64,000 nucleotides of DNA from Methylotenera versatilis 301 (lineage in GTDB: Bacteria > Pseudomonadota > Gammaproteobacteria > Burkholderiales > Methylophilaceae): assembly GCF_000093025.1 (NCBI RefSeq), contig NC_014207.1, positions 1,116,001 to 1,180,000 of the forward strand. Direction: 5' to 3'. Both the position numbers and the translations under genes were made by a program. Numbering within the stretch: position 1 is the first letter of the stretch; each line of letters begins with the position of its first letter. This document shows, piece after piece, positions 1 to 64,000 of the stretch. The notes under the pieces are model-generated. The model worked only from the letters and a program-made list of their open reading frames with translations. It ran no database searches and was not told the DNA's origin.

Positions 1-1524
1 GAAGTGTTGAAAGCCTTACCAACCTCCAGATTACGTTGGCAATGTAAGTCCTTTGCAGATGCTACAGTGGCTGATGACCTAAGAAATCGTTTAGCGAAGC
101 ACGGTATTGAACCCGATAGGTTGATATTGTTAGGTTCAGTATCACGTGATGCGTATTTAGAAGCCCATGCTGAGGTTGACATGATATTAGATACATTCCC
201 ATATCCCGGAGGTACTACTACATGCGAAGCTTTATGGATGGGTGTTCCTACTCTGACACTAGCAGGAGATACGCTCATAGCAGGACAAGGAGCTAGCTTG
301 ATGACGGCAGCAGGGCTAGGTGAATGGGTTGCTGAAAGCAAAAAAGACTACGTCAGTAAGGCATTATCAATTGCGACAGATGTTCATCGACTTAGTCAAA
401 TGAGAATGGAGCTTAGGGAGAAGGTCTTAGTTTCCCCATTATTTAATGCACCACAATTTGCAAAAAATATGGAAAATGCTTTGTGGGAAATGTGGAATGA
501 GAAATCAATGAATCATTCCAAACAAAATCCTAAGCAAGATGAAGATGATTTAGTTTTAAGTCAAAGTGCCGATGATAAATGTGCGCAATCATTCAATAGT
601 GATTTGGTCATTGTCAGTACAACAGCGTATTCGGAAAGCGACTTCTGGGCTAAGTCTCCACTAGGTCTTTCTTTGCCAAGACATCTTAAACAGAGTTCAA
701 GATTTATCGTTAATGTTGCTTTCGAAAATTCCCGCTCATTGCCAGAGGTATTGAATGAGTTTATTGATCAAGCAAATGATGACGCAGTGCTAATTTTTAT
801 TCAGGATAATGTTTGGATAGATGAAGCTAATTTAGCTGATAAAGTTATAGAGGGTTTGAGTGAGTTTGATGTGATAGGCGTTGCGGGCAATCATCGCAGA
901 CTTCCAAATCAGCCTTCTTGGGCATTTTTGGATACTCAATTTACTTGGGATGAAGAGGATAATTTAAGTGGGCAAATTGCACATGGCAAGAATGCTTTTG
1001 GCGAAGTGGAGGTTTTTGGCAAAGCACCCGCAGAATGTGAGCTGTTAGATGGCATTTTTCTCGCAACAAAAAAATCCACCATAGCACTAAATAATCTTAG
1101 ATTTGATCATCAGTTTGATTATGATTTTTTTGATATGGATTTTTGCCGCAGTGCTAGGGCTTGTGGTTTGAAGCTAGGTACTTGGTTAATTAGTCTGACG
1201 CAGCAGCGCGCAGCTTCAATCGGCAGCGCGTATTGGCGAGAGAAGTATCAAGATTATCTCAATAAGTGGGAGCAATGCACAGAAGCTGCAAATGAAAGTG
1301 AGATACAGTTAAGTAACTCTAACAATCAAGAGTTACAAAATGTCATTAGCGAAGTTTTTCAAATGGCTTTGGAGTATCAGAATGCTGGGCAGCTAGAGCA
1401 AGCTAAACAGCTATATCAAGAAATTCTTACTATACAACCTCAGCATGCTGGTGCTAGTTACAATTTAAATATGATTACAGCCCAAATAAAGGTTGTAGAC
1501 GCCGGAATCCTGCCAATTTTCTAA
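1..1524 (+). CDS. SPINDLY/OGT-type glycosyltransferase, 3' part (partial)
   Basis: The reading frame is open at the left edge of the window, so only the C-terminal ~507 residues are visible. The first ~165 residues match the C-terminal catalytic half of the O-GlcNAc transferase/SPINDLY family (GT41): the stretch around DTFPYPGGTTTCEALWMGVP is the nucleotide-sugar binding core, followed by GQGASL. Residues ~200-430 look like a second, StrF-like glycosyltransferase domain (FIQDNVWID, GVAGNHRRLPNQPSWAF). A single TPR-like unit follows (~445-495). The protein ends abruptly inside the repeat: the methyltransferase gene downstream has a similar TPR that continues well past the matching point. Family members next to flagellin genes commonly glycosylate flagellin. 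That role is inferred from position, 1.8 kb upstream of fliC. Confidence 0.75.
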   Translation, partial: EVLKALPTSRLRWQCKSFADATVADDLRNRLAKHGIEPDRLILLGSVSRDAYLEAHAEVDMILDTFPYPGGTTTCEALWMGVPTLTLAGDTLIAGQGASLMTAAGLGEWVAESKKDYVSKALSIATDVHRLSQMRMELREKVLVSPLFNAPQFAKNMENALWEMWNEKSMNHSKQNPKQDEDDLVLSQSADDKCAQSFNSDLVIVSTTAYSESDFWAKSPLGLSLPRHLKQSSRFIVNVAFENSRSLPEVLNEFIDQANDDAVLIFIQDNVWIDEANLADKVIEGLSEFDVIGVAGNHRRLPNQPSWAFLDTQFTWDEEDNLSGQIAHGKNAFGEVEVFGKAPAECELLDGIFLATKKSTIALNNLRFDHQFDYDFFDMDFCRSARACGLKLGTWLISLTQQRAASIGSAYWREKYQDYLNKWEQCTEAANESEIQLSNSNNQELQNVISEVFQMALEYQNAGQLEQAKQLYQEILTIQPQHAGASYNLNMITAQIKVVDAGILPIF

Positions 1525-1742
1525 ACGTATTGATATAAAAATATTAATAAATACTAGCAATTAACTCTCTAGTAATTCATAAATTTGGAGTGTATTTCAC
1601 TCTCATATCAAAGCTTTTATTGAGTTACACATGAATGATAATGTCCTTTAGACAAGTGGACTTTTTGAATGTGTTGGCTAAGCGCAAGTCAATTTCAATG
1701 ACCACTTTAAATTTATCATAACTTAATAGAGTGGTGAACAAA

Positions 1743-2765
1743 ATGAAAACTTTCTTGCATGTCGGCTGTGGTCCTGTTTACTTCGACCCTATCTCACACA
1801 AATCTACGAGACCAAAGGGCTTTAGTCATGATGACTGGAATGAGCTGCGCTTAGATATTAATCCCGACGTCAACCCCGACGTGGTTGGAACCATGACGGA
1901 TATGTCTGCAGTAGCATCAGGAAGTGTCGATGCAATCTATTCATCACACAATATTGAGCACCTTTATCCTCATGAGGTTCCAATTGCATTGTCGGAGTTT
2001 AAACGCGTATTGCGCAGTGATGGTTTTGTTGTCATCACTTGCCCAGATTTAAAATCGGTATGTGCTTTAGTGGTAGAAGATAAATTAACTGAGCCAGCTT
2101 ACATTTCACCAGCAGGGCCGATAGCTCCGATTGATATACTGTATGGACACAGGCCGCCAATGAGTCAAGGTAACCTTTATATGTCACATCGCTGCGGATT
2201 TACGCTTAATGTGCTACTTGCCACCTTAGAGGCAGCTGGATTTACTAAGGCGGTTGGCACGTGTCGACCTCACTGCTTTGACTTATGGTCACTAGGAAGC
2301 CTTTCAAATCTAGATGACAAAGAGATTTTGAATCTGGCGAGTAGCTATTTCCCAGATAGTATGGATAACACAAACTCGCAGGCCAAAATTAATAATGACT
2401 TGAAGTTGGCAGTCATAGATGTATTACTTATGGCTTTGGAGCATCAACAAGCAGGTAGGTTGGATGAAGCTAAGCAACTATTTGTTGAAATTCTTGAAAT
2501 AGAACCAAAGCATGCCGAAGCTAACTTTCACTTAGGTGTCATAGCTTTTATTCAAAAAGGGCCTGCTGCTTCAATACCATGGTTCGAGGCTGCCTTGGAT
2601 ACTAACCCATCAAACGAACAATATTGGGTAAGTTACATAGATGTACTAGTGCAGTCTGGCCTTACTGACTCTGTGCCTGAAGCATTAGAGCTAGGGCAAA
2701 AGTATGGCTTAACTGCCGAAAGAGCTATAAAGCTTGCTGAAGAGTTAAATTTGGTGACATCTTGA
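1743..2765 (+). CDS. SAM-dependent methyltransferase with C-terminal TPR
   Basis: Residues ~1-190 form a class I SAM methyltransferase of the methyltransferase-11 type: FLHVGCGP is the glycine-rich SAM loop, NIEHLYPHEV and the EFKRVLRSDGFVVITCPD stretch are the typical post-I motifs. Residues ~225-340 are TPR-like (ALEHQQAGRLDEAKQLF, then a helix pair) and resemble the tail of the preceding glycosyltransferase, which suggests a shared partner or a shared domain pool. I chose the ATG at 1743 (MKTFLHVG); an in-frame GTG lies 12 bases upstream. Its neighbours suggest modification of a glycan or of flagellin, but the substrate cannot be read from the sequence. Confidence 0.72.
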   Translation: MKTFLHVGCGPVYFDPISHKSTRPKGFSHDDWNELRLDINPDVNPDVVGTMTDMSAVASGSVDAIYSSHNIEHLYPHEVPIALSEFKRVLRSDGFVVITCPDLKSVCALVVEDKLTEPAYISPAGPIAPIDILYGHRPPMSQGNLYMSHRCGFTLNVLLATLEAAGFTKAVGTCRPHCFDLWSLGSLSNLDDKEILNLASSYFPDSMDNTNSQAKINNDLKLAVIDVLLMALEHQQAGRLDEAKQLFVEILEIEPKHAEANFHLGVIAFIQKGPAASIPWFEAALDTNPSNEQYWVSYIDVLVQSGLTDSVPEALELGQKYGLTAERAIKLAEELNLVTS

Positions 2766-2817
2766 AATTGTTAGTGATGCAAGATCATTACAAGTAATTA
2801 AAAAAGATTCGCGTAAG

Positions 2818-2893
2818 AAATGGCTTCTTCAAATAATATACAAGTTTAGCTTCATATTAAATAAGCTAAATTATTATTTGAAGCTGGCCATTT
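2818..2893. repeat. Long imperfect hairpin downstream of the methyltransferase gene
   Basis: Three nested complementary segments are visible: AAATGGC (2818) with GCCATTT (2887), TTCAAATAAT with ATTATTTGAA, and TTTAGC with GCTAAA, around a 14-base loop. There is no clear T-run afterwards, so it may be a Rho-independent-like stop, an mRNA stabiliser or the remnant of a small palindromic element. Confidence 0.5.
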
Positions 2894-3229
2894 AAAGGAT
2901 GACGAGAAACATTGTCTTAAAGTATTAGAGTATTTTTTCTAAATTCAAACAATTCCCCTTTTCTTTTTATTTCAATTCTATCTACATTTTTACCGTCATT
3001 TTTAACTAAGTTGGCTGGTATTCTTTAATTTAATCATATTAATTTTATGGTCTATATTTTCTTTACAAATGCACGCTGGTCAAGACTTCAGCCCTGTTAT
3101 ATTTAATTTTTTTTACTCAATAATGGGTATTCTGCTAAATCTTCCTAAAGTTTTGAAAGCTCGCACCGATACTCTTTACATCAGGATTGCTTAATCGGCA
3201 AGACAAAAAAGAAAATTTAGAAACAACCC

Positions 3230-3256
3230 TAAACTTTCTGAAAAGCCTACCGATAA
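3230..3256 (+). promoter_or_regulatory. Sigma-28 (FliA) promoter of fliC
   Basis: TAAACTTT, an 11-base spacer, then ACCGATAA. This matches the FliA consensus TAAAGTTT-N11-GCCGATAA at 14 of 16 positions with ideal spacing. It lies about 95 bases before the fliC ATG and points at it. Confidence 0.85.
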
Positions 3257-3349
3257 TAGTTACAACAGCAGCGCAACTTGATAGCAAGTTGTAACGCTAA
3301 AGGCAAGACAGAGTGTAATAAAACTTAACTTAAATTTAGGAGAATTATC

Positions 3350-4147
3350 ATGGCTTCAGTAATTAACACAAACCTTAACTCATTAAACACACAACGTAAT
3401 TTAAGCGCATCACAAAGTTCATTATCAACTGCAATGCAACGTTTATCATCAGGCATGCGCATTAACAGTTCTAAGGATGACGCTGCTGGTTTGGCTATTG
3501 CAACTAAAATGGACTCACAAATTCGTGGTCAAGCAGTTGCTATTCGTAACGCAAATGACGCAATTTCTTTTTCACAAACAGCTGAAGGTGGTTTAGCGAA
3601 ACAAACAGATGCATTACAACGTATGCGTGAATTAGCTGTTCAATCAGCAAACGGAACTAACACAAGTACAGACCAAGCAAACTTAGATGCTGAGTACCAA
3701 CAATTAACAGCAGAGGTGACTCGCCTAAGCTCTGCTACAAAATTTAATGGTGCTGCCGTATTTGGTACTTCTCAAACATTCCAAGTAGGTGCAGATACTA
3801 CTGACACAATTACAACTGCCTCAATTACAGCTGCAACTATTGCGGGTAGTGTTACATCAGCTGCTGCGGCAACTGCTGCGATTAGTGCGATTGATACTGC
3901 TTTAGCAAGTGCAAATACAGAACGTGCAAAATTGGGTGCAATTCAAAACCGCTTCGAATCTGTAGTGAGCAATTTACAAGTATCTAATGAAAATCAATCA
4001 GCTGCTAAATCACGCATCATGGATGCTGACTTCGCTACTGAAACTGCAAACTTAAGCCGCGCTAATATCTTGCAACAAGCAGGTACTGCAATGCTAGCTC
4101 AAGCCAACTCATCACCTAACGGCGTGTTGGCTTTATTAAGAGGCTAA
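3350..4147 (+). CDS. fliC: Flagellin
   Basis: Filament subunit exported through the flagellar type III apparatus. The N-terminal D0/D1 region (MASVINTNLNSLNTQRNL, QRLSSGMRINSSKDDAAG) and the C-terminal D1/D0 region (ANLSRANILQQAGTAMLAQAN, ending LLRG) are canonical. At 265 residues it is a short flagellin: the middle (~residues 140-185) is only a small Thr/Ala/Ser-rich linker, so the surface D2/D3 domains are essentially absent. The hydroxyl-rich linker would be a natural O-glycosylation target for the upstream transferase (inference). AGGAG precedes the ATG. A sigma-28 promoter lies upstream and a terminator directly downstream, so it is probably mainly monocistronic. Confidence 0.97.
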   Translation: MASVINTNLNSLNTQRNLSASQSSLSTAMQRLSSGMRINSSKDDAAGLAIATKMDSQIRGQAVAIRNANDAISFSQTAEGGLAKQTDALQRMRELAVQSANGTNTSTDQANLDAEYQQLTAEVTRLSSATKFNGAAVFGTSQTFQVGADTTDTITTASITAATIAGSVTSAAAATAAISAIDTALASANTERAKLGAIQNRFESVVSNLQVSNENQSAAKSRIMDADFATETANLSRANILQQAGTAMLAQANSSPNGVLALLRG

Positions 4148-4174
4148 GTCGTAATTAAAGAGTAAAACCCTTAA

Positions 4175-4206
4175 CACCCACAGGCCTGATCAGCTTGTGG
4201 GTTTTG
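4175..4206 (+). terminator. Rho-independent terminator after fliC
   Basis: Stem ACCCACA / TGTGGGT around a 13-base loop, followed by TTT. It sits between the fliC stop codon and the flaG ribosome-binding site, and probably separates abundant fliC mRNA from downstream read-through. Confidence 0.75.
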
Positions 4207-4220
4207 CAAAGGAGAAAGTA

Positions 4221-4604
4221 ATGTTTAATTCATCGATTGATAGTTATGGTTCAGGTAGGCAACTGGCCGCTGTGCAAAGTGCCAGTGTTCAAATTGCCAT
4301 TGATAAAACAACAAGCCCATCAGGGCTTAAACCCGTTGTAGCGGCTGAAAATGCCAAAGGTGATGTTAAGCCTTTTGTTGACAAGACAGATTTAGAAACT
4401 GCAGTTAAAAAACTCAATGATCTTGTAGCTCCCGCGCTACAAACTGTACAGTTTTCATTAGATGCACAGTCAGAGCGTATGGTGGTGAAAGTGGTTGATA
4501 CAGCTACTAAACAAGTGTTAAGGCAGATTCCAAATGAAGAGGTATTGGCAATGTCTAAAACGCTAGATAAGTTGCAAGGTTTAATGATTAGGCAAACAGC
4601 TTAA
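4221..4604 (+). CDS. flaG: FlaG family protein
   Basis: About 127 residues. The C-terminal ~75 residues have the FlaG pattern: LNDLVAPALQTVQFSLD, then SERMVVKVVDTATKQVLRQIPNEEVL and a final helix. FlaG proteins lie between flagellin and cap genes and influence filament length; their biochemical role is not well established. The start is the ATG at 4221, preceded by a strong AAAGGAG 8 bases upstream; an upstream in-frame ATG at 4197 lies inside the fliC terminator and is unlikely. The order fliC-flaG-fliD-fliS is the standard late flagellar arrangement. Confidence 0.9.
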   Translation: MFNSSIDSYGSGRQLAAVQSASVQIAIDKTTSPSGLKPVVAAENAKGDVKPFVDKTDLETAVKKLNDLVAPALQTVQFSLDAQSERMVVKVVDTATKQVLRQIPNEEVLAMSKTLDKLQGLMIRQTA

Positions 4605-4767
4605 TGTTCTACGTCTAGTCTAATTGTTACGGTTTTGATACATGATTAAGTATTGTGTTTGAGTTTTGTTGGAACGACGACCCTTCACGATTTTTTTACA
4701 TTGGTTCGCGCTGGGTCGTAATTTCCTGAAGCTGTATTTAGATTTGAAGTATTAAAGTAGATTTGAT

Positions 4768-4795
4768 TAAAGTTTTTGAATAGTGGTGTCGATAT
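4768..4795 (+). promoter_or_regulatory. Probable sigma-28 promoter of fliD
   Basis: TAAAGTTT is a perfect -35 element. After 12 bases comes GTCGATAT, 6 of 8 matches to GCCGATAA. The spacer is one base longer than optimal. It lies about 80 bases upstream of the fliD start and would drive fliD-fliS-fliT as late genes. Confidence 0.6.
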
Positions 4796-4876
4796 ATACT
4801 TAATAGCAGTTAATTGAGTCACTTTATGAAGTAGTCGTTGTTTGAAGTGGTCGTTGTTAGAAAAGGATATACAAAA

Positions 4877-6556
4877 ATGAGCATTTCATCTCCAGGTATA
4901 GGTTCTGGCCTTGACGTAAACAGTATCGTAACCAGCTTAATGGCTATTGAACAAAAACCACTTACAGCTGTTACTCAACAAAAAACAGATTACCAGACTC
5001 AGATATCAGCTTATGGTACTTTGAATAGCAGTTTGTCAACTTTTCAAACAGCAGTCAGTGCGCTCTCAAGTGCTTCTAAGTTTAACGCCCAAACAGTCAC
5101 TTCAAGTAATGCGACTGTATTTACCGCAACAGCTAATGGCACAGCTTCTTTAGGCGACAGTGCTATTAAAGTTAACCAGCTAGCTAAATCACAAAAGTTA
5201 ACATTTGCAGGCACTGCAAACGTAGCTGATACACTAGGCACGGGTACCTTAACCATTTCATTTGGCACTTATAACCCCCCTACTGCCATTGCACCAATTA
5301 CTCCAAATTCATTTACACCTAATGCGGCTAAAACTGATGTAAGCATTACCATTGATAGTTCTAATAACACGCTTTCAGGCGTACGTGATGCCATTAATGC
5401 TTCAAACTCAAGTGTAAGTGCAAGTATTGTGAATGATGGCACTATCAATCATCTGGTCATTACATCGAAAGACACAGGTGAGGTAAATACTTTAAAAATC
5501 ACAACAACTGATAGCGATGGTAACAATACTGATAATGCCGGTTTGTCTCAGCTGGCGTACGACCCTACCGTTACATCAGGTAGTGGTAAGAATATGTCAG
5601 AAATGCAAGCGGCAAAGAATGCACTTTTAAACATTGATGGCATTGATGTCGTCAAGGCGAGCAATACCATTACTGATGCTATTGGTGGTTTAACGCTGAA
5701 TTTGCTTACGACTAGTGCTGATAGCGTTAATTTGAGTGTTGCAAGTAATAAAGATGTGGTAAAGGCCTCTGTGGCGGCATTTGTTGATGCCTACAATAAG
5801 TTAGATACTTCGCTACGTAGTCTTACAAAATATGACCCTACAGGAAAAAGCTCAGGCCCTTTGTTGGGGGATGCAACTACTCGCTCAATCATTACTAAGA
5901 TAAAGTCTGTGATGACGAATGCTGTGAACCCGAATGGAGCATTTAGTTCGCTTACTCAAATAGGGGTATCATTCCAAGCCACTGGTCAATTGGCTTTAGA
6001 TTCGACCAAACTTGATACTGCAATTGCATCTAACTTCACTGATATAGCTAACTTATTTACAATATCAGCAAAAGCTACTGACCCTCAGATTAGCTACTCA
6101 GGCAATACCAGTAAAACAAAAGCGGGTACTTACGCTATTAATGTAAGTAGTTTATCTCCACTTGCAGGCACGATTAATGGCGTTGCTGCTACGGCCATTA
6201 ACGGCAGTTTGGTTGGTGCAACTGGTGATGTAAGCGAAGGCTTAACTGTTAGAGTTAATGGTGGTACGACAGGCTCTCGGGGCACTGTCAATTTTAGTAT
6301 TGGTTATGCTGCGCAGTTAAATAGCGTCATTACTAGTTTGCAAAATTCTACTGGTATTTTAGCCGCTAGAACAGATGGGATTAATAGCTCTATTTCACGG
6401 CTTGATAAACAGGCTGATGCAATTACATTAAGACTTACGGCTATTGAAGCTCGTTATCGTGCGCAATTCACTAAGTTAGACAGCTTGATGTCTAGTATGA
6501 GTACGACTAGTTCATTCCTTACTCAGCAAGTTGCTTCATACAATGCTAATAAGTAA
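4877..6556 (+). CDS. fliD: Flagellar filament cap protein FliD (HAP2)
   Basis: About 559 residues. The N-terminal FliD_N domain begins SISSPGIGSGLDVNSIV and includes QQKTDYQTQISAYGTL; the C-terminal FliD_C domain (from ~residue 240) ends in the coiled-coil ARYRAQFTKLDSLMSSM and SFLTQQVASYN. FliD caps the filament tip and directs flagellin folding. I chose the ATG at 4877 because AAAAGGA lies upstream and the protein then starts like other FliD proteins; a GTG 39 bases upstream is in frame but lacks support. The central domain (Ser/Thr/Asn-rich) is variable, as is usual. Confidence 0.95.
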   Translation: MSISSPGIGSGLDVNSIVTSLMAIEQKPLTAVTQQKTDYQTQISAYGTLNSSLSTFQTAVSALSSASKFNAQTVTSSNATVFTATANGTASLGDSAIKVNQLAKSQKLTFAGTANVADTLGTGTLTISFGTYNPPTAIAPITPNSFTPNAAKTDVSITIDSSNNTLSGVRDAINASNSSVSASIVNDGTINHLVITSKDTGEVNTLKITTTDSDGNNTDNAGLSQLAYDPTVTSGSGKNMSEMQAAKNALLNIDGIDVVKASNTITDAIGGLTLNLLTTSADSVNLSVASNKDVVKASVAAFVDAYNKLDTSLRSLTKYDPTGKSSGPLLGDATTRSIITKIKSVMTNAVNPNGAFSSLTQIGVSFQATGQLALDSTKLDTAIASNFTDIANLFTISAKATDPQISYSGNTSKTKAGTYAINVSSLSPLAGTINGVAATAINGSLVGATGDVSEGLTVRVNGGTTGSRGTVNFSIGYAAQLNSVITSLQNSTGILAARTDGINSSISRLDKQADAITLRLTAIEARYRAQFTKLDSLMSSMSTTSSFLTQQVASYNANK

Positions 6557-6588
6557 ATATTATTAATTAAAAGTAAGTAAAGGAAACG

Positions 6589-7071
6589 ATGATGTTTGGA
6601 TCAAATCAATACGGAGTGAATGTATATGCTAAAGTTGGCTTGGAAACAGGCGTACTTGCTGCTAGCCCAAACAAATTAATCATTATGCTTTATGAAGGTG
6701 CCATTGCAGCGTGCCGTAGTGCAGACAGCTATATGCAGAGTAAAGATATACCCAATAAAGGCGCCATGCTTTCAAAAGCCATTTCTATCATAGAGTCTGG
6801 TTTAAGGCTTAGTTTAGATAAAAAAGCCGGTGGTGAAATTGCGGTAAGTTTAGATGCGCTTTACGCTTATATGAGTAAACGATTAATGACTGCTAATATT
6901 CATAATAAGCCAGAGCTAATACATGAAGTCATTAAATTACTGACTGATTTAAAAGGCGCATGGGAAGCCATTGATAATGTAAAAATGCCAGCTAAAGATA
7001 CTGCAATGGCAATACCTAGCCAAGTGGCGATGGCGGTTAATCGCAATATTGCTAATTACGCAAAAGCCTAA
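6589..7071 (+). CDS. fliS: Flagellin-specific chaperone FliS
   Basis: 160 residues, slightly longer than the usual 125-145. The FliS pattern is clear: YAKVGLETGVLAASPNKLI near the N-terminus, MLYEGAIAACRSAD, and the helix with AKAISIIESGLRLSLD. It binds the C-terminus of newly made flagellin and delivers it to the export gate. It starts 32 bases after fliD behind AAAGGAA; an alternative ATG is the very next codon. It sits in the fliD-fliS-fliT transcription unit. Confidence 0.94.
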   Translation: MMFGSNQYGVNVYAKVGLETGVLAASPNKLIIMLYEGAIAACRSADSYMQSKDIPNKGAMLSKAISIIESGLRLSLDKKAGGEIAVSLDALYAYMSKRLMTANIHNKPELIHEVIKLLTDLKGAWEAIDNVKMPAKDTAMAIPSQVAMAVNRNIANYAKA

Positions 7072-7111
7072 TCAACGTAACCATAATAAATAATAAACGG
7101 AACAACTATAA

Positions 7112-7435
7112 ATGGAACATCAAGATACCATTGTGATTTATGAAACGGTTGCTGAGTTAACTAAAAAAATGTTGTTAGCTGCCAAGCAGCAGGACTGGGA
7201 TGCTTTGGCTGAGCTGGAAGCTAGCTGCGCTCAGCAAGTTGCTACATTAAAGCTTACGGAAAATGCATTACCACTTCCTAGCGATGTGCGCGCTCGTAAA
7301 TTGGCAAGTATCAAAAGCATACTGGCTGATGATCGCGAGATACGCAATATTGTTTCACCTTGGATGGTAAGGTTGAACTCACTAATGAATAGTTTACATA
7401 TGGAAAATAAACTGACGCGCGCCTACAACCAGTAG
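7112..7435 (+). CDS. fliT: FliT-like flagellar chaperone
   Basis: 107 residues, predicted all-helical. The motifs WDALAELEASCAQQV and DDREIRNIVSPWMVRLNSLM fit the FliT family, which chaperones FliD and, in enterobacteria, also binds the FlhDC regulator. The assignment rests on size, helical pattern and position directly after fliS (40-base gap), since FliT sequences are weakly conserved. It is followed 16 bases later by a FliK-like gene. Confidence 0.78.
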   Translation: MEHQDTIVIYETVAELTKKMLLAAKQQDWDALAELEASCAQQVATLKLTENALPLPSDVRARKLASIKSILADDREIRNIVSPWMVRLNSLMNSLHMENKLTRAYNQ

Positions 7436-7451
7436 CCACGTCATTATCAAG

Positions 7452-8417
7452 ATGCTCAAACAAGCTGACATCGCAAGCATACAACCTGTGGCTAGAATTT
7501 TGCCAATACTAGCAGTAGACAGTATTGGCAGTATTCGACAAGAGTTAGACGATAGAGCCACGCAGTTTGTGAAGGGTCAAGAGTATTTTGCTCATGTGTT
7601 ATCAAAAGTAGGTGATACCGCTTACAACGTGAAAGTTGAAAGCGGAAGCCTTAAAGGAACCATCCTTAAAATGGATCTAGGTACGGCAGCCAAAGCAGGG
7701 CAACTGCTCACCTTGCGTTACATGCACGATAGCCCTGTGCCTACCTTTTTACTCACAGCAACGCCCTCGAATGCTGCAGGTAGTACAACGGAAATAAGCA
7801 CCGCAGCCAATCTTATTGGACATTATCTAAAACAGGCTGAAAGCGATGGCGTAACGAGCCGTTTTCAGGCGACGGCGGTCATGACGAATAGCCCAAGTAA
7901 TCCGCAAGTAATGGCGCATGATTTGAAAAATGCCGTGAGTAATAGCGGACTGTTTTATGAATCTCATTTGAGCGACTTGGTGCAAAGCAATCAATCGCTT
8001 GCGGCCATTAAACAAGAGCCACAAAACCAAGCCAATTCGCCCATTGCAAATTTGATGTCTCAACAGTTAGCTATTCTGGAAAATCAACGCATGAGTTGGC
8101 ACGGCGAAGTTTGGCCTGGGCAAAAAATGGATTGGGATGTCTATCAACAGCAGAAAAATGCCGATGGGAAACAGCCTTCCAATCAATCGCAGGCAGATCA
8201 AAATCGACCTATTACTAGCGAGATGACCTTGCATTTGCCGCATTTAGGGAAAGTTTCCGCGAGAATTAGCCTGACCGATGGGCGTATGCGCGTCAATATT
8301 TTGGCAGAGCATCCTGAAACCCTAGAAATGCTAACAGCTAAGCGATTGGGTTTGGCTGAAGCGATTGGTAAGAATGGTCAGCAATTAGATGCTTTAACGG
8401 TGGTGCGACATGAATAA
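7452..8417 (+). CDS. FliK-like protein with C-terminal hook-length domain
   Basis: 321 residues. The last ~85 residues (EMTLHLPHLGKVSARISL, RMRVNILAEHPET) have the fold pattern of the Flg_hook/FliK C-terminal domain, which contacts FlhB during the switch from hook to filament export. The N-terminal two thirds are Gln/Ser-rich and poorly conserved, as in FliK. A second, longer FliK lies at 14.9 kb inside the fliF-fliR block, so this is a paralogue. It overlaps the FlhB-C-domain gene by 8 bases, which suggests translational coupling of a FliK-like ruler with an FlhB-like partner. Confidence 0.75.
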   Translation: MLKQADIASIQPVARILPILAVDSIGSIRQELDDRATQFVKGQEYFAHVLSKVGDTAYNVKVESGSLKGTILKMDLGTAAKAGQLLTLRYMHDSPVPTFLLTATPSNAAGSTTEISTAANLIGHYLKQAESDGVTSRFQATAVMTNSPSNPQVMAHDLKNAVSNSGLFYESHLSDLVQSNQSLAAIKQEPQNQANSPIANLMSQQLAILENQRMSWHGEVWPGQKMDWDVYQQQKNADGKQPSNQSQADQNRPITSEMTLHLPHLGKVSARISLTDGRMRVNILAEHPETLEMLTAKRLGLAEAIGKNGQQLDALTVVRHE

Positions 8418-8769
8418 CCATCAACTAAACACTCATCAACCCGATACGATAGAAAATTTTAATCCAGATTTTAATCTTAAAAGTGTGGTGAATCCTAACC
8501 AGCAAGCCATTGCTTTGGCTTATGCTGCGGGTGAGTATGCACCCAAAGTTGTCGCAAAGGGTCGTGGTGCTATAGCCGAACAGATTATCGCCAGAGCCAA
8601 AGAGCATGATGTGTTTGTGCATGAGTCTAAAGATTTGGTTGCGCTGCTCATGCAGGTTGATCTTGATGATCATATTCCGCCCGCTTTGTATCAGGCGATT
8701 GCAGAGATTTTGGCTTGGTTGTACAAGCTAGAACAAGGTAAAGCGGATGAAGAAGCGCCGGTGTTTTAA
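8410..8769 (+). CDS. FlhB C-terminal domain paralogue (FhlB/EscU-like)
   Basis: 119 residues corresponding only to the cytoplasmic domain of FlhB; the four transmembrane helices are absent. The aligned motif is NPNQQAIALAY where FlhB has the self-cleaving NPTH and then YAVAL, so the Thr and His needed for autocleavage are replaced by Asn and Gln. The rest fits well: AGEYAPKVVAKGRG, AREHDVFVHE-like (here AKEHDVFVHE), and IPPALYQAIAEILAWLY. Stand-alone copies are known in several bacteria and can partly replace the FlhB C-domain. It starts within the end of the FliK-like gene. Confidence 0.85.
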   Translation: MNNHQLNTHQPDTIENFNPDFNLKSVVNPNQQAIALAYAAGEYAPKVVAKGRGAIAEQIIARAKEHDVFVHESKDLVALLMQVDLDDHIPPALYQAIAEILAWLYKLEQGKADEEAPVF

Positions 8770-8791
8770 ATACCAGTATTTTAAATAATAG

Positions 8792-9166
8792 TTAAACCTG
8801 CATATTCATAATGTCATGGTAAGCCGACACTAGTTTATTGCGTACTTGCACCGTTGCTTGAAACGAAATATTGGCTTTCTGCCCAGCAATCATGACGTCA
8901 GAAAGACTGACACTATCATCGCCCATCGCGAAACTCTTACCTAATTGCTCTGCTTCCACTTGTACTTTATTGACTTGGTTGAGTGAAGCTTTCAGTGCAT
9001 CAGAGAAGTTAACTTTTGATGTGCCTTGGCTAACACCTTGTGTACTCGAGAGGCCTGCCGCAGAAGCTAACCCAGATGCTGCATCAGCTTGCGGACGTTG
9101 TGCAGCCGCTTTTAACTGCGCAAGCATAGATTCTATTCTGCTTGCGTCAATTCCACCTGTTTTCAT
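8792..9166 (-). CDS. fliE: Flagellar hook-basal body protein FliE
   Basis: 124 residues. The C-terminal half is the conserved FliE domain: NFSDALKASLNQVNKVQ, then SLSDVMIAGQKANISFQATVQVRNKLVSAYHDIMNM. FliE joins the MS ring to the proximal rod and is needed for export of rod proteins. The N-terminus is Ala/Gly-rich and variable. It is transcribed away from fliF, whereas in many bacteria fliE leads the fliF operon in the same direction; here the two share a 306-base divergent promoter region. Confidence 0.95.
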   Translation of the reverse strand: MKTGGIDASRIESMLAQLKAAAQRPQADAASGLASAAGLSSTQGVSQGTSKVNFSDALKASLNQVNKVQVEAEQLGKSFAMGDDSVSLSDVMIAGQKANISFQATVQVRNKLVSAYHDIMNMQV

Positions 9167-9472
9167 GATTTGCCTCCCTCAACTTTAATTCACGCTTCTA
9201 TTAACAGTCTGTTTGCTTAAATTTAGACGGTTAAATAATCACCATTTCCGACAGTTGTTAATTTAACACTTTGCTTTAATAGCGAGCGTGCAAATAGGTC
9301 GAGGAAAATTGCTCTATTCCTAAATTTGAAAATCCTAGTCATTGGCATAATGGTATCCAATAGCTTATAGAAGCAATTCTTCTGTAAATGCTAAGTGTTT
9401 AGATGGTTAAAGGCTCAACACACAAAACGCAATAAGTTAAGTATTTGAAGAGCAGAACATTGGAGAAATACG
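9167..9472. promoter_or_regulatory. Divergent fliE / fliF promoter region
   Basis: 306 bases without an ORF. AT-rich, with short imperfect palindromes. On the reverse strand around 9342-9359 there is a GG-N10-GC pair (TTGGATA...ATGCCA) that weakly resembles a sigma-54 -24/-12 promoter and would face fliE. I found no good sigma-54 match facing fliF. The fliF start is preceded by TTGGAGAAA. Confidence 0.4.
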
Positions 9473-11128
9473 ATGGCGGCAGAGAATAACGCTGCGCTTA
9501 TTAATCAAGGCGTTAATAAAGGTGGAACTGGTTTGAACTCACAGTTAGGTAATAAGTTAATTTTGGTAGTCGCAGCCGCTGCAGTCGTCGCAGTGATGGT
9601 GGTATTTTGGCTATGGAGTCAGCAGCCAGATTATCGCGTGTTGTTTTCTAACTATACTGATAAAGATGGTGGTGCGATTGTTGCAGAACTAGAGAAAATG
9701 AACGTACCTTACAAGTTCTCTGATAGCGGTACAGCGATTCTTGTTCCAGCCTCACAAGTGCATCAAGCACGTTTAAAATTAGCTTCTGATGGTTTGCCTA
9801 AAGGTGGCAACATTGGTTTTGAAATCTTAGAGAATCAAAAATTTGGCGTTTCTCAATTTGTAGAACAAGTAAACTTTCAGCGTGCTTTAGAGGGTGAGCT
9901 TGAGCGTAGTATTCAATCAATAGGTGCAGTTGAAACTGCAAGAATTCATTTAGCCATTCCTAAAGCTTCAGTATTTGTCAGAGATCAACAATCACCAACT
10001 GCCTCAGTATTGCTGAATTTGCGCGCTGGTCGCAGTCTAGACGCACAGCAAGTTGGCGCAGTAGTGCATTTGGTTGCCAGCAGCGTACCTAATCTGCCAG
10101 CTGCAAATGTAACGGTAGTCGATCAAAATGGGAATCTGCTCTCTGACACTTCTAAAAAGATGGGTGCGAATAACTTAGACCCAACCCAACTTAAATATAT
10201 CGATGATATTCAACAAAGCATCATTAAACGCGTTGAATCTATTATTACACCGATTGTTGGTGCTAAAAACGTGCGTGCTGAAGCCAGTGCAGAGATTGAT
10301 TTTTCTAGCTTAGAGCAAGCTGCAGAGATCTACAAACCTAATCAAAAACCAGATGATGCAGCAATACGCAGTTTACAAAGCAATGAGTCGTTAACCAGCA
10401 ATGGTGGTGCGGCTACTGGTGTACCTGGTGCTTTATCTAATCAACCACCACCAAATGCTACTGCGCCAATTACAACGCCTGCTGGTGCTGCACCAGGTGC
10501 AACTGCTGAAGCTGCCCCTGTCAATAATCAAAAAAATACTACAACTAACTTTGAGGTAGATAAAACCGTACGTTATTCACAACAAGGTATGGGTGGTATT
10601 AAACGTTTAAATGTTGCTGTGGTTGTGAATAACATGCCAGTGGTAGATAAAAAAGGCAAAGTGACTTACAGACCACTCACCGCTGCAGAAAAAACACAAA
10701 TCAATGATTTAGCCATGCAGGCCATGGGTTTTAATAAAGAACGTGGTGATGCCTTAACGGTTGTAAATAGCTCATTCGCAGGTGAGCCTGAAGAAATTAT
10801 TCCTGAAGTGCCAATGTGGAAAAACCCTGAAACCATCGAATACGGCAAAGATGCATTACGCTTCATTGTAGGTATTGTGGTGTTATTGTTGATTTACAAA
10901 CGTGCATTAAGTCCGATGCTTCGTAAGCTAACCGCGCCATCGCCAAAATTATTAAATGCACCTGGTGATGAAGATGCTGTAGTGAATTTAAGTGGTGCAG
11001 AAGGGCAAGCGCAGTTAGCCGCTGTTGCAGGTAGTAACAGTAATTTAGCTGCTGCTAAGCAGCTTGCCAAAGATAACCCAAGAATGGTGGCAAGTGTTGT
11101 AGCTAATTGGACAAGTGGAAATGAGTAA
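9473..11128 (+). CDS. fliF: Flagellar MS-ring protein FliF
   Basis: 551 residues, the usual length. One transmembrane helix near residues 24-48 (LILVVAAAAVVAVMVVFWLW), then the YscJ/FliF ring-building domain (YRVLFSNYTDKDGGAIVAEL, GNIGFEILENQKFGVSQF, ARIHLAIPK), a Pro/Ala/Thr-rich loop, and a second transmembrane helix at ~460-480 followed by the C-terminal tail that binds FliG. It forms the inner-membrane ring on which the motor assembles. It leads the fliFGHIJK operon; the gap to fliG is 5 bases. Confidence 0.97.
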   Translation: MAAENNAALINQGVNKGGTGLNSQLGNKLILVVAAAAVVAVMVVFWLWSQQPDYRVLFSNYTDKDGGAIVAELEKMNVPYKFSDSGTAILVPASQVHQARLKLASDGLPKGGNIGFEILENQKFGVSQFVEQVNFQRALEGELERSIQSIGAVETARIHLAIPKASVFVRDQQSPTASVLLNLRAGRSLDAQQVGAVVHLVASSVPNLPAANVTVVDQNGNLLSDTSKKMGANNLDPTQLKYIDDIQQSIIKRVESIITPIVGAKNVRAEASAEIDFSSLEQAAEIYKPNQKPDDAAIRSLQSNESLTSNGGAATGVPGALSNQPPPNATAPITTPAGAAPGATAEAAPVNNQKNTTTNFEVDKTVRYSQQGMGGIKRLNVAVVVNNMPVVDKKGKVTYRPLTAAEKTQINDLAMQAMGFNKERGDALTVVNSSFAGEPEEIIPEVPMWKNPETIEYGKDALRFIVGIVVLLLIYKRALSPMLRKLTAPSPKLLNAPGDEDAVVNLSGAEGQAQLAAVAGSNSNLAAAKQLAKDNPRMVASVVANWTSGNE

Positions 11129-11133
11129 CGAAA

Positions 11134-12132
11134 ATGAGTGATGCGGGCGTGATGAGAAGCGCAATCTTAATGCTTGCGCTTGGTGAAGATGAAGCTGCGG
11201 AAGTGATGAAGTTTCTTAGCCCAAAAGAGGTGCAGAAGCTAGGCACGGCAATGTCAACACTAAAATCTGTTGGTCGTGAACAAGTGGAAACCACTGTTGC
11301 AGCATTTATGACTGAGGTAGAGCAAAGTAGTGAGTTCGGCTTGGACTCAGATGAGTATATTCGTTCAGTGCTCAATAAAGCCCTAGGTGAAGATAAAGCG
11401 TCAGGCTTGTTAAACCGTATTTTGCAATCACGTGATGCAAGTGGAATTGAAAGTCTTAAGTGGATGGACCCGCTCACTGTGGCAGAGTTTATTAAGAATG
11501 AACATCCACAGATTATTGCCACCATTCTTGTACATCTAGATGCAGATCAAGCCTCTGACATTATTGGTCACTTCGCGGAGCGTTTGCGCCAAGACGTGAT
11601 GCTACGCATTGCAACACTTGATGGTGTAAAGCCTATTGCCCTACGTGAGTTGAATGACGTCATGACTAAATTGCTGACAGGTAATGAGAATATTAAAAAA
11701 CAAACGATGGGTGGTATTAAAGTGGCCGCCGAAATTATGAACTTCATGAGTGGGGACAATGAAGCCATCATTATGGAAGGTCTTAAAAGCTACGATGATG
11801 ACATGGCCCAAAGGATTATGGATGAGATGTTTGTGTTCGATAACATTATTGATATCGATGACAAAGGCATTCAAGTCATGTTGAGAGAAGTGCAGTCTGA
11901 AACTCTGATTGTGGCACTTAAAGGCACCACTGAAGAAATGCGTGAAAAAATATTCAAAAATATGTCTTCTCGTGCTGCAGAAATGATGAAAGAAGATTTG
12001 GAATCAAAAGGTCCTGTCAAACTTTCAGAAGTTGAAGCACAACAAAAACAAATCTTGCAAATTGTACGTAGATTATCTGATGAAGGTCAGATTCAACTTG
12101 CTGGTAAAGGCGGAGATGATAAATATGTCTAA
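11134..12132 (+). CDS. fliG: Flagellar motor switch protein FliG
   Basis: 332 residues, full length. N-terminal domain (RSAILMLALGEDEAAEVMKFL), middle domain with the EHPQIIATILVHL motif, and C-terminal torque-generating domain (MFVFDNIIDIDDKGIQ) carrying the charged helix that meets the stator. It transmits torque from MotAB to the rotor and sits on FliF. It is tightly packed between fliF and fliH, so translational coupling is likely. Confidence 0.97.
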   Translation: MSDAGVMRSAILMLALGEDEAAEVMKFLSPKEVQKLGTAMSTLKSVGREQVETTVAAFMTEVEQSSEFGLDSDEYIRSVLNKALGEDKASGLLNRILQSRDASGIESLKWMDPLTVAEFIKNEHPQIIATILVHLDADQASDIIGHFAERLRQDVMLRIATLDGVKPIALRELNDVMTKLLTGNENIKKQTMGGIKVAAEIMNFMSGDNEAIIMEGLKSYDDDMAQRIMDEMFVFDNIIDIDDKGIQVMLREVQSETLIVALKGTTEEMREKIFKNMSSRAAEMMKEDLESKGPVKLSEVEAQQKQILQIVRRLSDEGQIQLAGKGGDDKYV

Positions 12133-12197
12133 AAACTCAATTTCTCACTACGCAAAGTCTAACTTTTCTAAGAATGCTCATTATGCATAGGAGTTCT

Positions 12198-12845
12198 ATG
12201 AATATTCCTAAAGAACAGCAAACAGCCTATGAGCGCTGGGAGATGTCATCTTTTGGTGAAGGTAGTCCTAGTGTTAGCACTAGCAGGCCTAAGAAGAAAG
12301 AGGATACTGTCGCTTCGGAAAAAATCGCACAAATATTTGAGGTGGCGCGCAAAGAAGCTTATACCAAAGGTATGCAAGAGGGTTTTGCTGTAGGTATGGC
12401 AAAAGCGCGTGAGTATGCGCAAGAAGAAAAAAATAACTTTTTAACGCTGATGAATTCTTTTAGTGATGCGTTGGAAAAATCGGATGAGCAAATTGCGGAT
12501 GATGCACTGTCGCTCGCTTTAGAAATTGCAAAAGCGATGTTGAAAGTGAAGCTGAATATTGACCCAGCAGTGGTATTGCCTGTGGTGATGGATGCGATTC
12601 ACTACCTACCATATGTGCAAAAACCAGCAAGAATATTAGTTCATCATGATGATGCGCAAATGCTACGTGAATATCTGGCTGAAGAGATTGCCAGTCAACA
12701 CTGGCAGATTCAAGAAGATATCAATATCGAGCGTGGCGGCTGTATTGTGGAAACTGGCGCCAATCAAATTGATGCGAGCAATGAAGTGCGTTGGAAACGC
12801 ATTAGTGATGCTTTATCACAAAAAAGTGACTGGTTGCTACCATGA
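12198..12845 (+). CDS. fliH: Flagellar assembly protein FliH
   Basis: About 215 residues. FliH is the regulator of the FliI ATPase. The protein has the long central helix with small residues ([18 protein letters not shown], fitting the family's AxxxG/GxxxG repeats) and the C-terminal FliH/HrpE domain ([14 protein letters not shown]). I chose the ATG at 12198 because TAGGAG lies just upstream; an earlier in-frame ATG at 12174 has no such site. The stop codon overlaps the fliI start by four bases (ATGA), so the two are translationally coupled. Confidence 0.93.
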
Positions 12846-14374
12846 ATTCTCCAGAGCTCAGTTCGCTGGCATTAGATAAACAGGTTGCTCAGCCACACCC
12901 TAGCATGCCTGATTTAGAGCAACTGCGCGAAGCTACTCCAGACTCAACTCAGCCAAAAGTTGATATGCAAAATATCCATCGCCAACGCTGGCATGACCAT
13001 ATTCGTGATTGCAAAGAGATTCTACGCATTGTAGAGCCCTTAGAAATAGCAGGGCGCATCACTAAGTTAACAGGCTTAGTCATGGAGGCCGCTGGTATTA
13101 AGCTACCGATTGGCAGTGCATGTTATGTGCCGCTTGCTGAAGGTCGTCGCGTAGAAGCTGAAGTTGTAGGTTTTGATGGTGAGCGCATGTTATTAATGCC
13201 ACAAAGCAGTGTCGATGGTGTGATGCCAGGTGCCAAAGTATTTGCTTTAGAAGTTGCAGAAGCTTTGCCTAAGCCTCACCACGGTAATCCGCCACGCAGG
13301 AGAGTAACAGATCGCGCACGTCATCTACCTGTTGGCAATGAGTTGCTAGGTCGTGTAGTGGATGGTGCAGGCAATCCTTTAGACGATCTCGGAAAAATTG
13401 TAGCTGCCCAAAGCTCACCACTGAATGCACGACCAATGAACCCGTTGATGCGAGCTCCTATTGAAGAGATTTTAGATGTAGGTGTACGTGCCATTAACAG
13501 TATGCTCACAGTTGGCCGTGGTCAACGCATGGGCTTATTTGCTGGTTCTGGTGTTGGTAAAAGCGTGCTGCTAGGCATGATGGCGCGCTACACCACCGCT
13601 GATGTGATTGTGGTTGGTTTAATCGGTGAACGGGGACGTGAGGTTCAGGAGTTTATTGAACAAATCTTAGGCCCTGTTGGTTTGGCACGCTCTGTTGTAG
13701 TAGCGGCACCCGCAGATGCGCCAGCTTTAATGCGCCTACAAGGTGCAAATTACGCGACAACTATCGCCGAGAATTTTCGTGATCAAGGCAAAAACGTATT
13801 GTTGATTATGGATTCATTAACACGTTATGCCATGGCGCAGCGTGAAATTGCATTAGCCATTGGCGAGCCGCCAGCGACTAAAGGTTATCCACCATCAGTA
13901 TTCGCTAAATTACCAGCATTGGTTGAGCGTACTGGAAATGGTAAACGTGGTGAGGGTTCAATTACAGCTTTTTATACGGTGCTGACAGAAGGCGACGATC
14001 AACAAGATCCAATTGCCGATGCGGCGCGTGCTATTTTGGATGGTCATATCGTATTAAGTCGTAGCTTGGCTGAGAGCGGACATTACCCAGCCATCGATGT
14101 AGAACAATCTATCAGCCGTGCGATGCACAATATTACCAGTCCAGAACATCAAAAGCTTGCACGCAAATTAAAGCAGCTCAACTCACGATATATGCGCAGT
14201 GTGGATTTAATCAATGTCGGCGCCTATGAAGCGGGTAGTGATGCCGTGCTGGATCAAGCGATTGCTAGACACGACAAGATTGATGCATTTTTGCAGCAAG
14301 GTATTTCTGAGCGATCAGGGGTTGAAGAGAGTATTGGCCATCTAGCGCATGTTTTAGATGGCTTAGTTAATTAA
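12842..14374 (+). CDS. fliI: Flagellum-specific ATPase FliI
   Basis: 510 residues, ~50 longer than common FliI because of an N-terminal extension before the F1-like beta-barrel ([18 protein letters not shown]). The Walker A motif [10 protein letters not shown], the Walker B region [19 protein letters not shown] and the [12 protein letters not shown] segment are intact. It energises export of flagellar substrates with FliH and FliJ. The start overlaps fliH by 4 bases. A Met at residue 22 could be an alternative start giving a more usual length. Confidence 0.96.
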
Positions 14375-14398
14375 TCGTAAGCATAAGATTGAGAAGTT

Positions 14399-14848
14399 AT
14401 GGCAACGCGATCAAACAATGTATTAGGTATGTTACAGGACATTGCTTCTAAAGAGGTCGATGAGGCGGCAGTGGCTTTAGCTAAGGCGATGAAGCTGGCA
14501 AATGAGGCGCAAGCTAAACAAGATATGCTGAATGAATATCGGCTGGATTATGTGAGAAATCTTAATAAGATTTTAGAGGCTGGTATGGGCGCTAAAGCTT
14601 ATCAAAATTTTCAGAATTTTTTTGGCAAGTTAGATCAAGCCATTGCCGGGCAACAAGAAGTTGTTGAGTTGGCAAATCAACAAGTAAAGATTCAAAAGCA
14701 ACTATGGCAAGAAAGTCAGCGTAAAAAACTTTCTTATGAAGTGCTAACCGACAGGTCTGAGAAACGCATACTTAAAGTAGAGCAGAAAAAAGACCAGAAA
14801 CAGATGGATGAGTTTGCGATGCGTATTACTAGAACTAAGCATCATTAA
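14399..14848 (+). CDS. fliJ: Flagellar export protein FliJ
   Basis: 149 residues, predicted antiparallel coiled coil with many Gln, Lys and Glu residues (AKAMKLANEAQAKQDMLNEY, QEVVELANQQVKIQKQLW). Size, coiled-coil character and place directly after fliI identify FliJ, the stalk of the export ATPase and an escort for export chaperones. The gap to fliI is 24 bases. Confidence 0.92.
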   Translation: MATRSNNVLGMLQDIASKEVDEAAVALAKAMKLANEAQAKQDMLNEYRLDYVRNLNKILEAGMGAKAYQNFQNFFGKLDQAIAGQQEVVELANQQVKIQKQLWQESQRKKLSYEVLTDRSEKRILKVEQKKDQKQMDEFAMRITRTKHH

Positions 14849-14915
14849 GTGCAGATGGCATCAATTGAAAAATAAATCATCACTTGAGCGAGTTTAATTT
14901 TTGGGGTTGAGTAAC

Positions 14916-16268
14916 ATGAAAAACTTATCATTACAAATGACAGAAACATTATTAAAAAAACCAGCGGATGCTGTAAGCAAAAGCACTGTGGTATCTGATG
15001 GCGCAGCCCAAGTGGAAAATAACGCTTCATTTCAAATGATGTTGAATAAACAAGTGCAAGCTAAGCATGCTTTAGCTAGAGAAGTTGAAAATAGACAAAG
15101 CCAAACTAAACAAGCGCAAAAGACCACTGGAAAAGAATCCAGCTCAACGACAACACAACCTGAAAATGTTGATGCAACTACCACACAAAAGAGTGTGCAG
15201 AAAGTTAACCATTTACAGCTGGCGATGATGGCGACCAGTCGTGCAAAAGCTCAGAAAGATGCTGAGAGTATCGATCCGATGCAGCTTGATTCCAAAGATT
15301 TGATGGCGCTTGATGCGAAGTCTACATTAGTTAAAAAGAGTGATGAGACTAAAGCTGACAGTGACGTCGCAGCTTCGACAGATGTTAATTTGACCAGTAA
15401 CCCTTCAATCACAGATGTTTCTGGCGCGCAGATGCTTTCGTCCATGATTTCTGAAGCTAAACAAGCGCCACTTGGTCAGGCTGTAGAAGGCGCGGAAATG
15501 AGTGCCGAGAAACAGCTTACTTTGGGCGCTGAAAGAGGCTCTGTATTAAAAGATGCGGTATTAAGCAATGCATTATCTCAGGGTAAAACCGCCTCTGACG
15601 CCAAAGATTTAGCTGTAGTTGACGATAAGCAGTCTCGTCATGATTGGATAGACGCCATGTTGCCAAATGCATCTAAACCAACAAATGGAGATGATGCGGC
15701 TAGATTGATGCTAAAGGCGGAAAAAGAATCTGCAATGAATCAAGTGGCAGTGCCGGCTAATTTTCAATCTACCAGTCAATCAATCACGCAAATTAGCGCG
15801 GCTGAGACTATGCAGCAGCTAGGTAGCAGCAATACTATCAATGCTTACCCAGGAAAAACAGGTTGGGATCAAGCCATTAGCCAAAAGGTCGTGTGGATGT
15901 TAGGTGGCCAAGAGCAATCTGCCACGCTAACACTTAATCCGCCAGATATGGGGCCGTTGCAAGTCGTGATTCATGTTCATAATGATCAAGCCGATACGAC
16001 GTTTATTTCAGACAACGCTGAAGTAAGACAGGCGCTGCAAGATGGTATGGATAACTTACGTAACAAAATGAATGAAGCTGGTATTCAATTAGGGCAGGCG
16101 AACGTGAATTCGGGCGGGCAAATGCAACAACAGTTTCAACAAGCTGCTCAACAATCAAGAGCTGATGCCTCACTCGGCAGAAATGATTCGGCACCTCCAT
16201 TAGAACACCTGAGCAGCCCTAAAACCTTGGTTCGCACGTCCAATGGTTTGGTTGATACTTTTGTGTAA
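14916..16268 (+). CDS. fliK: Flagellar hook-length control protein FliK
   Basis: About 450 residues. The N-terminal ~300 residues are Gln/Ser/Ala/Lys-rich and disordered-looking, as expected of the molecular ruler. The C-terminal Flg_hook domain is clear: SATLTLNPPDMGPLQVVIHV, then EVRQALQDGMDNLRNKMNEAG. It measures hook length and triggers the FlhB specificity switch. I chose the ATG at 14916; a TTG 15 bases upstream is in frame. It ends the fliF-K block. Confidence 0.92.
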   Translation: MKNLSLQMTETLLKKPADAVSKSTVVSDGAAQVENNASFQMMLNKQVQAKHALAREVENRQSQTKQAQKTTGKESSSTTTQPENVDATTTQKSVQKVNHLQLAMMATSRAKAQKDAESIDPMQLDSKDLMALDAKSTLVKKSDETKADSDVAASTDVNLTSNPSITDVSGAQMLSSMISEAKQAPLGQAVEGAEMSAEKQLTLGAERGSVLKDAVLSNALSQGKTASDAKDLAVVDDKQSRHDWIDAMLPNASKPTNGDDAARLMLKAEKESAMNQVAVPANFQSTSQSITQISAAETMQQLGSSNTINAYPGKTGWDQAISQKVVWMLGGQEQSATLTLNPPDMGPLQVVIHVHNDQADTTFISDNAEVRQALQDGMDNLRNKMNEAGIQLGQANVNSGGQMQQQFQQAAQQSRADASLGRNDSAPPLEHLSSPKTLVRTSNGLVDTFV

Positions 16269-16376
16269 GCGCTAGGTTAGCTGTGGTTTGATAGACGATT
16301 CCTCTTGCATGAGTCTGTAAGTTGGCATGGACTTAATTTGTCTAAATAAAATATTTTCAATCACAATCTTCAATTT

Positions 16377-16426
16377 AACGGCTTTTTCCCTCTCTTATCT
16401 AAGCATGTTATTCAGCCGTTTTTTTC
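16377..16426 (+). terminator. Possible terminator after fliK
   Basis: AACGGCT pairs with AGCCGTT across a 30-base loop, directly followed by TTTTTT. The loop is long for a Rho-independent terminator, but the stem and T-run sit between fliK and fliL, where a transcription boundary is plausible. Confidence 0.5.
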
Positions 16427-16503
16427 CATAATGTAATCATCGATAACGCCAGTGACTGCAATACAGGCAGTACAGGTTTAGTTCATTATGGAAAGGCAAC
16501 AAA

Positions 16504-17001
16504 ATGGCAGCAGATCCAAAGCCCGATGGCGCTGAAGTAGCACCGGCACCAAAATCCAAGAAGAAACTTATCATTATGATTGCCGCAGTCGTTCTATTGG
16601 CCGGCGGTGGCGGGGCGGGTTGGTTTTTAACACATCAAAAATCAGATCATAAAAAAGAAGAAGCCAAGCATGAAGAACCAGCACATGCGCCAGTATTTGT
16701 GACGCTTGAGGCTTTTACGGTCAATCTTCAACCTGATCCTGATGAAAAGTTTTTACAAACTGAAATTTCACTACAAGTAGCTAGCCCCGAGCAAGAAGAA
16801 CTGCTGAAATCCCAAATGCCCGCTGTTAGAAGTCGTTTGTTAATGCTGTTAACCAGCAAAACAGCCTCTGATATTTCAACTTCTGAAGGTAAGCAAAAAC
16901 TGAGTGATGAGATTGTCGCCGAGGTTAAAAAGCCATTTTCTAAGGGCGCTAAGCCACAAGAGGTAACTGGCGTATTTTTTACTTCATTCGTGATTCAATA
17001 A
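16504..17001 (+). CDS. fliL: Flagellar basal body-associated protein FliL
   Basis: 165 residues. A short cytoplasmic tail rich in Pro/Lys, one transmembrane helix at ~24-42 (LIIMIAAVVLLAGGGGAGWF), a His/Glu/Lys-rich linker, then the periplasmic FliL domain (VTLEAFTVNLQPD, LQTEISLQV, MPAVRSRLLMLL). It surrounds or stabilises the stator units. It leads the fliLMNOPQR block behind AAAGGCAA. Confidence 0.95.
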   Translation: MAADPKPDGAEVAPAPKSKKKLIIMIAAVVLLAGGGGAGWFLTHQKSDHKKEEAKHEEPAHAPVFVTLEAFTVNLQPDPDEKFLQTEISLQVASPEQEELLKSQMPAVRSRLLMLLTSKTASDISTSEGKQKLSDEIVAEVKKPFSKGAKPQEVTGVFFTSFVIQ

Positions 17002-17019
17002 CGCGTTCTATATTAAGCC

Positions 17020-18024
17020 ATGGCCGATAAGTTTTTATCTCAAGATGAAGTTGATGCCTTATTAAAAGGCGTTGATGGCGATCAAGACGACGATCAACCT
17101 GCGAGTAATGCGGGTGATGTGCGTGATTACAACCTTGCTACGCAAGAACGCATTGTGCGTGGGCGTATGCCTACGCTTGAGATTATCAATGAGCGATTTG
17201 CTCGTTTGGTACGCATCGAACTGTTTAACTTTTTACGCCGCACTGTTGAGGTGTCGGTAGGGCCTGTTCGCATTACTAAATACAGTGATTTTGTTCGAAA
17301 TCTAGTGGTGCCTACCAATTTAAATCTGATACAAATGAAGCCGCTGCGCGGTACCGCACTGATGGTGTTTGATCCAACATTAGTATTTTTGGTCGTTGAT
17401 AATATGTTTGGCGGTGATGGCCGCTTTCATACGCGAGTAGAAGGGCGTGACTTTACTCAGACTGAACAACGCATTATTCAGCGTATTCTCAATATCGTAT
17501 TTGAAACTTACTCAAAATCATGGGAGCCAGTTTATCCGGTTCAATTTGAGTACATGCGCTCTGAAATGAATACCCAGTTTGCCAATATCGCTACCCCTAA
17601 TGAAGTGGTCATTGCCGTGACGTTTAATGTCGAATTAGGTCCAGCGAGTGGCGAGATACACTTTTGTTTCCCTTACTCAATGTTAGAGCCGCTTCGCGAC
17701 ATGCTCAGCTCACCATTACAAGGTGAAGTCTTAGGTACTGATAAACGTTGGGTGAAACTGATGACTCAACAGGTACAAGCTGCTGAGGTTGAGATTGTGG
17801 CCGATCTTGCCAAAACTAATATGATGATTGGTGATGTACTGAATATGAAGGTGGGTGATGTTGTGCCACTTAATATTGAAGAATCTATCGAAGCGCAGGT
17901 TGATGGTGTGCCTGTCATGCTTTGTAAATACGGGATGTTTAATGGCCAATACGCATTACGTGTGGAAAAGTTATTAAGATCCAACTCAACTGAATATATT
18001 AAAGGAGAACCTTATGGCGAATGA
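17020..18024 (+). CDS. fliM: Flagellar motor switch protein FliM
   Basis: 334 residues. The N-terminal CheY-binding peptide is present (FLSQDEVDALLKGV). The middle CheC-like domain has LNLIQMKPLRGTALMVFDP and VDNMFGGDGRF, and the C-terminal SpoA domain has VEIVADLAKTNMMIGDVL. It is the rotor switch component that receives CheY-P. Its end overlaps the start of fliN by 11 bases. Confidence 0.97.
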   Translation: MADKFLSQDEVDALLKGVDGDQDDDQPASNAGDVRDYNLATQERIVRGRMPTLEIINERFARLVRIELFNFLRRTVEVSVGPVRITKYSDFVRNLVVPTNLNLIQMKPLRGTALMVFDPTLVFLVVDNMFGGDGRFHTRVEGRDFTQTEQRIIQRILNIVFETYSKSWEPVYPVQFEYMRSEMNTQFANIATPNEVVIAVTFNVELGPASGEIHFCFPYSMLEPLRDMLSSPLQGEVLGTDKRWVKLMTQQVQAAEVEIVADLAKTNMMIGDVLNMKVGDVVPLNIEESIEAQVDGVPVMLCKYGMFNGQYALRVEKLLRSNSTEYIKGEPYGE

Positions 18025-18487
18025 TGCTGCAGAAGATACGGCTGTAGCCGAGGATGATTGGGGCGCAGCGATGGCCGAACAAAGCACTGCTGAAGCCACC
18101 GATGACTGGGGTGCGGCTATGGCCGAGCAAGAGGCTACAGATACTTCAGCTTTACAATCTAAGAATGCTGAGCAGACACAAGTGTTTACTGAATTTACCG
18201 CTAAAAATAAACTGCAAGATACGCAAAATGACATTGATTTCATTTTGGATATCCCTGTACAGCTTACCGTTGAACTTGGCCGTACCAAAATTGCGATTAA
18301 AAACCTGCTGCAATTAGCGCAAGGCTCAGTGGTTGAGCTTGATGGCATGGCGGGTGAGCCTATGGACGTTTTAGTGAACGGCTGCTTAATTGCGCAAGGT
18401 GAGGTAGTGGTGGTGAACGATAAGTTTGGTATTCGTTTGACTGACATTATTACGCCTGCTGAACGTATTCGCAAAATAAACCGCTAA
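18014..18487 (+). CDS. fliN: Flagellar motor switch protein FliN
   Basis: 157 residues. The C-terminal ~85 residues are the SpoA/FliN domain (DFILDIPVQLTVELGRTKIAI, ELDGMAGEPMDVLVNGCLIA, RLTDIITPAERI). The N-terminal ~50 residues are acidic and contain a tandem duplication: DDWGAAMAEQ occurs twice about 19 residues apart. FliN builds the C ring and docks FliH. AAAGGAG within the last fliM codons precedes the ATG. Confidence 0.96.
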   Translation: MANDAAEDTAVAEDDWGAAMAEQSTAEATDDWGAAMAEQEATDTSALQSKNAEQTQVFTEFTAKNKLQDTQNDIDFILDIPVQLTVELGRTKIAIKNLLQLAQGSVVELDGMAGEPMDVLVNGCLIAQGEVVVVNDKFGIRLTDIITPAERIRKINR

Positions 18488-18501
18488 TAGAAATGCTTGT
18501 C

Positions 18502-18981
18502 ATGAAAAAACATCACAACTTTTTGACTTTGAGTGCTTTAGCAATGCTTGGCCTTATGCCGAACTTAGCTTTGTCCGCAGAGGCTGTTGCGGTATCGCCA
18601 ACAGGTGGCGTGCTTAAAATGGTAATTGGTCTTGCTGTGGTGTTGGCTGTAATGGCGCTGATTACTTGGGTTTTAAAGCGCATGGTGCCTGGTGTAGGCA
18701 ACAAACAATCTGTTATTCGTATTGTTGGTGGAGTCAGTGTAGGTTCGCGCGAGCGTGTTGTGGTGTTAGAGGTCGCTGGTAGGTGGATTGTGGTTGGCGT
18801 TGCGGCTGGTCAAGTCAGTAGTCTTGCGAATTTAGAAAGTGGCACTAACAACCTTGCTGAAAGCATACCGATGGGCAGAAGTATGACGGATTCAGACAAT
18901 GATGGCTTTAGCAATACCTTTGCCGCATGGTTACTAAAATCAACAGGTAAGATTTTAGAAAAAAAAGATACAGATAGTTAA
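18502..18981 (+). CDS. fliO: Flagellar biosynthesis protein FliO
   Basis: About 159 residues. A signal-like hydrophobic N-terminus (MKKHHNFLTLSALAMLGL), a transmembrane helix at ~40-58 (VIGLAVVLAVMALITWVL), then the FliO pattern KRMVPGVGNK, GGVSVGSRERVVVLEVAGRWIVVGV. FliO helps assemble the FliP pentamer. The start is either 18493 or 18502; I prefer 18502 because it gives a typical MKK signal start. It lies between fliN and fliP as usual. Confidence 0.9.
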   Translation: MKKHHNFLTLSALAMLGLMPNLALSAEAVAVSPTGGVLKMVIGLAVVLAVMALITWVLKRMVPGVGNKQSVIRIVGGVSVGSRERVVVLEVAGRWIVVGVAAGQVSSLANLESGTNNLAESIPMGRSMTDSDNDGFSNTFAAWLLKSTGKILEKKDTDS

Positions 18982-19006
18982 ATAGATAATTCAATTTAAG
19001 TTAGCC

Positions 19007-19783
19007 ATGACTAGACCACTACTAAAATCTACACTCAATACAATCATTGCATTCGCTGCGCTGGTTTTAGCCAGCATGCTGATGTTGCCTGGCACGGCAT
19101 TGGCTGAAAATGGCATGCCGCTAGTGAATGCCTTACCTGCTGCGGGTGGTGGTCAAAACTACACCTTGAGCTTACAAACGCTCATCTTACTGACTTCACT
19201 TACGTTTCTGCCAGCAGCTTTGCTAATGATGACTGGCTTTACACGCATCATTATTGTGTTGTCGTTGTTACGCCAAGCATTAGGTACGCAATCTGCACCG
19301 CCAAATCAGGTGATGGTGGGTCTAGCTTTGTTTTTGACTTTCTTTGTGATGAGCCCAGTGATAGACAAAATTTACGTAGATGCCTATCAACCGCTTTCAG
19401 AAAACAAGATTACCATGCAGGAGGCTATGGATAAAGGCGCAGCACCACTTAAAGCCTTTATGATGAAGCAAACACGTGAAGGCGATTTAGCGCTATTTGT
19501 GAATATGGCAAAAATCGAGAAGATTGAAACGCCAGATCAAGTGCCTTTATTAGTGTTAGTACCCGCTTTTATGACCAGTGAGTTAAAAACCGCATTCCAA
19601 ATCGGCTTTGCTATATTCATTCCATTTTTGATTATTGATATGGTAGTTGCGAGTGTATTGATGGCGATGGGGATGATGATGGTTTCGCCCTCTATCGTGT
19701 CATTGCCATTTAAGTTGATGTTGTTTGTATTGGTCGATGGCTGGCAGTTGTTGCTAGGTTCGCTGGTACAAAGTTTTTACTAA
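19007..19783 (+). CDS. fliP: Flagellar export gate protein FliP
   Basis: 258 residues. A cleavable signal peptide (residues ~1-33, ending ALAE) precedes the FliP core: [34 protein letters not shown], written here only in part, plus [15 protein letters not shown] and [20 protein letters not shown]. It forms the core of the export channel with FliQ and FliR. The 79-base gap to fliQ is AT-rich. Confidence 0.97.
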
Positions 19784-19862
19784 ATTTATTTTTTACTAAG
19801 CTTGTTTTTAATAAAACAGTTTGTTAATAAAATTAGACGATTTTTTCTAAAAGGAAACAAAA

Positions 19863-20132
19863 ATGACCCCAGAAAGCGTGATGACATTAGGTCGAGATGC
19901 AATGGAAATCACTTTGCTTGTTGCTGCGCCAATTTTATTGGTAGTGCTGGCGATTGGTCTTTTAGTGAGTATTTTCCAAGCGGCAACGCAAATTAACGAG
20001 GCTACCTTATCATTCATTCCCAAGCTGGTCGGCGTGTTTGGAACGCTGATGTTCGCTGGTCAATGGATGTTAACCACTTTGGTCGATTATATGCATTTAG
20101 TCTTTACCAGCATTCCTGCTATGGCTAACTAG
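19863..20132 (+). CDS. fliQ: Flagellar export gate protein FliQ
   Basis: 89 residues, two transmembrane helices (ITLLVAAPILLVVLAIGLLV and LVGVFGTLMFAGQWMLTTL) joined by the conserved FQAATQINEATLSFIPK. Export-channel subunit with FliP and FliR. AAAAGGAAAC precedes the ATG. Confidence 0.97.
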   Translation: MTPESVMTLGRDAMEITLLVAAPILLVVLAIGLLVSIFQAATQINEATLSFIPKLVGVFGTLMFAGQWMLTTLVDYMHLVFTSIPAMAN

Positions 20133-20193
20133 GCCAGAGTTAATCGGGTTAAGTTTCACTAGATTAAGCCACGTAAAATCGCAGGGTTACATT

Positions 20194-21006
20194 ATGATTT
20201 CAGTCAGCAGCGATCTTCTACAAACTTGGATAGTTAGCCTGCTTTGGCCGCTCACCAGAATATTAGGCGTCATAGCAGCGGCTCCTATCTTTAACCATAC
20301 CGCCATTCCCAATCAAGTTAAACTTGGTTTGGGCATTATGTTGACCTTAATCATAGCGCCAACATTGCCAGCGATGCCGCATTTTGAGATATTCTCATTT
20401 CAAGGTTTGCTGATACTAGTGCAGCAACTAGTGATAGGTTTAGCCATTGGTTTTAGTATGCGCTTGGTTTTTTCGGCCGTTGAACTTGCAGGGCAGTTGA
20501 TTGGCATGTCGATGGGGCTTGGTTTTGCTGGTTTCTACGATCCGCAATCTCAAGGACAAAGTACCGCGGTTAATCAGTTCTTGGTATTGTTGGCGATGCT
20601 TATTTTCTTAAGTTTAGATGGCCATTTACTCATCATCACAGCCGTAGCTAATAGTTTCTTGACCATGCCGATTACCGTCGGTAGTAGTGGTATCGACCCT
20701 TTAAAAATCGCGATGTGGGGTGAAACTATATTCAGTGTAGGTTTAATATTAGCTTTGCCTGCGGTGGCGGCTCTGTTGATTACCAATATGGCATTAGGCA
20801 TACTCACAAAAACAGCACCACAACTCAATTTGTTTGGTATTGGCTTCCCTGTTACATTAAGCATAGGTTTGGTTGTGATCGCACTTTCATTACCAGGCAT
20901 GCTAAAGCCGATTGAGAACTTTATTGAGCAAGGCGTCAGCAATATGTCGCAGGTGGCGGTGCCTACAAGTGCTTCAGATTTAGGCAAGACAATCGTGAAC
21001 AAATAG
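20194..21006 (+). CDS. fliR: Flagellar export gate protein FliR
   Basis: 270 residues with about six hydrophobic helices. Family motifs: FNHTAIPNQVKLGLGIMLT, GFSMRLVFSAVELAGQLIGM, GLGFAGFYDP. It completes the FliPQR channel. The last gene of the fliL-R series; flhB and flhA are not in the window. Confidence 0.97.
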   Translation: MISVSSDLLQTWIVSLLWPLTRILGVIAAAPIFNHTAIPNQVKLGLGIMLTLIIAPTLPAMPHFEIFSFQGLLILVQQLVIGLAIGFSMRLVFSAVELAGQLIGMSMGLGFAGFYDPQSQGQSTAVNQFLVLLAMLIFLSLDGHLLIITAVANSFLTMPITVGSSGIDPLKIAMWGETIFSVGLILALPAVAALLITNMALGILTKTAPQLNLFGIGFPVTLSIGLVVIALSLPGMLKPIENFIEQGVSNMSQVAVPTSASDLGKTIVNK

Positions 21007-21083
21007 CACAAATACACGGTATGTGTAGTTATTAGAGTACTAGTAGTTAATAATAATGACAGTAGAAAGTTAATGGGAAGATC

Positions 21084-21836
21084 ATGGAAGACGCTGCACA
21101 TGCAAATGATGAGGAACAATTTATTGTTCAAAATCAAAAACAAATCATTCAGATATTAAACGAACTAGCTAAGCATCATGAATTGCTTAAAATATCGTTT
21201 AGTCACGACACCTGTCTGACTAATGTGATTTCTGTCGATGCCCACAATCATGTGGTATATCTTGATATTGGCATTGACGATGCATTTAACGATCGATTAC
21301 TGGCTAGCCATCATGTGGTTTTTGCTAAAGAAGATGGCGTTAGAATTAAATGGACAAGTGCGCAACTCACATTAGCCACGCTAAAAGACGGCAAGGCCAT
21401 TAAAATTGCTCTGCCACAAAAGTTAATGCGCTTGCAGCGCAGAGAATTCTTCCGGCTCGCTACACCTATTGTGAATCCTGTGCCTTGCATCATCCCCATT
21501 CCAAATGCAGAAAATCCTGATGAAGATGGAACATTAGAGCTGACATTAGTTGATGTAAGCCTTGGTGGAGTTGGCGTGATAGCCGCTAATCCATTAGATG
21601 AGGTATTAGTCATAGGGGCTAATTTCGATAAATGCAGAATTAACTTCCCTGAAGTCGGCGAGACAAACCTCACACTGCAAGTGCGTAATATCACACCAGT
21701 CACCATGAAAGACGGCGCGACCAAGTACCGAGTTGGCCTACAATTTATATCACCATCACGTGGTAACGAAGGTTTGATTAATAAATATACCTTTAATTTG
21801 GAGCGCCAAGTCATGGCATTGGCAAGTAAGATGTAG
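21084..21836 (+). CDS. ycgR: YcgR-type flagellar brake protein (PilZ domain)
   Basis: 250 residues. The N-terminal YcgR domain (~1-115) is followed by a C-terminal PilZ domain whose c-di-GMP binding residues are visible: the RxxxR motif in RREFFR and the D-x-S-x-x-G motif in DVSLGGVG. On binding c-di-GMP such proteins slow the motor through FliG/FliM or MotA. Its location right after fliR supports that role. It links to the c-di-GMP enzyme at 39.5 kb. Confidence 0.9.
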   Translation: MEDAAHANDEEQFIVQNQKQIIQILNELAKHHELLKISFSHDTCLTNVISVDAHNHVVYLDIGIDDAFNDRLLASHHVVFAKEDGVRIKWTSAQLTLATLKDGKAIKIALPQKLMRLQRREFFRLATPIVNPVPCIIPIPNAENPDEDGTLELTLVDVSLGGVGVIAANPLDEVLVIGANFDKCRINFPEVGETNLTLQVRNITPVTMKDGATKYRVGLQFISPSRGNEGLINKYTFNLERQVMALASKM

Positions 21837-21939
21837 TTATTTAGGATATTAAGTGATTTGTGTGATGCTAACTCACTACTAAAGCGGTCAGTGCTTGATT
21901 CGGGGAGTTGGCTTCAAACAGTCTTGATTGAATGATGGG

Positions 21940-22386
21940 TTAGCGGTTAATTTGTACAAGGATTTCATTTGCAAGTTTCTCCATGCGCTCAAGTCCAACA
22001 TCTGCCTTTTGTAAAAAATCCTCATCATAGTGATTAGGGTTTGCCCAATGCATACCTTTTATTTGGCATCGCTTTGCCAGTTTAGTAATTCCGATATCTT
22101 GGAGAGCAAAGCTTAATTCTGTCCAAAGGATTGATAAATGCGCTTCAGTCTCATGACTCTGATTACCAGTATCTTTCATGCTACGCATATATACTGCAGT
22201 TTCTCTTGAGGCAATAATTACATTTCTAACGGCTCTAACGGAATGTTCTTTTCTATCATCGCTAGCTCGATCCAAATTTGTGAGCCATGATTTAGCATGT
22301 TTGAGCATTTCCCAAAGTATTTTAGAGGTGATGATTTCTATATAATTTAATAGTAACGTGAATTTAATAAGAAAAGCCCTAGTCAA
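21940..22386 (-). CDS. Hypothetical protein
   Basis: 148 residues, or ~122 if translation starts at the Met encoded at 22308 (MLKHAKSWLTNLDRAS), which is preceded by GGGAA. I do not recognise the family. It is soluble-looking and helical, with no signal peptide and no clear motif beyond WANPNHYDEDFL. It lies between ycgR (convergent) and the HDOD gene (same strand, 38-base gap), so it may be co-transcribed with the latter. Confidence 0.6.
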   Translation of the reverse strand: MTRAFLIKFTLLLNYIEIITSKILWEMLKHAKSWLTNLDRASDDRKEHSVRAVRNVIIASRETAVYMRSMKDTGNQSHETEAHLSILWTELSFALQDIGITKLAKRCQIKGMHWANPNHYDEDFLQKADVGLERMEKLANEILVQINR

Positions 22387-22424
22387 TAAAATATTGCCTA
22401 AGGCTTTTTGTAGATTAAGTTTAC

Positions 22425-23660
22425 TTAAATACCCAGCGTTTCAACCCAAGCTAATGCAGCAATATGACATTCATTTACTTTTGTCGCATCAAACTGCAGT
22501 AATTCTGCAATTTCTAGAATACGCTTATTGTCTGAGTCTTCGCATGCCTCGGTTAGTTGCAAGAACGGTCCGTAAATGCCTGAGCGTGTGAGTAGTGCTT
22601 CACTGACGGTTTCTGGTAGTTGAATTTTTTCAAGCACCGTTTCCATCGGCATTTTTAGTATGGCGTCTAATAATGAGAACACACCAACGATGAATAGATT
22701 ATCGCGATCATGTTTTTCAAAATAGCTTTCACCTAATAGTTCAGTTAAGCGTCCGCGCGTGATGGATGTTTTCATTAACGCAGGAGGCGTGGAATTTTCG
22801 CCAGCGGTCACCATGAGTAGCGTTAACCAGCGGTATAGCTGCTTTCTGCCTAAAATAGTTAAAGCGTGATTGATGGACTGTATTTCACATGAAAGCCCAA
22901 ATCCAACAGAGTTAATATAGCGCAGCAGCTTGAAAGATAATGCGGTATCTTTTTTAAAGCCAGCTTCAATGTCTTTGATTTCACCATCTTGGCTGACTGT
23001 ATTGAGAATATTCAATACGCTATCAAATGAGGCATTGATGACTTTAGAGGTAAATGTTTCAGGGCGTGCAAAATGAAACCCCTGAAACAAGCGAAAACCG
23101 ACTTTTTTACAATCTTCAAATTGTGCGTCAGTTTCCACTTTCTCAGCAATCATTTTTACTGAGGACGCATGGAGTTCATTATATGCTTTTTGTAATTCTG
23201 CAGAATTAAGTGTTTGAACATCAATTTTAATATAGTCAGCACATGGCAGTAACGGGGAGGTCTCTGCGCTTAAATGCGGATTATCTAGGGCAATCTTAAA
23301 GCCTTGCTCACGTAGATTTTTGCAACGCTCGACAGTTTCTGCGCTTGGCGTGACCGTACGTAAAATTTCAAGTACAGTGCGCTTAGGCGGCATTAGCTCT
23401 AAGAATTCGCTTTTTAGCATTGCTTCATTCACGTTGATGAAAGCAAGTTTGTCACCTAAAAGCCACTGCATATCAATGCCGCCTATGGTGTTCATCAGCA
23501 CGCTGGAGTAGGCTTTGAACTCATCCTCAAATACGGCGCTCTCTGCTTCTGCACTATGCCTAAAGAAAAGCTCATAACCAATGATTTGTTGCTTTTCATC
23601 CATAATGGGCTGGCGCCCGATAAATGCTTGATCTTCCATATTCTCGACTCTCAAATTCAA
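22425..23660 (-). CDS. EAL (degenerate)-HDOD signalling protein
   Basis: 411 residues. Residues ~10-200 follow the EAL fold (FIGRQPIMDEKQQIIGYELFFR, then YIKIDV), but the catalytic EAL signature is replaced by YEL, and DDFGTG-like residues by DNPHL, so phosphodiesterase activity is unlikely. Residues ~200-400 are an HDOD domain (FKKDTALSFKLLRYINSVGFG, INHALTILGRKQLYRWLTLL). This architecture (YuxH/CdgJ type) acts in motility or c-di-GMP signalling as a protein-interaction module. A Met at residue 8 may be the true start. It is divergent from rlmF. Confidence 0.88.
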   Translation of the reverse strand: MNLRVENMEDQAFIGRQPIMDEKQQIIGYELFFRHSAEAESAVFEDEFKAYSSVLMNTIGGIDMQWLLGDKLAFINVNEAMLKSEFLELMPPKRTVLEILRTVTPSAETVERCKNLREQGFKIALDNPHLSAETSPLLPCADYIKIDVQTLNSAELQKAYNELHASSVKMIAEKVETDAQFEDCKKVGFRLFQGFHFARPETFTSKVINASFDSVLNILNTVSQDGEIKDIEAGFKKDTALSFKLLRYINSVGFGLSCEIQSINHALTILGRKQLYRWLTLLMVTAGENSTPPALMKTSITRGRLTELLGESYFEKHDRDNLFIVGVFSLLDAILKMPMETVLEKIQLPETVSEALLTRSGIYGPFLQLTEACEDSDNKRILEIAELLQFDATKVNECHIAALAWVETLGI

Positions 23661-23744
23661 CTTTTAGACAATGTGCTTTAGCTAGTACTTAATTGCTTAT
23701 TCTTATGCAAATTCTACCTTATAACTGATGCAAATCACTATGAT

Positions 23745-23772
23745 GAATAAAGCGCATTTATGTGCTTTATTC
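23745..23772. promoter_or_regulatory. Inverted repeat in the HDOD-rlmF divergent region
   Basis: GAATAAAGC (23745) and GCTTTATTC (23764) are perfect 9-base arms with a 10-base spacer. It lies between two divergent starts, so it is more likely an operator than a terminator. Confidence 0.4.
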
Positions 23773-23862
23773 GCCCTTTTCAAGGGCAGTAGAATTTTAA
23801 ATAGATGATATGCTACTTGCACTGTAACTGAATACAACAACTAGAATAAAACGATTAGTACG

Positions 23863-24807
23863 ATGACTAAATCTGACACCATAAAAATAGGCTTACACCC
23901 GCGAAATAAGCACAGAGGTCGATACGATTTCGATCAACTCATTCAGGCCAATGCTGCATTAGCGCAGTTTGTAAAACTAAATGAATATGGCGAAGCCTCT
24001 ATTGATTTTTCTAATGCGCAAGCTGTTAAGGCGCTCAATCAGGCATTGCTCAAGCAGTTTTATGGAGTTGCAGTATGGGATATTCCAAAGCAGTACCTTT
24101 GCCCACCTATTCCAGGAAGAGCAGATTATTTGCATTGCATGGCCGATTTACTTAGCGCGACGAATGCGGGTGTTACACCACAAGGCGAATCTATTAGAGG
24201 CTTAGATATCGGCATTGGTGCAAATGCAATTTACCCGTTGATTGGCAACCATGAGTACGGCTGGAATTTTGTAGGGGCAGATATTGATAGTAACGCTTTA
24301 AAAAATGCGCAGCATATTTTGGATGCGAATATGCTATCAAACATGATTGAACTACGCTTGCAAACCTTACCTAACTGCATTTTTAAAGGCGTTATCAAGC
24401 AAGGTGAAGCTTTTGACTTTACGATGTGCAATCCTCCTTTTCATGCCTCTTTAGCGGATGCTCAAGCAGGCACAGAGCGCAAATGGCGCGGTTTAGGTAA
24501 AACTAAGAAGCATGCTCAATCTACAGTGTTGAATTTTGGCGGTCAAACTACTGAGTTGTATTGTGAAGGTGGCGAAGAGGCTTTTGTCACTACCATGATT
24601 AATGAAAGTAATCAGTATGCAACGCAGTGCTTATGGTTTAGTACGCTCATTTCAAAAGCTACAAACTTGCCTAGTGTTTACCGCGCGCTTAAAAAAGTGA
24701 ATGCGCTAGAAGTAAAAACCATAGACATGACACAAGGTCAAAAGCAAAGTCGTATAGTTGCTTGGACATTTTTGAATGCCAAGCAACAACAGGCTTGGTA
24801 TTCTTAG
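23863..24807 (+). CDS. rlmF: 23S rRNA (adenine-1618-N6)-methyltransferase
   Basis: 314 residues. The N-terminus LHPRNKHRGRYDFDQL is the RlmF (YbiN) signature. GLDIGIGANAIYPLIG is the SAM-binding loop, and NPPFH is the catalytic motif of N6-adenine methyltransferases. It methylates A1618 of 23S rRNA. It is apparently a single-gene unit. Confidence 0.95.
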   Translation: MTKSDTIKIGLHPRNKHRGRYDFDQLIQANAALAQFVKLNEYGEASIDFSNAQAVKALNQALLKQFYGVAVWDIPKQYLCPPIPGRADYLHCMADLLSATNAGVTPQGESIRGLDIGIGANAIYPLIGNHEYGWNFVGADIDSNALKNAQHILDANMLSNMIELRLQTLPNCIFKGVIKQGEAFDFTMCNPPFHASLADAQAGTERKWRGLGKTKKHAQSTVLNFGGQTTELYCEGGEEAFVTTMINESNQYATQCLWFSTLISKATNLPSVYRALKKVNALEVKTIDMTQGQKQSRIVAWTFLNAKQQQAWYS

Positions 24808-24949
24808 CAGTTTTATCAGCACTCACTGCCTTACATACTTTTACATAACTTTACTCATTGCAGCCTTAGCTATTGATAATCTCCGACGATATAGGTTTAT
24901 AGCTTCATTAATTTAATCTAAACATAAATCGTAAATAAGGAGATTTAAA

Positions 24950-25456
24950 ATGTCTGTTAGCGGAGTTGGGAGTGCAGGCGGTTTTGATGTGTCGAAGATG
25001 GCATCACAGATGTCCAAGCAGATGATGAAGACATCGGATGCCAACGAAGACGGGTCGCTAGATAAAGCTGAGTTTACAAAAGCATTAACGGCCATGGGTG
25101 TTTCGTCGGAAGGTGCAGCCAAAAAGTTTGATAGCATCGATAAAAATAATACGGGAAAAATATCACAAAGTGATATTGAGGCGGATATTAAAGAAACCGC
25201 CAAGAGTGCTCCCCCTTCAGGAAAGCCACCTGCAGGTGGTGCTGGAAAACCCGGAGGCGCTCAAGGTGGTGGAGACACAAAGAGTTATGATGTGAAAGAT
25301 ACCAACAAAGATGGAACGGTATCTGCCGCAGAAGAGTTAATTTACGATATGAAGCATGCGGCAACTGACAAAAAATCTGATGCAAGTGCTAATCAGCAAA
25401 CACAGAAGACTACTGCGCAGCAGAAAGTGGGTAGTGTGGTTGATGTAACCGTATGA
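24950..25456 (+). CDS. EF-hand calcium-binding protein
   Basis: 168 residues. Three EF-hand loops are visible: DANEDGSLDKAE (~residue 26), DKNNTGKISQSD (~63) and DTNKDGTVSAAE (~115). A Pro/Gly/Lys linker separates the second and third. There is no signal peptide; the N-terminus (MSVSGVGSAGGF) is small-residue-rich and loosely resembles flagellar secreted proteins. The function is unknown: calcium buffer, sensor or secreted protein are all possible. AAGGAG precedes the ATG and a strong terminator follows the stop. Confidence 0.85.
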   Translation: MSVSGVGSAGGFDVSKMASQMSKQMMKTSDANEDGSLDKAEFTKALTAMGVSSEGAAKKFDSIDKNNTGKISQSDIEADIKETAKSAPPSGKPPAGGAGKPGGAQGGGDTKSYDVKDTNKDGTVSAAEELIYDMKHAATDKKSDASANQQTQKTTAQQKVGSVVDVTV

Positions 25457-25480
25457 CTTAGGCTGAAAGTAATATTACTG

Positions 25481-25510
25481 AAAAGGAGGCTTTTTGAAAG
25501 CCTCTTTTTT
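25481..25510 (+). terminator. Rho-independent terminator after the EF-hand gene
   Basis: Stem GAGGCTTT / AAAGCCTC with a tiny loop, preceded by AAAAG and followed by six T. The A and T flanks on both sides would let it also stop the convergent kinase transcript. Confidence 0.9.
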
Positions 25511-25555
25511 ATGGTTGAGTATTTGTAGCTAAGTAAAAAACTCGTTAATTAAGAA

Positions 25556-26950
25556 CTAGTAAGGCAACATGATTTGTATACTAAAGCCTGTAGGTTTGAG
25601 GTTTTTCGCAGCAACGCTGCCGCCATGCGCTTCAATCACCTGCTTGGTGATGGCTAACCCAAGCCCATTCCCAATGGTTTGACTGCCAGAAATGCCCCTA
25701 ATAAATGGCTTGAAAATATCTTCAAGCTCAGTTTCTTTTACACCTATACCTTGATCTGTAACGGTGATGCATAGATTCTTTTCTAAAGCAGAATGAGTCG
25801 TGGCAATGCTAATCTCACTAGATTCTGGACCATATTTAATGGCATTACGCACTACGTTCTCAATCGCCCTGTAAAGTAAGTCTGGCTGACCTTCTAAAAC
25901 ATAATCTTGGTCTACCATGAGATGCAAATTAATGCGTTTAGATTTGGCTTCAAATTGCGCATCGACAATAATGCTATTGAGCAAGGGGCTTAATTCTAGT
26001 TGTTCTTTTTTAATTTGAATGACGCCAGACTCTAGCTTGGATAACTCTAATAACTCACCCACTAAACCATCGATGCGATTAGCCTCTAGCTCGATACGGT
26101 CAAGAAAGTCGGATGTCGGATCCTGCTTCATTAAACCTAAAGCCATTTGCATTCTGGCAAGCGGTGAGCGCATTTCATGCGAAACATGGTGTAACAGCCT
26201 AGTTTGCGCTTGTAATAAGCTTTCTAAGCGCGAAGCCATTGCATCAAAATCATGACCTAAATCTGAAAGTTCATCACGTCTCTTACCCATGGCATGCGCC
26301 ACTCTTACGTCTAACTTGCCGTTAGAGGCTTGTTTAAACGCTGCGCGTAGGCTGCTGATAGGTTTTGAAAAATACGCTGCAAGTATGGCTGCAAATATCA
26401 AGCTTACAAGAGAGCCACCGAATAATGGCATTAATGGAAACCTCGGTGGCGGTCTTGGGGAAGAGATGCCATTCTTTAGCATATGTTCTGGCAGTTGACC
26501 GTGGTGGTGGCCAAACTCATCTCTGCGGCCATTATCTTGAACAAATAACAAGTAGGACTGACCATTACTTAGCTTAATGTTTTTGGCAAACGCTTGAAAT
26601 TTTGCATCTTGGGCTAGCTTGTTGGCCATATCCAAGCTGGCTTTTGTGTAAGGGCGCAGCATTAACTCTTGACCATTTTCTCTTACCGCGAGCACTTTTG
26701 GCATAGGCTGGCGTTGCCAGTCTTGTAAAAGATGCTTTAGCCCCTCTACGCCGCCAAATTGTAAAGTTGAAGATGCGGCAGCTAGCAAAGATCTTGCTGG
26801 CGGCGACATTTCGACTCCATTATCTTGTAAAACTTCATGTCTGTTATGCAGCCAGATGGCAAAGCTTAAGCCTATAACAGTGGTGAGCTGCGCCAAAAAG
26901 AAGAATATGAAGAATTTCCAGAATAGTCTGCCCATTAGGTTTACCAGCAC
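25556..26950 (-). CDS. Sensor histidine kinase
   Basis: 464 residues. Two transmembrane helices (~8-34 and ~172-194) flank a ~135-residue periplasmic sensor domain; HAMP follows (~195-245), then the dimerisation/H-box with His258 (HHVSHEMRSPLARM), N-box VVRNAIKYGP and G-boxes DQGIGV and GNGLGLAI. The periplasmic domain contains a His/Arg-rich stretch (RRDEFGHHHGQLPEHM) just before TM2, which hints at metal or pH sensing. CpxA/RstB-like layout. The GTG start shares its G with the TAG stop of the regulator gene; an ATG five codons later is an alternative. Confidence 0.93.
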   Translation of the reverse strand: MLVNLMGRLFWKFFIFFFLAQLTTVIGLSFAIWLHNRHEVLQDNGVEMSPPARSLLAAASSTLQFGGVEGLKHLLQDWQRQPMPKVLAVRENGQELMLRPYTKASLDMANKLAQDAKFQAFAKNIKLSNGQSYLLFVQDNGRRDEFGHHHGQLPEHMLKNGISSPRPPPRFPLMPLFGGSLVSLIFAAILAAYFSKPISSLRAAFKQASNGKLDVRVAHAMGKRRDELSDLGHDFDAMASRLESLLQAQTRLLHHVSHEMRSPLARMQMALGLMKQDPTSDFLDRIELEANRIDGLVGELLELSKLESGVIQIKKEQLELSPLLNSIIVDAQFEAKSKRINLHLMVDQDYVLEGQPDLLYRAIENVVRNAIKYGPESSEISIATTHSALEKNLCITVTDQGIGVKETELEDIFKPFIRGISGSQTIGNGLGLAITKQVIEAHGGSVAAKNLKPTGFSIQIMLPY

Positions 26951-27642
26951 TATTCCCTAATCAATTGGTAGCCCATGCGATATACGGTTTGAATGTAATC
27001 GCTACCATTAGAGCTTGTGCCAATTTTTTGCCTGATGCTACTCATATGCACGTCTACACTACGGTCAAATCGTACTAATGTGCGACCCATTGCCTGCAGC
27101 GCGAGGTCTTCTTTGCACACTACATGACCCGCATTTTTAGCGAGTATTTCTAGTAAGTTAAACTCGGTACTTGTTAGGTTAATGGCTTTGCCTGCTACCT
27201 CTACGCGGCGCTGCGCTGGCGTGATTGTTAAACCGCCAATCACGATTTGTAAGGCCTGCTGAGAGCCATCTTTGGTGATTTTTGACCTGCGCAACAAGGC
27301 GCGAATGCGTGCCAATAATTCGCGCGGCGTACAAGGTTTTGCAACGTAATCATCTGCACCTGATTCCAGCCCCATAACACGTTCTGATTCATCGCCTTTG
27401 GCGGTGAGCATAATCACAGGAATATGGCTTGCTTGGCGAATGATCCGTAGTGTTTCGATACCGTTTAGCTTAGGCATCATCACGTCTAGCACAGTTAAAT
27501 CGAATTGACCTGCGAGTACATATTGGGCGCCCGTCTGACCATCATTAGCCACTGTCACATCAAAACCCTCTGTGACCAGATACTGTTCAAGCATCTCCGT
27601 GAGTGCTATGTCGTCATCAATAAGCAATATTTTATGCATCAT
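26950..27642 (-). CDS. OmpR-family response regulator
   Basis: 230 residues. Receiver domain with the acidic pocket (LLIDDD), phosphorylatable Asp53 (VLDVMMPKLNG), the conserved Thr (MLTAKGD) and Lys (VAKPC); then an OmpR/PhoB winged helix (NLTSTEFNLLEILAKNAGHV, SVDVHMSSIRQKIG). It is translated immediately before its cognate kinase. The target genes are not evident. Confidence 0.95.
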   Translation of the reverse strand: MMHKILLIDDDIALTEMLEQYLVTEGFDVTVANDGQTGAQYVLAGQFDLTVLDVMMPKLNGIETLRIIRQASHIPVIMLTAKGDESERVMGLESGADDYVAKPCTPRELLARIRALLRRSKITKDGSQQALQIVIGGLTITPAQRRVEVAGKAINLTSTEFNLLEILAKNAGHVVCKEDLALQAMGRTLVRFDRSVDVHMSSIRQKIGTSSNGSDYIQTVYRMGYQLIRE

Positions 27643-27779
27643 TACACATGTAAATTAATAAAAGATTCAACATCATAGCTACTAAGGTATGCAATAAACA
27701 GTAGCGCACTATGACATTTACTTAACTTTACTTTTACTGTGTTTGCTGCGAGAGCAGAGGAGTGCGTATTTAGGACAGA

Positions 27780-28556
27780 TTACTTTTCAACAAAAGCGCG
27801 TTCAATCACATAATCACCTGGGTCACCGATACGAGGTGATACTTTAAAACCTAAATTATCAAGCAGCGTTTCTGTATCAGCCAGCATTTGTGGGCTGCCA
27901 CATATCATGGCGCGGTCATCTGTTGGGTTGATTGGTGGTAATCCAATATCTTCAAATAGCTTCCCTGAGTTAATCAGATCGGTCAGACGACCTTGATTAC
28001 GGAAAGGCTCTCTGGTGACTGTTGGGTAGTAAATTAATTTATTACGCACTTCCTCGCCAAAAAACTCATTGTTTGGCAGTTCTTTTTCAATAAAATCTGC
28101 GTAAGCCAGCTCGCTGAGATGACGTACGCCGTGTATCAGTACCACTTTTTCAAAGCGATCGTACACTTCAATGTCTTGAATCAGGCTCATGAACGGCGCT
28201 AGACCAGTACCTGTAGAGAGTAAATAAAGATTCTTAGCTGGTTTTAAATCGTGAATCACTAAGGTACCCGTTGGTTTACGGCTGACTAATAGTTCATCGC
28301 CCACTTTTAAATGTTGCAGGCGTGATGTCAATGGACCATTAGGCACTTTAATACTAAAAAACTCTAAATGTTCTTCATAATTAGGGCTGGCAATACTATA
28401 GGCACGTGTCAGTGGGCGACCATCAACTTCAAGTCCTATCATTACAAATTGACCGTTCTCAAAACGTAACCCTGGGTCACGCGTAGTCTTAAAACTGAAT
28501 AAACTGTCATTCCAGTGATGGACACTGAGTACACGTTCGCTTGAATATTTGCTCAT
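27780..28556 (-). CDS. fpr: Ferredoxin(flavodoxin)-NADP+ reductase
   Basis: 258 residues. FAD-binding motif RAYSIAS at ~52, NADP-binding GTGLAPFMSLI at ~116, and the C-terminal AFVEK typical of the bacterial Fpr subclass. It shuttles electrons between NADPH and ferredoxin or flavodoxin. It lies 47 bases downstream of etfA on the same strand, so it may be the last gene of the etf operon, an unusual pairing. Confidence 0.94.
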   Translation of the reverse strand: MSKYSSERVLSVHHWNDSLFSFKTTRDPGLRFENGQFVMIGLEVDGRPLTRAYSIASPNYEEHLEFFSIKVPNGPLTSRLQHLKVGDELLVSRKPTGTLVIHDLKPAKNLYLLSTGTGLAPFMSLIQDIEVYDRFEKVVLIHGVRHLSELAYADFIEKELPNNEFFGEEVRNKLIYYPTVTREPFRNQGRLTDLINSGKLFEDIGLPPINPTDDRAMICGSPQMLADTETLLDNLGFKVSPRIGDPGDYVIERAFVEK

Positions 28557-28603
28557 ATTTTTTCTTAACTTAATTGATTAAAGGTAATTTTTATTACGCG
28601 TAA

Positions 28604-29536
28604 TTATTGAATAGCCGCAGTGAGTTCGGGGATGACATCGAACAAGTCCGCGACAAGGCCATAGTCTGCTACTTGGAAGATTGGCGCATCAGGGTCTTGA
28701 TTGATAGCGACTACAATTTTACTATCTCTCATGCCATAGGTATGTTGAATGGCGCCAGACACACCAACTGCAATATACAATTCAGGCGCTACAACAACAC
28801 CGGTCTGCCCAACTTGAATATCGTTAGGTGCATAGCCTGCATCTACGGCCGCCCGTGTTGCACCCAGTGCGGCGCCTAATTTATAAGCTAATGGTGATAA
28901 CACTTGTTCAAATTTCTCTGCGCTGCCAAGTGATCTGCCACCAGATACGACAATTTTGGCTGAACCTAAGGCTGGTCGGTCTGATTGGCTGCGAACTTCA
29001 GATTTCCAACTAGCTTTTTTAAAAGAAGCTGGTATCTCGGTATTTACTATCTCAGCATTGCCACCCAAACTTGCCGCAGCAAAGTTGCTACCATGTACTG
29101 TCAGTAATTGAACAGCATCTGTGCTTTGTATCGTAGTTAATACATTACCTGCGTATATTGAGCGAACGTAAGTATTATCTGCTTTGATTTCCAACACATC
29201 AGAAATCATTGCAATATCAAGCATTGCAGCTACACGTGGCAACGCATTTTTACTAAAAGATGAGTGCGCCGCAAGAATAACATCGTAGCCTTCGCTGATT
29301 GATACAAGCAAGCTAGCAATATCTTCTGCTAAAGGATGAGCGAGATGATCGGCATTTGCATGCACCACACGTTCAACCCCATCAATAGATGCAGCTTGTT
29401 GCGCAACTGCATCAGCATGATTACCAGCAACCAAAACGTGTACTGGCGAGTTCCAAAATTGCGCTGCAGTGACGGCTTGATGCACGGATGGACTTAATTG
29501 AAGGTCATCATGTTCGGCTAGAATTAAAATTTTCAT
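28604..29536 (-). CDS. etfA: Electron transfer flavoprotein alpha subunit
   Basis: 310 residues. N-terminal ETF domain, then the FAD-binding domain with the hallmark IVVSGGRSLGSAEKFEQVL and, later, GVSGAIQHTYGMRDSKIVVAINQDPDAPIFQVADYGLVAD in abridged form (SGAIQH and NQDPDAPIF). With EtfB it carries electrons from FAD dehydrogenases to ETF-QO. Its ATG overlaps the etfB stop by 4 bases. Confidence 0.97.
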   Translation of the reverse strand: MKILILAEHDDLQLSPSVHQAVTAAQFWNSPVHVLVAGNHADAVAQQAASIDGVERVVHANADHLAHPLAEDIASLLVSISEGYDVILAAHSSFSKNALPRVAAMLDIAMISDVLEIKADNTYVRSIYAGNVLTTIQSTDAVQLLTVHGSNFAAASLGGNAEIVNTEIPASFKKASWKSEVRSQSDRPALGSAKIVVSGGRSLGSAEKFEQVLSPLAYKLGAALGATRAAVDAGYAPNDIQVGQTGVVVAPELYIAVGVSGAIQHTYGMRDSKIVVAINQDPDAPIFQVADYGLVADLFDVIPELTAAIQ

Positions 29537-30285
29537 ACTAAAATCCCTTCATGTGAACGTAGTTTACTGAGAAGCTCTTCAACGCTGTCCACTTTAATAC
29601 CAGCTTTTCTTACCGCTGGTTCACTTACTTGTATTAACTTAAGGCGTGCATCTAAATTCACACCAAGCTCAGCTGCGTTAATCGTTTCAATTGGTTTTTT
29701 TCTGGCCATCATTAAGTTTGGTAGTTTCACAAAACGTGGCTCGTTTAAGCGTAAATCTGCTGTAATCACTGCAGGTAAAGCTAAAGCAAGCGTTTCTGTT
29801 CCTCCATCTACCTCACGAGTGACTGTGACCTCATCACCTTCAATTTGCAGGGTGGATGCGAATGTGCCTTGTGGATAATCCAAAAGCGCAGCTAACATTT
29901 GCCCAGTTTGACCAGCGTCATCGTCAATGGCTTGCTTGCCAAGAATAATGAGGTTTGGCTCTTCACGTGCAACAATAGATTTTAGTAGTTTAGCAACTGC
30001 TAATGGTTGTAAATCAGCGCTGGCCTCTATCAGAATGGCGCGGTCTGCGCCCATTGCTAATGAGTGACGAAGTACGTCTTGATTCGCCGATGTGCCTAGA
30101 GAAACAGCAACAACTTCTGTGGCGATGCCTTTTTCTTTTAAGCGTAAAGCCTCCTCAAGCGCATTCTCGTCAAAAGGGTTAATGCCCATTTTGACGCCCT
30201 CGATATCCACATCAGAGCCATCTGCTTTGATGCGGACTTTAATGTTGTAATCTACTACTCGTTTGACTGCGACTAATATTTTCAT
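29533..30285 (-). CDS. etfB: Electron transfer flavoprotein beta subunit
   Basis: 250 residues. MKILVAVKRVVDYN start, GVKMGINPFDENALEEAL, and the signature LPAVITADLRLNEPRFVKLP near residue 165-190. It binds AMP and forms the heterodimer with EtfA. First gene of etfB-etfA-(fpr), divergent from the LysR regulator gene with 114 bases between. Confidence 0.97.
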   Translation of the reverse strand: MKILVAVKRVVDYNIKVRIKADGSDVDIEGVKMGINPFDENALEEALRLKEKGIATEVVAVSLGTSANQDVLRHSLAMGADRAILIEASADLQPLAVAKLLKSIVAREEPNLIILGKQAIDDDAGQTGQMLAALLDYPQGTFASTLQIEGDEVTVTREVDGGTETLALALPAVITADLRLNEPRFVKLPNLMMARKKPIETINAAELGVNLDARLKLIQVSEPAVRKAGIKVDSVEELLSKLRSHEGILV

Positions 30286-30358
30286 GACAGTTTCCTTTGC
30301 AATTGCTGTGCATTTTACAGTAGCGTATAATATATACCAAATGGATTATAAAGATTAT

Positions 30359-30381
30359 ATATATCTATTATATAGATATAT
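30359..30381. promoter_or_regulatory. Palindrome in the etfB-lysR intergenic region
   Basis: ATATATCTAT (30359) and ATAGATATAT (30372) form perfect 10-base arms around TAT. It lies just upstream of the LysR start in a divergent promoter, the usual place for the binding site of an autoregulated LysR protein. Confidence 0.5.
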
Positions 30382-30399
30382 CAATTAGGCATAAAGCTC

Positions 30400-31326
30400 A
30401 TGAAATATAGCTTAAGACAACTTGAGATTTTTGTTGCAATTTGCCGTACAGAGAGCGTGTCGCGGGCATCTGAGGCATTGTCACTTTCACAGTCTGCAAC
30501 GAGTACTGCACTGAGTGAACTTGAACGGCAATTCGACCTGCAGCTTTTTGATCGTGGCGGTAAATCTCTACGCATCAATGAAACTGGTCAGCAGCTCTTG
30601 CCTCGTGCTGTCGAGTTGCTGGATAGAGCGAAAGAAATAGAGAACCTGTTACAGGGACATGCTGGTTTTGGGCACATGAGAATTGGTGCAACATTGACGG
30701 TTGGTAATTACTTAGCAACGATTTTGGTTGCCAGATTTCTACAGGAACATTCTGAAAGCCGCATACAGTTAAAGGTGCATAATACCAGTACGATAGTGCA
30801 ACAAATTGCCAACCATGAATTAGATTTGGGTATGATTGAAGGCGATTGCAATCACCCTGATATTGAGGTTCAGCCTTGGATAGCTGATGAGCTTGTAGTG
30901 TTTAGTGCACCTAATCATCCATTGGCTAGCCAGCGTAAAGTGTCATTGGAGCAACTACTCCAAGAAGACTGGATATTACGTGAAAAGGGCTCTGGTACAC
31001 GTGCAACATTTGATCGCGCTTTTCACAGTTATCACTCTCAGCTAAAAATAAGATTGGAGCTGGAGCATACTGAAGCGATTAAACGCGCTGTAGAATCTGG
31101 GCTTGGCATTGGTTGCATTTCACGCTTAGCACTTAAAGATGCTTTTCGCCGCGGCAGCTTGGTACCTATTTCCACGCCCAGTTTGAATTTGAGCCGCTTC
31201 TTTTATTTCTTGTGGCATAAACAGAAGTATCAAACAACAGGAATTCGTGAGTTTTTAGATTTGTGTAGGCGCCTAACTGAAGGCGTTGAGCGAAGTGACT
31301 TGGTTAATCTGCCAGAAATTGCCTAG
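30400..31326 (+). CDS. LysR-family transcriptional regulator
   Basis: 308 residues. The N-terminal winged helix is canonical (LRQLEIFVAICRTESVSRAS, then LSLSQSATSTALSELE with recognition helix ~residues 28-50, and LFDRGGKSLRI). A periplasmic-binding-protein-like effector domain follows (MRIGATLTVGNYL, ELDLGMIEG, VESGLGIGCIS). It is close to the YeiE/CysB-like branch. Divergent from etfBA-fpr and followed 33 bases later by the ETF-QO gene, it probably regulates both. Confidence 0.92.
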   Translation: MKYSLRQLEIFVAICRTESVSRASEALSLSQSATSTALSELERQFDLQLFDRGGKSLRINETGQQLLPRAVELLDRAKEIENLLQGHAGFGHMRIGATLTVGNYLATILVARFLQEHSESRIQLKVHNTSTIVQQIANHELDLGMIEGDCNHPDIEVQPWIADELVVFSAPNHPLASQRKVSLEQLLQEDWILREKGSGTRATFDRAFHSYHSQLKIRLELEHTEAIKRAVESGLGIGCISRLALKDAFRRGSLVPISTPSLNLSRFFYFLWHKQKYQTTGIREFLDLCRRLTEGVERSDLVNLPEIA

Positions 31327-31359
31327 CCAGAAATAGATTAAAGAATAACAGAAGGATTA

Positions 31360-33024
31360 ATGATGCAACGTGATGTGATGAATTATGATGTTTTGATTGT
31401 AGGCGCTGGCCCGTCTGGGCTTGCTGCGGCAATCAGACTTAAGCAGCTTGCCAATGAAGCTGGCAAAGAATTAAGTGTCTGTGTGCTCGAAAAAGGCGCA
31501 GAAGTTGGTGCACATATACTTTCAGGCGCAGTGATAGATCCAATTGCATTGAACGAACTCATCCCAGATTGGAAAGAGCAGGGCGCGCCTCTCAATACTC
31601 CAGTTCAAGATGATGAGTTTTTGATACTAAGTGAAACAAAATCTTGGTCAATCCCGCACCGCTTAATGCCACCTTTGATGAACAATCAAGGTAATTACAT
31701 TGCCAGCTTAGGCGATGTATGTCGATGGCTTGGCGAGCAAGCAGAAGCTTTAGGTGTTGAAATTTACGCTGGTTTTGCTGCACAAGAAATGCTTTATGAC
31801 GAACAGAATAAAGTCGTCGGCATCATTACTGGCGATATGGGACGAGATGCTACTGGTCAGCCAACTGCACAATTCACAGCGGGTATTGAAATCAGAGCGC
31901 CCTATACCTTAATCGCAGAAGGCACGCGCGGCTCACTCACCCGTGAGTTAGAAAGTCATTTTGATTTACGCAAAAATGCATCCCCACAAAAATACGGTTT
32001 AGGCTTTAAAGAAGTTTGGCGTATTCCTGCTGAGCAGCATAGTAAAGGCTTGGTTCAGCATAGTTTGGGCTGGCCGTTGAATAAAGACACTGGCGGTGGA
32101 TCTTTCATTTATCACTATGGTGAACAGTTGGTTTCAGTTGGCTTTGTTGTACATCTGGATTATGCCAACCCACATTTATCGCCTTATGATGAATTCCAGC
32201 GCTTCAAGACTCACCCTAAAATGCAAGCGCTACTTAAAGGCGGTAAGCGTTTAAGCTATGGCGCAAGAGCCATTAGCGAGGGAGGCTTGCAGTCTTGGCC
32301 TGAACTGGTATTTCCTGGTGGTGCACTGATTGGTTGCAGTGCAGGTATGGTGAATGTGCCACGTATTAAAGGTAGTCATAACGCAATGAAGTCGGGCATG
32401 CTAGCAGCTGAAGCGGTATTCGAAGCGCTAAATAATCCAGTGGATAATCACTCAGCACCGCCTTTATTGCTTAACTACACTAAAGCGTTGCAGGACTCAT
32501 GGGTTTGGCAAGACCTCAACGCTGTACGCAATGTAAAGCCGTTATTATCAAAATTTGGTAGTTGGATAGGGATGGCGTTGGGTGGTTTAGAAATGTGGTT
32601 GGCCGCATTTAAGCTACATTTACCATGGACGCATCAGCATGATATAGCTGACCATAGCTGTACTAAACCAGCGGCTGATATGCCGAAAATTAACTATCCT
32701 AAACCTGATGGAATTTATAGCTTCGATAAATTAAACTCAATTAGTTTAAGTAATATTGCGCATGATGCTAATCAACCATGTCATCTACATTTACTAGACA
32801 ATACTGTCCCGATTAGCATCAACCTTGCCAAATATGATGCGCCTGAACAACGCTATTGCCCCGCTGGCGTGTATGAAATAGTCGTTAAGAATGAAGCAAA
32901 ACATTTGCAGATTAATGCGCAAAACTGCATACACTGCAAAACCTGCGATATTAAAGACCCTACGCAGAACATTGTGTGGGTTCCGCCTGAAGGTGGAAGT
33001 GGGCCTAATTACACTGGAATGTAA
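31360..33024 (+). CDS. Electron transfer flavoprotein-ubiquinone oxidoreductase
   Basis: 554 residues, full length. N-terminal FAD-binding VLIVGAGPSGLAAAIRL, ubiquinone-binding region (YGLGFKEVWRIP), membrane-associated helix, and the C-terminal 4Fe-4S ferredoxin-like cluster with NCIHCKTCDIKDP plus an earlier Cys (RYCPAGVYE). It passes electrons from reduced ETF to ubiquinone at the inner membrane. Start either the first or second Met; the AAGGA site before 31360 supports the first. It is clustered with etfBA through the shared LysR region, giving a complete ETF route to quinone. Confidence 0.97.
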   Translation: MMQRDVMNYDVLIVGAGPSGLAAAIRLKQLANEAGKELSVCVLEKGAEVGAHILSGAVIDPIALNELIPDWKEQGAPLNTPVQDDEFLILSETKSWSIPHRLMPPLMNNQGNYIASLGDVCRWLGEQAEALGVEIYAGFAAQEMLYDEQNKVVGIITGDMGRDATGQPTAQFTAGIEIRAPYTLIAEGTRGSLTRELESHFDLRKNASPQKYGLGFKEVWRIPAEQHSKGLVQHSLGWPLNKDTGGGSFIYHYGEQLVSVGFVVHLDYANPHLSPYDEFQRFKTHPKMQALLKGGKRLSYGARAISEGGLQSWPELVFPGGALIGCSAGMVNVPRIKGSHNAMKSGMLAAEAVFEALNNPVDNHSAPPLLLNYTKALQDSWVWQDLNAVRNVKPLLSKFGSWIGMALGGLEMWLAAFKLHLPWTHQHDIADHSCTKPAADMPKINYPKPDGIYSFDKLNSISLSNIAHDANQPCHLHLLDNTVPISINLAKYDAPEQRYCPAGVYEIVVKNEAKHLQINAQNCIHCKTCDIKDPTQNIVWVPPEGGSGPNYTGM

Positions 33025-33041
33025 TTGTGAGTGTAGCCATT

Positions 33042-34268
33042 TTATAAAGGTGAAGCGATATTTTTACGTGATTGCCAAAATAGTACGATTGCAATCATTA
33101 ATATCACCACCAATTGCTGCCAAAATAAGCTTTTACTGCCAGCATGGCTCACTACAAAGCCTGCTACAAAAGGCCCTGCTGCAGACAAAATCGTATAAAT
33201 TATAGACACTTGTCTGACGCGATTACTTAAGTTTACTTCTGCATGACTTGCCTCTGTAGCCGTTGCATCAGCCAGCGTTGCCCAAAAAATGCCTAGTGTA
33301 AGCAAGCCGCCGCCTACACCGCCTAATATGAACACGGACACGGCTAAATTTAAGAAGCTCTTTTCGAAAATGATAGCAATTAGTACCGCTAAGAATGCGG
33401 CAAAAGTGCATAGTTTGGCTGTCCATAATAAGCCTTTGTTGTCCGCTAACCAACCTATCGCAAACTGACAAGTCGTCGCACCAATGCCTAGAATGGTGAG
33501 TAACCAGGCTACATCACTGCTGGCTAAGCCAATGTCAGCGCTGTATACGGGTAGAAATGCTAAGATACTGCCTTCCATCCAGCCGCCTAAACCTGCGATT
33601 AGCGCACCAAATCCCATCAAAAATGCGATGGTTTGTTTGATAGGTTTGCCTAAATTTAAATGACTGTCGTTGGAATTATTTTCTTGTGAGCTATCTGTCA
33701 CGGATAAAGTGACCGCGATGAATAGCGGTATGATTGCCAGCATAATGATGGTAGCCGCCATCAAAAACGCAGTTGGTTTGACTGCGCCCACACTCACAAT
33801 AATCAGCGGCGCTAAGATGGCAGCAATGCTAATCAAGGTTTCGTGTATGCCGATAATTCTGCCGCGCGCATGTGCAGGCGCGAGTCGGTATAGCCAAGTT
33901 TCGTTGGCTATCCAACGTAAACCTAAGCCAAAACCGATAGCCGCTGCGGGAATAAGCCACCACTGCCAATCCAGCCAGGGCATTACAGCAAAGCTTAATG
34001 CGCTAATGACTAAGCCTAAAATCACCGTGATGCGATAGCCCAAAGCGCGTATGAGTTGACCTGTGACTAAAAGCCCAGCCAACATGCCTAGCCACAGTGC
34101 GGAGCTAGTGATACCAATTTGCTCTGGCGTTGCGCCTTTAGTCACTAATGCGATGGGCAGCAAGGTTGTGCCTAGCCCATACTGACCAATCTGCGAAAGC
34201 GTAGAAACAGCATTGAGCGCAACTATGCTTAAGTTGCGGCGTTTATCGGATAGTTGTGCAGTGAGCAT
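33042..34268 (-). CDS. MFS transporter
   Basis: 408 residues, about 12 hydrophobic segments and a central hydrophilic loop (~195-215). LAPAHARGRIIGIHETLIS resembles the cytoplasmic loop motif of major facilitator proteins. It starts 5 bases after the glutamine synthetase-like gene stop, so it is the last gene of the reverse amine/beta-alanine operon. The substrate is unknown; an amine, amino acid or a product of the pathway is a fair guess. Confidence 0.85.
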   Translation of the reverse strand: MLTAQLSDKRRNLSIVALNAVSTLSQIGQYGLGTTLLPIALVTKGATPEQIGITSSALWLGMLAGLLVTGQLIRALGYRITVILGLVISALSFAVMPWLDWQWWLIPAAAIGFGLGLRWIANETWLYRLAPAHARGRIIGIHETLISIAAILAPLIIVSVGAVKPTAFLMAATIIMLAIIPLFIAVTLSVTDSSQENNSNDSHLNLGKPIKQTIAFLMGFGALIAGLGGWMEGSILAFLPVYSADIGLASSDVAWLLTILGIGATTCQFAIGWLADNKGLLWTAKLCTFAAFLAVLIAIIFEKSFLNLAVSVFILGGVGGGLLTLGIFWATLADATATEASHAEVNLSNRVRQVSIIYTILSAAGPFVAGFVVSHAGSKSLFWQQLVVILMIAIVLFWQSRKNIASPL

Positions 34269-34273
34269 GCAAC

Positions 34274-35626
34274 TTATACTTGCAAAGCCAAATAGCGTCT
34301 ATCCCAGCTACTCACTTCGTACATAAAGTGCGCTAGCTCAATCTCTTTAACGTTGCAAAATGCATCTATAAATTCGTTGCCAAACATTTCACGCGCAGAT
34401 TTGCTTTGCTTAAGCTGCGTGATGGCACTTTCTAAGCCAATAGCAATTTCACGTGGAAATTCATAACCATCTTTATCATCCACGGGTGCGGTAGGCTTCA
34501 GTTTTTCTTGCATTCCACGTAAGCCGCAAGCAAGCGAAGTGGCCATTGCTAAATATGGGTTGGCATCACTACCTGCGAAGCGATTTTCAACGCGACGCGC
34601 TGCAGCCACAGAGTGTGGAACGCGTAGGCCAATAGTGCGGTTATCGTGCCCCCATTGCAGGTTAACCGGTGCTTGCGTGCCAAGCGCATAGCGGCGCCAC
34701 GAATTAAAATAAGGTGCCATCAATGGCATTAAATCTGCCATGTAGTTTTGTAGACCTGCAATATAGGCGTAAAACTCTGGTGTGGCGTTTCCTATGTTGT
34801 TACTAGTGGCATCGCTAAAAATATTGTTACCTTTAGCGTCAACAATACTTTGGTGTAAATGCATAGAGCTGCCGTCGTAATCAGCTAAAGGTTTCGCCAT
34901 AAACACCGCATTTAAGCCATGTTGAGCGGCAATCTCACGCAAGGTATGCTTAAACAGCACCACATCATCGGCAAGTTTAAGCGCATTACCATGCAGCAGA
35001 TTAATTTCAAATTGATTTGGTGCCATTTCATGCAGCCAAGTATCGGTACGGATTTCCAGTGCATCAAAAGCGGCTTGTAGTGCCTGCCAAAAGTCGCGCA
35101 TTTCAGCAGTAGAGTTGAGGCTATAGGCCATTTGACGCTCTAGTTCTATGCTGCCACCACGCATAGCAGGTGGAGTGAAACCAGCCGCTTCTTGTCCGTC
35201 ACGTTTAAATAGATAAAACTCAATTTCTGGCGCGACTACAGGCTGTAAACCAAGTGTTTGATATTGCGCTAAAACTTTTTTAAGCACATTGCGCGGTGCG
35301 TGTTCTGACGGACTACCATCAAAATTCATGCAGTCATGCAGCACCCAAGCACGCTGTGGCTGCCATGGCAGTATTTTAAATGTACTGTAATCTGGCTTAA
35401 GTATGGTGTCGTTATCTGTCGCACCAATCACATGGTCATCGCAATACTCGCCATTAATAGTTTGTAAAATCACCGCTCTGGCGATGCGTAATTCTTTGCC
35501 TTCTGCAAAGTCATGAGCGCGCATCAGCTTGCCACGTAGTGTGGCGTTGATCGTAGGGAACAGGCACTCTACTTCGGTGATTTTATTTTTCTTAATTAAT
35601 TCAGCAACGTGCTTTAACGATGACAT
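34274..35626 (-). CDS. Glutamine synthetase-like gamma-glutamylpolyamine synthetase (PuuA/PauA)
   Basis: 450 residues. Glutamine synthetase fold with metal/ATP motifs VAPEIEFYLF, NQFEINLLHG, GSSMHLHQS and RFAGSDANPYLA. The N-terminal beta-grasp is short and the tyrosine-adenylylation loop of GlnA is absent, as in PuuA/PauA. Such enzymes ligate glutamate to putrescine or other amines with ATP. The assignment to polyamines rather than methylamine (GmaS) follows from the neighbours: semialdehyde dehydrogenase, omega-transaminase, polyamine uptake, agmatinase and a PuuB-like oxidase. No PuuD hydrolase is present in the window. Confidence 0.82.
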   Translation of the reverse strand: MSSLKHVAELIKKNKITEVECLFPTINATLRGKLMRAHDFAEGKELRIARAVILQTINGEYCDDHVIGATDNDTILKPDYSTFKILPWQPQRAWVLHDCMNFDGSPSEHAPRNVLKKVLAQYQTLGLQPVVAPEIEFYLFKRDGQEAAGFTPPAMRGGSIELERQMAYSLNSTAEMRDFWQALQAAFDALEIRTDTWLHEMAPNQFEINLLHGNALKLADDVVLFKHTLREIAAQHGLNAVFMAKPLADYDGSSMHLHQSIVDAKGNNIFSDATSNNIGNATPEFYAYIAGLQNYMADLMPLMAPYFNSWRRYALGTQAPVNLQWGHDNRTIGLRVPHSVAAARRVENRFAGSDANPYLAMATSLACGLRGMQEKLKPTAPVDDKDGYEFPREIAIGLESAITQLKQSKSAREMFGNEFIDAFCNVKEIELAHFMYEVSSWDRRYLALQV

Positions 35627-35669
35627 ATTTTTATCTTATGAATTTATCTTGTGAGTTGATTGAGTGTTT

Positions 35670-37172
35670 TTACTTCATCGTCGGCATAACAAATTCAGAG
35701 CCTGTACTTTTAGCGGCAGAAGGCCAGCGAGAAGTGGTGGTTTTTAAGCGTGTGTAAAAGCGCATACCTTCAGTACCATAGATGTGATGGTCACCAAATA
35801 ATGAGCGTTTCCAGCCACCAAAGCTATGGAAAGCAATTGGCACAGGAATCGCCACATTCACGCCAACCATGCCCGCTTGTACGCGACTAGTGAACTCACG
35901 TGCGACTTCACCGTCACGCGTGAAAATTGCCGTGCCGTTGCCAAATTCATGATCATTAACTAATTGCAATGCTTCTTCAAACGTTTCTGCACGCACTACA
36001 CATAATACTGGACCAAAAATTTCTTCTTTATAAATGCGCATGTCTTTGGTGACATTATCGAATAAGCATGGTGCCAAAAAGAAGCCTTGTTCATGACCTG
36101 CATGGCTATAGCCGCGACCATCGATGACTAGATTTGCACCTTCTGCCACACCTAAATCAACATATTCTTTCACCTTGGCAAGGTGCTGTGGTGTTACTAA
36201 TGGACCCATATCTGCTTTTTCATTCAAGCCTTGGTCTATCACGATAGTTTTCACTTTTTCTTTTAGTTTTTCGACTAATTTATCAGCAATATTGCCAACT
36301 GTCACGGCAACAGAAATCGCCATGCAACGCTCACCAGCAGAGCCGTAACCTGCGCCAATCAGTGCATCTGCCACTTGGTCTAAATCCGCGTCTGGCATCA
36401 CCACTAAGTGGTTTTTGGCACCACCTAAAGCTTGCACGCGTTTGCCATTTTTAGTGCCAGTGCTGTAAATATATTCAGCAATTGGTGTTGAACCTACAAA
36501 GCTAATAGCTTGAATGCGCTTATCTGTGAGTAATACATCAACCGCTTCTTTATCGCCATTCACTAAGTTAAATACTCCTGCTGGCAAACCGGCTTCAGCA
36601 AGTAAATCCGCAATCATCAAGCTTGCACTTGGCGTTTTTTCTGATGGTTTTAGTACAAATGTGTTGCCAGTCGCTAATGCCATGGGAATCATCCATAGCG
36701 GTACCATAATAGGGAAGTTAAATGGCGTAATGCCAGCAACAACGCCCAGTGGCTGGTGCATGCTGTAAGTATCTATGCCCGTGCCAACTTGCTCGTTAAA
36801 GTCACCTTTGAGTAAATGTGGCATGCCACAAGAGAATTCCACTACTTCAATGCCACGCGTCACTTCACCGCGTGCATCACTAATCGTTTTTCCATGTTCA
36901 AGTGAAATCGCTTTAGCTAAATCGTTGGCATGTTCATCAAGTAAGGCTTTGAACTTAAACACGATGCGTGCGCGTCTGAGTGCTGGCATGGCAGCCCAAG
37001 CTGGGAATGCGGCCTGTGCTGCAGTAATCGCGGCTTCAGTTTCCGCTACGCTTGCGTTACTTAATTTTGCTTGGACTTCACCTGTTGCTGGGTTGTAAAC
37101 GTCACTTAATCTGCCGCTAGCACCAGCGATGTGCTGACCGTTGATATAGTGTCCGATAGTTTTTATACTCAT
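35670..37172 (-). CDS. mmsA: CoA-acylating (methyl)malonate-semialdehyde dehydrogenase
   Basis: 500 residues. Aldehyde dehydrogenase with catalytic Cys in [11 protein letters not shown]. The general-base Glu segment ELGGK of ordinary ALDHs is replaced by ALGGAKNH, the mark of the MmsA/IolA group that forms acyl-CoA instead of hydrolysing the thioester. Also typical: [17 protein letters not shown]. Beside a beta-alanine:pyruvate-type aminotransferase it most likely turns malonate semialdehyde into acetyl-CoA and CO2 (as BauC); methylmalonate semialdehyde from valine is an alternative. Co-operonic with the upstream aminotransferase (62-base gap). Confidence 0.92.
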
Positions 37173-37234
37173 TTTTGTGATTCCATTTTATATATTGTAT
37201 TTACTAGTAAGTCGGTCTTAATCGACCTACAGCT

Positions 37235-38647
37235 TTAGAGCGACTGCTGCATCGCCCAAACTTGTTCATTTTTAAGATAGTTGCTGGCATCTAGGCCAAC
37301 TTCACCAGCGGCGGCTACGCTTTTGATTGCATCTGCAAGCGTGTTGAAAATGCGATCGATTTCATGCTTCTCTATGGTTAAAGGCGGTGAAATTGCGATG
37401 ATGTCACCTGTAAAACGCACATGTATGCCCATTTCAAAACACTTTAAATAAGTAGCAAAAGCCATGGCACCTGCTTTACCTGCGATTACCTCGAATTCAA
37501 TCCCTGCGACTAACCCAATATTGCGAATATCTTTCACCATCGGCAAGCCTTTTAGGCTGTGTGCAGCTTGTTCAAAATAGGCGCTTAAACCTGCTGCGCG
37601 GTCTTCTAACCTTTCAGCTGCAAAAATATTCAATGTAGCAATGGCAGCGGCGCAAGCAATTGGAATCGCGCTATAAGTATAACCATGTGGTAATTCGATT
37701 GCGCCTGCTGGCGATTTTTCCATAAATGCATCGTAAATCTCACGTTTTACGGCGACTGCACCCATAGGTACAACGCCATTGGTGAGGCCTTTCGCGCAGG
37801 TAATAATGTCTGGAATCACGTCAAAATAGTCGGCGCCAAACTTAGTGCCAAGTCGCCCGAAGCCTGTAATCACTTCATCAAAAATGAGCAAAATTCCGTA
37901 TTGAGTGCATATTTCACGTAAACGTTTTAAGTAACCTGCTGGCGGCACCACTACGCCAGCGGAGCCTTGCATGGGTTCTACAATCAGCGCGGCAATCGTC
38001 GATGGATCATGCAGCGTGAGTATGCGTTGCTCAAATTCATTCGCCAGCGCCACACCGCCATCGGCAGGCACGCCTTTGGTGAATGCATTTTTTGCAATAT
38101 CTAATGGATTGCGAATATGGTCAACCCCAGCTAAGCCGTTGCCAAAAGCTTTACGATTACCGGCAATGCCGCCCACTGCGATGCCACCAAAATTCACGCC
38201 GTGATAACCACGCTCACGACCAATCAATTTATTGCGCAAAGGGTTACCACATACACGGTGGTAAGCCAGTGCGATTTTAAGGGCTGTATCAGCCGATTCT
38301 GAACCTGAGTTCGTAAAGAATATACGGTCTAAGCCTTCTGGCATGTAGGCTGCGACACGCTCGGCAGCTTCAAAAGCCAATGGATGGCTGGATTGAAACG
38401 CAGGTGCATAATCCAGTGTTAATAACTGGTTGCCTACTGCTGTGGCAATTTCAGTACGGCCATGCCCAGCTGGCACGCACCACAAACCGGCTGTGCCATC
38501 AAGAATTTGCCTGTCGTCTATGGACGTGAAGTAATTGCCTTTAGCCGCTTTAAAGAGTCGTGGCATGCTTCTAAATTGTCGGTTCGCAGTGAATGGCATC
38601 CAGTAGTTAGACATGTTGGGCAATTTAATTGGGCTACTTTGAGACAT
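37235..38647 (-). CDS. Beta-alanine/omega-amino acid:pyruvate aminotransferase
   Basis: 470 residues, class III PLP aminotransferase. The N-terminal WMPFTANRQFRSMPRLF and DGTAGLWCVPAGHG are typical of the omega-amino acid:pyruvate transaminase group (BauA). PLP-binding residues: GSESADTALK, FDEVITGFGR and the Schiff-base lysine in TCAKGLTNG. It would transfer the amino group of beta-alanine (or GABA/polyamine-derived amines) to pyruvate, making L-alanine. First gene of the reverse operon, divergent from the XRE-cupin regulator. Confidence 0.92.
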   Translation of the reverse strand: MSQSSPIKLPNMSNYWMPFTANRQFRSMPRLFKAAKGNYFTSIDDRQILDGTAGLWCVPAGHGRTEIATAVGNQLLTLDYAPAFQSSHPLAFEAAERVAAYMPEGLDRIFFTNSGSESADTALKIALAYHRVCGNPLRNKLIGRERGYHGVNFGGIAVGGIAGNRKAFGNGLAGVDHIRNPLDIAKNAFTKGVPADGGVALANEFEQRILTLHDPSTIAALIVEPMQGSAGVVVPPAGYLKRLREICTQYGILLIFDEVITGFGRLGTKFGADYFDVIPDIITCAKGLTNGVVPMGAVAVKREIYDAFMEKSPAGAIELPHGYTYSAIPIACAAAIATLNIFAAERLEDRAAGLSAYFEQAAHSLKGLPMVKDIRNIGLVAGIEFEVIAGKAGAMAFATYLKCFEMGIHVRFTGDIIAISPPLTIEKHEIDRIFNTLADAIKSVAAAGEVGLDASNYLKNEQVWAMQQSL

Positions 38648-38775
38648 GATGATTTTTCTAAAAACTTAAATATGGTGAGTATCTTCAGATGTTTAGTAAA
38701 CTGTGTCAATGCTGGTTTTTAATAAAATTAAGCAATTGATTTTATTGGTTTTAATTATTTTAGTTATATTGTATA

Positions 38776-38798
38776 TTTAACACTTTAAACACGTTAAA
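38776..38798. promoter_or_regulatory. Inverted repeat before the XRE-cupin regulator
   Basis: TTTAAC and GTTAAA half-sites with an 11-base spacer, about 20 bases before the regulator start and within the divergent promoter to the aminotransferase operon. A candidate operator; the arms are short. Confidence 0.35.
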
Positions 38799-38815
38799 AT
38801 TTAAGAGGTCAGTAT

Positions 38816-39370
38816 ATGGAGTTAGATTTAGGCGCAAGGCTAAAAATTGTTCGTTTGCGGCATCAACTCTCGCAGCGTGCTTTGGCGAAAAAAGCTGGGG
38901 TTGCCAACGCGACAATCTCATTGATTGAATCTGGTAATACTAGTCCATCAGTGAGCGCGCTAAAGCGCATACTTGCAGGCATTCCAATGACGTTAGCTGA
39001 GTTCTTTTCTGATGAACTGCCAAATATGCAAAGTGAAGTGTTTTACCGCGCTGAATCACTGACAGAAATTAGTGGTGGCGAAGGTATTTCATATCGACAA
39101 ATTGGTTCAGCAAAAGCTGGTCATATGTTGCAAATTCTTTATGAAACCTATGAAGTGGGCGCGGATACTGGCTTAAATATGCTGCAACATGAAGGTGAAG
39201 AGGGTGGAGTGATATTATCAGGTCGACTGGAGGTCACCGTGGGTGAATCCACGCGGGTGTTAGGCGTTGGCGATGCTTATTATTTTAATAGCAATATGCC
39301 GCATCGCTTCAGAAATGCAGGTTCTCAGCCATGTACTTTGGTGAGCTCTTGCAGTCCACCAACGTTTTAA
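38816..39370 (+). CDS. XRE-cupin transcriptional regulator (PuuR-like)
   Basis: 184 residues. N-terminal helix-turn-helix (LGARLKIVRLRHQLSQRALA, ANATISLIESGNTSPSVSALKRIL), C-terminal cupin (~residues 115-180, HEGEEGGVILSGRLEVTVG, NSNMPHRFRNAG). The same layout and size as E. coli PuuR, the putrescine-responsive repressor. Divergent from the aminotransferase operon, which it probably controls. AGAGG lies 9 bases before the ATG. Confidence 0.9.
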   Translation: MELDLGARLKIVRLRHQLSQRALAKKAGVANATISLIESGNTSPSVSALKRILAGIPMTLAEFFSDELPNMQSEVFYRAESLTEISGGEGISYRQIGSAKAGHMLQILYETYEVGADTGLNMLQHEGEEGGVILSGRLEVTVGESTRVLGVGDAYYFNSNMPHRFRNAGSQPCTLVSSCSPPTF

Positions 39371-39486
39371 TGAAACAATTTAATATTTATTTACATTAAA
39401 AACCAAAGTTAAGTTTTTGCTTGATAAGCACAATGGGCTAGAATGAATCTAATGCTGATTGAGTTTGGAAAAATGAGTATAAGTAC

Positions 39487-41697
39487 ATGCAATTTAAGCT
39501 AAGTATTCCTACTATTGGGCAAGCCAAGTCCTTTCTAGCTCAAGCTGGTGTCATTGGGTTTGTCTATTTCATCACCGCCTATTTAGGCACATTTATCACC
39601 CCATATATTGATGCAATCTCATTTTTTGAATTGCCGGCTATCGCGCTAGCTGCTGCGCTTGCCGTGCGCTATGGCTGGACTGGTATTTTAGGTTGCGTGT
39701 TAGGTTCATTGCTGTTTCACTTGCTTAAAATGCCTTGGCAACTCGCTGCTGCTTTGGCGATTGGCAGCGGCATCGCGTCATTTATATTCAACTACCTTTT
39801 AAGACTGTTTCATCCATCAGCAGTGACGATTAATCAAGTGTCCACTGTGGCTACTTTCGCTTTTATTGCAGCACCTATTGCAAGTGCAGTGCATGCCATT
39901 ATTTCAATATTGAGTATGAAGTGGCTAGGCTTTACGTCTTTGGATTCGATGGCGCAGACGGTGTTGACATGGTGGTTTAGTGAGTTGTTGCTTGCTTATC
40001 TCACCGTACCATTACTACTTTCAATATTCGCATCTCAAAAAGTTAACTTCCAATTACAAGAAAAACTTGAAATGGGCACAGCATTTGTCGCTATGGTCAT
40101 TGTTTCTTGGCTAACCTTGAAGTATGGCCAGATGCTGGCATCATCAGAGATTATCATTTTTGTGTTGTTAGCCTTTGTACTATTGGCGGCACTTAGATTT
40201 AAAACGATTGTTACGCATGCGGCTATTTTTATTGCGGCACTCATTGCTTTTACCTCACTTATTTTTAACGTTGAGCACATCCATTCTGAATTGTATTCGC
40301 ATGCGGCATTTACGCTTAAAGTTGGTCTTATTCCTATGGCTTTGGGTGGCTTGTTTGTGGCCTCGGCGTTCTCTGAGCGCCATAATGCAGAAGCTGAACT
40401 CAATAAGTTAGCGAATCATGACCCGCTTACTTCATTGCCAAATCGTACTTATTTTCAACAATTTTTAACGCATAGCCTTGCGCAAGCTTATCGGCAAAAA
40501 CAACAGGTCTACTTATTATTTATTGATTTAGATCGCTTTAAGAAAATTAACGATTCAGAAGGGCATGAGTTGGGCGATGCCGTCCTTAGACTCATAGCTA
40601 GGCGTTTGAATGAAATTTTGCGGGCTGACGACTTTGTTGCGCGTTTAGGTGGTGATGAGTTTGCTGTCGTGTACACACATCCCCCAGTGAATAATGCCGC
40701 TAGCAATTTAGCCAGAAAAATCATCGGCATCGTCTCTGAGTCATTTGAGCTAGAGGGCAGGCGTTACAGTGTTGGTGCGAGTATTGGTATTAGTGTCTAT
40801 CCTAACGATGCGACTGATGCGCATGCTTTGCTTCGACATGCTGATTTGGCCATGTACCAAGCAAAAAGCAAACGTAGTGGTTTTGAATATTTTAGTGAAG
40901 AAATGAATGTCTTCGCACATGAGCAGCTAGAGATAGAAAATGGTTTGCGGCAAGCCCTAGAAAAGGGTGAGTTGCTCTTGATGTATCAACCTAAAGTTGA
41001 TTTACGCACCAATCAAGTCGTTGGTTTAGAGGCACTAGTGCGCTGGCTAACCAATGCAGGTGTGCTGACTAGCCCCGATAAGTTTATTCCGATAGCTGAA
41101 GAAACTGGCCTCATTGTGCCAATTGGACGTTTTGTTATCCGTGAAGCTTGTGAGCAGTGGGTGAGATGGCATGAGGCACGGCTTAACCCACCGCCTGTCG
41201 CGGTGAATATCTCGCCACGACAATTTAGTGACTTGTCATTAATTGCGGATATCTTAGAAATCATCAAAACTACAGGTATGAATCCTGCTATGCTGAACGT
41301 AGAGATTACCGAAAGTGCAACGATGGATGATCCTGAAATGACCATGGAGATTTTGGCGGAAATGCGCGCGCTTAATCTGCATCTATATATCGATGATTTT
41401 GGTACAGGGCATTCAAATCTTGGTCAGCTAAGACGCTTGCCAATCGATGCGGTTAAAATCGATAAGAGTTTTATTAACGACGTATTAACCAATAATGACG
41501 ATGCAGAAATTGTGACTGCGATTATTAATTTGGCACATGCTTTAAAAATTCGGGTAGTGAGTGAAGGCATAGAAACAAAAGCTCAACTGGCGTTCTTGCG
41601 GGAGTTAGGCTGTGATGAAATACAAGGTTTTCTCGTGAGTAAGCCAGTTTCGCATAGTCAAGTTGAGACATTTTTTAATAAGACAATAAAGCTTTGA
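39487..41697 (+). CDS. MASE1-GGDEF-EAL cyclic-di-GMP enzyme
   Basis: 736 residues. An N-terminal MASE1 membrane sensor with about eight hydrophobic helices (residues ~15-300), then GGDEF (~305-470) with an intact GGDEF active site (ARLGGDEFAVVY), and EAL (~480-735) with intact EALVRW, NISPRQFS, EITES and DDFGTG motifs. Both synthase and phosphodiesterase halves look catalytically competent. It could set the c-di-GMP level sensed by the YcgR-like protein. It follows the XRE-cupin gene by 116 bases but is probably independent. Confidence 0.95.
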   Translation: MQFKLSIPTIGQAKSFLAQAGVIGFVYFITAYLGTFITPYIDAISFFELPAIALAAALAVRYGWTGILGCVLGSLLFHLLKMPWQLAAALAIGSGIASFIFNYLLRLFHPSAVTINQVSTVATFAFIAAPIASAVHAIISILSMKWLGFTSLDSMAQTVLTWWFSELLLAYLTVPLLLSIFASQKVNFQLQEKLEMGTAFVAMVIVSWLTLKYGQMLASSEIIIFVLLAFVLLAALRFKTIVTHAAIFIAALIAFTSLIFNVEHIHSELYSHAAFTLKVGLIPMALGGLFVASAFSERHNAEAELNKLANHDPLTSLPNRTYFQQFLTHSLAQAYRQKQQVYLLFIDLDRFKKINDSEGHELGDAVLRLIARRLNEILRADDFVARLGGDEFAVVYTHPPVNNAASNLARKIIGIVSESFELEGRRYSVGASIGISVYPNDATDAHALLRHADLAMYQAKSKRSGFEYFSEEMNVFAHEQLEIENGLRQALEKGELLLMYQPKVDLRTNQVVGLEALVRWLTNAGVLTSPDKFIPIAEETGLIVPIGRFVIREACEQWVRWHEARLNPPPVAVNISPRQFSDLSLIADILEIIKTTGMNPAMLNVEITESATMDDPEMTMEILAEMRALNLHLYIDDFGTGHSNLGQLRRLPIDAVKIDKSFINDVLTNNDDAEIVTAIINLAHALKIRVVSEGIETKAQLAFLRELGCDEIQGFLVSKPVSHSQVETFFNKTIKL

Positions 41698-41757
41698 TGT
41701 TGCTTGCGCATCGGCCAGAAATTTTTTTGAGAACTTAAATGAAACGTAAGACTTTAA

Positions 41758-42525
41758 ATGAGACGTAAGCTGGTTGTTGCAAACCGAAAAATGAATGGTT
41801 CTTTATCCAGTAACAAAGCCTTTTTAGAGGGTTTGTTAGCTGGTACTCATGATTATCCGAATGCAGATTATTCGGTATGCATGCCGCATCCCTATTTATT
41901 TCAAGCTGAAGCAATGCTAAAAGGCAGCCCTATAACATGGGGTGGTCAGAATATGAGTCGTTATGAGTCTGGTGCTTATACAGGCTCTGTTTCGCCAGGC
42001 ATGATAAAAGAGTTTGGCTGCGAATACGTGATTATCGGTCATTCAGAGCGTCGCCAGCGCGGTCATGATACTGACCATTCTATAGGGGAACGTTTTGAAG
42101 TAGCGACTAAAGTAGGTTTAAAGCCTATTTTCTGCATGGGTGAAACCTTAGAAGAATATGAAGAGGGCATTACAGACGTCGTGACTATACGGCAGCTCAA
42201 TGCGGTGATTGCAGAGATTGGCGTTAAAGGATTAGCGAATGGCGTACTCGCTTACGAGCCTGTCTGGGCGATCGGTACGGGCAAAGCCGCGTCGCCAGAA
42301 CATGCGCAAAATATTCTAAGTTTTTTGCGTGGGCATATCGAATTGCTAGATGCTGACATCGCAGAAAGTATTCGCATTCTCTATGGCGGAAGCGTGAAGG
42401 CAGATAATGCCGCCAAGCTATTTTCTATGCCTGACATCGATGGTGGTTTGGTAGGCGGCGCCTCGCTCAATACCGATGAGTTTGTCGCAATATGCCAAGC
42501 TGCAAGCAATGCTTATAAAAACTAG
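41758..42525 (+). CDS. tpiA: Triosephosphate isomerase
   Basis: 255 residues, full length. Catalytic residues: Asn and Lys in VVANRKMNG, His in VIIGHSERR, Glu in AYEPVWAIGTG; phosphate loop LYGGSVK and VGGASL. It interconverts dihydroxyacetone phosphate and glyceraldehyde-3-phosphate. It is isolated from other glycolytic genes and from secG, where betaproteobacterial tpiA often lies, so a second copy may exist. A 9-codon ORF (41739-41768) overlaps its start, and the sequence ATGA-A/G-ACGTAAG is repeated there. Confidence 0.94.
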   Translation: MRRKLVVANRKMNGSLSSNKAFLEGLLAGTHDYPNADYSVCMPHPYLFQAEAMLKGSPITWGGQNMSRYESGAYTGSVSPGMIKEFGCEYVIIGHSERRQRGHDTDHSIGERFEVATKVGLKPIFCMGETLEEYEEGITDVVTIRQLNAVIAEIGVKGLANGVLAYEPVWAIGTGKAASPEHAQNILSFLRGHIELLDADIAESIRILYGGSVKADNAAKLFSMPDIDGGLVGGASLNTDEFVAICQAASNAYKN

Positions 42526-42596
42526 TGTTTAGTGCTTAATATCTATAATTTTTACAAGCTTTGCTGGCAATTTAACTTTTTTTATAACCTAAATTT

Positions 42597-44030
42597 TTAT
42601 AGTTTAATCATGACATGTCGCACGCTGCTGTAATCTTCAATCGCGTACATCGACATATCTTTACCATACCCTGATTTTTTCATACCACCATGTGGCATTT
42701 CAGAAACCAGCATGAAATGTGTGTTAACCCAAGTGCAGCCGTACTGTAATTCAGCTGAAACGCGCATGGCACGTGAGATGTCGCTAGTCCATACAGAGCT
42801 TGCTAGCCCGTATTCTGAATCATTTGCCCAGCCTACAACTTGCTCTTCATCATCAAAGCGAGTCACTGAAACCACTGGGCCGAATACCTCTTTGCAGACA
42901 ATTTCATCGGTTTGCAAAGCGCCAGCCACAATGGTGGGTTGGTAAAAAAAGCCACGACCGTCACGCGCTGCGCCACCAGTCGTAATTTCAATATGGTTTT
43001 GTGCGGCAGCGCGCCCCACAAAACCTGCCACACGGTCGCGTTGTCTAGCAGAAATCAAAGGCCCCATCTCAACGCCAGAGTCTTTCTGCTCACCAACTTT
43101 AATACTTGCAGCAGCTGAAGATAAATCGGCGACTAATTTATCGTAGATTTTCTTGCCTGCATAAATGCGGCAGGCGGCGGTGCAGTCTTGCCCCGCGTTG
43201 TAAAAACCAAATGTGCGCACGCCTTCCACCACTGCGGCAATGTCAGCGTCATCAAACACAATCACAGGCGCTTTTCCGCCCAATTCTAGGTGAGTACGTT
43301 TCACGCTTTTTGCAGCCACTTCCATGATTTTTTGACCAGTTGAAATGTCGCCAGTAATTGAGATCATCTGTACTTGCGGCTGAGAAATCATAGGCGCGCC
43401 AACAGACTCACCGCGACCATTTAAAATATTCACCACACCTGCTGGAAAAATCTCAGCGATTAACTCTGCAAGTTTTAATGTAGTCAGTGGCGTCATTTCT
43501 GATGGTTTAAGAACCACAGTATTACCAGCGGCTAATGCAGGACCTAGTTTCCATGCTGCCATCATCAGTGGATAATTCCACGGCGCGATTGAAGCCACAA
43601 CGCCAAGAGGATCACGACGGATCATGCTGGTATGGCCTGCTAAATATTCGCCAGCTAATGAGCCCGTCATGTTGCGTACAGCACCTGCAAAGAAGCGGAA
43701 CACGTCAGCAACGGCAGGCATCTCATCATTCAAAGCTGCCAAATAAGGCTTACCACAATTCATCGATTCAAGTTCAGCAAAACCTTCTGCGTTAGATTCA
43801 ATGGCGTCTGCAAGTTTAAGCAGCATGGTTGAGCGATCGCGCGGCGTGGTTTTTTTCCAGCTAGAAAAAGCGCTGGCAGCAGCAGAAACCGCTTGTTGAA
43901 TTTGTGCCAAAGAAGCTTCTGCAACTTGTGTTATTTCTACTTCTGTCGCTGGATTAAGCACGCTGATTAATGCGCCTTCACCTTTAACAAACTTACCGTT
44001 GATGAGTAATTGAGTTTGAAAATTTTGCAT
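42597..44030 (-). CDS. patD: Gamma-aminobutyraldehyde dehydrogenase
   Basis: 477 residues. NAD-dependent ALDH with Glu in [13 protein letters not shown] and catalytic Cys in [13 protein letters not shown]. It is strikingly similar to E. coli PatD/YdcW through [35 protein letters not shown] and [20 protein letters not shown]. It oxidises 4-aminobutyraldehyde (from putrescine) to GABA. The start is the ATG at 44030 behind a strong GAGGAG; a 23-codon upstream extension would run into the permease gene. It closes the ydcSTUV-patD operon. Confidence 0.93.
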
Positions 44031-44064
44031 GTTTGCTCCTCTATAAAATCGTATTTTATTAATT

Positions 44065-44877
44065 TTAACGGCTACTGCCCGCGATGCTTTCTGTACCACG
44101 TGTTAAATAATATGCAGCAATAATTGGTATTGCAGTTACAAGCATGACCATCATTGCAACAACGTTGGTGATAGCCGCATCACGCGGTCTAGACAGTTGG
44201 TTGAGTAACCAAATAGGTAGTGTGATTTCATGCCCAGCGGTGAAAATGGTCACAATCAGCTCATCAAATGAAAGCGCAAACGCCAGCAAAGCACCAGCTA
44301 ATAAGGCGGTAGCAAGTTGCGGTAAGATGATAAATCTAAATGTGGTGAACCCATCTGCCCCTAAATCCATAGAAGCTTCAATCAGGTTATGCGGCATGCG
44401 CCTAAAACGTGCGACCACATTGTTATAAATCATCACCACACAGAATGTAGCATGGCTAACGACGATGGTTAAAAAGCCTGGTGTAATGTCTAGGATATTC
44501 ATTGCAGATAGGAGTGCGATACCTGTGATGATGCCGGGGAGCGCGATAGGCAAAATCAGCATGGTCGTAATCGCCTCTTTGCCAAAAAAGTTACGTCTAT
44601 AGAGCGCTGCAGCAGTCATGGTGCCCATAATGATTGCCAGTGAAGTTGCGAATGCCGCCACTTTGAGCGATAAAGCAATCGCAGACATAACATCTTCACG
44701 TGCAAAAGCAACATGAAACCAGTGCAAGGTAAAGTGAGTATGGCTTCCATCGCTTGCTAGAAAGGCATTGATGACGATGACAACAATCGGAAAATGTAAA
44801 AATACCAAGCCGCCATAAGCTAGCGTTTTTAGCCAAATTGGTGCGCTTGGTTGGTTTTGCTTGTTTTTAAAGAGCAT
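44065..44877 (-). CDS. ydcV: Polyamine-type ABC transporter permease (YdcV-like)
   Basis: About 270 residues, six transmembrane helices. The EAA loop [22 protein letters not shown], which contacts the ATPase, is conserved. Second permease of the PotC/YdcV type. I chose the ATG at 44877 because GGAG precedes it by 8 bases; this overlaps the end of the ydcU gene by 11 bases. Confidence 0.9.
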
Positions 44878-45811
44878 CAAATGCTCCAGTACGTTTGGCA
44901 AGTGATAAGTAAATGAAAATGAGTGTAATCGGTACCACCGTAAATGCTGCAGCCAGCGGCATATTGCCTACTGAGCCTTGCATCGTGTACACCATGGTGC
45001 CGATATATAAACCGCTAGGGCCTATTAGTTGCGGAATAATGTAATCACCCAATGTGAGTGAGAAAGTAAAAATTGAGCCTGCCACTACTCCGGGAAAGAC
45101 CAATGGCAATAGCACGCGGCGAAAGGTTTGTGCAGGTTTTGCGCCAAGATCGGCAGAGGCTTGCAGCAAGTTGGTAGGCACGCGCTCAAGTGCCGCTTGT
45201 ATAGGCAAAATCATAAATGGCAGCCAAATGTAGGTGAAAACGATAAAGCGTCCAAGGTTTGAAGTTGCTAACGTATTGCCACCAATAGCTGGTATTTGTA
45301 ATACATGGTTAAGCGCATTATGTAAGCCTAAGTGATTGATGCACCAGTACAAAATTCCTTGTTGAGATAAAATCACTGTCCACGCATAGGTTTTAACGAT
45401 GTAGCTTGCCCACATCGGCAACATTACAGCAATATAGAAAAAACCTTTTTCAGCTCGGCTACCATAGCGCGTCATGTAATATGCAATGGGGAAGCCAATT
45501 AATGCGGTTGCGAGTGTCACCGCAACCGCCATAGAGAGTGTGCGCAGAATAATGTCAAAGTTAGTGGCATCGAAAAGACTGCGATAGTTTTCAAGTGTTA
45601 AATCATTTGAAACAGCCATGCTGAAACTATCAAACGTATAAAAACTTTGCCACAATAAAGCGAATAATGAACCTAAGTAAACCACTCCAAACCATAGTAG
45701 TGGCGGGGTGAGCAGCAAAAATAGAAAGAGATTATTTTTACGGTAAAGCGTGTTACTGAACTTCCGTCCAAATGGCTTTGAAGTATCTGCATTGATGATA
45801 GACGATTGCAT
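44867..45811 (-). CDS. ydcU: Polyamine-type ABC transporter permease (YdcU-like)
   Basis: 314 residues, six transmembrane helices. PotB/YdcU-type permease with the EAA-type loop [23 protein letters not shown] longer cytoplasmic N-terminus (to ~residue 28) precedes the first helix ([20 protein letters not shown]). It pairs with the YdcV-like permease. Confidence 0.92.
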
Positions 45812-45826
45812 GATGGCGGTGCGACA

Positions 45827-46876
45827 CTAGCTAGCTTGATTTTCCAGCATTACCATGCGACTTTTTGACCAGCATAGGTTCAACTTCTGGTTGATTTGAG
45901 GTAGTTCAGCCTCAGATAGCTCAGTGTTGGAAAGTACCATGAACAACATCTGGTTGCCAACGCTTACCTCGACCTTGCTGGTAGCGCCATGGTATTGAAT
46001 GTCAACCACTTCACCTGCTACTTTGATGATGTCATTTTGCTTATTATTGAACTCATTAGTACCTAGCTTGATGTGTTCAGGACGTATCGAAAATGACTGG
46101 TTTTGACCTGTAAGCTGTTGAGCCAAAGCACTCTTAATCACATTTGAAGTGCCAACAAAGTCTGCGACAAAGCTGGTTTTAGGGCTCATATACAGATTGC
46201 GTGGAGTATCAACTTGCTCGATTTTCCCACGATTAAACACTGCCACGCGGTCAGACATGGATAAGGCCTCGCTTTGGTCATGAGTGACATAAATGAACGT
46301 GATGCCAAGTTTCTTATGTAGTGTTTTGAGTTCCAACTGCATTTGCTCGCGCAGCTTTAAATCCAAGGCACCAAGCGGCTCATCCAGCAATAAAACGCGA
46401 GGTTTGTTCACCAATGCACGCGCCAATGCGACACGCTGACGCTGACCACCTGATAACTCACCAGGTTTACGTTTGCCATATTCAGCCAAGGCGACTTGCT
46501 CTAATGCTTGCTCTGCGAGCTTGTAGCATTCTGGCTTGGCGATGCCTTTCACGCGAAGACCATAAGCAACGTTATCTAGCACGTTCATATGTGGAAACAG
46601 CGCGTAATCTTGAAAAACGGTATTTACTTCGCGTTCATATGGGGGTGTTCCTGCTGCCTCTTTGCCGAAAATTTTAATGCTACCCATGCTTGGCTGCTCA
46701 AAGCCGGCAATGAGTCGCAAACAAGTGGTTTTGCCAGAACCACTTGGACCGAGCATAGAAAAGAATTCGCCCTCTGCGACAGCAATTGAAACGTCATCAA
46801 CCGCACGAACATCACCATAGTGCCGACTGACGGTAGAAAACTCTACGGCAGTAAGCGCATTTGAAGTAGCAACCAT
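45827..46876 (-). CDS. ydcT: Polyamine-type ABC transporter ATPase (YdcT-like)
   Basis: 349 residues. Walker A GPSGSGKTTCLRL, Q-loop QDYALFPHM, signature LSGGQRQRVALARAL, Walker B VLLLDEPLGALD, switch His in YVTHDQSEAL, and a C-terminal TOBE domain (SIRPEHIKL). It energises uptake with YdcU/V. It lies 9 bases after the ydcS stop. Confidence 0.95.
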   Translation of the reverse strand: MVATSNALTAVEFSTVSRHYGDVRAVDDVSIAVAEGEFFSMLGPSGSGKTTCLRLIAGFEQPSMGSIKIFGKEAAGTPPYEREVNTVFQDYALFPHMNVLDNVAYGLRVKGIAKPECYKLAEQALEQVALAEYGKRKPGELSGGQRQRVALARALVNKPRVLLLDEPLGALDLKLREQMQLELKTLHKKLGITFIYVTHDQSEALSMSDRVAVFNRGKIEQVDTPRNLYMSPKTSFVADFVGTSNVIKSALAQQLTGQNQSFSIRPEHIKLGTNEFNNKQNDIIKVAGEVVDIQYHGATSKVEVSVGNQMLFMVLSNTELSEAELPQINQKLNLCWSKSRMVMLENQAS

Positions 46877-46885
46877 GAGCTACAA

Positions 46886-48046
46886 CTATCTGCCGCCCAT
46901 GATGGCAATATAGTCGGACGTCCAGCGGCTATAGGGCACACAGCCTTCTTTGAGCGAGCATTTGGCTTGCGGCGTTCTCCAGAATTTAATTTCCGCATAA
47001 CGGCTAAATCCGTTATCGCCACAGAAGTCGCTACCACCCGGTGCTTTGGTTTTACATGCAGTTGGCACCACAGGGTTTGAGCCGAACCATTCAGCCACGC
47101 CCACTTGCGTTGCTGGCGCTAGTGAATGTTCTAGCCACTTGTAGGCACAGTTTGGGTGTTTTGCTTTAGTGGCTAACATCGTTGTATCTGCCCAGCCAGT
47201 AGCGCCTTCAGTTGGAATCACCGAGGCAATAGGCTGTTTTTCTGTTTTTAACGCATTCACCTGATATGGCCATGCGCCAGAGGCGACTACACCTTCTTTT
47301 TTGAAGTCGGTCATTTGCACGGTCACATCATGCCAATATCGATGTGTAAGGGTCTTTTGCTGGCGCAGCAGCTTTAATACTGCGGCATATTGTTTTTCGT
47401 TCAATTCGTATGGATCTTTAATACCAAGAGAGGGGTCTTTTTTCATCAAATATAGCGCTGCATCAGCAATATAAATTGGCCCATCATAGGCTTGAATACG
47501 ACCTTTATTTGGTTTGCCGTCTGGTAGATTTTGCGGCTCGAATACCGTACCCCAAGAGGTAGGGGCTGTTTTGAAAGTGGTTGTGTTGTACATCAATACA
47601 TTCGGGCCCCATTGATAAGGTACGCCGTAATGTTTGCCACCAACAGTGTGCCATGGGGCATTCTGTAATCGACTATCAACAGTAGCCCAAGAGGGCACTA
47701 ATGCGGTATTGATAGGTTGAACTTTTTTACCGGCCACTAACCTTAAACTAGCATCGCCAGAAGCAGTGACTAAGTCATAACCACCTTTATTCATCAGTGA
47801 AACCATTTCGTCTGAGGTGCCTGCGGTTTTCACATTAACCTTGCAGCCAGTCTCTTTCTCAAAGCCTGTTACCCAGTCATAGTTTTTATCAGATTCGCCA
47901 CGTTCGATGTATCCAGGCCAAGCAATGACATCTAATTGACCTTCACCTTGTCCGACTTTTGTATTTGTAGAAGATTCAGCCTGCGCATGACTAATACTGG
48001 CGGCTAATACGGCAATTAAGACTTGTTTCATTTTGTTCGATGTCAT
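46886..48046 (-). CDS. ydcS: Periplasmic polyamine-binding protein (YdcS-like)
   Basis: 386 residues. A signal peptide (MKQVLIAVLAASISHAQA) is followed by a PotD/PotF-type binding protein very close to E. coli YdcS: IAWPGYIERGESDKNYDWV, SDEMVSLMNKGGYDLVTASG, PYQWGPNVLMYNT, ending YIAIMGGR. E. coli YdcS has also been reported as a polyhydroxybutyrate synthase component. First gene of the operon ydcS-T-U-V-patD, the same order as in E. coli. A Met at residue 6 may be the actual start. Confidence 0.94.
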   Translation of the reverse strand: MTSNKMKQVLIAVLAASISHAQAESSTNTKVGQGEGQLDVIAWPGYIERGESDKNYDWVTGFEKETGCKVNVKTAGTSDEMVSLMNKGGYDLVTASGDASLRLVAGKKVQPINTALVPSWATVDSRLQNAPWHTVGGKHYGVPYQWGPNVLMYNTTTFKTAPTSWGTVFEPQNLPDGKPNKGRIQAYDGPIYIADAALYLMKKDPSLGIKDPYELNEKQYAAVLKLLRQQKTLTHRYWHDVTVQMTDFKKEGVVASGAWPYQVNALKTEKQPIASVIPTEGATGWADTTMLATKAKHPNCAYKWLEHSLAPATQVGVAEWFGSNPVVPTACKTKAPGGSDFCGDNGFSRYAEIKFWRTPQAKCSLKEGCVPYSRWTSDYIAIMGGR

Positions 48047-48592
48047 TTTTGAATTCCCTTTTCACATGATTAACTGAAAGTATCAAAACTAAGACGCAAA
48101 ATATGTATTTCTAAAGCATTAAATTCAGCGCATTTAGAGAAGATAAGAAATTACCACCTGTACAACAAATCCAGTACTACAAATATTATTCGATAATCTT
48201 CCTAATTTGGTGCTGTTTCAAGAGCCATTTAAAGTAATTTGTAGGAGCCACTTTGTACCGCTCAAAAGGTTTTTTTTGGTTCACGCTGATAAATATTACA
48301 CCTGTCAGCATCACTAGTGAACCGATTAATTACAACAGTGAAATACGTTCCTTTATCAATTCAAATATTAAATAAAGTATAGATATTTAGTGGATAGAGC
48401 CTATCAGTGAATTGCTCGTTATGCACACGATAAGAAGTTAAGTGTATAGCGGTAATGTGGCCATAATGTTGCATGAGTCGACTGAGTTAGTACTCCCAAA
48501 TTGGTAATTGACCGAATATTCGATAAGCTTAAACTTAGTCTCGTTATGATTTCAAATAACTATCAATAATAGTGTTACTGAGGAGGTGTTAG
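48047..48592. other. 546-bp divergent intergenic region
   Basis: No credible ORF. It must hold the promoters of the ydcS operon (reverse) and the PEP-CTERM gene (forward). A nested inverted repeat is visible at 48278-48323 (GGTTCAC/GTGAACC and GCTGA/TCAGC), preceded by eight T. The sequence ATTCGATAA occurs twice, near 48187 and 48517. Confidence 0.5.
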
Positions 48593-49468
48593 ATGACTTT
48601 AGCGAGTAGAGCAATACGTGCTTTGGTGTTAATCATGTTAGGTGGCGCAGCATGCTCAGCGAATGCTGATGTTGGTTCTTATAAAGTGGGAGGTGCCACA
48701 AGCTCGATTATATCTGACAGCGGCAGCTGGTCTTGGGACGGGTCATATCTAAGTGGATTCCGTAGTGCCCTCGAAAATCCAAGCAATTTTGGGCCAGCAG
48801 GTATTGTAAACCGAACAATTGAAACCGTTAATCTTTCAACGGTTGATTCTACTAGCTTAGCTGGTGTGAATATGTTCGTAGGCACATGGGTTTCAGATTC
48901 CCAAGCGGCGCCTATCAGTGCCTCAGTATCAAACTTCTTTCTGAATGGTGGAGACTTGTTTCTATTACAAGATGACTCATCGCATGATGCATTAGGGGCC
49001 AATTTAGGTTTAAGCACCACGGCTAGTGATGGGTCCGTATCAAATGGAGGTGCGCCCTTGTTTGATGGCCCATTCGGTATAGCGCATGATGTAAGGCAGT
49101 TTTACAATGTCGGGCAACTCGATAGCGCTGCAATCTTTGCACATAATGGACACATAGGCGGCACAAATGCCAGTGGTCAAATTACATCTGCTTATTGGAG
49201 CGCAGGCGAATACGCAGCAGGTGCAGGTGCATTATTTATTATTGCTGACATTGACATGATTTCAACCACAACCGCTTGTGGAGAGCCGTTAGGCTGCGGT
49301 GCGTTTTACTCTCCATTGAATGACAACGGCATATATGCATTGAATACTTTTTCTTATTTGCAAAGTAATGGCGGTAATCCACCACCAGTGCCTGAACCTG
49401 AAACCTATGCGATGCTTTTAGCTGGTTTAGCGTTAATTAGTTACATTGCAAAACGTAAGCAGGCGTAA
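48593..49468 (+). CDS. PEP-CTERM sorting domain protein
   Basis: 291 residues. A signal peptide (residues ~1-25, ending ANA) and a classical PEP-CTERM tail (VPEPETYAMLLAGLAL, a hydrophobic helix, then KRKQA). The body is Ser/Gly/Asn-rich without a recognised domain. Such proteins are processed by an exosortase (not in the window) and are associated with the cell surface or extracellular matrix. A strong GAGGAGG precedes the ATG, and a terminator follows. Confidence 0.88.
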   Translation: MTLASRAIRALVLIMLGGAACSANADVGSYKVGGATSSIISDSGSWSWDGSYLSGFRSALENPSNFGPAGIVNRTIETVNLSTVDSTSLAGVNMFVGTWVSDSQAAPISASVSNFFLNGGDLFLLQDDSSHDALGANLGLSTTASDGSVSNGGAPLFDGPFGIAHDVRQFYNVGQLDSAAIFAHNGHIGGTNASGQITSAYWSAGEYAAGAGALFIIADIDMISTTTACGEPLGCGAFYSPLNDNGIYALNTFSYLQSNGGNPPPVPEPETYAMLLAGLALISYIAKRKQA

Positions 49469-49485
49469 TTAATCAGTCTTCTGAA

Positions 49486-49513
49486 GCAAGGCATCATAGG
49501 AGATGCCTTGTTT
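49486..49513 (+). terminator. Rho-independent terminator after the PEP-CTERM gene
   Basis: Perfect stem CAAGGCATC / GATGCCTTG with a 6-base loop, then TTT. It is convergent with the Lrp gene end. Confidence 0.8.
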
Positions 49514-49534
49514 AATGCCAGCTTATTTTGGAGG

Positions 49535-50026
49535 CTAAACTTCCACTAACGGCAGCGCAAATCCTTCTTTTACTTCTTCCATCACAATATAGCTTCTAGA
49601 CTCTTGTGCGCCTGGCAGCGTGAGTAATATGTCGCCTAGCAAGGTTCGATAATCTGCCATTTGTGCAATGCGCGCCTTGATTAAATAATCAAAATCTCCT
49701 GACACTAGGTGACATTCCAGCACACTAGGTAGTTTGAGAATTTCTTGTTTGAACTTACCGAAAATTGCACCTGATTTGGTGGAAAGTTTTAATTCGACAA
49801 ATACCAGTAAGCCTAGTCCTAGCGAGTGTGGGTCTAGCCTAGCGTGGTAACCTAGAATCACGCCTTCTTTTTCTAACGTTTTGACACGTTCACCGCATGG
49901 CGTCACCGAGAGGCCGACGCGTTCTGCAAGTTCTGTAATCGGGATACGAGCATTTTCTTGCAACACGGACAGTATTTTTAAGTCTATACGATCAAGCTCA
50001 CGAACAGCATGGGTGCGAATTCGCAT
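49535..50026 (-). CDS. Lrp/AsnC-family regulator
   Basis: 163 residues. N-terminal HTH (LDRIDLKILSVLQENARIPI, ELAERVGLSVTPCGERVKTLE) and a C-terminal RAM/AsnC ligand domain (PSVLECHLVSGDFDYLIKA, GDILLTLPGA). Divergent from dadA; Lrp-type proteins next to dadAX usually activate alanine catabolism in response to L-alanine. The 223-base intergenic region is very AT-rich, as Lrp targets are. Confidence 0.93.
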   Translation of the reverse strand: MRIRTHAVRELDRIDLKILSVLQENARIPITELAERVGLSVTPCGERVKTLEKEGVILGYHARLDPHSLGLGLLVFVELKLSTKSGAIFGKFKQEILKLPSVLECHLVSGDFDYLIKARIAQMADYRTLLGDILLTLPGAQESRSYIVMEEVKEGFALPLVEV

Positions 50027-50249
50027 GATTTATTCCTTAATAAATAATATAAAACTATGATAATCCATAAATTTGGAGATTAATTTTATTTAAATGAAAA
50101 AATTAAGTTAAATTAACTTTTAAATTATCATTATTTAGATAAGTTGTGTTGATATTACTCAATAAACTAGCACATATGGACTTTGATTAATTGAACGTTA
50201 GTTAATGGTTTATGAGAATATATTCTTAATACTGTAGTGGAGAGTCATC

Positions 50250-51575
50250 ATGCGGGTGCTGGTATTGGGTTCTGGTGTAGTAGGCGTAACAAGCGCATAT
50301 TATTTGGCAAAAAAAGGATTTGATGTCACGGTGATAGATCGGCAGCCAGCAGTAGGTTTAGAAACCAGTTATGCCAATGCCGGACAAATATCTCCTGGCT
50401 ATTCTGCACCTTGGGCGGCGCCAGGTGTGCCAATGAAAGCACTTAAGTGGATATTTCAACGCCATTCCCCACTTGCTTTGAAGCCAGACTGGTCATTATG
50501 GCAGCTTGAGTGGACGCTTAAGTTATTGCAAAACTGCAATGCTAAAAGCTACGACCTTAACAAAGAGCGCATGGTACGTTTGGCTGAATATAGCCGTGAT
50601 TGCTTGAGTGAGCTTCGTGCTGATGCAGGCATTGCTTATGAAGCTCGTACACAAGGTACTTTGCAGGTATTTCGCACGCAAAAGCAATTAGATGCTGAGG
50701 CAAAAGATATCGCCGTATTAAGCCGCATGGGCGTGCCGTTTGAGCATCTTGACCCAGCAGGTTGTGTTGCAGTTGAGCCAGGTTTGGCGTCGATAAAAGA
50801 TAACCTGCTTGGTGGCTTGCGACTAATACATGATGAAACTGGCGATTGCCAGATATTTACCACGAATTTAGCGAAAGAAGCTCAAAAGCTTGGTGTAAAA
50901 TTTAGGCAAGATGTCACCATTAATCGCTTGCTAATAGACCATGGAAAGTTGACTGGTGTAGAAATTAGTACGCAAAGCGACACTGAAATATTAGAGGCAG
51001 ATCAATATGTGGTCGCGCTTGGAAGTTATTCGCGTCAATTGATGCAAGGCTTAGGCTTAGATATTCCAGTCTACCCAGTCAAAGGCTATTCACTTACTGT
51101 GCCTATTATCAATAGCGATGCGGCACCTGTTTCTACCGTTATGGATGAAACTTACAAAGTGGCCATTACGCGCTTCGACAATCGTATTCGTGTGGGAGGT
51201 ATGGCAGAACTAGCAGGTTTTGATTTAAGTCTGAATCCGCGTAGACGTGAAACCTTAGAGATGGTGTTAAATGGCTTATTTCCTAACGCCGGCGATACTT
51301 CAAAAGCGCTGTTCTGGACAGGCCTGCGCCCAATGACGCCTGATGGCACACCCATCATAGGTAAAGCCTCTGCTGTATATAGCAACGTATGGCTCAATAC
51401 AGGCCATGGTACGCTGGGATGGACGATGGCCTGTGGTTCTGGGCAAGTGCTGGCTGATTTACTTGCAAATCATCAACCAGCTATTCAGACAGATGATTTG
51501 TCGCTTGGTCGATATGCTGGAAGTCGCTACAATAAAAGCGCTCAAACAACTCCTGCGTTCAATAATAGAGCTTAA
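50250..51575 (+). CDS. dadA: D-amino acid dehydrogenase, small subunit
   Basis: 441 residues. FAD-binding [21 protein letters not shown] at the N-terminus, then [22 protein letters not shown], the DadA signature, and the C-terminal [15 protein letters not shown] and [16 protein letters not shown]. It oxidises D-alanine and other D-amino acids to imino acids, passing electrons to the quinone pool. Leads dadA-alr-ridA. GTGGAGAG precedes the ATG. Confidence 0.95.
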
Positions 51576-51609
51576 TAGCAATCCATAACTCAAAGTAAAT
51601 TAAACATTC

Positions 51610-52686
51610 ATGTCACGTCCAGCAATCGCCCATATTCGTTTAGATGCATTTAGGCATAATTACCGTGTTGCCAAGCAAGCGCATGCAGGCAAAGCATTGG
51701 CCGTGATTAAAGCGAATGCGTATGGGCATGGCGCTGTGCATTGTGCCAAAGCCATAGAAGGTGAAGCAGATGGTTTTGCAGTCGCTTGTTTAGAGGAAGC
51801 CTTGCAATTGCGTGAGGCTGGAATACCTGAACCGATTTTGCTGCTGGAGGGCTTTTTTGAGGCAATAGAATTGCCCGAGATAGTCGCAAATGATTTATGG
51901 ATTGTAGTGCATGCACAATGGCAAGTAGAGATTTTGTTTGCGGCTAAACTCGCAAAACCTTTGCATGTTTGGCTAAAAATGGATAGCGGCATGCATCGAG
52001 TCGGTTTGCCGCCAGATGAATATGTACAAGCTTATGAGCGCCTAAAAAATCATAAAAACGTGGGTAAAATAGTGCTGATGACGCACTTTGCCAATGCTGA
52101 CAATGTGAGCTCAAACCATACTTTGCAACAAATTGAGACTTTTCAAAATACGACTCAAGGGTTAAGTGCAGAAATAAGTTTAGCTAACTCAGCAGCAATC
52201 CTAGGTTGGAAGCAAGCCAAGTGTGACTGGACGCGACCAGGCATCATGCTATATGGCGCAGATCCTTTAATGAAGGCTGATGCCAAGCTAAAACCAGTAA
52301 TGCAGCTTACTTCAAAAATCATCTCGATTAGCAACGTTAAGCAGGGTGAATCTATTGGTTACGGCAGTATATTCACCGCCGAGCGTGACACAGTGGTTGG
52401 CGTAGTGGCTTGTGGCTATGCAGATGGCTATCCACGGTCTGCCGTAACAGGTACGCCTATAGCAGTTGATGGCAAAATGACTCGCTTAATCGGTCGCGTT
52501 TCTATGGATATGCTGTTTGTTGATTTGACTGATATTCCCAACGCAACCATTGGCAGTCAAGTAGAGTTATGGGGTAATCAAGTGTCTGCCAATGCAGTGG
52601 CTACAAGTGCTGGCACTATTGCTTATGAGCTATTTTGCAATGTAAAACGTGCACATTTTCAATACTTTGATGCCGCCAACATATAA
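51610..52686 (+). CDS. alr: Alanine racemase (catabolic)
   Basis: 358 residues. PLP lysine in AVIKANAYGHGA and catalytic tyrosine in IGYGSIF, on the C-terminal beta domain; also WLKMDSGMHRVG and RPGIMLYG. It interconverts L- and D-alanine. Placed 34 bases after dadA, it matches DadX: L-alanine is racemised so that DadA can oxidise it. A peptidoglycan role cannot be excluded if it is the only alr. Confidence 0.95.
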   Translation: MSRPAIAHIRLDAFRHNYRVAKQAHAGKALAVIKANAYGHGAVHCAKAIEGEADGFAVACLEEALQLREAGIPEPILLLEGFFEAIELPEIVANDLWIVVHAQWQVEILFAAKLAKPLHVWLKMDSGMHRVGLPPDEYVQAYERLKNHKNVGKIVLMTHFANADNVSSNHTLQQIETFQNTTQGLSAEISLANSAAILGWKQAKCDWTRPGIMLYGADPLMKADAKLKPVMQLTSKIISISNVKQGESIGYGSIFTAERDTVVGVVACGYADGYPRSAVTGTPIAVDGKMTRLIGRVSMDMLFVDLTDIPNATIGSQVELWGNQVSANAVATSAGTIAYELFCNVKRAHFQYFDAANI

Positions 52687-52734
52687 GCGCATTATATAAT
52701 CTAGCTACATTCACTTTTTCAAAAAGGATTTCAT

Positions 52735-53112
52735 ATGCACGTCATTCAAACACCAAACGCACCTGCTGCAATCGGCCCATATTCACAAGCTATGGTGGTA
52801 GGCGATTTACTATTCACTTCAGGTCAGATTCCATTACGTCCAGACGGCACCTTAAATGAAGGTAATATTACTGTGCAAACTACGCAAGTATTAGCGAACT
52901 TAAAAGCTGTCATTGAAGCCGCTGGCTCAAGCTTGGATAAAGTGGTTAAAACGACTGTGTTTTTAAAACATCTGGATGATTTTGTTGCCATGAATAAAGT
53001 GTATGCTGAAACTTTTGGCTCACATACTCCAGCGCGCTCAACCGTGCAAGTTGCTAAGTTGCCGCGTGATGTATTGGTGGAAATTGAAGCTATTGTTTCC
53101 TTAGCTAAGTAA
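52735..53112 (+). CDS. ridA: RidA family imine/enamine deaminase
   Basis: 125 residues. Family motifs NAPAAIGPYSQAMVVGDLLF, FTSGQIPL and the catalytic Arg in PARSTVQVAKLPRD with the adjacent Glu (EIEAIV). It hydrolyses 2-aminoacrylate and 2-iminopropionate to pyruvate and ammonia. The position after dadA-alr is logical, because DadA releases iminopropionate from D-alanine. AAAAGGA precedes the ATG. Confidence 0.94.
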   Translation: MHVIQTPNAPAAIGPYSQAMVVGDLLFTSGQIPLRPDGTLNEGNITVQTTQVLANLKAVIEAAGSSLDKVVKTTVFLKHLDDFVAMNKVYAETFGSHTPARSTVQVAKLPRDVLVEIEAIVSLAK

Positions 53113-53118
53113 ACCGCA

Positions 53119-53700
53119 ATGGAAAAGAACCGTCTGGAAGCCTTCAGTGATGGTGTAATTGCCATTATCATTACCATTATGGTGCTAGAGTTGAAAGTAC
53201 CGCATGGCAGTGATTTTGCCTCCCTCGAGCCATTACTGCCCGTATTTCTAAGTTATGTGTTGAGCTTTATATATGTAGGCATTTACTGGAACAATCATCA
53301 TCACATGCTGCAGACAGTTCAACATGTGACAGGCGGCATGTTGTGGGCTAATTTACACCTGCTGTTTTGGCTGTCGCTATTTCCGTTTGCTTCTGGTTGG
53401 TTGGGCGAGAATCACTTTGCAGCCATGCCATCTGCCCTGTATGGGCTAGTGTTATTGATGGCCGCTATTGCTTATTCAATACTGCAACGTACCATTATTA
53501 CCAGCCAAGGTAATAATTCATTGCTAGCCAAAGTAATCGGACGTGATATTAAAGGTAAATTATCCGCCTTACTTTATGTTGCAGGCATCATAGCGGCGTT
53601 TTATTCGCCAGTGCTTTCAGGCTTGATTTATGCCGCAGTTGCGCTGATGTGGCTTGTGCCAGACAGTCGCATTGAGCGGTTAATGGGTCAAAGTTCTTAA
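53119..53700 (+). CDS. TMEM175-like (DUF1211) membrane protein
   Basis: 193 residues, six hydrophobic segments. The N-terminal EKNRLEAFSDGVIAIIITIMVLELK contains the R-x3-FSD motif (here RLEAFSDG) that lines the pore of bacterial TMEM175 potassium-permeable channels. Later motifs: YVGIYWNNHHHM, ANLHLLFWLSLFPF. It starts 6 bases after ridA, so it is probably translated from the same mRNA, although a functional link is not obvious. Confidence 0.88.
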   Translation: MEKNRLEAFSDGVIAIIITIMVLELKVPHGSDFASLEPLLPVFLSYVLSFIYVGIYWNNHHHMLQTVQHVTGGMLWANLHLLFWLSLFPFASGWLGENHFAAMPSALYGLVLLMAAIAYSILQRTIITSQGNNSLLAKVIGRDIKGKLSALLYVAGIIAAFYSPVLSGLIYAAVALMWLVPDSRIERLMGQSS

Positions 53701-53732
53701 GTAAGGCTGTTATAAAGCCGAACTTCCAATGC

Positions 53733-53767
53733 ACTCAATCCACCTATACTTCATAGGCAGATTGAGT
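53733..53767. repeat. Two-part inverted repeat after the TMEM175-like gene
   Basis: ACTCAATC/GATTGAGT outer arms and CCTAT/ATAGG inner arms form a good hairpin. There is no T-run, so terminator function is uncertain. Confidence 0.4.
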
Positions 53768-53845
53768 AGTTACACATTCATCAACATGTAATAAATCCCC
53801 ATAAGCACCGCGCTAGAATGGTGCTACTAACCAATGGGGAATTGT

Positions 53846-54559
53846 ATGTCTCGACTTTTGTGTGCTTTGTACTTCTTAGCTCTTTTCCCTTTTGCTGCCA
53901 ACGCAACTTCAATTTCATCTTCAAGCATCGTAAACAGTAATTGTTCAGGGACTTTAACATCTTCACTATTAGATGGGGCATCATTTGCCTGTGCAGGTAA
54001 CTTTACATTAGACGGCGGATCTATCACTTCAGACTCCGCGATTAATATTTCAGCTGATGGGGATTTGTTTCTTGATAATCTTACTTTGACTGCGCCAAAC
54101 GTAAACCTTTCTAATTTGACTGGAATGTTGAACATTGGAAATAGCGTTGTAATTAATACTCCAATTACTGTAAACGAGAATGCGCCAAAATCAATCTTGT
54201 CGTGGTCTGACTTTAGCCTTTCACAAGGCGATACTGTAAATTTTAATGTAGGAAGAAGCAGTGGCGGTTCCACAGAACTCAGTAAAGTAGATATTTCTAC
54301 TGGAAGCCTGTCATTAGGTCATGGTGGGAGTTTGTATTTGGGAAATACAAACGGGGTTATTTACCCAGAAGCTATAGACACACCGATTGTAGGTGGTGCG
54401 TTAGTCATAAGTTCTGGAAGTGATGTTAATTTGTTAATTAGTGACGCTGTAATGCTACCAAAGCCAGCAGCTTTCTCAGTGGCTTCAATTCCTGAGCCAG
54501 GAACCTACGCATTCATGCTTCTAGGTTTAGGCTTAATTTTACTCAGACAAAAAGTTTAA
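53846..54559 (+). CDS. PEP-CTERM sorting domain protein
   Basis: 237 residues. A signal peptide (MSRLLCALYFLALFPFAANA) and a PEP-CTERM tail (SIPEPGTYAFMLLGLGLILL, RQKV). The body is rich in Ser, Asn, Leu and Gly with repeating beta-like strands (LDNLTLTAPNVNLSNL), suggestive of a beta-helix. No known domain. I chose the ATG at 53846, with GGGGAA upstream, over an in-frame ATG 12 bases earlier. The second such protein within 6 kb. Confidence 0.85.
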   Translation: MSRLLCALYFLALFPFAANATSISSSSIVNSNCSGTLTSSLLDGASFACAGNFTLDGGSITSDSAINISADGDLFLDNLTLTAPNVNLSNLTGMLNIGNSVVINTPITVNENAPKSILSWSDFSLSQGDTVNFNVGRSSGGSTELSKVDISTGSLSLGHGGSLYLGNTNGVIYPEAIDTPIVGGALVISSGSDVNLLISDAVMLPKPAAFSVASIPEPGTYAFMLLGLGLILLRQKV

Positions 54560-54638
54560 CTCTCTAAGTTATTGCCTTGAGAGGTAGTATTTCATGGAGC
54601 TAGAGTTTACATACTCAGTGTGAGCTTTATAAAGTCTC

Positions 54639-55022
54639 TTAGTTTTGCCAAATCACATAAACTTTCTTAATAGCCTCTAAAGTTTCCCAAGTGCCTTTAA
54701 ATCCGGCCGGCAGGGCAAAGATACTGCCAGCACCAAATTCTCTAGCATTTCCGTTAACATCGGTTAAACGCACGCGACCCTCTAAAATGACGCAAACTTC
54801 TTCCTCGGTGTAATTGACAGTTTTAGCACCTACACTTGAATGCCAAATACCCGCAAAAAAATGTTCGCTTGGGTCTGTGTAGTGGTTGTATGTTTCCATG
54901 GTGATTTTGGTGTTTGCATCGCTAGCAACGCCTGCTATTACTCGTTCCTGCGGCACTGTGCCAAGTTCAACTTCTACTTTGTTGCTAGCAAAGTCAATCA
55001 CATCATTTATTGTTTTACTCAT
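54639..55022 (-). CDS. Small cupin protein (cupin_3/DUF861-like)
   Basis: 127 residues. Single cupin domain with YTEEEVCVILEGRVRLTDVNG and the second motif FGAGSIFALPAGFKGTWET. Proteins of this type include ureidoglycine aminohydrolase-like and uncharacterised small-molecule binders. Its ATG overlaps the end of the class III aminotransferase gene by 8 bases, so the two are translationally coupled and probably act in one step or regulate it. Confidence 0.8.
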   Translation of the reverse strand: MSKTINDVIDFASNKVEVELGTVPQERVIAGVASDANTKITMETYNHYTDPSEHFFAGIWHSSVGAKTVNYTEEEVCVILEGRVRLTDVNGNAREFGAGSIFALPAGFKGTWETLEAIKKVYVIWQN

Positions 55023-56385
55023 TGCGTAATCCCTTTAAAAGATCCTTTAAAAACTCATTAAATATTCGTACTAATTTTGCAATATCAGCTTCTGTTGTTG
55101 CGGGGCAAATCAACATCATATTGTGAAATGGTGTGAGTAAAACGCCGCGATTAAGCAAATATAAATGTATGGCAGATTCTATGGTGTCGTTTTGTGCCGC
55201 GCGTGCTTCTGCAGCATTGCTGGGCGGATTTGTACAAAATTGCAACTCAAGCCGCGCGCCCATGCGGCTAATATTCCATGGCAAGTTATATGCTCTGATT
55301 GCCGCGTTTAGTTGAGTTTCTAGCTTGGCTGCCAGAGCAAGCATGTGTAGGTATGCTGCTTCGGTAGCAGTGTCGCGTAATGTCGCGTTGATAGCCGCTA
55401 GTGTCATCATATTGCCAGATAAAGTCGTACCTATGCCAGAATGCCCAGCAGGTGCGTTGTCTTTGGCTGCTTTCATACGGACTGCCATTGCCTCGCTAAA
55501 ACCATAGGCTGCTGCAGGTAAACCTCCTGCGATGGGTTTGCCAACTACTAAGAAGTCCGGTGTGACGCTATTGGCTTTAGCCCAGCCGCCGCGCGCTGTT
55601 GATATTGTGTGGGTTTCATCAAGCGTTAATAATGTGCCATATTTTGTGGTGAGTGCGCGTAAACTTTCAATAAAACCTGCGTGCGGTAATACCATGCCAC
55701 AGTTGGTGAGCGCTGGTTCAGTGAGCAGCACTGCGACATCGCCCTTGGCTAATTCATGTTCAACGGCGGCTAAATCATTAAATGGCACTGCCACTGTGTG
55801 TAAGCCTAAATCGTACACTTGACCTAATAAACTGGCACGGTTAACTGTTTTGCCATTAACAACATCTATCTCAGTGTCATCTATTGTTCCATGGTAGCAA
55901 CCATCAAACACTAATAGCTTGCTGCGACCAGTCACCGCACGTGCCCAGCGCAATACAAAGCGATTCGCATCTGTCGCTGTGGTGGCAAGCTGCCAATAAT
56001 CTAAGCCAAAGAAGTCGCTTAAAGTCTCACCAACATCAGGCGCAAGTGTGGACGGCAACATCGCGGTGTAGCCACGACTAGCTTGTGCGGCGATTGCCTT
56101 AGCCACTGGCGCAGAACTATGCCCAAACATGGCGCCCGTGTCGCCTAAACAGAAATCTGTGTAATCAATACCGTCTGCGCAGGTAAAGTGTGCACCTTCG
56201 GCATGACTGATAAATAGCGGAACAGGTGTGCCCCAATCGTTCATCCAATGCATAGGCACACCATACAGAAAGTGTTGGTTGGCCTTAACTGATAATTCGG
56301 CGGACTTAGGGTGCAGCTTCATGTAGTTGGCGCGCTCACTTGCTAGCAGGGCGTGAGCGTTAGTGATTAAGTCGGGATTTAACAT
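55015..56385 (-). CDS. Class III aminotransferase of unknown substrate (GSAM-like)
   Basis: 456 residues. It resembles glutamate-1-semialdehyde aminomutase-type transaminases (FDGCYHGTIDD, PLP lysine in VVGKPIAGGLPAAAYG). Unlike usual class III enzymes, the PLP-contacting Asp motif is LDETHTIS instead of FDEVxTG. The N-terminus (~70 residues) precedes the fold. The substrate is unknown; clustering with agmatinase and a PuuB-like oxidase suggests an amine or amino acid derived from arginine or putrescine. Divergent from agmatinase over a 197-base regulatory region. It is not expected to be the haem GSAM. Confidence 0.82.
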   Translation of the reverse strand: MLNPDLITNAHALLASERANYMKLHPKSAELSVKANQHFLYGVPMHWMNDWGTPVPLFISHAEGAHFTCADGIDYTDFCLGDTGAMFGHSSAPVAKAIAAQASRGYTAMLPSTLAPDVGETLSDFFGLDYWQLATTATDANRFVLRWARAVTGRSKLLVFDGCYHGTIDDTEIDVVNGKTVNRASLLGQVYDLGLHTVAVPFNDLAAVEHELAKGDVAVLLTEPALTNCGMVLPHAGFIESLRALTTKYGTLLTLDETHTISTARGGWAKANSVTPDFLVVGKPIAGGLPAAAYGFSEAMAVRMKAAKDNAPAGHSGIGTTLSGNMMTLAAINATLRDTATEAAYLHMLALAAKLETQLNAAIRAYNLPWNISRMGARLELQFCTNPPSNAAEARAAQNDTIESAIHLYLLNRGVLLTPFHNMMLICPATTEADIAKLVRIFNEFLKDLLKGLRNE

Positions 56386-56467
56386 GGTGAGTAACTTTAA
56401 ATTTAAAATTTTGAGCTTTAAAAATTAAGAAAGTGGTTCTAACAAAAATGCTAAATTGGCTCTATTT

Positions 56468-56524
56468 GTTAAACCAAAGATTTAGTTTAACATTTAATCA
56501 ATCGTATGCATAAATAATGCATAC
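56468..56524. promoter_or_regulatory. Two palindromes in the aminotransferase-agmatinase divergent region
   Basis: A perfect inverted repeat GTATGCAT-N5-ATGCATAC lies at 56504-56524, with another GTATGC half-site at 56542. A second one, GTTAAAC-N10-GTTTAAC, lies at 56468-56491. Both sit between the two divergent starts and are good operator candidates. No regulator gene is adjacent. Confidence 0.5.
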
Positions 56525-56582
56525 AAATATTTTGTATAACTGTATGCTAATGGTAAATTAATTGAATTGATGGGGGAGGCTT

Positions 56583-57545
56583 ATGGATCACGGTTTTGCA
56601 TTTAGCTCTACAGGAGGTTTTCTCGGTCTGCCAATCACAGATTTGCCTATTTCAGAAAATGAGTCTGAGCAAAAAAGAGCCGCCGGTACTTTCGCCGTAG
56701 CAGGTATTACGTGGGATGGCTGCGTGACCAATCGACCTGGTGCGCGCTTTGGACCCAATGCTATACGCCAAGCCAGTCATATGCTGTGCGGAGATGAGCA
56801 TCCATTATTTGATGTTACTCCTGTCGACAATACCTTGGATTTAGGGAATTTATTGCTACCCAATACTAGTCTTGAAAGCATGCGCGCTGCGCTTATGCCA
56901 CAAGCTAGTGCGTTAATTGGTCAATACGAAATGGTTTGGTTAGGTGGTGACCACTCAATTACTTTGCCTTTGTTACGTGCTTATTTTGCACATTACAAGC
57001 AGCCACTCGCGTGCATTCATTTTGATGCCCACTGTGATACTTGGGAAAGTCATTTTGGCGAACCCTCTGGACATGGCACTTGGGTGTATGAAGCGATTAC
57101 CGAAGGTTTGGTTGATCCTAAATGTTTTATACAAATTGGCATACGTTCATCTGGTGAGCGTGCTGCCCGCGAATTTGTGAATGATCAAGGCGGCAGAATC
57201 TTCACCGCACGTGAACTACGTGGTAAAGACGGAGTAGGTTTGCAAAGTGTGATTGATGAAGTGCGCGAACGCATGGCAAAAGCCGATAATCCGCCTTTAT
57301 ATTTAAGCTTCGACATTGATGCATTAGACCCAGCATTTGCACCAGGTACAGGCACGCCAGAAGTTGGCGGATTAACCACTGCACAAGCCATGACATTGCT
57401 AGAAGCTTGGCACGATTTGAACTGGGTAGGCATGGATTTATGTGAAGTATCCCCGCCTTATGATCATGCTGAATTAACTTCAAATGCAGCCGCAACTTTA
57501 ATGTGGACATGGCTGTGCGGGCGTATTGTTGCAAAAAGAACTTAG
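56583..57545 (+). CDS. speB: Agmatinase / guanidinobutyrase family (ureohydrolase)
   Basis: 320 residues. The manganese ligands are all visible: GGDHSITLPLLR, HFDAHCDTW and SFDIDALDPAFAPGTG. It hydrolyses a guanidino compound, most probably agmatine, to an amine plus urea. Guanidinobutyrase or proclavaminate amidinohydrolase are alternative specificities in this family. It would supply putrescine to the nearby catabolic genes. GGGGGAGG lies upstream of the ATG; the PuuB-like gene follows after 64 bases. Confidence 0.9.
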   Translation: MDHGFAFSSTGGFLGLPITDLPISENESEQKRAAGTFAVAGITWDGCVTNRPGARFGPNAIRQASHMLCGDEHPLFDVTPVDNTLDLGNLLLPNTSLESMRAALMPQASALIGQYEMVWLGGDHSITLPLLRAYFAHYKQPLACIHFDAHCDTWESHFGEPSGHGTWVYEAITEGLVDPKCFIQIGIRSSGERAAREFVNDQGGRIFTARELRGKDGVGLQSVIDEVRERMAKADNPPLYLSFDIDALDPAFAPGTGTPEVGGLTTAQAMTLLEAWHDLNWVGMDLCEVSPPYDHAELTSNAAATLMWTWLCGRIVAKRT

Positions 57546-57609
57546 TTGAAAATTGGTTTGTCGACAATACGACTTGTATTCAAGATCGTTAGTAGAAGGG
57601 TAAAAGGGA

Positions 57610-58950
57610 ATGTCTGCCGCTACAGAATTAAAACTTACACAAAACTCATATTACGCGGCGAGTGCGAACGAACAGCCTATTTACTCTAAACTTGAGTCAA
57701 ATATCGAAGCTGATATTTGCGTGGTTGGAGGTGGCTTTGCTGGACTATCTGCCGCGATAGAGCTAGCAGATCGTGGTTACTCAGTCGTTGTGCTGGAAGC
57801 TAAGCATATAGGTTGGGGCGCTAGTGGTCGCAATGGTGGGCAAATTATTGCAGGCCTTGCATGCGAGCAAGATGTCATTGAAAAAGCATTGGGTTATGAC
57901 GCAGCCAAAAAAGTGTGGGGCATGTCGCTAGAAGCCCTAGATTTGGTGAGAGAGCGCATTAAACGCTTTGATATTGACTGTGACTTAAGCGATGGATTTC
58001 TTGGCGTTTCGGTCAATGCAAAAAAAGGCGCTTATCTGCGTAGTTGGTATGAAGATATGGCAAAGCGCTATCATTATGATACCGATGCGCAATGGATAGA
58101 GCCTAAAGACCTGCGTAGTTGGATAGATAGCCCGCGCTATTTCAACGGCTATTTTGATAAACGCTCAGGGCATTTGCATCCTCTTAATTATTGTCTAGGC
58201 TTGGCGAAAGGCGCCAGCCGCATTGGCGTGCGTGTTTTCCAAAATTCAGCTGTTACTGCAATGCAGCATGCAAATGTTAGCAATAATGAATCTGCTTATT
58301 TGCAAACTTCTGCTGGTAGTGTAAAAGCAAAATTCGTTGTACTGGCTGGTAATATGTATTTACCTGAAATTTCGCCAAAACTTGCGCCAGGCATCGCTAA
58401 GCGCATTATGCCTGTTGGTACTTATATCATCGCTACCGAGCCGATTGCGCCCAGTTTAGCTAGCAAATTAATCCCCACTAATTCAGCTGTTTGCGACACT
58501 AATTTTGTACTCGATTATTTTAGGTTTTCTGCCAACATCAAAGCAAGCGGGCCACGTATGATTTATGGCGGGCGTGTGAGTTATAGTGCATTAACGCCAC
58601 CTAATCTTACGCAAAATATGCAAGCACGTATGGCGGAGACCTTTCCGCAACTTAAAGATACCAAAGTGGATTTTACTTGGGGTGGCTTCGTCGATATTAC
58701 GATGAATCGTGCGCCAGATTTTGGGCGAATCTCGCCTAACGTCTATTATTTACAAGGTTTTTCAGGACATGGCGTTGCGCTGACTGGTTTGGCAGGAAAG
58801 CTCGTTGCTGAAGCCATAGCAGGGCAGGCAGAGCGCTTAGATTTGTTAGCAAGTATTAAGCATCATGACTTTCCTGGTGGAAAGTTATTGCGTACACCCG
58901 CATTGGTGCTAGGTATGTTGTGGTATCAATTGCGAGATAAATTGGGTTAA
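57610..58950 (+). CDS. FAD-dependent amine oxidase (PuuB/gamma-glutamylputrescine oxidase-like)
   Basis: 446 residues. DAO-type fold with ICVVGGGFAGLSAAIELADRG for FAD, GWGASGRNGGQIIAGLACEQ (the PuuB signature) and FSGHGVALTGLAGKLVAEA at the C-terminus. PuuB oxidises gamma-glutamylputrescine to the aldehyde with release of ammonia. Its partner PuuA-like enzyme is 22 kb away on the other strand and PatD-like dehydrogenase is at 42.6 kb, so the route is split into several operons. Confidence 0.88.
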   Translation: MSAATELKLTQNSYYAASANEQPIYSKLESNIEADICVVGGGFAGLSAAIELADRGYSVVVLEAKHIGWGASGRNGGQIIAGLACEQDVIEKALGYDAAKKVWGMSLEALDLVRERIKRFDIDCDLSDGFLGVSVNAKKGAYLRSWYEDMAKRYHYDTDAQWIEPKDLRSWIDSPRYFNGYFDKRSGHLHPLNYCLGLAKGASRIGVRVFQNSAVTAMQHANVSNNESAYLQTSAGSVKAKFVVLAGNMYLPEISPKLAPGIAKRIMPVGTYIIATEPIAPSLASKLIPTNSAVCDTNFVLDYFRFSANIKASGPRMIYGGRVSYSALTPPNLTQNMQARMAETFPQLKDTKVDFTWGGFVDITMNRAPDFGRISPNVYYLQGFSGHGVALTGLAGKLVAEAIAGQAERLDLLASIKHHDFPGGKLLRTPALVLGMLWYQLRDKLG

Positions 58951-58969
58951 ATGCCAGATAGGCTATTTA

Positions 58970-59004
58970 TTGGGGTGACTTTTAATTTAAAGTCACCCCT
59001 TATT
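58970..59004. terminator. Bidirectional terminator between the PuuB-like gene and nrdB
   Basis: GGGGTGACTTT pairs perfectly with AAAGTCACCCC around a short AT loop, flanked by AT-rich DNA. It lies between convergent genes and could stop both. Confidence 0.85.
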
Positions 59005-59020
59005 AGTCATCGCTTATCAG

Positions 59021-60151
59021 CTAGTCCCAGCTCAAAGCACCGCCAGTTTGGTACTCAGTCACGCGGGTTTCAAAAAAGTTTTTCTCCTTTTTAAGATCCA
59101 TCATTTCACTCATCCATGGGAATGGATTTGTGGCGCCGGGATACAACACATCTAAGCCAATTTGCGTGCAACGGCGGTTTGCAATAAAGCGTAAATACTC
59201 TTTAAACATCGTTGCATTTAAGCCCAGTACACCTCTAGGCATGGTGGCTTCTGCATATTGATATTCTAACTCTACGCCTTTTTGCATCAACGTTTTGATT
59301 TCTTCACGAAACTCAGCCGTCCACAAGTGTGGATTTTCAAGTTTAATCGTGTTAATCACATCAATACCAAAATTGCAGTGCATGGATTCATCACGCAAAA
59401 TGTATTGATATTGCTCTGCGGCACCTTGCATTTTATTTTGACGGCCGAGGGCTAAAATTTGCACAAAACCTACATAGAAAAACAGCCCTTCCATAATGCA
59501 GGCAAACACAATTAATGATCGTAGTAATTCTTGGTCGGCCTCTGCAGTGCCTGTTTTAAAAGCTGGGTCAGTTAAGGTGTTAATAAATGGAATCAAAAAA
59601 TCATCTTTAGCTTTAATGCTAGGAATTTCCTGATAAGCATTAAACACTTCGCTTTCATCTAGCCCTAAACTTTCTACAATGTACTGATAAGCATGCGTGT
59701 GAATCGCCTCTTCAAAGCCTTGGCGTAGCAAGTATTGACGACATTCTGGCGCGGTAATATGGCGGTAGGTACCAAGTACGATATTATTCGCAGCGAGTGA
59801 GTCTGCAGTGGTGAAGAAGCCTAAATTACGCTTCACGATTAAACGCTCGTCATCACTCAGCGCGGTGCTATCTTTCCACTGTGCAATGTCGCGGCTCATG
59901 CTCACTTCTTGCGGCATCCAATGGTTTGCGCAACCTGCTAAGTATTTATCCCATGCCCAGTGATATTTAAAAGGCACTAGTTGATTCACGTCGGTTTGAC
60001 CGTTAATCATGCGTTTATCAGAAGCATTTACGCGACCTGAGTGCGATGGTTGATTGGCTGCTGCAGTGGCTGATTTAATTTCAGCTGCTGGTACTGCTGC
60101 TAATTGCGGCTTAACTGGCTCTACGATAATTTCATCTTCAAATGAAAGCAT
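59021..60151 (-). CDS. nrdB: Ribonucleotide reductase, class I, small subunit
   Basis: 376 residues. Diiron/radical residues can be placed: Asp117 ([10 protein letters not shown]), Glu148 and His151 (FEEAIHTH), and Tyr155 in the radical position, then Glu in MEGLFFY and [11 protein letters not shown]. The overall sequence ([44 protein letters not shown]) is closest to the chlamydial-type subgroup, but it keeps Asp and Tyr where Chlamydia has Glu and Phe, so it should form a tyrosyl radical. It has a Pro/Ala-rich ~45-residue N-terminal extension. It is downstream of nrdA and shares its riboswitch if co-transcribed. Confidence 0.95.
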
Positions 60152-60178
60152 ATTTCTTCCTTATTTTTTTAGTTAGTC

Positions 60179-60265
60179 CGTCATTCTGAGTCTAGGTTTT
60201 ATCTAGATGAAGAATCCAGTATTTTGCTACTTAGCCATGGATTCTTCACTATGCTCAGAATGACG
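60179..60265. repeat. Palindromic REP-like element between nrdA and nrdB
   Basis: Perfect 12-base outer arms CGTCATTCTGAG / CTCAGAATGACG enclose 10-base inner arms GAAGAATCCA / TGGATTCTTC and a small TCTAG/CTAGA hairpin. GTCATTCTGAG-type repeats are widespread dispersed palindromes in many genomes. No transposase is present. Confidence 0.75.
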
Positions 60266-60301
60266 TTTAAGGTGATTGCAGCATGTCTGCATATAGGTAA
60301 A

Positions 60302-63118
60302 TTATTGGCAAGATTCGCACTCGGGGTTATCAATCGAACACACCTTTGGTAAGTATTCTTTGGGCGCTTCTTCTAAGCCAGCCGAAACTGCATTCAACTC
60401 ACCGCCTGAACCTGTCGATTTCTCCGCCGCGGTAGCACCCATTGAACGTAAGTAGTAAGTGGTTTTTAAGCCGCGTTGCCATGCTAGCAGGTAGGTATCA
60501 TTGAGTTTTTTTCCTGATGGCACTGCAAAATATAGATTGAGCGATTGCGCTTGGTCTATCCATTTTTGGCGACGCGCTGCAGCTTCAATTAACCAAGTCG
60601 GGTCAACATCAAATGCCGTTGCGTATAACTGTTTTAAATCAGCCGGTACGCGGTCGATTTTTTGTAATGAGCCATCAAAGTATTTTAAATCAGACACCAT
60701 GACCGCATCCCAAAGCCCACGTGCTTTCAAATCAATCACTAGTTGCTCATTCACAATGGTGAACTCGCCGGATAGATTAGATTTCACATATAGATTTTGA
60801 TATTCAGGTTCAATACTCGCAGACACGCCAACAATGTTCGAAATGGTTGCCGTTGGTGCAATCGCTACGCAGTTTGAGTTGCGCATGCCAACTTTTTGAA
60901 TACGGTTGCGCAAAGCATCCCAATCTAGCGTTTTGCTTCTATCGACTTCAACATTTCCACCACGCTCATTGAGTAATAAATCAAGCGTATCGAGTGGCAG
61001 AATACCTTGATCCCACAAGCTGCCTTTAAAGCTTGAGTAGGCGGCACGCTCTTCTGCCAATACTGTTGAAGCGTAATAGGCGTTGTAGCAGACCATTTCC
61101 ATTGCGCGGTCGGCAAACTCTACGGCTTCCATGCTGGCGTAAGGAATGCGCATGGCGTGTAAACAATTTTGAAAGCCCATGATGCCCATGCCGACTGGTC
61201 TGTGACGAGTATTCGCATTACGTGCTTTGCCAACTGGGTAAAAGTTAATATCCACCACGTTGTCTAACATGCGCATACCGATTTTAATCGTCGCTTGCAG
61301 TTTGTCGTTATCTAGCACCAACTTGCCGTTAACTTCTGCTAAGTGCTGCAATAAGTTCACAGAACCTAAGTTACACACGGCAATTTCAGTCTCTGATGTA
61401 TTCAGCGTAATTTCTGTACACAGATTTGAGCTATGTACCACGCCCACATGTTGCTGTGGCGAACGAATATTGCATGGGTCTTTAAACGTAATCCAAGGAT
61501 GGCCCGTTTCAAACAGCATGGAAAGCATCTTGCGCCACATTTGTAGGGCAGGGATTTTCTTAAATAGTTTGATTTCACCATTTTCGGCACGGCGCTCATA
61601 TTCAACATAAGCGGTTTCAAAGGCTTTACCATATTTGTCGTGCAAATCAGGTACATCTGATGGTGAAAATAATGTCCAATCACCGGCTTCAGTCACGCGA
61701 CGCATGAATAAATCTGGAATCCAATGCGCTGTATTCATGTCATGCGTGCGACGACGGTCATCACCTGTGTTCTTGCGTAAGTCTAAAAACTCTTCAATAT
61801 CTAAATGCCAAGTTTCTAAATAACCACACACAGCGCCTTTGCGTTTGCCGCCTTGGTTCACTGCTACAGCCGTATCGTTCACTACTTTTAAGAATGGAAT
61901 AACGCCTTGGCTCTTGCCGTTTGTACCTTTGATGCGCGCACCGAGTGAACGCACTGGCGTCCAGTCATTACCCAAACCGCCTGCGTATTTTTGCAGCATG
62001 GCATTTTCTTTAATGCCTTGGTAAATTCCATCTAAATCATCGCTGACGGTTGTTAAGTAGCAAGAGGAGAGCTGAGAGTGCAGGGTGCCAGCATTAAATA
62101 AAGTTGGCGTAGAACTCATAAAGTCAAAGCTAGAAAGTACGTTATAAAACTCAATTGCACGGCTTTCGCGGTCTATTTCGTTAATCGCCAAGCCCATCGC
62201 TACGCGCATGAAGAAAATCTGCGGTAGCTCAATACGGCGCTCTTCAATATGCAAAAAGTAGCGGTCATACAAAGTTTGGATGCCTAAATAGCCAAATTGG
62301 AAATCACGGTCCTTGTTTAGCGCTGCCGCTAGTTTAGTTAAATCAAATTGCGCTAAACGTGAATCTAATAGTTCGGCATTGATCCCCATTTTGATATAAC
62401 GCGGAAAATACTCTGCGTAATGCTCATCCATTTGCGCATGGCTCACTCGCTCGCCTAGCACTTCTGCGCGTACCAAATCTAGCTGTAAACGCGCTGTTAC
62501 ATAATTGTAGGCGGGCTCAGTTTCAATCAGGCTACGGGCAGACAAAATCAGTGCTTTATACACTTCTGTAAATGGAATGCCATCGTACAAATCGCGCACG
62601 GCTTGCTCAACCACTATGCTTGGATTCACTACATCACCCAAGTTTAGGCAGGCTTCACCGACCATCTCATTCAGTTGTTTAATATCGAGTGGAATCAATT
62701 TTCCATCAATATTCACATTAAGCGTGTGGCTAAGTTCTGTAGTCGGATGGCTCGCTTTTTCAGCAGCACGTTCAGCATTGCGTTTTTCACGGTAAAGCAC
62801 ATAAGCACGTGCTACATCGTGGTTGCCGTTGCGCATCAGAGCCAACTCTACTTGGTCTTGAATATCTTCAATATGGATTGAGCCGCCAGCAGGTAGGCGA
62901 CGCATCAGCGCATTATTGACTAATTGGCTTAATGTAGCGACTTGGTCGCGCACACGTTGCGAAGCGCCACTTTGGTTACCTTCAACCGCTAAAAATGCTT
63001 TGGTGATGGCGATAGAAATTTTATCGAGTGTAAATTGAACTGCAGCGCCATTGCGACGAATGACTTGCAATGTGGGTAAAGATAAGTCTGTGTTAACAGA
63101 AGGTCTGACATCATCCAT
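60302..63118 (-). CDS. nrdA: Ribonucleotide reductase, class I, large subunit
   Basis: 938 residues. The N-terminal ATP-cone (VIRRNGAAVQFTLDKISIAI) is followed by a second ATP-cone-like region (~residues 118-200, LIPLDIKQLNEMVGEACLNL, ending RLQLD), so it has a tandem regulatory module as in Pseudomonas-type NrdA. Catalytic residues: Cys in QLSSCYLTT, the N-x-C-x-E motif in SNLCTEI, and Cys in AVCNLGSVNL. The C-terminal CESC pair reloads the active site. I chose the ATG at 63118 with AGGGA upstream; upstream in-frame codons lie in the riboswitch leader. Confidence 0.96.
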   Translation of the reverse strand: MDDVRPSVNTDLSLPTLQVIRRNGAAVQFTLDKISIAITKAFLAVEGNQSGASQRVRDQVATLSQLVNNALMRRLPAGGSIHIEDIQDQVELALMRNGNHDVARAYVLYREKRNAERAAEKASHPTTELSHTLNVNIDGKLIPLDIKQLNEMVGEACLNLGDVVNPSIVVEQAVRDLYDGIPFTEVYKALILSARSLIETEPAYNYVTARLQLDLVRAEVLGERVSHAQMDEHYAEYFPRYIKMGINAELLDSRLAQFDLTKLAAALNKDRDFQFGYLGIQTLYDRYFLHIEERRIELPQIFFMRVAMGLAINEIDRESRAIEFYNVLSSFDFMSSTPTLFNAGTLHSQLSSCYLTTVSDDLDGIYQGIKENAMLQKYAGGLGNDWTPVRSLGARIKGTNGKSQGVIPFLKVVNDTAVAVNQGGKRKGAVCGYLETWHLDIEEFLDLRKNTGDDRRRTHDMNTAHWIPDLFMRRVTEAGDWTLFSPSDVPDLHDKYGKAFETAYVEYERRAENGEIKLFKKIPALQMWRKMLSMLFETGHPWITFKDPCNIRSPQQHVGVVHSSNLCTEITLNTSETEIAVCNLGSVNLLQHLAEVNGKLVLDNDKLQATIKIGMRMLDNVVDINFYPVGKARNANTRHRPVGMGIMGFQNCLHAMRIPYASMEAVEFADRAMEMVCYNAYYASTVLAEERAAYSSFKGSLWDQGILPLDTLDLLLNERGGNVEVDRSKTLDWDALRNRIQKVGMRNSNCVAIAPTATISNIVGVSASIEPEYQNLYVKSNLSGEFTIVNEQLVIDLKARGLWDAVMVSDLKYFDGSLQKIDRVPADLKQLYATAFDVDPTWLIEAAARRQKWIDQAQSLNLYFAVPSGKKLNDTYLLAWQRGLKTTYYLRSMGATAAEKSTGSGGELNAVSAGLEEAPKEYLPKVCSIDNPECESCQ

Positions 63119-63198
63119 TTGGTTATTCCCTTTTTCAAAAAGGGCAGGTACGCTTTGCTCGCAACAATATAGTGCTAATTGCCTGAACAAAAACAGCA

Positions 63199-63226
63199 TG
63201 GCGGAATGACGCAAAACATCATTCCA
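63199..63226 (-). repeat. Hairpin in the nrdA leader
   Basis: GGAATGA / TCATTCC arms with a 9-base loop. On the reverse (coding) strand it is followed a few bases later by TGTTTTTG. It lies between the riboswitch and the nrdA start and could be part of the expression platform, but the T-run is weak. Confidence 0.4.
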
Positions 63227-63333
63227 TCTGCCGAGGACACCCCGCCTCAAACGTTATAAAAGTACTTTTGCGTTTGCTTTAGATTTTAAAATTGATGGTT
63301 TTAAACTCTAAAAGTAAGCACAAAAAATGTACA

Positions 63334-63516
63334 CGGCAGGTCTCCTGGCTCTCAGGTCATCGCTATTTGTTGGCCTTCCCAAATTGACAATATCCAATTC
63401 AGTGGCAAGTGCTTTTTAAACAAGCGTAACAAATAACTCGCTGATTACAGTTGCGGGGGCAGCTATGGCATAGATGTTTGAAAAGATGGTTCAAACACCG
63501 CACCGTATTCCCTTTT
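63334..63516 (-). promoter_or_regulatory. Cobalamin (AdoCbl) riboswitch of nrdAB
   Basis: Read on the reverse strand, the conserved blocks follow in order: AAAAGGGAA, then GGTG, TGAACC, GCCCCCGCAACTGTAATC, GCCACTG, GGGAAGG, ATGACCTGAGAGCC, and finally the B12 box AGCCAGGAGACCTGCC. Every core element of the class is present with normal spacing. It precedes nrdA by ~215 bases in the same orientation, so adenosylcobalamin should repress nrdAB. Confidence 0.95.
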
Positions 63517-63669
63517 ATCTTACATTTTGACTAAAACGTAAGAACCGTGTGACAACACTATAACGCAATATAATGGAATAATTCAACATAAAAACACTAT
63601 ATATTGATTATATTTTTTAATTTTGTTTTATGCGATTGTTTTATATGGAATTTTTATTTCATCCATTAC

Positions 63670-63697
63670 GTCATTCCCGCGAAGGCAGGAATGACGG
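63670..63697. repeat. Short palindromic repeat downstream of metE
   Basis: CGTCATTCC and GGAATGACG arms around CGCGAAGGCA. A GTCATTCCCGCGAAGGC-type dispersed repeat familiar from several proteobacterial genomes. It may also serve as a 3' end for metE. The coordinate may be off by one base. Confidence 0.7.
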
Positions 63698-63741
63698 ACT
63701 AGGTTAATAAAATATAGGGAAATAAATGAGTATGAATAAAG

Positions 63742-64000
63742 TTATGCCAACTGCTCGCGCAAGCTTTTAGCCACTGTCACCATGTTTTCTAATGCAGTTT
63801 TAGTTTCTGGCCAGCCACGCGTTTTTAAGCCGCAATCTGGATTAATCCATAAACGTTCTATAGGCACTACATCGAAGGCTCGTTTCATGAGTTTTTCCAT
63901 CGCCTCAACACTAGGTACACGCGGTGAGTGAATATCATAAACACCCGGACCAATGTCATTAGGGTATGAAAATTCGCCAAATGCGTCTAATAGCTCCATG
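63742..64000 (-). CDS. metE: B12-independent methionine synthase, C-terminal part (partial)
   Basis: The 3' end of a gene continuing beyond the window. The ~85 visible residues are the end of Met[20 protein letters not shown], then [18 protein letters not shown], including the zinc-ligand Cys in [11 protein letters not shown]. It transfers the methyl group of 5-methyl-tetrahydropteroyltri-glutamate to homocysteine without cobalamin. Confidence 0.95.

Follow-up and report, generated by a model that had tools for sequence, protein, structure and literature searches.

A cobalamin riboswitch upstream of the class Ia ribonucleotide reductase genes nrdAB in Methylotenera versatilis and other Methylophilaceae

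The nrdAB locus and its cobalamin aptamer

The stretch of DNA analysed here (64,000 nucleotides from Methylotenera versatilis 301, hereafter the window) carries on its reverse strand the genes for a ribonucleotide reductase (RNR). The gene nrdA (60302..63118) codes for a class Ia large subunit of 938 aa with an ATP cone (PRK07207, 1689 bits), in which the Pfam domains ATP-cone (PF03477, one detected), Ribonuc_red_lgN (PF00317) and Ribonuc_red_lgC (PF02867) can be found. It is followed by nrdB (59021..60151), coding for a class I small subunit of 376 aa (PRK07209, 686 bits; PF00268), and the enzyme encoded behind the leader described in the following is a class I RNR.

Upstream of nrdA, on the same strand, the Rfam model RF00174 (Cobalamin) matches the DNA from 63564 to 63318 with 104 bits and an E-value of 5.9e-25, compared to a gathering cut-off of 31.5 bits. 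The match comprises positions 1-189 of the 189 positions of the model and is the sole Rfam match above the gathering threshold in the entire window. The element is a cobalamin riboswitch with a complete aptamer of the AdoCbl type (63318..63564), the 3' edge of which is separated by 200 nt from the ATG of nrdA at 63118. Amongst the conserved blocks of the aptamer are the L5 loop segment CUGCCCCCGCAACUG (63448..63462) and the B12 box AGCCAGGAGACCUGCC (63335..63350). A cobalamin riboswitch on the reverse strand upstream of nrdA had been read from the letters alone in an earlier note on this DNA, which proposed a covariance-model search as a check, and this identification is borne out. The interval given for it, 63334-63516, lies inside the aptamer and covers its core, but is too short: the 5' arms, which extend to 63564, fall outside it, as do the 3' strand of P1, which reaches 63318, and the whole expression platform (63317-63119).

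Promoter region and the neighbouring metE gene

In front of the aptamer there are two NrdR-box-like sites on the reverse strand, box 1 (AATCAATATATAGTGT, 63594..63609) with 14 of 16 positions in agreement with the consensus and box 2 (TTCCATTATATTGCGT, 63563..63578), 31 nt from box 1, with 11 of 16. Most leaders of the family comparison described below have such sites upstream of the aptamer, at distances of 45-49 nt and about 14-17 nt, and the tandem arrangement scores above shuffled sequence at P 0.05 in 49 of 52 leaders. Since the promoter has two such boxes spaced by about 31 nt and nrdR is present in the source genome (192 bits), nrdAB is a predicted member of the NrdR regulon. A candidate sigma-70 promoter, TTGAAT-N18-TATAGT (63557..63586, reverse strand), overlaps box 2, but it is a weak one, as sigma-70-like sites are about as frequent in the region as expected by chance.

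Further upstream, the window contains the 3' end of metE (63742..64000; 762 aa in full, TIGR01371 with 1077 bits), which is encoded on the same strand as nrdA and has its stop at 63742, leaving 178 nt to the aptamer. A MetR-like LysR gene (PRK15421 with 229 bits, below the cut-off of that model) is oriented divergently to metE, an arrangement consistent with the metE-metR divergon described for beta- and gammaproteobacteria (PMC4239095). An inverted repeat, CGTCATTCCTGCCTTCGCGGGAATGACG, is located between metE and the riboswitch (63670-63695), and the spacer between nrdA and nrdB shows a related repeat of the GTCATTC type (about 60260-60180).

In at least 28 of 52 other loci with a riboswitch and nrdA, the adjoining gene on the upstream side is likewise metE in the same orientation, a lower bound obtained from regions of 3 kb, and both of the nrdA types distinguished below have it as a neighbour. 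Such conservation would be expected if the riboswitch also controlled metE and both formed a single B12-sparing operon. However, metE lies upstream and not downstream of the riboswitch and diverges from the MetR-like gene, and no cobalamin riboswitch precedes it, the sole other one in the genome being located at btuB. Given this gene order, the divergent orientation of the MetR-like gene and the lack of a third riboswitch, metE was rejected as a target of the nrdA riboswitch, and a joint operon is very unlikely. The earlier note had pointed to a neighbouring metE as strengthening a B12-sparing theme: the neighbour is real and on the same strand, but the theme is one of conserved neighbourhood and not of co-regulation by the nrdA riboswitch.

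Expression platform

Following P1 in the leader is the P13/L13 hairpin GAGGCGGGGUGUCCUC (63233..63248, reverse strand), the loop of which, GCGGGG, is complementary to CCCCGC in L5 as required for an L5-L13 kissing loop. This motif was found with at most three substitutions in all 53 riboswitch-bearing nrdA leaders of the family, and as it lies outside the Rfam model, its presence is independent of the search by which the loci were found.

Between P13 and nrdA, folding suggests a terminator-like hairpin with a T tract (63186..63230, reverse strand). The hairpin from 63230 to 63194 has a predicted stability of -13.3 kcal/mol as compared to -6.4 +/- 2.2 for shuffled sequences (P 0.004) and is directly followed by TTTTTG. 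A simple consensus scan for terminators called none in the window, and it misses this hairpin owing to a mismatch and a bulge in the stem; folding supports a terminator here only moderately. A second hairpin, CCCUUUUUGAAAAAGGG (63128..63144, reverse strand), pairs a Shine-Dalgarno-like GGG, the core of the Shine-Dalgarno (SD) sequence forming its 3' arm.

Among the other leaders, mostly those of the source genus and close relatives show a clear terminator-like element, and in about a quarter of the leaders none was found. By comparison, 51 of 52 leaders have the SD core paired as a 3' arm immediately ahead of the start codon, regardless of the type of nrdA, with stem sequences differing between groups of leaders and with a stability above that of shuffled sequences (P 0.05) in only 20 of the 52 individually. 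It is conceivable from this distribution, and from the outcome of the consensus scan, that regulation is mainly translational by sequestration of the SD and that the terminator-like hairpin is incidental. Yet the hairpin in the window is more stable than its shuffled counterparts and has the T-rich tract next to it, and for nrdAB of Propionibacterium acnes premature termination has been described (PMC3848588), so that we regard a mainly translational control as quite possible, though somewhat short of probable. Regulation could act at termination, at translation or at both. The best target of L13 is the segment preceding the SD in many leaders and the 3' arm of the terminator in others, and in most single leaders the pairing of L13 with C-rich downstream segments is no better than in shuffled leaders.

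B12-related genes in the source genome

The source genome, a single contig of 3.06 Mb in which the window occupies positions 1116001-1180000, contains the B12-dependent class II RNR that the earlier note had predicted from the presence of the riboswitch: a genome search located nrdJ at 2978026-2979942(-) with 567 bits to NrdJ_Z, and it is followed by a separate NrdJb-like gene with a TSCPD domain, indicating a split class II enzyme. The search for metH proposed in the same note was also positive (1663 bits), and the genome has both metH and metE. Besides the one in the nrdA leader there is only one further cobalamin riboswitch, which precedes a gene for a btuB-like TonB receptor; btuB is followed by cobO/btuR, a cobB-like gene, a Peripla_BP_2 (btuF-like) gene and cobU, btuB, cobO, cobB and cobU forming an operon for salvage. 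No corrin-ring methyltransferases were detected in the genome, in which the only two TP_methylase genes look, by their size, like CysG- and RsmI-type genes. Because a corrin-ring methylase set was not detected, the bacterium probably scavenges B12.

Conservation of the leader in the family

For the comparison, 150 genomes of the same family, which is very probably the Methylophilaceae, were searched with the NrdA of the window as query. This yielded 32 close orthologs with 77-100% identity, the window's own included, and 22 class I enzymes with only 28-30% identity, which belong to the E. coli type (PRK09103 together with PRK09101) as shown for one tested member. NrdJ_Z matches above the cut-off were found in 137 of the 150 genomes. 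A riboswitch is located directly upstream of 52 of the 53 other class I nrdA genes, or 53 of 54 including the window, and the genomes of all 53 switch-bearing genes hold nrdJ. In one of these (G064, 74% complete) it is present only as a fragment at a contig start. The expectation that the switch implies nrdJ thus holds throughout the family, and the lone nrdA without a switch resides in a genome without nrdJ.

Two class Ia enzymes with about 30% identity are accordingly encoded in the same place behind the same leader, which comprises tandem NrdR-box-like sites, the aptamer, the almost invariant kissing-loop hairpin and the hairpin pairing the SD. This suggests that the enzyme was replaced under a retained leader, in either direction.

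Single genomes show further peculiarities at their RNR genes. A member of the source genus (G149; L048, L049) has two copies of nrdA, each with its own cobalamin riboswitch. In G010 the nrdA riboswitch measures 411 nt (L091 485-895) because its aptamer contains an insertion bounded by inverted ends, and it still scores 61 bits. G120 has, beside its own shorter nrdJ and its nrdA, a third RNR gene coding for 1018 aa (L096, C1:1576067-1577749), which with 605 bits scores highest against NrdJ_Z in the whole survey. In G014 there was no match to NrdJa or nrdA while nrdJb is present, and as the adjoining DNA is masked, this genome is uninformative. The last ~36-39 codons of its nrdJb are duplicated ~31 kb from the full gene (G014:C10; L187 1112-1219; L188 897-1604), as an integrated element using the 3' end of the gene as attachment site would leave them.

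Loss of the switch in a relative without NrdJ

The one family nrdA without a riboswitch, which is of the E. coli type, is that of G043, a genome of 99% completeness in which no match to NrdJa or NrdJb was found. NrdJb is present in all five congeners tested, all of which are listed with NrdJ. The leader of G043 can be aligned to the congeneric leaders over the NrdR boxes, which are kept, over the very start of the aptamer and over the L13 region, whereas the core of the aptamer is deleted or scrambled and L13 reads GAGGCAAGGTGTCTTT instead of GAGGCGGGGTGTCCTC; no Cobalamin match was obtained in this leader even at an E-value of 10. The genome retains metH and an intact riboswitch before btuB. 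The metE gene next to its nrdA is cut to the N-terminal half, with residues 8-369 of 762 aligning (L078 1093-2193, C16). As metE is truncated and metH intact, methionine synthesis in G043 is probably B12-dependent, while the synthesis of DNA precursors probably no longer is.

A decay of the switch is what a choice between isozymes predicts for G043, because a working switch would, in the presence of B12, shut off the only RNR found. Judged by the sequences, the switch is not maintained after loss of the B12-dependent isozyme in this one natural case. The co-loss of nrdJ and the switch is a single event and not a statistical series, and as nrdJa and nrdJb are adjacent, a gap in the assembly of this 99% complete genome could mimic the loss. 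It also bears on the idea that the element is merely a leftover of a past locus for B12 synthesis or transport that no longer controls nrdAB. All blocks of the aptamer as well as L13 are intact in 53 leaders with two types of nrdA, and the riboswitch decayed only where nrdJ is gone, which makes a functionless remnant highly implausible.

Distribution outside the family

A further 80 nrdA loci from named genomes were checked for the conserved riboswitch blocks, which were found upstream of nrdA in five, namely in Methylobacillus flagellatus (same family), a Methylomicrobium-titled MAG, Methylovulum miyakonense, Azospira oryzae and an uncultured beta proteobacterium. Of the named genomes in the collections, that of Methylobacillus flagellatus is the closest relative, with 79% NrdA identity. 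The two Methylococcales-titled genomes (Methylovulum miyakonense and the Methylomicrobium MAG; L107, L108) have an nrdA 77-79% identical to that of the window, the same riboswitch blocks and a short nrdJ frame (720-738 aa) as in the window's family. A transfer between methylotrophs is possible.

Outside the family, nrdJ was present in all four riboswitch-bearing nrdA genomes tested, but also in about half of 46 other genomes without an nrdA switch. A strict rule by which the joint presence of nrdJ and nrdAB entails a riboswitch was therefore rejected. The switch implies nrdJ but not the reverse, and since nrdJ often occurs outside the family without a riboswitch on nrdA, the two need not be coupled.

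Proposed mechanism and relation to known systems

The aptamer, the gene order, nrdJ, metH, the nrdR gene with the NrdR-like boxes, the conservation of the leader and its co-loss with nrdJ all support the interpretation that a cobalamin riboswitch in the 5' leader of nrdAB lets the cell choose its RNR by B12 supply, an interpretation we hold with high confidence. For the underlying mechanism we infer the binding of adenosylcobalamin, the direction of the response, the dominance of termination or SD occlusion, and the partner of L13 in the absence of B12. With adenosylcobalamin bound, L5 would pair with L13 in a kissing loop and the downstream leader would fold into the terminator-like hairpin and the hairpin holding the SD. 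Expression of nrdAB would fall, and the B12-dependent NrdJ would supply the deoxynucleotides. Without B12, L13 would be free to pair with C-rich segments (the 3' arm of the terminator or the arm preceding the SD), and the O2- and iron-dependent NrdAB would be made. Through the upstream NrdR boxes the promoter may respond to nucleotide status as well.

As to the evolution of the leader, we consider it rather probable that the tandem NrdR boxes, B12 aptamer, L13 hairpin and SD hairpin constitute a conserved module beside metE behind which the class Ia RNR has been exchanged, with the riboswitch blocks also found on the 77-79% identical nrdA genes of the Methylococcales-titled genomes of methanotrophs. 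This module decays with the loss of nrdJ, and selection on it would thus come from the choice between NrdJ and NrdAB itself.

Borovok et al. are said to have described the B12 riboswitch of Streptomyces coelicolor nrdABS in 2006. That nrdABS responds to B12 in Streptomyces is established, going by the citation in PMC4991794, and P. acnes nrdAB has a nrd-box at the promoter and a cobalamin riboswitch in the 5' UTR (PMC3848588). The earlier note, too, had named Streptomyces as an example of such control of class I nrdAB. In S. coelicolor, too, a cobalamin riboswitch precedes the class Ia RNR operon and the genome encodes an AdoCbl-dependent NrdJ. However, this is an actinobacterium with other neighbouring genes, no adjoining metE being mentioned in PMC4991794, whereas in the proteobacterial family of the window the same leader precedes two distinct class Ia RNRs. 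P. acnes likewise has nrdJ in its genome, but a single nrd-box, in contrast to the tandem boxes of the window, and a riboswitch on nrdDG as well (PMC3848588). In delta-proteobacteria (Desulfovibrio vulgaris, Desulfuromonas), nrdDG is under B12 elements, again a B12-independent RNR in a genome with nrdJ, but here an oxygen-sensitive class III enzyme and not one of class Ia (PMC545781). The same logic applies to the SAM-Cbl riboswitch of metE in Priestia megaterium, where the B12-independent isozyme is repressed by cobalamin and the B12-dependent MetH works, albeit for a pair of methionine synthases, with a tandem SAM riboswitch and in a Gram-positive species (PMC9600662).

Within the family, OM43 and other streamlined Methylophilaceae share the cobalamin riboswitch before btuB, but for the OM43 host strain H5P1 only this one has been reported (PMC9004378), which fits the genomes with one riboswitch and one RNR seen in the family survey. 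A report of the nrdAB case in Methylophilaceae was not found in a literature search that missed most subscription papers and is thus a weak negative. With B12 control of nrdAB already known in Streptomyces and Propionibacterium, the Methylophilaceae case is a further member with an unusually clear evolutionary control.

This natural control is provided by G043, the lone relative without the B12-dependent enzyme, in which the switch is dead. In a whole family of bacteria from the environment, which would be the methylotrophic Methylophilaceae and whose members seemingly are B12 scavengers, B12 supply very probably decides which class of RNR is used. This links the exchange of B12 in microbial communities to DNA synthesis, and the cost of misregulation becomes testable.
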